From: Thermoplasmata archaeon
GTDB lineage: Archaea; Thermoplasmatota; Thermoplasmata; Thermoplasmatales; Thermoplasmataceae
DNA: 9,068 nt
Direction of reading: 5' to 3'
Assembly (NCBI GenBank): GCA_021835265.1
Contig: JAKBQK010000374.1
Span: 1-9,068 of the forward strand
Positions 1-9,068 of this stretch are shown here, one piece after another; position 1 is the stretch's first letter, and each line of letters begins with the position of its first letter. Under the pieces are notes generated by a model. That model saw nothing but the letters and a program-made list of their open reading frames with translations. It did no database searches and had not been told where the DNA came from. The position numbers and the translations under genes are program-made.

Positions 1-66
1 CCATTAGGGTGTATATAATAGTAAAATTTCGTTCCTCCTCCTCCCTGAAAAAAAAAAAAAATAAGG
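1..66. other. Non-coding left edge of the window
   Basis: No gene is visible. There is a TATA-like stretch (gtatataata, 11-20) and a CTCCTCCTCC tract (34-43) that reads GGAGGAGGAG on the minus strand. No well-placed start codon follows it; the nearest minus-strand ATG (4-2) is about 30 nt away. I find no direct copy of the tRNA-Leu 3' end and no counterpart of the right-hand non-coding sequence here, so this is not demonstrably the left end of the mobile element. Confidence 0.5.
48..61 (-). terminator. T14 tract ending the polymerase operon
   Basis: An uninterrupted run of 14 A on the plus strand reads as 14 T on the minus strand, starting 5 nt after the TAA stop of the 248-residue gene. Oligo-T runs without a hairpin are the usual intrinsic terminators in archaea, so this probably ends the minus-strand operon. 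Homopolymers this long are also prone to length errors in sequencing. Confidence 0.65.
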
Positions 67-813
67 TTACAAGACACCGAGTAGTTCTCTTCTCAATGCT
101 TCCCTTTCCTCTGCTGTCAGTGAGGCAATCTTTGACACATCAGGGTCTATCTCATCAGGGAACATTTTTTCAAATTCATTCATCTTTACAGGCAGAATTT
201 CCACCTCACTTCGTTTAAAATCCCTGCTTATCCAGATTCCCTTTGATATCGAAATATAGGGATTCCAGTCCATTAATAGAGAATCATCAACTCCAAAGAT
301 AAGGCAGTCTGTTTCTACTTTCCCGTCTTCGTATATATCAACAGACCTACCTATTTTCCTGCCCATGTCGAATCGTCTATCGTAATACCAATTGATATCA
401 TCTTCCGACAATTTCCAATGTTTCTTTACGAAATCTTTTTCTGACGTGTATGTGGAGAAATGAAAATGCTCATTCCATCTGAATTTTGAAGTGACCTTTA
501 GAAACTGATTCTGGAATTCTGATGGAGTATTCTGCTTCATCAGGTCAGCAGCAAATCTGATTAACTCCTTGCCAACCATGTCAACATAAATCCTTTGCTG
601 ATTCCTTACTATCCACTGTCCGTTTCCTTTGATTGCAGAAAGTTCCTCTAAACGTCTGGCCACGAATGTCTGAATCTGTTTCGTGGTTCTTTCATCCTTG
701 CCGAGCATTTCCAATCCTTCTCTTACGTTGAAGAGACCTTCCACTACTGTATCAGGTTGCTTCAGTGCATTTTCTATTTTCCTTTCAAGTTCTTCTTTTT
801 CCACTTTTTTCAC
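67..813 (-). CDS. Hypothetical protein, last gene of the polymerase operon (248 aa)
   Basis: I do not recognise a family. The protein is soluble and charged, with no signal peptide or membrane segment. Residues 1-60 look helical and may form a short coiled coil. The middle (about 105-205) is rich in aromatic and beta-type sequence, with WYYD at 141-144. The C-terminus (225-248) ends in a charged helix. The start is GTG at 811-813, overlapping the TGA stop of the upstream gene (810-812), with a purine-rich AAAGGATGA just upstream. That overlap implies coupled translation with the 110-residue gene. It is the last gene before a T14 terminator. Position in a replication operon suggests an element-specific accessory role, but nothing in the sequence shows an enzyme activity. 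Confidence 0.75.
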   Translation of the reverse strand: MKKVEKEELERKIENALKQPDTVVEGLFNVREGLEMLGKDERTTKQIQTFVARRLEELSAIKGNGQWIVRNQQRIYVDMVGKELIRFAADLMKQNTPSEFQNQFLKVTSKFRWNEHFHFSTYTSEKDFVKKHWKLSEDDINWYYDRRFDMGRKIGRSVDIYEDGKVETDCLIFGVDDSLLMDWNPYISISKGIWISRDFKRSEVEILPVKMNEFEKMFPDEIDPDVSKIASLTAEEREALRRELLGVL

Positions 814-1142
814 TCATCCTTTTCTTCTTTTCTTTTAGCATCTTTTTTCTCAACCCATATCGCCGAGAACCTAGTGTTCCAAGGATATGGTTCCCTTGCG
901 TTCGGTATTTCATCTCCTGGCATAAGATACGGGCTTTCCAAGTGCAAAAAGTCCTGGTAGCGGTATCTCAAGCGAGACACTTCTTTAGCGGCATTATCAG
1001 CGAGTTTCACCAACTCGTGTCTATGCCCATACATTTGGGAAAGGTCAGCCTCTATTTCCAGAATAGAGTCACGCAGAATTCCCAATCTGTAATCCATTTC
1101 CTTTCGTTGTTCTATGCTTAGTGGTTTCAGTCTTTTTCCCAT
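810..1142 (-). CDS. Hypothetical small charged protein (110 aa)
   Basis: No family recognised. Residues 1-65 are predominantly helical with heptad-like spacing (LGILRDSILEIEADL at 20-34, then KLADNAAKEVSRLRYRY), suggesting a coiled coil or helical hairpin. The tail is very basic and acidic (KKDAKRKEEKDE). There are no membrane segments or cysteines. The ATG at 1140-1142 lies 2 nt after the polymerase stop codon. A strong Shine-Dalgarno (AGGAGGAGGT) is embedded in the last codons of the polymerase gene, so co-expression with the polymerase is likely. A small helical partner of the replication machinery, such as an ssDNA- or dsDNA-binding protein, is possible but unsupported beyond position. 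Confidence 0.75.
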   Translation of the reverse strand: MGKRLKPLSIEQRKEMDYRLGILRDSILEIEADLSQMYGHRHELVKLADNAAKEVSRLRYRYQDFLHLESPYLMPGDEIPNAREPYPWNTRFSAIWVEKKDAKRKEEKDE

Positions 1143-1144
1143 TT

Positions 1145-3163
1145 TTACCTCCTCCTTGCTTGCGTTAAAATTGCTTTAGCATCCACCAATGATGTTGAAA
1201 ATATGGTGACCATATCCAGCTTGTAATCTGGAATCGTTTTTGGAAATCTCATTGCAGGTTTTGGCAAACCAAAGTATCCATGCTCCAATTCAACATAGTC
1301 CAGATTCAATGGCAGACCCTTGTCATTGAGATTCCTTATGAACACCGACTCATCTGCCCTGAAGGTCTTTCTTGTGTGGGCGAGAAATTCCCGTTTGCTG
1401 ATTTCCACGCTCCCCTTCGGGATTCCACCAAGCTTCCTTTCACGGCCTACATAGAAATCATTTATGCCGAATATCTCTGCCTTTCCCCCTTCCACACGCT
1501 TGAATTCACCCATCTTTCTACTGATAGGAATGATGCCTTCCAAAGGCTGGTCTGTGATGATGGAATCAGTGTTTGTGTAGTAGATGCGTTCCCATCCTAT
1601 TTTCTCGGCAACATTAACAAGATATTCCCACATTATGTGCCTTGCATTGGCCGAGATTTCAGATGCTATTATCACTGGCCTGTTCCTTAATTTCTTACTG
1701 TTGTTTGGGGTCTTCTCTACAAAATCAGGATAGGCCGCATATGTTCCGTGCTGATTCATTATCCTGATAGGTTTCTGTGAGATTCGTGCATTTTCCATAA
1801 GCTCCTTCGCAGTCACATAACCGTTCTCAATCTCAACTTCTGCTTCATCCTTTAAGGCTCTTTTTTCAATTCTTTTCTGTGCTGTCTTTCCATAGAGACC
1901 TACCATGGACAGTTTGTAAAAAGATTTCAAAAGACCAGTGGAATTCTCTTTACCGTTGTATAGCATTTTGACATAACTGCTGAAGAGGTCATCATTCCAG
2001 AATTCAATTACAGAATGGACTTCTATCCTTGCCTTTTGCTGATATAGGCTTACGAAGTCCATGCCCGTAAACATTCCCTGTCCATTCAGGAATTCCGTGG
2101 GCTTTCCATTCAAATCCATTAGCGGTATGCATACCCGTTTTGTATCTTCTGGCAATGAATATGTTAGAAATATCAGGTAATTTTTCTGCCTTTGCTTTTT
2201 GGAAAAGTCATTCTTCGGCTCCTGTCCACGAAGTATGTCCCTGTAAAGCGTTTCATTGTCTTTTGGGAAGAAAAATAACGGATTCCTATCTGAACCAAAC
2301 ATTGATTCATGCACTGGTGCAATGCTGTATCGGTGCCATGCCATTGCCGCACCGTGTAGTGAATTGACATCGTAGTAGTAGAGACGCACTGGTTTTTTGG
2401 TTATGACATAAGCCTCAATCCTTGCTCCCCTGAATGAAGCTTCTGCTCTGCTGTTTACCCAAATGCCCATCTGAATTGTGTTTGGCAGGTATATTCTCCA
2501 TCTCTCAAATGATGTTTTTGAAGTGGTAGAATGTATGGGGAATGGAATTAACTCCAATGCAGAATAAAGTGATTCTGTCTTTACTTTGCATTCTTCAATA
2601 TCTGTATTTGTTGGAAGAATCCTGTAAAATTCTTTAAGCAATTGATCCAGACCGATTCCAGGGAAAAAGTTTTCAAAACCAAGAATTCTGACAGTATGTC
2701 TTTTGTCAGGAGTTTTCCCATAAAGAATGAAAATGACTTGTTCTATTATCTGACTGCTTACCTTGATATTGAGATTTTCCTTTATTCTTTTGAATAGGCC
2801 ATTTGCTACCATTTGATGATAGGGGTCATAGGAAATAATCGCAATCTTGCGATATTTACGAATCAAGCGGGAAAGGGATTCTTCAAGATTATCATAGCCC
2901 CTTCCAGAGAGATGTTCTTCTCCGTTCCATAAGTCAAATGTTATGTTTTCTGAGCCCTTGGAAACCACTTCTTTCACGTGCAATGCGAAGATTCTTTCAG
3001 AGCGGGCAGTGCGCAGATATTCTGGGGTCTTGTTTTTAGATTCTGGCCTTTCGAATTCCTTGACAAATTTAGCAGGTAAAATAAGCGTGTAGTTTTCTCT
3101 TGTCTTTTTTCTTCTTGACCTTTCGGTAGCATGTGGATTAGATTTCATCTTGCCTGCTGACAT
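1145..3163 (-). CDS. polB: Protein-primed family B DNA polymerase (casposon type)
   Basis: Template-directed DNA synthesis, presumably replicating the mobile element from a protein-primed end. Family B motifs appear in order: the FRGARIE segment at 244-250 (the YxGG-like linker); motif A YYYDVNSLH with D265; motif B KSFYKLSMVGLYG at 413-426; motif C YYTNTDS at 528-534; then a KLGGIPKG thumb-side motif at 577-584. At 672 aa with no extra insertions, the size fits protein-primed enzymes (phi29 type, casposon families) better than cellular PolB. The N-terminal exonuclease domain is present in outline (about 55-205), but its acidic residues look lost; for example the exo III-like segment reads ECKVKTESLY with K195 where Asp is expected. 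Motif C has Asn531 for the first Asp. The ATG directly follows the TAA of the upstream coiled-coil gene, with Shine-Dalgarno AGGTGA at a short spacing. The family is firm; activity of either domain is inferred. Confidence 0.92.
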   Translation of the reverse strand: MSAGKMKSNPHATERSRRKKTRENYTLILPAKFVKEFERPESKNKTPEYLRTARSERIFALHVKEVVSKGSENITFDLWNGEEHLSGRGYDNLEESLSRLIRKYRKIAIISYDPYHQMVANGLFKRIKENLNIKVSSQIIEQVIFILYGKTPDKRHTVRILGFENFFPGIGLDQLLKEFYRILPTNTDIEECKVKTESLYSALELIPFPIHSTTSKTSFERWRIYLPNTIQMGIWVNSRAEASFRGARIEAYVITKKPVRLYYYDVNSLHGAAMAWHRYSIAPVHESMFGSDRNPLFFFPKDNETLYRDILRGQEPKNDFSKKQRQKNYLIFLTYSLPEDTKRVCIPLMDLNGKPTEFLNGQGMFTGMDFVSLYQQKARIEVHSVIEFWNDDLFSSYVKMLYNGKENSTGLLKSFYKLSMVGLYGKTAQKRIEKRALKDEAEVEIENGYVTAKELMENARISQKPIRIMNQHGTYAAYPDFVEKTPNNSKKLRNRPVIIASEISANARHIMWEYLVNVAEKIGWERIYYTNTDSIITDQPLEGIIPISRKMGEFKRVEGGKAEIFGINDFYVGRERKLGGIPKGSVEISKREFLAHTRKTFRADESVFIRNLNDKGLPLNLDYVELEHGYFGLPKPAMRFPKTIPDYKLDMVTIFSTSLVDAKAILTQARRR

Positions 3164-3727
3164 TTACTCACCTATCAGTTCCAAGACACGCTCTAGAGAA
3201 ATCTCTTCCTTGTCTTCCAAGTCGATGAATCTCAATTCGGCTTTACGCCCTTCTTCCTGATATCCTTCCATTATGGATTGAGCGTTCTGGATATCTGCCT
3301 TGCCCTGTTCACCATCATTGACATTGACAACAATGGTCTTGGTTGACCATCCGCTCATTCCGTACCTTACAGGCGCATCGAAATCTATCCTTGCCTGGAC
3401 TCTGCTTCCATGTTTTTCAGGAAAGAAGTCAGATGATTTTTCGTTAGTTACTTCCGTTACCCGCCTCTTTAACTTCTTTGGTTGTCCAGACGCTTTTTGT
3501 TGAGATTTTTCACCCTGTTCTATCCTCTCATTTAAGACACGGATCTGCTCTTCACTTTCAGTTTGGGATTTCTGAAGCTGTTGAATGAGTTTCTTCTGCT
3601 CTTCTATTACTGCCTGTTGATCCCTCAACTTCTGCTTTCTGTTGTTTGCTCTGCTGAAAAATTCCTTGAAAGAACTGAATAGTTTTTTCAGAGGAGAGCC
3701 TTTATTTAGTCTTTTTTCATTTGTCAT
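3164..3727 (-). CDS. Coiled-coil protein directly upstream of polB; candidate terminal protein
   Basis: Not recognised by family. Residues 1-35 are basic (14 Lys/Arg). About 32-76 is a Gln/Glu/Lys-rich coiled coil (repeated EEQ, IQQLQ). A basic patch KKLKRR lies at 84-89. About 105-187 is a small alpha/beta-looking domain (ARIDFDAPVRYGMSGWS, then TIVVNVND). There is no membrane segment or signal peptide. The ATG at 3725-3727 is preceded by GGACGTGA, a one-mismatch Shine-Dalgarno, at 5 nt. The stop codon abuts the polymerase start, so the pair is translationally linked. In phi29-like systems the terminal protein gene lies immediately upstream of the DNA polymerase gene, so this is a positional candidate for the priming protein; candidate hydroxyl donors are Ser/Thr/Tyr in 119-130. 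A DNA-binding accessory protein is the alternative. Confidence 0.7.
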   Translation of the reverse strand: MTNEKRLNKGSPLKKLFSSFKEFFSRANNRKQKLRDQQAVIEEQKKLIQQLQKSQTESEEQIRVLNERIEQGEKSQQKASGQPKKLKRRVTEVTNEKSSDFFPEKHGSRVQARIDFDAPVRYGMSGWSTKTIVVNVNDGEQGKADIQNAQSIMEGYQEEGRKAELRFIDLEDKEEISLERVLELIGE

Positions 3728-3757
3728 ATAGTCACGTCCTTACGGTAGGAAAGGCTG

Positions 3758-3788
3758 TTTGTGGGAGTTCTGCAAAAACTTCCACAAA
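3758..3788. repeat. Imperfect palindrome between abrB-like gene and coiled-coil gene
   Basis: Arms TTTGTGGGAGTT (3758-3769) and AACTTCCACAAA (3777-3788) flank a 7-nt loop, with one non-Watson-Crick position. That position is G-U in plus-strand RNA but A-C in the minus-strand transcript. It lies in the 69-nt gap between two minus-strand genes. It could be an operator, a processing site or a weak hairpin; nothing decides between them. Confidence 0.6.
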
Positions 3789-3796
3789 ATTTTTCT

Positions 3797-4045
3797 TTAC
3801 TCTCTTGCCTCCAGAAGTTCACTTCGGGCTGAACTGACCTGCTCTTCAAAATTTATTTTGGTAATGAGAACTATGGTCTGTCTTTTGCTGGATTTACATA
3901 TTACTGAAACTTCCTCATTAGGTTTCAGTTCGAGCATCTTTGCTACACTTGATGGTAGTGTTATTCCAACTCCACCACCCAGCTTCAAAACATGTCGAGT
4001 GTGTTTTTCAAATTCAGTAGTTACATTCGAGTCAGTTACATTCAT
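3797..4045 (-). CDS. AbrB/SpoVT swapped-hairpin DNA-binding protein (82 aa)
   Basis: Small transcription factor. Residues 18-62 form a typical AbrB/MazE/SpoVT swapped-hairpin beta barrel. They have the GxGITLPxxVAKxLxLKPxEEVSV pattern (hairpin GGGVGITLP at 23-31, KMLELKPNEEV at 36-46), followed by a final strand TIVLITK. The domain dimerises to bind DNA. The N-terminal 17 residues and the helical tail (65-82) are outside the domain. It is the first gene of the minus-strand operon and sits beside a palindrome-rich divergent intergenic region, its obvious target, so autoregulation and control of the plus-strand cargo are plausible. AbrB-like proteins are also antitoxins, but no adjacent PIN/MazF-like toxin is present. 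The start is ATG at 4043-4045 with a TATA-like ctatttaag about 36 nt upstream. Confidence 0.85.
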   Translation of the reverse strand: MNVTDSNVTTEFEKHTRHVLKLGGGVGITLPSSVAKMLELKPNEEVSVICKSSKRQTIVLITKINFEEQVSSARSELLEARE

Positions 4046-4076
4046 TTTTTATCCCTTATAAAAATAGGTCATATAT

Positions 4077-4086
4077 CTATTTAAGT
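4077..4086 (-). promoter_or_regulatory. Probable TATA box of the abrB-polB operon
   Basis: On the minus strand acttaaatag is centred about 36 nt upstream of the abrB-like ATG. At the usual archaeal spacing the transcript would start near 4055, leaving a leader of about 9 nt containing AAGGGAT. An alternative AT-rich box (atttttataa, 4055-4064) lies too close to the start codon. Confidence 0.45.
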
Positions 4087-4104
4087 CTAACGCTCGCAGA
4101 TGAC

Positions 4105-4190
4105 GGTAACTGCTGAATCTGCATGCAAATTAAATTTTCAATTTGCATGCGCTTCTAATATTGAAACAAATTTTTTAGTTGGCAGTTACC
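4105..4190. repeat. Two nested palindromes in the divergent intergenic region
   Basis: The outer pair is GGTAACTGC (4105-4113) with GCAGTTACC (4182-4190), a perfect 9-bp inverted repeat. The inner pair is GCATGCAAATT (4121-4131) with AATTTGCATGC (4140-4150), a perfect 11-bp inverted repeat around an 8-nt AT loop. They lie between the AbrB-like promoter and the plus-strand cargo promoter. The arrangement suits an operator for a dimeric regulator, or a cruciform signal used in replication. Confidence 0.8.
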
Positions 4191-4207
4191 TAGAATTGAA
4201 TAGAAAA

Positions 4208-4215
4208 TATATATA
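4208..4215 (+). promoter_or_regulatory. TATA box of the plus-strand cargo genes
   Basis: The sequence TATATATA is centred about 24 nt before the GTG at 4235, the spacing expected for a leaderless archaeal transcript. This supports GTG 4235 as the start; the ATG at 4231 is in another frame and hits a stop after seven codons. Confidence 0.6.
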
Positions 4216-4234
4216 CAATTGAACTAAAACATGA

Positions 4235-5284
4235 GTGACTTCCAAACAACATAATGAAAAATCTGGTGATTCCCCTAAAATCAAGCTGGATTTATTGTAT
4301 TTTAGTTACTTTTTTACCCAAGTACTATTTCTAATTGGAGGGTATAGTTTCATAATTAGCCCAAATAATGTTAATCCCGTATTTATACCAATCACTCAAG
4401 AAATAGGCACTTTTATTGAGTTAAATTCATTAGTAATGGCAGTTTTTGTCGCAATCAGCTTAAGGATTCTATGGAAAAACAAGGCAAACCCGCTTTTCAT
4501 AGCTACCTCAATTAAAGCATATCTCAATGTTAGTGTACCGTCTAAGTTAGCTATAATCCCACTCTATTTTTCACTTCTTATACTTGGAGCTTTGCAATCA
4601 ACACCAACTAGCCCTCCCTTCCTTAACTATAGTCCCCTTATTGGCCAAATCTATGGCATAACAGTTGTCCTGTTAATTTCTCTACTTGAATTTGTTGGCT
4701 ATTCTGTGGGATTATATTTGTTTAGTCCGGGATTCAAGGAACGGTGGACTTATATTTGGTCTGAAAAAAAAGACCAAGTCAATTATATTATTTTACGTGA
4801 AATAGGTGGAGTCTTGAAGCAATTCCAGAGTTTCCCTAAACTTGGTGAAAGCAGATACTCTTTTCTTCTTGAGGAGCTTTATAAGAATCTATCTAAAATT
4901 CTGAAAAAACGATTTCTCAAACTACAGATTGACATGTTAAACCAAATTTTTTCGGATATTCTACTTTCAATGAATCTTGGCACAGATATAGAAAAAGCCG
5001 ACGTGAAAGACTTCTTCATATCGATTGAAAAGTCACCGCAATTTCACCAAACAGACTTCTCTAAATTTCCAATTTTGATATTTGAAGAACTGGAGAAACT
5101 AACCACAAAATTGGGTAAAATTGACCAAAGAAGGCAACTGGCATCTATAGAAGGAAACTGGAATAAGCATTGGTACGATAGATTAGAACGTCACACTGGA
5201 ATCATTTCCTTAATATTGATTTTTATAGGTATAATTGGGCCAGTAGCAGCTTATTATATAACAAATTACCTATCTTCGCTGTGA
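4235..5284 (+). CDS. Five-helix membrane protein of unknown function (349 aa)
   Basis: No family recognised. Hydrophobic segments suggest transmembrane helices at about 21-42, 60-80, 103-121, 133-163 and 322-345. Between the fourth and fifth is a soluble, charged, helix-rich domain of about 155 residues (166-320), probably cytosolic because Lys/Arg clusters flank the helices (FKER at 167-170, KKRFLK at 224-229). There is no signal peptide, catalytic motif or nucleotide-binding loop that I can see. The GTG start at 4235 is chosen by the TATA box at leaderless distance. It is followed by a T-rich region and then the unknown gene at 5363, on the same strand. A membrane effector or sensor within a defence cargo is conceivable from context only. 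Its base composition is more AT-rich than the polymerase operon. Confidence 0.75.
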   Translation: MTSKQHNEKSGDSPKIKLDLLYFSYFFTQVLFLIGGYSFIISPNNVNPVFIPITQEIGTFIELNSLVMAVFVAISLRILWKNKANPLFIATSIKAYLNVSVPSKLAIIPLYFSLLILGALQSTPTSPPFLNYSPLIGQIYGITVVLLISLLEFVGYSVGLYLFSPGFKERWTYIWSEKKDQVNYIILREIGGVLKQFQSFPKLGESRYSFLLEELYKNLSKILKKRFLKLQIDMLNQIFSDILLSMNLGTDIEKADVKDFFISIEKSPQFHQTDFSKFPILIFEELEKLTTKLGKIDQRRQLASIEGNWNKHWYDRLERHTGIISLILIFIGIIGPVAAYYITNYLSSL

Positions 5285-5362
5285 ATATCCACTTTTCTTG
5301 TAACTTTTTTTAATAATTTTTTAGAGATTAATTGCTTTAAGTTTTATTATATAAAATTGCAG
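5285..5362 (+). promoter_or_regulatory. T-rich terminator and promoter region between cargo genes
   Basis: Runs of seven T (5304-5310) and six T (5316-5321) soon after the membrane-protein stop resemble an archaeal oligo-T terminator. A TATA-like ttattatataaaa (5344-5356) follows; at normal spacing it would start transcription near 5375, favouring translation from the internal ATG at 5423. A weaker TTTAAG (5334-5339) would suit a start at 5363. The next gene pair may therefore be transcribed separately from the membrane protein. Confidence 0.45.
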
Positions 5363-6481
5363 ATGCATTTATATTGGGCAAAAACGTATTGCCCCTATAA
5401 TGATTCAAGGCAAGGGGATTTCATGCCAATATTAGCACCTTTCATATATGACATATTAAGAGAGAGTCTTAAGCATTTAAACCAAAATCGTGGAGATTTT
5501 TCTCATTATTATGTTAGACCAGTTTATTTCCAAAGTGGATTTGATTCTGTCCAAAATTCATTCCCTGAGCTTCAAACAGACCTTCCAGAGGCCCTTCACT
5601 TAGGGATTGAGAAAAGATTAAGTAACCTAAATTCCGATTTTGTGATAGCCAAGATTACAGAAAATTACGGAATTTCAGCTGGTACCCTGGAAAAGAAATC
5701 TCAAAAATACTACGACCTAACAATCGAAAATATGAAGAATTATGGCATTGTTCCAGTTAGTATTCCAAAGCTCACACTTTATGATATAGCCAAGAGCCCA
5801 TTTGAAGGTTATATGCTCAAAGAATTCAGAGCTGGAGCAGAGCAACAGCAATCTTATTTCAAAGACCAGAAAGTTCCGGGAAATAATTTGCGACACATAG
5901 AAAGTCGGCTCGAGCAAGATAGAATAATGGGCCTTTTGCCCTACAGAACTGCTTTTTCAATTTCCAAAGTAGGATATAAATCTAAAACTGTGGAAGTTTT
6001 TTCAAATGGGCTTTTTGTAACTAATTACTTGGAGGAAAATTTCAATTTTATAATACAATTTTTGCAAAGGGTCGTGAAAGAAACCAAGGCAAGATTTGAA
6101 GAAAGTGCAAAAGTCAGAGTTGAGCAGAATGAGTGGTCAAGACAATATTTAGTAAAAGCAGATTTAGAGTTAAAGGTGGAACAAAAATTCTACAATCAGC
6201 AATTTGAGACCTTTGCAAAAAATGCTGAGACTTTAATCGACCCAAAATTCTTTAAAATTGGGAGGTTATTTGACATAGAAAATAAAGAAGGGGCATTTCA
6301 CTCCATATTTACAACGGACTCTGTTGAATATGATCCATTAGAAGCGCACTATACCATCAACATTGAAAAGGGTAAAATAGGTATTTCACCAGTTTTCAGT
6401 AAAAATGATTTGTGGTTTTTAACAAAACTCTTACACACAATTGACAGTTATTTTCCAATTCAAGATGTGAGAGCAGTATAA
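5363..6481 (+). CDS. Protein of unknown function, partner of the nuclease-like gene (372 aa)
   Basis: No family recognised. It is a soluble protein with no membrane segments. It mixes helices with beta segments, and a long charged helical stretch (about 222-285, FIIQFLQRVVKETKARFEES onward) looks like a coiled coil. I see no nuclease, ATPase, methyltransferase or helicase signature; in particular no DPPY/NPPY and no P-loop. ATG 5363 is the first methionine. An in-frame TTG lies at 5357, and an ATG at 5423 has a purine-rich AAGGGGA before it and better spacing to the TATA box, so the true protein may be 352 aa beginning MPILAPF. The stop is 17 nt before the nuclease-like gene on the same strand, so the two are probably co-transcribed and may act together. 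Confidence 0.75.
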   Translation: MHLYWAKTYCPYNDSRQGDFMPILAPFIYDILRESLKHLNQNRGDFSHYYVRPVYFQSGFDSVQNSFPELQTDLPEALHLGIEKRLSNLNSDFVIAKITENYGISAGTLEKKSQKYYDLTIENMKNYGIVPVSIPKLTLYDIAKSPFEGYMLKEFRAGAEQQQSYFKDQKVPGNNLRHIESRLEQDRIMGLLPYRTAFSISKVGYKSKTVEVFSNGLFVTNYLEENFNFIIQFLQRVVKETKARFEESAKVRVEQNEWSRQYLVKADLELKVEQKFYNQQFETFAKNAETLIDPKFFKIGRLFDIENKEGAFHSIFTTDSVEYDPLEAHYTINIEKGKIGISPVFSKNDLWFLTKLLHTIDSYFPIQDVRAV

Positions 6482-6498
6482 TGGAGTAAATTTAACAA

Positions 6499-6708
6499 AT
6501 GCCGTCGAAGAAGGATTATATTCAGAAAAAGTACGAAGATTTACAAACAGAATATGAACACCTAAAGCTCGTGGCAACGGTTTATAATGAGTTTCACAAA
6601 GATAAGAAATTCGAATATGTATATGGAGGAATGGACTTCTTTACAAACCAAAATAATAAAGACAAATCTTGGGATATTATATTATATTATATTCTAAAGA
6701 CGAATTAA
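6499..6708 (+). CDS. PD-(D/E)XK nuclease-like gene, N-terminal part (out of frame)
   Basis: This is the first 69 codons of a gene that continues in another frame. Residues 1-30 are helical and charged. SWDIILYY at 57-64 carries D59, the likely first metal-binding acid of a PD-(D/E)XK core. The frame runs through four ATATT units (6674-6693), then adds ILKTN and stops at TAA 6706. The downstream frame supplies IEAKGQ, the E-x-K half of the motif. Removing one 5-nt unit joins the frames as WDIILYSKDELKK and onward with no stop, giving a 351-residue protein in which D59 precedes E79 and K81. The start is ATG 6499, 17 nt after the upstream stop, with a weak GGAG at 6483-6486. As sequenced, the product would be a short inactive fragment. 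Confidence 0.7.
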   Translation: MPSKKDYIQKKYEDLQTEYEHLKLVATVYNEFHKDKKFEYVYGGMDFFTNQNNKDKSWDIILYYILKTN

Positions 6709-7559
6709 AAAAAGGTTTGTTATTGCCAATTTTTATTGAAGCAAAAGGGCAAGATACCACCGCAGTCAAGTTTGAGAAAGATTTAACCGATAAAATAGAT
6801 ATTACTGAGAAAATTCTCGAAGACTCAGTTTCTAGAGAGACTTATTTTAATCAACCAGGAATTCAACTGAATGTCACAGGAAGTAATTATAAACAAGGTA
6901 CTGCTGAATACGTTGTATTATTAAACGACCTTGATTTTCAGACTCACTTTCTTGACCCAAAATCTGGATTAACCAATGGCTTACCCCTCAACCTAATTTG
7001 GTGGGCAGTATCCTCTGTGGGTGTAGGAAAACAATCGGTTTCCCTTCCCTATGGCACCAATAATGGAATCCCAGAATGGAAAAATTGTAGCAAAACTGGA
7101 TTCTGTAAACATAACAACAAAAACCTAAATAACTGGCTATCCTTGCGAAAATCCATTCGATTGGACCAAATCCCTATCCCATGCAAATCGGGAACGATGA
7201 GCAAAGCGATGAAAATTGCAGTAATGCTGAACACTGGAGAACTTTTTCCGAAGCAGAATACCTTGCTCACTCGAGAAACTTTAAAAATGAGGATCATGGC
7301 GCAGTTTTTCTTATTCGGTTGCCTGGATCAGGAAGATTATGCTGATTTGTTAATAGATGAGATGTGCAGGTTAAAAGTTATAAAACAAGTTAAAAACGAT
7401 GCCCTTGGCAGATATAAGCTATATGGCAAAAAGGTGTTTAGACTCAGCAAGGGTCTTGGTGTATCTCAACTTACTGTGGATGAAGATATCTTGTTTTATC
7501 TTGCAACAAATTCGTGGGACAGCAAACTTGGTCAAATGTCATTGGATCCATACTATTGA
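6669..7559 (+). CDS. PD-(D/E)XK nuclease-like gene, C-terminal part
   Basis: This is the main body of the split gene. The first acceptable start in this frame is TTG 6669, which overlaps the N-terminal part and is probably not used. PIFIEAKGQ (E at 6738, K at 6744) is the E-x-K half of a PD-(D/E)XK core, as in restriction and repair nucleases. Next comes a beta-rich stretch (TAEYVVLLNDLDF) and a segment with Cys/His (NCSKTGFCKH, about 142-151 of this fragment). The last third is helical, resembling a winged-helix or specificity domain (QEDYADLLIDEMCRLKVIKQ). No methyltransferase is adjacent, so a classical restriction-modification pair is not evident. It ends 13 nt before the convergent cas1 stop. 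It could be a phase-variable nuclease, a decaying pseudogene or a sequencing error; I favour the first moderately. Confidence 0.75.
   Translation: MGYYIILYSKDELKKGLLLPIFIEAKGQDTTAVKFEKDLTDKIDITEKILEDSVSRETYFNQPGIQLNVTGSNYKQGTAEYVVLLNDLDFQTHFLDPKSGLTNGLPLNLIWWAVSSVGVGKQSVSLPYGTNNGIPEWKNCSKTGFCKHNNKNLNNWLSLRKSIRLDQIPIPCKSGTMSKAMKIAVMLNTGELFPKQNTLLTRETLKMRIMAQFFLFGCLDQEDYADLLIDEMCRLKVIKQVKNDALGRYKLYGKKVFRLSKGLGVSQLTVDEDILFYLATNSWDSKLGQMSLDPYY
6674..6693 (+). repeat. Pentanucleotide repeat (ATATT)x4 inside the nuclease-like gene
   Basis: Four perfect tandem copies of ATATT sit exactly where the reading frame breaks. Five is not a multiple of three, so each gain or loss changes the frame. Arithmetic on the two frames shows that a 5-nt loss (three copies) restores one continuous reading frame of 351 codons plus stop. 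This is the architecture of a slippage-type phase-variation switch, caught here in the off state. Confidence 0.85.
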
Positions 7560-7572
7560 TAATGTTGGTATT

Positions 7573-8742
7573 TCATGTTTTTAGTTTTATGTTTGTCTTA
7601 TTATAAAGTTTGAAATTTCCCTTTTCGATATTTTGCTTCATATACCACAGTGACCCTTTACTGTAACCCATCTCCTTCCATTCCTTATAGCTCATTTTCA
7701 GAATCTTTTCCCTCAATTCCTTGGTATCCGTTCTCTCGGCTTCGAATTGTGGCATTGTCAAATCGGCCTTGAACTCTTTAGAGAATTCCCGTGCCTTGTC
7801 ATAGATTACAGTATACCACTGCCATTCGGCCTTCTTGAACTTTACTTTGGAAGACAGCGAATCCTGAATTAGCCTTATGAGTTTGTCTATTCCATTTTTC
7901 TTAAGCTTTATTGTATATGTGAGCAGATCCCGTGTGAAATCATCCTTGTTAAATACCTTTGATTCAAGCCCCCTGATAATGCTCCAGTCCACAAGGAACC
8001 TGTATGGCTCCACGAAGTCATAGGTCAACGGTTTCTTGCCTGAAGCAACCTCATGCAGGAATCCTATGTTCACGTCTAAACCATTGGAAACCAATGCTCT
8101 TTGGATGATGCTTTCAAGATATGTGTAACCATAATTCAATAATGCATTGACCTCATCTACGGCATTCATTGGCCTTTTGGTACGGCCTATATCCCTGTTC
8201 CCCACGTCGAAGTTAAAGCCATTCAGTATCGCATTGACCTCTGTCCAGTAGGTATTGGCCGTGATCCCCTCTATGCCCATTATTTCCCTGAGACTCTTGG
8301 CTTTGGCTAACTGTTCCTGAACCTCATTAAACCTGAATTTCTCAAGGTTAATGTCATACCTCTGGGATAAGAACTCAAGGAAGTCCTGCGTATGCTTAAT
8401 CTTCCCCTGTATGAACTGCCGAGCAATCTCAACCCTTTTCTTGGTATAGGCTTCATATTGCCTTATGCGAGTCCTGGCATCATTGACAGCAGGCTCAATC
8501 ATGCTCATTAAAGTGCCATTGAAATCAAGAACCATCAATGGCACGTTGTTCCTTGCCAGCCAGTGCATGGCCGATATAGATACATTGCCTGTAGGCTTGC
8601 AGATAACAATATTCTCGAAGTCTACCTCTTTAGGATTGTATAGCTCTTCCCTTCGTTCTGAACCGTTAAGCTCTGTAATCTTGAGCCTGCCAGCCTCAAC
8701 CCTGATGTCTGTAAATGTCCCTGAAAGCAGTATAGAGCGCAT
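7573..8742 (-). CDS. cas1: Cas1-family casposase (389 aa)
   Basis: Cas1 integrase, here probably the casposase that inserts the element. The N-terminal beta domain (1-80) and C-terminal alpha domain (about 95-320) are both complete. The catalytic set is visible: E158 in MGIEG, H230 in GFLHE, and D242/E245 in YDFVEPYR, plus the family-typical NALLNYGY at 199-206. At 389 aa it is longer than CRISPR Cas1 (about 300-340). The extra C-terminal tail (about 337-389) contains SYKEWKEMGYSKGSLWYM, a helix-turn-helix-like segment typical of casposases. No cas2, other cas gene or CRISPR array is in view, while a protein-primed polymerase and a tRNA 3' end are, which is casposon context. The ATG at 8740-8742 has a TATA box centred 29 nt upstream, so the mRNA is probably leaderless. 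The protein family is certain; transposase rather than adaptation role is strongly inferred. Confidence 0.93.
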   Translation of the reverse strand: MRSILLSGTFTDIRVEAGRLKITELNGSERREELYNPKEVDFENIVICKPTGNVSISAMHWLARNNVPLMVLDFNGTLMSMIEPAVNDARTRIRQYEAYTKKRVEIARQFIQGKIKHTQDFLEFLSQRYDINLEKFRFNEVQEQLAKAKSLREIMGIEGITANTYWTEVNAILNGFNFDVGNRDIGRTKRPMNAVDEVNALLNYGYTYLESIIQRALVSNGLDVNIGFLHEVASGKKPLTYDFVEPYRFLVDWSIIRGLESKVFNKDDFTRDLLTYTIKLKKNGIDKLIRLIQDSLSSKVKFKKAEWQWYTVIYDKAREFSKEFKADLTMPQFEAERTDTKELREKILKMSYKEWKEMGYSKGSLWYMKQNIEKGNFKLYNKTNIKLKT

Positions 8743-8766
8743 TCAGCAATAAGAACCGTTGTATGT

Positions 8767-8775
8767 ATTTAAATA
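8767..8775 (-). promoter_or_regulatory. TATA box of cas1
   Basis: Minus-strand tatttaaat is centred 29 nt upstream of the cas1 ATG, close to the archaeal consensus. It places the transcription start within a few nucleotides of the start codon; no Shine-Dalgarno sequence is visible there. Confidence 0.7.
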
Positions 8776-8799
8776 GTGTTCTATCAGGAAAATAGCCAT

Positions 8800-8815
8800 A
8801 ATCCGCCCTCCGCAT
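8800..8815 (+). repeat. Inverted near-copy of the tRNA-Leu 3' end
   Basis: The sequence aatccgccctccgcat matches the tRNA-sense strand at 8967-8951 (aatccggccctccgcat) at 16 of 17 positions; the only difference is one missing G. It includes the whole 3' acceptor strand, the discriminator A and one following base. Its orientation is opposite to the intact tRNA, with 135 nt between the two copies. Confidence 0.75.
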
Positions 8816-8951
8816 CGACTTTGAATCATATCATTATATCATCATTTTAATATAATAAAAAGCGGCTATAATGTAATACAATATCGCCAGCGGAGCCCGT
8901 ATAGAGCGGCGTGGGGAGTGGGGTGCGCATGTGCTTCTCTCTTATATAGTA

Positions 8952-9036
8952 TGCGGAGGGCCGGATTCGAACCGGCGCATCCCTACGGAAACAGATCTTG
9001 AGTCTGTCGCCTTTAACCTGGCTCGGCAACCTCCGC
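8952..9036 (-). tRNA. trnL: tRNA-Leu (anticodon CAA)
   Basis: A class II tRNA decoding UUG. Acceptor arm GCGGAGG/CCTCCGC pairs perfectly, with A73 as the discriminator (Leu identity). The D-arm is GCC/GGC, the anticodon stem ACAGA/TCTGT and the loop CTCAAGA, giving anticodon CAA. The 14-nt variable arm can pair as TTCC-GTA-GGGA, and the T-arm is GCCGG-TTCGAAT-CCGGC. No CCA is encoded and there is no intron. Its 3' end faces the cas1 gene, the position where casposons of several archaea integrate. Upstream, ataagtatac near the window edge may be its TATA box. Confidence 0.95.
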
Positions 9037-9068
9037 TTTTCTTCAGGAATTGAAGTATACTTATGATA

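Follow-up and report, generated by a model that had tools for sequence, protein, structure and literature searches.

The window, by which we mean the whole 9,068-nt stretch of DNA analysed here, carries a stand-alone Cas1 gene and a B-family DNA polymerase gene, with a tRNA-Leu gene adjoining the Cas1 end of the element (Table 1). The pairing of a stand-alone Cas1 with this polymerase beside a tRNA gene points to a casposon, the setting that the original prediction had proposed. The element resembles family 1 casposons, which likewise combine Cas1 with a PF03175-type B-family polymerase and are known to carry element-specific nucleases as cargo, according to the available text of PMC4046053 and PMC6563490. 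In the same text, ef-2 is the target of most thaumarchaeal family 1 elements described so far, whereas the element in the window abuts tRNA-Leu. No terminal inverted repeats or target-site duplication were found between the window ends, nor was the left end of the element found in the window; it may lie outside. Near the left edge, positions 33–61 include (TCC)x4 and 14 consecutive A, possibly low complexity of a contig end. An imperfect palindrome of about 89 nt (8807–8895), bordered by CTCCGC/GCGGAG, is located between the Cas1 gene and tRNA-Leu and resembles part of the tRNA 3' end in inverted orientation. A small protein encoded at 3797–4045 on the minus strand shows a weak MazE/AbrB-like match (E 5.2e-4, under the Pfam cut-off).

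Table 1. Features of the casposon window (positions are those of the 9,068-nt stretch)
Feature	Position	Strand	Basis
B-family DNA polymerase, PF03175 type	1145..3163	-	Pfam E 1.1e-11; PHROG DNA polymerase E 1.6e-10
Partner gene directly upstream of the nuclease gene	5423..6481	+	Homologue precedes the nuclease in L078, L079 and L081
Nuclease gene, N-terminal piece, 69 aa, with conserved S-W-D Asp (D59)	6499..6708	+	
Nuclease gene, C-terminal piece, with E-A-K; first standard start TTG 6669, 296 aa	6660..7559	+	
(ATATT)x4 tract, site of the frame break	6674..6693	+	Sequence and Tandem Repeats Finder
Cas1 (casposase candidate)	7573..8742	-	Pfam PF01867 E 1.4e-53 and homologues
tRNA-Leu (CAA), adjoining the Cas1 end of the element	8952..9036	-	

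The closest full-length Cas1 on genome contigs is about 39% identical (among the best 80 of 111 matches), and metagenomic proteins reach up to 91% identity. Against 77 casposon loci, no window protein save Cas1 found a match, and neither did the nuclease and partner family profiles described below; viral scans with Cas1 and the polymerase returned no relative. The tRNA-Leu gene with its 5' flank matches genome G359 at 95% (query 1–118) and G254 at 94% (query 1–121), in a search confined to the order of genome G239, where 116 of 117 genomes matched at some level. Because of these two matches, the host of the casposon probably belongs in or near that order. In four relatives (L094–L097), the 3' end of the tRNA marks the limit of similarity to the window, and the stretches of about 17.6, 17.6, 1.9 and 16.4 kb beyond it yielded no window protein.

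The nuclease gene is divided between two frames. The frame that opens with the ATG at 6499 comprises 69 codons and ends with a stop at 6706; another frame, open from just after a stop at 6657, extends up to a stop at 7557. The four perfect ATATT copies that the original prediction had placed at the break are confirmed as a single array by Tandem Repeats Finder (4.0 copies, 100% matches), and this array is the longest period-5 tract of the window. Period-5 sequence of at least 20 nt occurred in 0 of 2000 and 1 of 1500 windows simulated with a third-order Markov model of the whole window, and tracts of at least 15 nt in 34 of 1500; a three-copy pattern had a mean of 0.00 across 200 dinucleotide-preserving shuffles. 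A four-copy ATATT tract is thus very unlikely to occur by chance. As in phase-variable loci governed by simple sequence repeats, the unit is not a multiple of three and lies inside a coding region. The loss of one copy does yield the predicted frame of 351 residues, which is also the length of the intact homologue P0124.

Out of 524 candidates, a protein search with the C-terminal piece yielded three listed clusters; the clusters were made at 90% identity with only representatives listed, and an unbroken form may hide as a member. P0001 is the window's own 296-aa C-terminal piece (2 member sequences on 5 contigs, possibly from few samples), P0002 is a protein of 362 aa (81% identical, 4 members, 6 contigs), and P0003 is one of 322 aa, whose tail, from about residue 306 to the end, is unlike that of the other members and may reflect truncation, recombination or a contig-end effect. 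A profile search added P0124, which is 57% identical to P0002. The N-terminal piece of the window is identical to residues 7–70 of P0002 at 60 of 64 positions, and the C-terminal piece continues P0002 at 81% identity over 98% of its own length; both pieces match consecutive parts of P0003 as well. Since homology, beyond the arithmetic of the repeat, joins the two pieces in the homologues, they constitute a single gene, as the read-through proteins P0002, P0003 and P0124 bear out. The residues at the break site are SWDILLYS in P0002, SWDVLLYS in P0003 and SWDVFLFS in P0124, with no insertion at the join. Three perfect ATATT units in the nuclease frame would need D-I-I-L-Y, and the residues of all three proteins exclude them. 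The expectation that homologues with intact frames would carry three copies therefore failed. An ATATT tract is absent from the site in the three distant loci with DNA (L078, L079 and L081), no unbroken near-identical form was found among the cluster representatives, and no other repeat length among the homologues listed.

In the restored frame, D59 aligns with D66 of P0002, and E79-A-K81 with its E86-A-K88. Alignment A6, in which two of the five rows come from G239, shows no variation at the S-x-D Asp or at the Glu and Lys of P-I-F-I-E-x-K. The pattern D...(D/E)-x-K is the signature of the PD-(D/E)XK superfamily, and its conservation across the five homologues bears out the motif that had been proposed for these residues. 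As in that superfamily, the invariant Asp and Glu-x-Lys are 20 residues apart, and the Glu-x-Lys resides in a strand-like segment. In the window copy, the conserved Asp and the E-x-K sit in two different frames. Judged by this pattern, the broken gene is that of a PD-(D/E)XK-like nuclease, and the 5-nt frame break separates its putative catalytic residues. Unlike the named PD-(D/E)XK families, it has no match in Pfam, NCBIfam, PADLOC, PHROGs or PDB sequences, and the same searches gave nothing credible for the partner; the PADLOC result covers the window pieces, P0002, P0003, P0124 and the L078 and L079 pairs. AlphaFold2 models of two homologues reached a mean pLDDT of 34.9 and 36.9, too poor for a fold comparison.

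The gene directly upstream did not figure in the original prediction; its start is the ATG at 5423, with an upstream TTG at 5357 possible. When P0124 was searched against 292 genomes of the phylum of G005, the genome of Thermoplasmata locus L022, a single genome, G239, was found to carry two open homologues, L078 (28% identity, E 8.3e-17) and L079 (24%, E 4.2e-11). Profile A6 recovered G239 again among the 117 genomes of its order, together with G248 (L081, E 1.4e-6). A homologue of the upstream gene immediately precedes the nuclease in all three distant archaeal loci found. All four partners were matched by leave-one-out profiles with E-values no higher than 6.6e-20, and five of six pairs matched in single-sequence comparisons, the exception being L079 with L081. 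By this homology, the nuclease gene forms the downstream half of a conserved two-gene pair, newly seen here.

The partner–nuclease pair is rare among the sampled genomes. Partner profile A7 matched 2 of 389 genomes, both already the sources of three of its four rows, and 0 of 246 and 0 of 237 in two further sets; the nuclease profile matched 0 of 250, and two small sets gave 0 of 9 and 0 of 2. One candidate from 156 genomes searched with the nuclease profile (L083) was rejected, as it has six stops in about 118 codons and overlaps another open reading frame in a different frame. Genome and viral scans with the nuclease, phages and plasmids gave no locus for the other contigs of P0001 or for P0002, P0003 and P0124. 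Plasmids yielded no locus of the partner, and viral scans with its profile found no relative. The L079 pair has an ISL3 transposase on one side and a type I restriction-modification operon on the other, both at a distance of about 1 kb; a DpdB-like gene is located about 1.2 kb beyond the L081 nuclease, and the L078 pair has a mixed neighbourhood with no clear defence gene by eye. Since defence-like neighbours occur in two of the three loci, a defence role is suggested through guilt by association. In the window, a 349-aa protein with hydrophobic segments by eye is encoded upstream of the pair on the same strand (4235–5284, plus strand), and its only family match is a PHROG at E 0.078.

Of the four loci with DNA (the window, L078, L079 and L081), every one keeps an open partner frame, and none carries a conventional nuclease gene. 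In the window, the nuclease is frame-broken and the partner intact. The distant homologue at L081:1495–2619 (plus strand) stays in one frame with two in-frame stops beside an intact partner: a TAG at the expected Trp of S-W-D and a TAA 109 codons later. Its three pieces match successive parts of the family profile, with E-values that come from the three-piece search only. L078:1246–2445 (minus strand) has no ATG, GTG or TTG ahead of the conserved Asp, and L079:1480–2520 (plus strand) offers no standard start until a TTG at codon 28 of its open frame, a position that still precedes the Asp. The nuclease open frames of L078 and L079 overlap or abut the partner stop, and possible ATA or ATT codons overlap that stop. 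P0002, P0003 and P0124 begin with Met, in protein collections that are biased toward genes with ordinary starts. Conventional, intact members of the family do exist, as P0002 and P0124 demonstrate.

The age of the break was approached through unique changes in 243 columns of the C-terminal piece, counted at columns in which P0124 and the two remaining close homologues share a residue. The window has 4 such changes, P0002 12 and P0003 8 (binomial p 0.077 and 0.39; not significant); the counts without the outgroup are 9, 28 and 22 (p 0.0026 and 0.029). Neither a further stop nor excess change was detected in this piece of the window nuclease; therefore, either the break is recent or the nuclease gene is still under selection. 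The original prediction had named homologues lacking the repeat, in a gene otherwise decaying with further stops, as evidence against a switch: the homologues do lack it, whereas the decay was not found.

Considering these results, a recent slippage frameshift probably turned off a casposon-borne effector, in a manner reversible in principle. AT-rich codons for D-I-I-L-Y would have created a short ATATT tract by chance; since, for these residues, the five codons have a probability of 0.022 under local codon usage, the tract can be explained without any particular cause. Gain of a single 5-nt unit by strand slippage would then have put the catalytic Asp and the E-x-K out of frame with each other. 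The sequenced four-copy allele would produce no full nuclease and presumably lacks its activity, while the partner stays intact. The effector gene would thus belong to a two-gene partner–nuclease cassette on the casposon, and slippage could also revert the frame, giving the tract the mechanics of a contingency locus. The presence of the partner in all three distant loci, and the L081 nuclease broken by stops beside an open partner, were counted in favour of this loss by slippage.

The tract might instead serve as a phase-variation switch in use, with different unit counts coexisting in the population and reversible slippage activating the nuclease in a minority of cells. The unit length, the position of the tract early in the gene and the nuclease-type product without excess decay all agree with such a switch, and the lack of excess change, which would fit continued selection through switching, counts to that extent against a simple recent loss. 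A precedent is the hsdM gene of H. influenzae, whose (GACGA)4 repeat switches from four to three copies at high rates according to the available text of PMC2651432; by this analogy, the repeat-mediated mechanism of the original prediction is plausible. Both genes would be DNA-defence genes with a four-copy pentanucleotide in the coding frame, where gain or loss of a single unit shifts the frame. For hsdM, strains differ in repeat length and rates of switching have been measured, whereas the casposon nuclease has been seen at one length; moreover, unlike hsdM, the ATATT tract sits on an archaeal casposon in an undescribed nuclease-like family. Short tandem repeats are few in archaeal genomes, as stated in the accessible portion of a survey (PMC12699852). 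A switch in use is unlikely, given that the tract is absent from every homologue seen, no alternative length was observed, 20 nt is short, and the L081 nuclease is broken by plain stops instead. The nuclease may be toxic and kept mostly off, as originally suggested. A broader version, in which a repeat-driven switch controls the nuclease of an undescribed two-gene conflict system and slippage, stops and missing starts keep the effector off while the partner is kept, is also doubtful, marginally more so than the switch itself.

An error of assembly or consensus, with the true sequence unbroken, would explain why the gene is otherwise intact, and the low-complexity left edge of the window lends this some credence; it is improbable, as the broken-frame 296-aa cluster has two members on five contigs (which could stem from repeated assembly of a single sample) and a 20-nt tract is easily spanned by sequencing reads. 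Least probable of all is unconventional expression, by which recoding or reinitiation would supply a low level of full nuclease as a family habit of throttled translation. The lack of a conventional nuclease gene in every locus with DNA and the contact of the L078 and L079 frames with the partner stop speak for it. Against it stand the Met starts of the three protein homologues, the absence by eye of a Shine-Dalgarno-like motif before the TTG at 6669, and the frame relation between partner and nuclease, which differs between L078 and L079, so that a single shared frameshift does not fit. Ribosomal frameshifting finds no support in the sequence either, the overlap having no canonical -1 slippery heptamer.

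On the favoured reading of a recent slippage frameshift, the ATATT tract has, in principle, the mechanics of a contingency locus, though selected use as a switch is unlikely. If the tract does switch, short-repeat contingency control of defence-like genes would extend to an archaeal casposon, for which the literature matches listed contain no case. The pattern of a nuclease that is broken or oddly started beside an open partner in all four loci would fit a costly effector. Even without switching, an unnamed partner–nuclease pair emerges from this analysis, one copy of which lies beside a type I restriction system.
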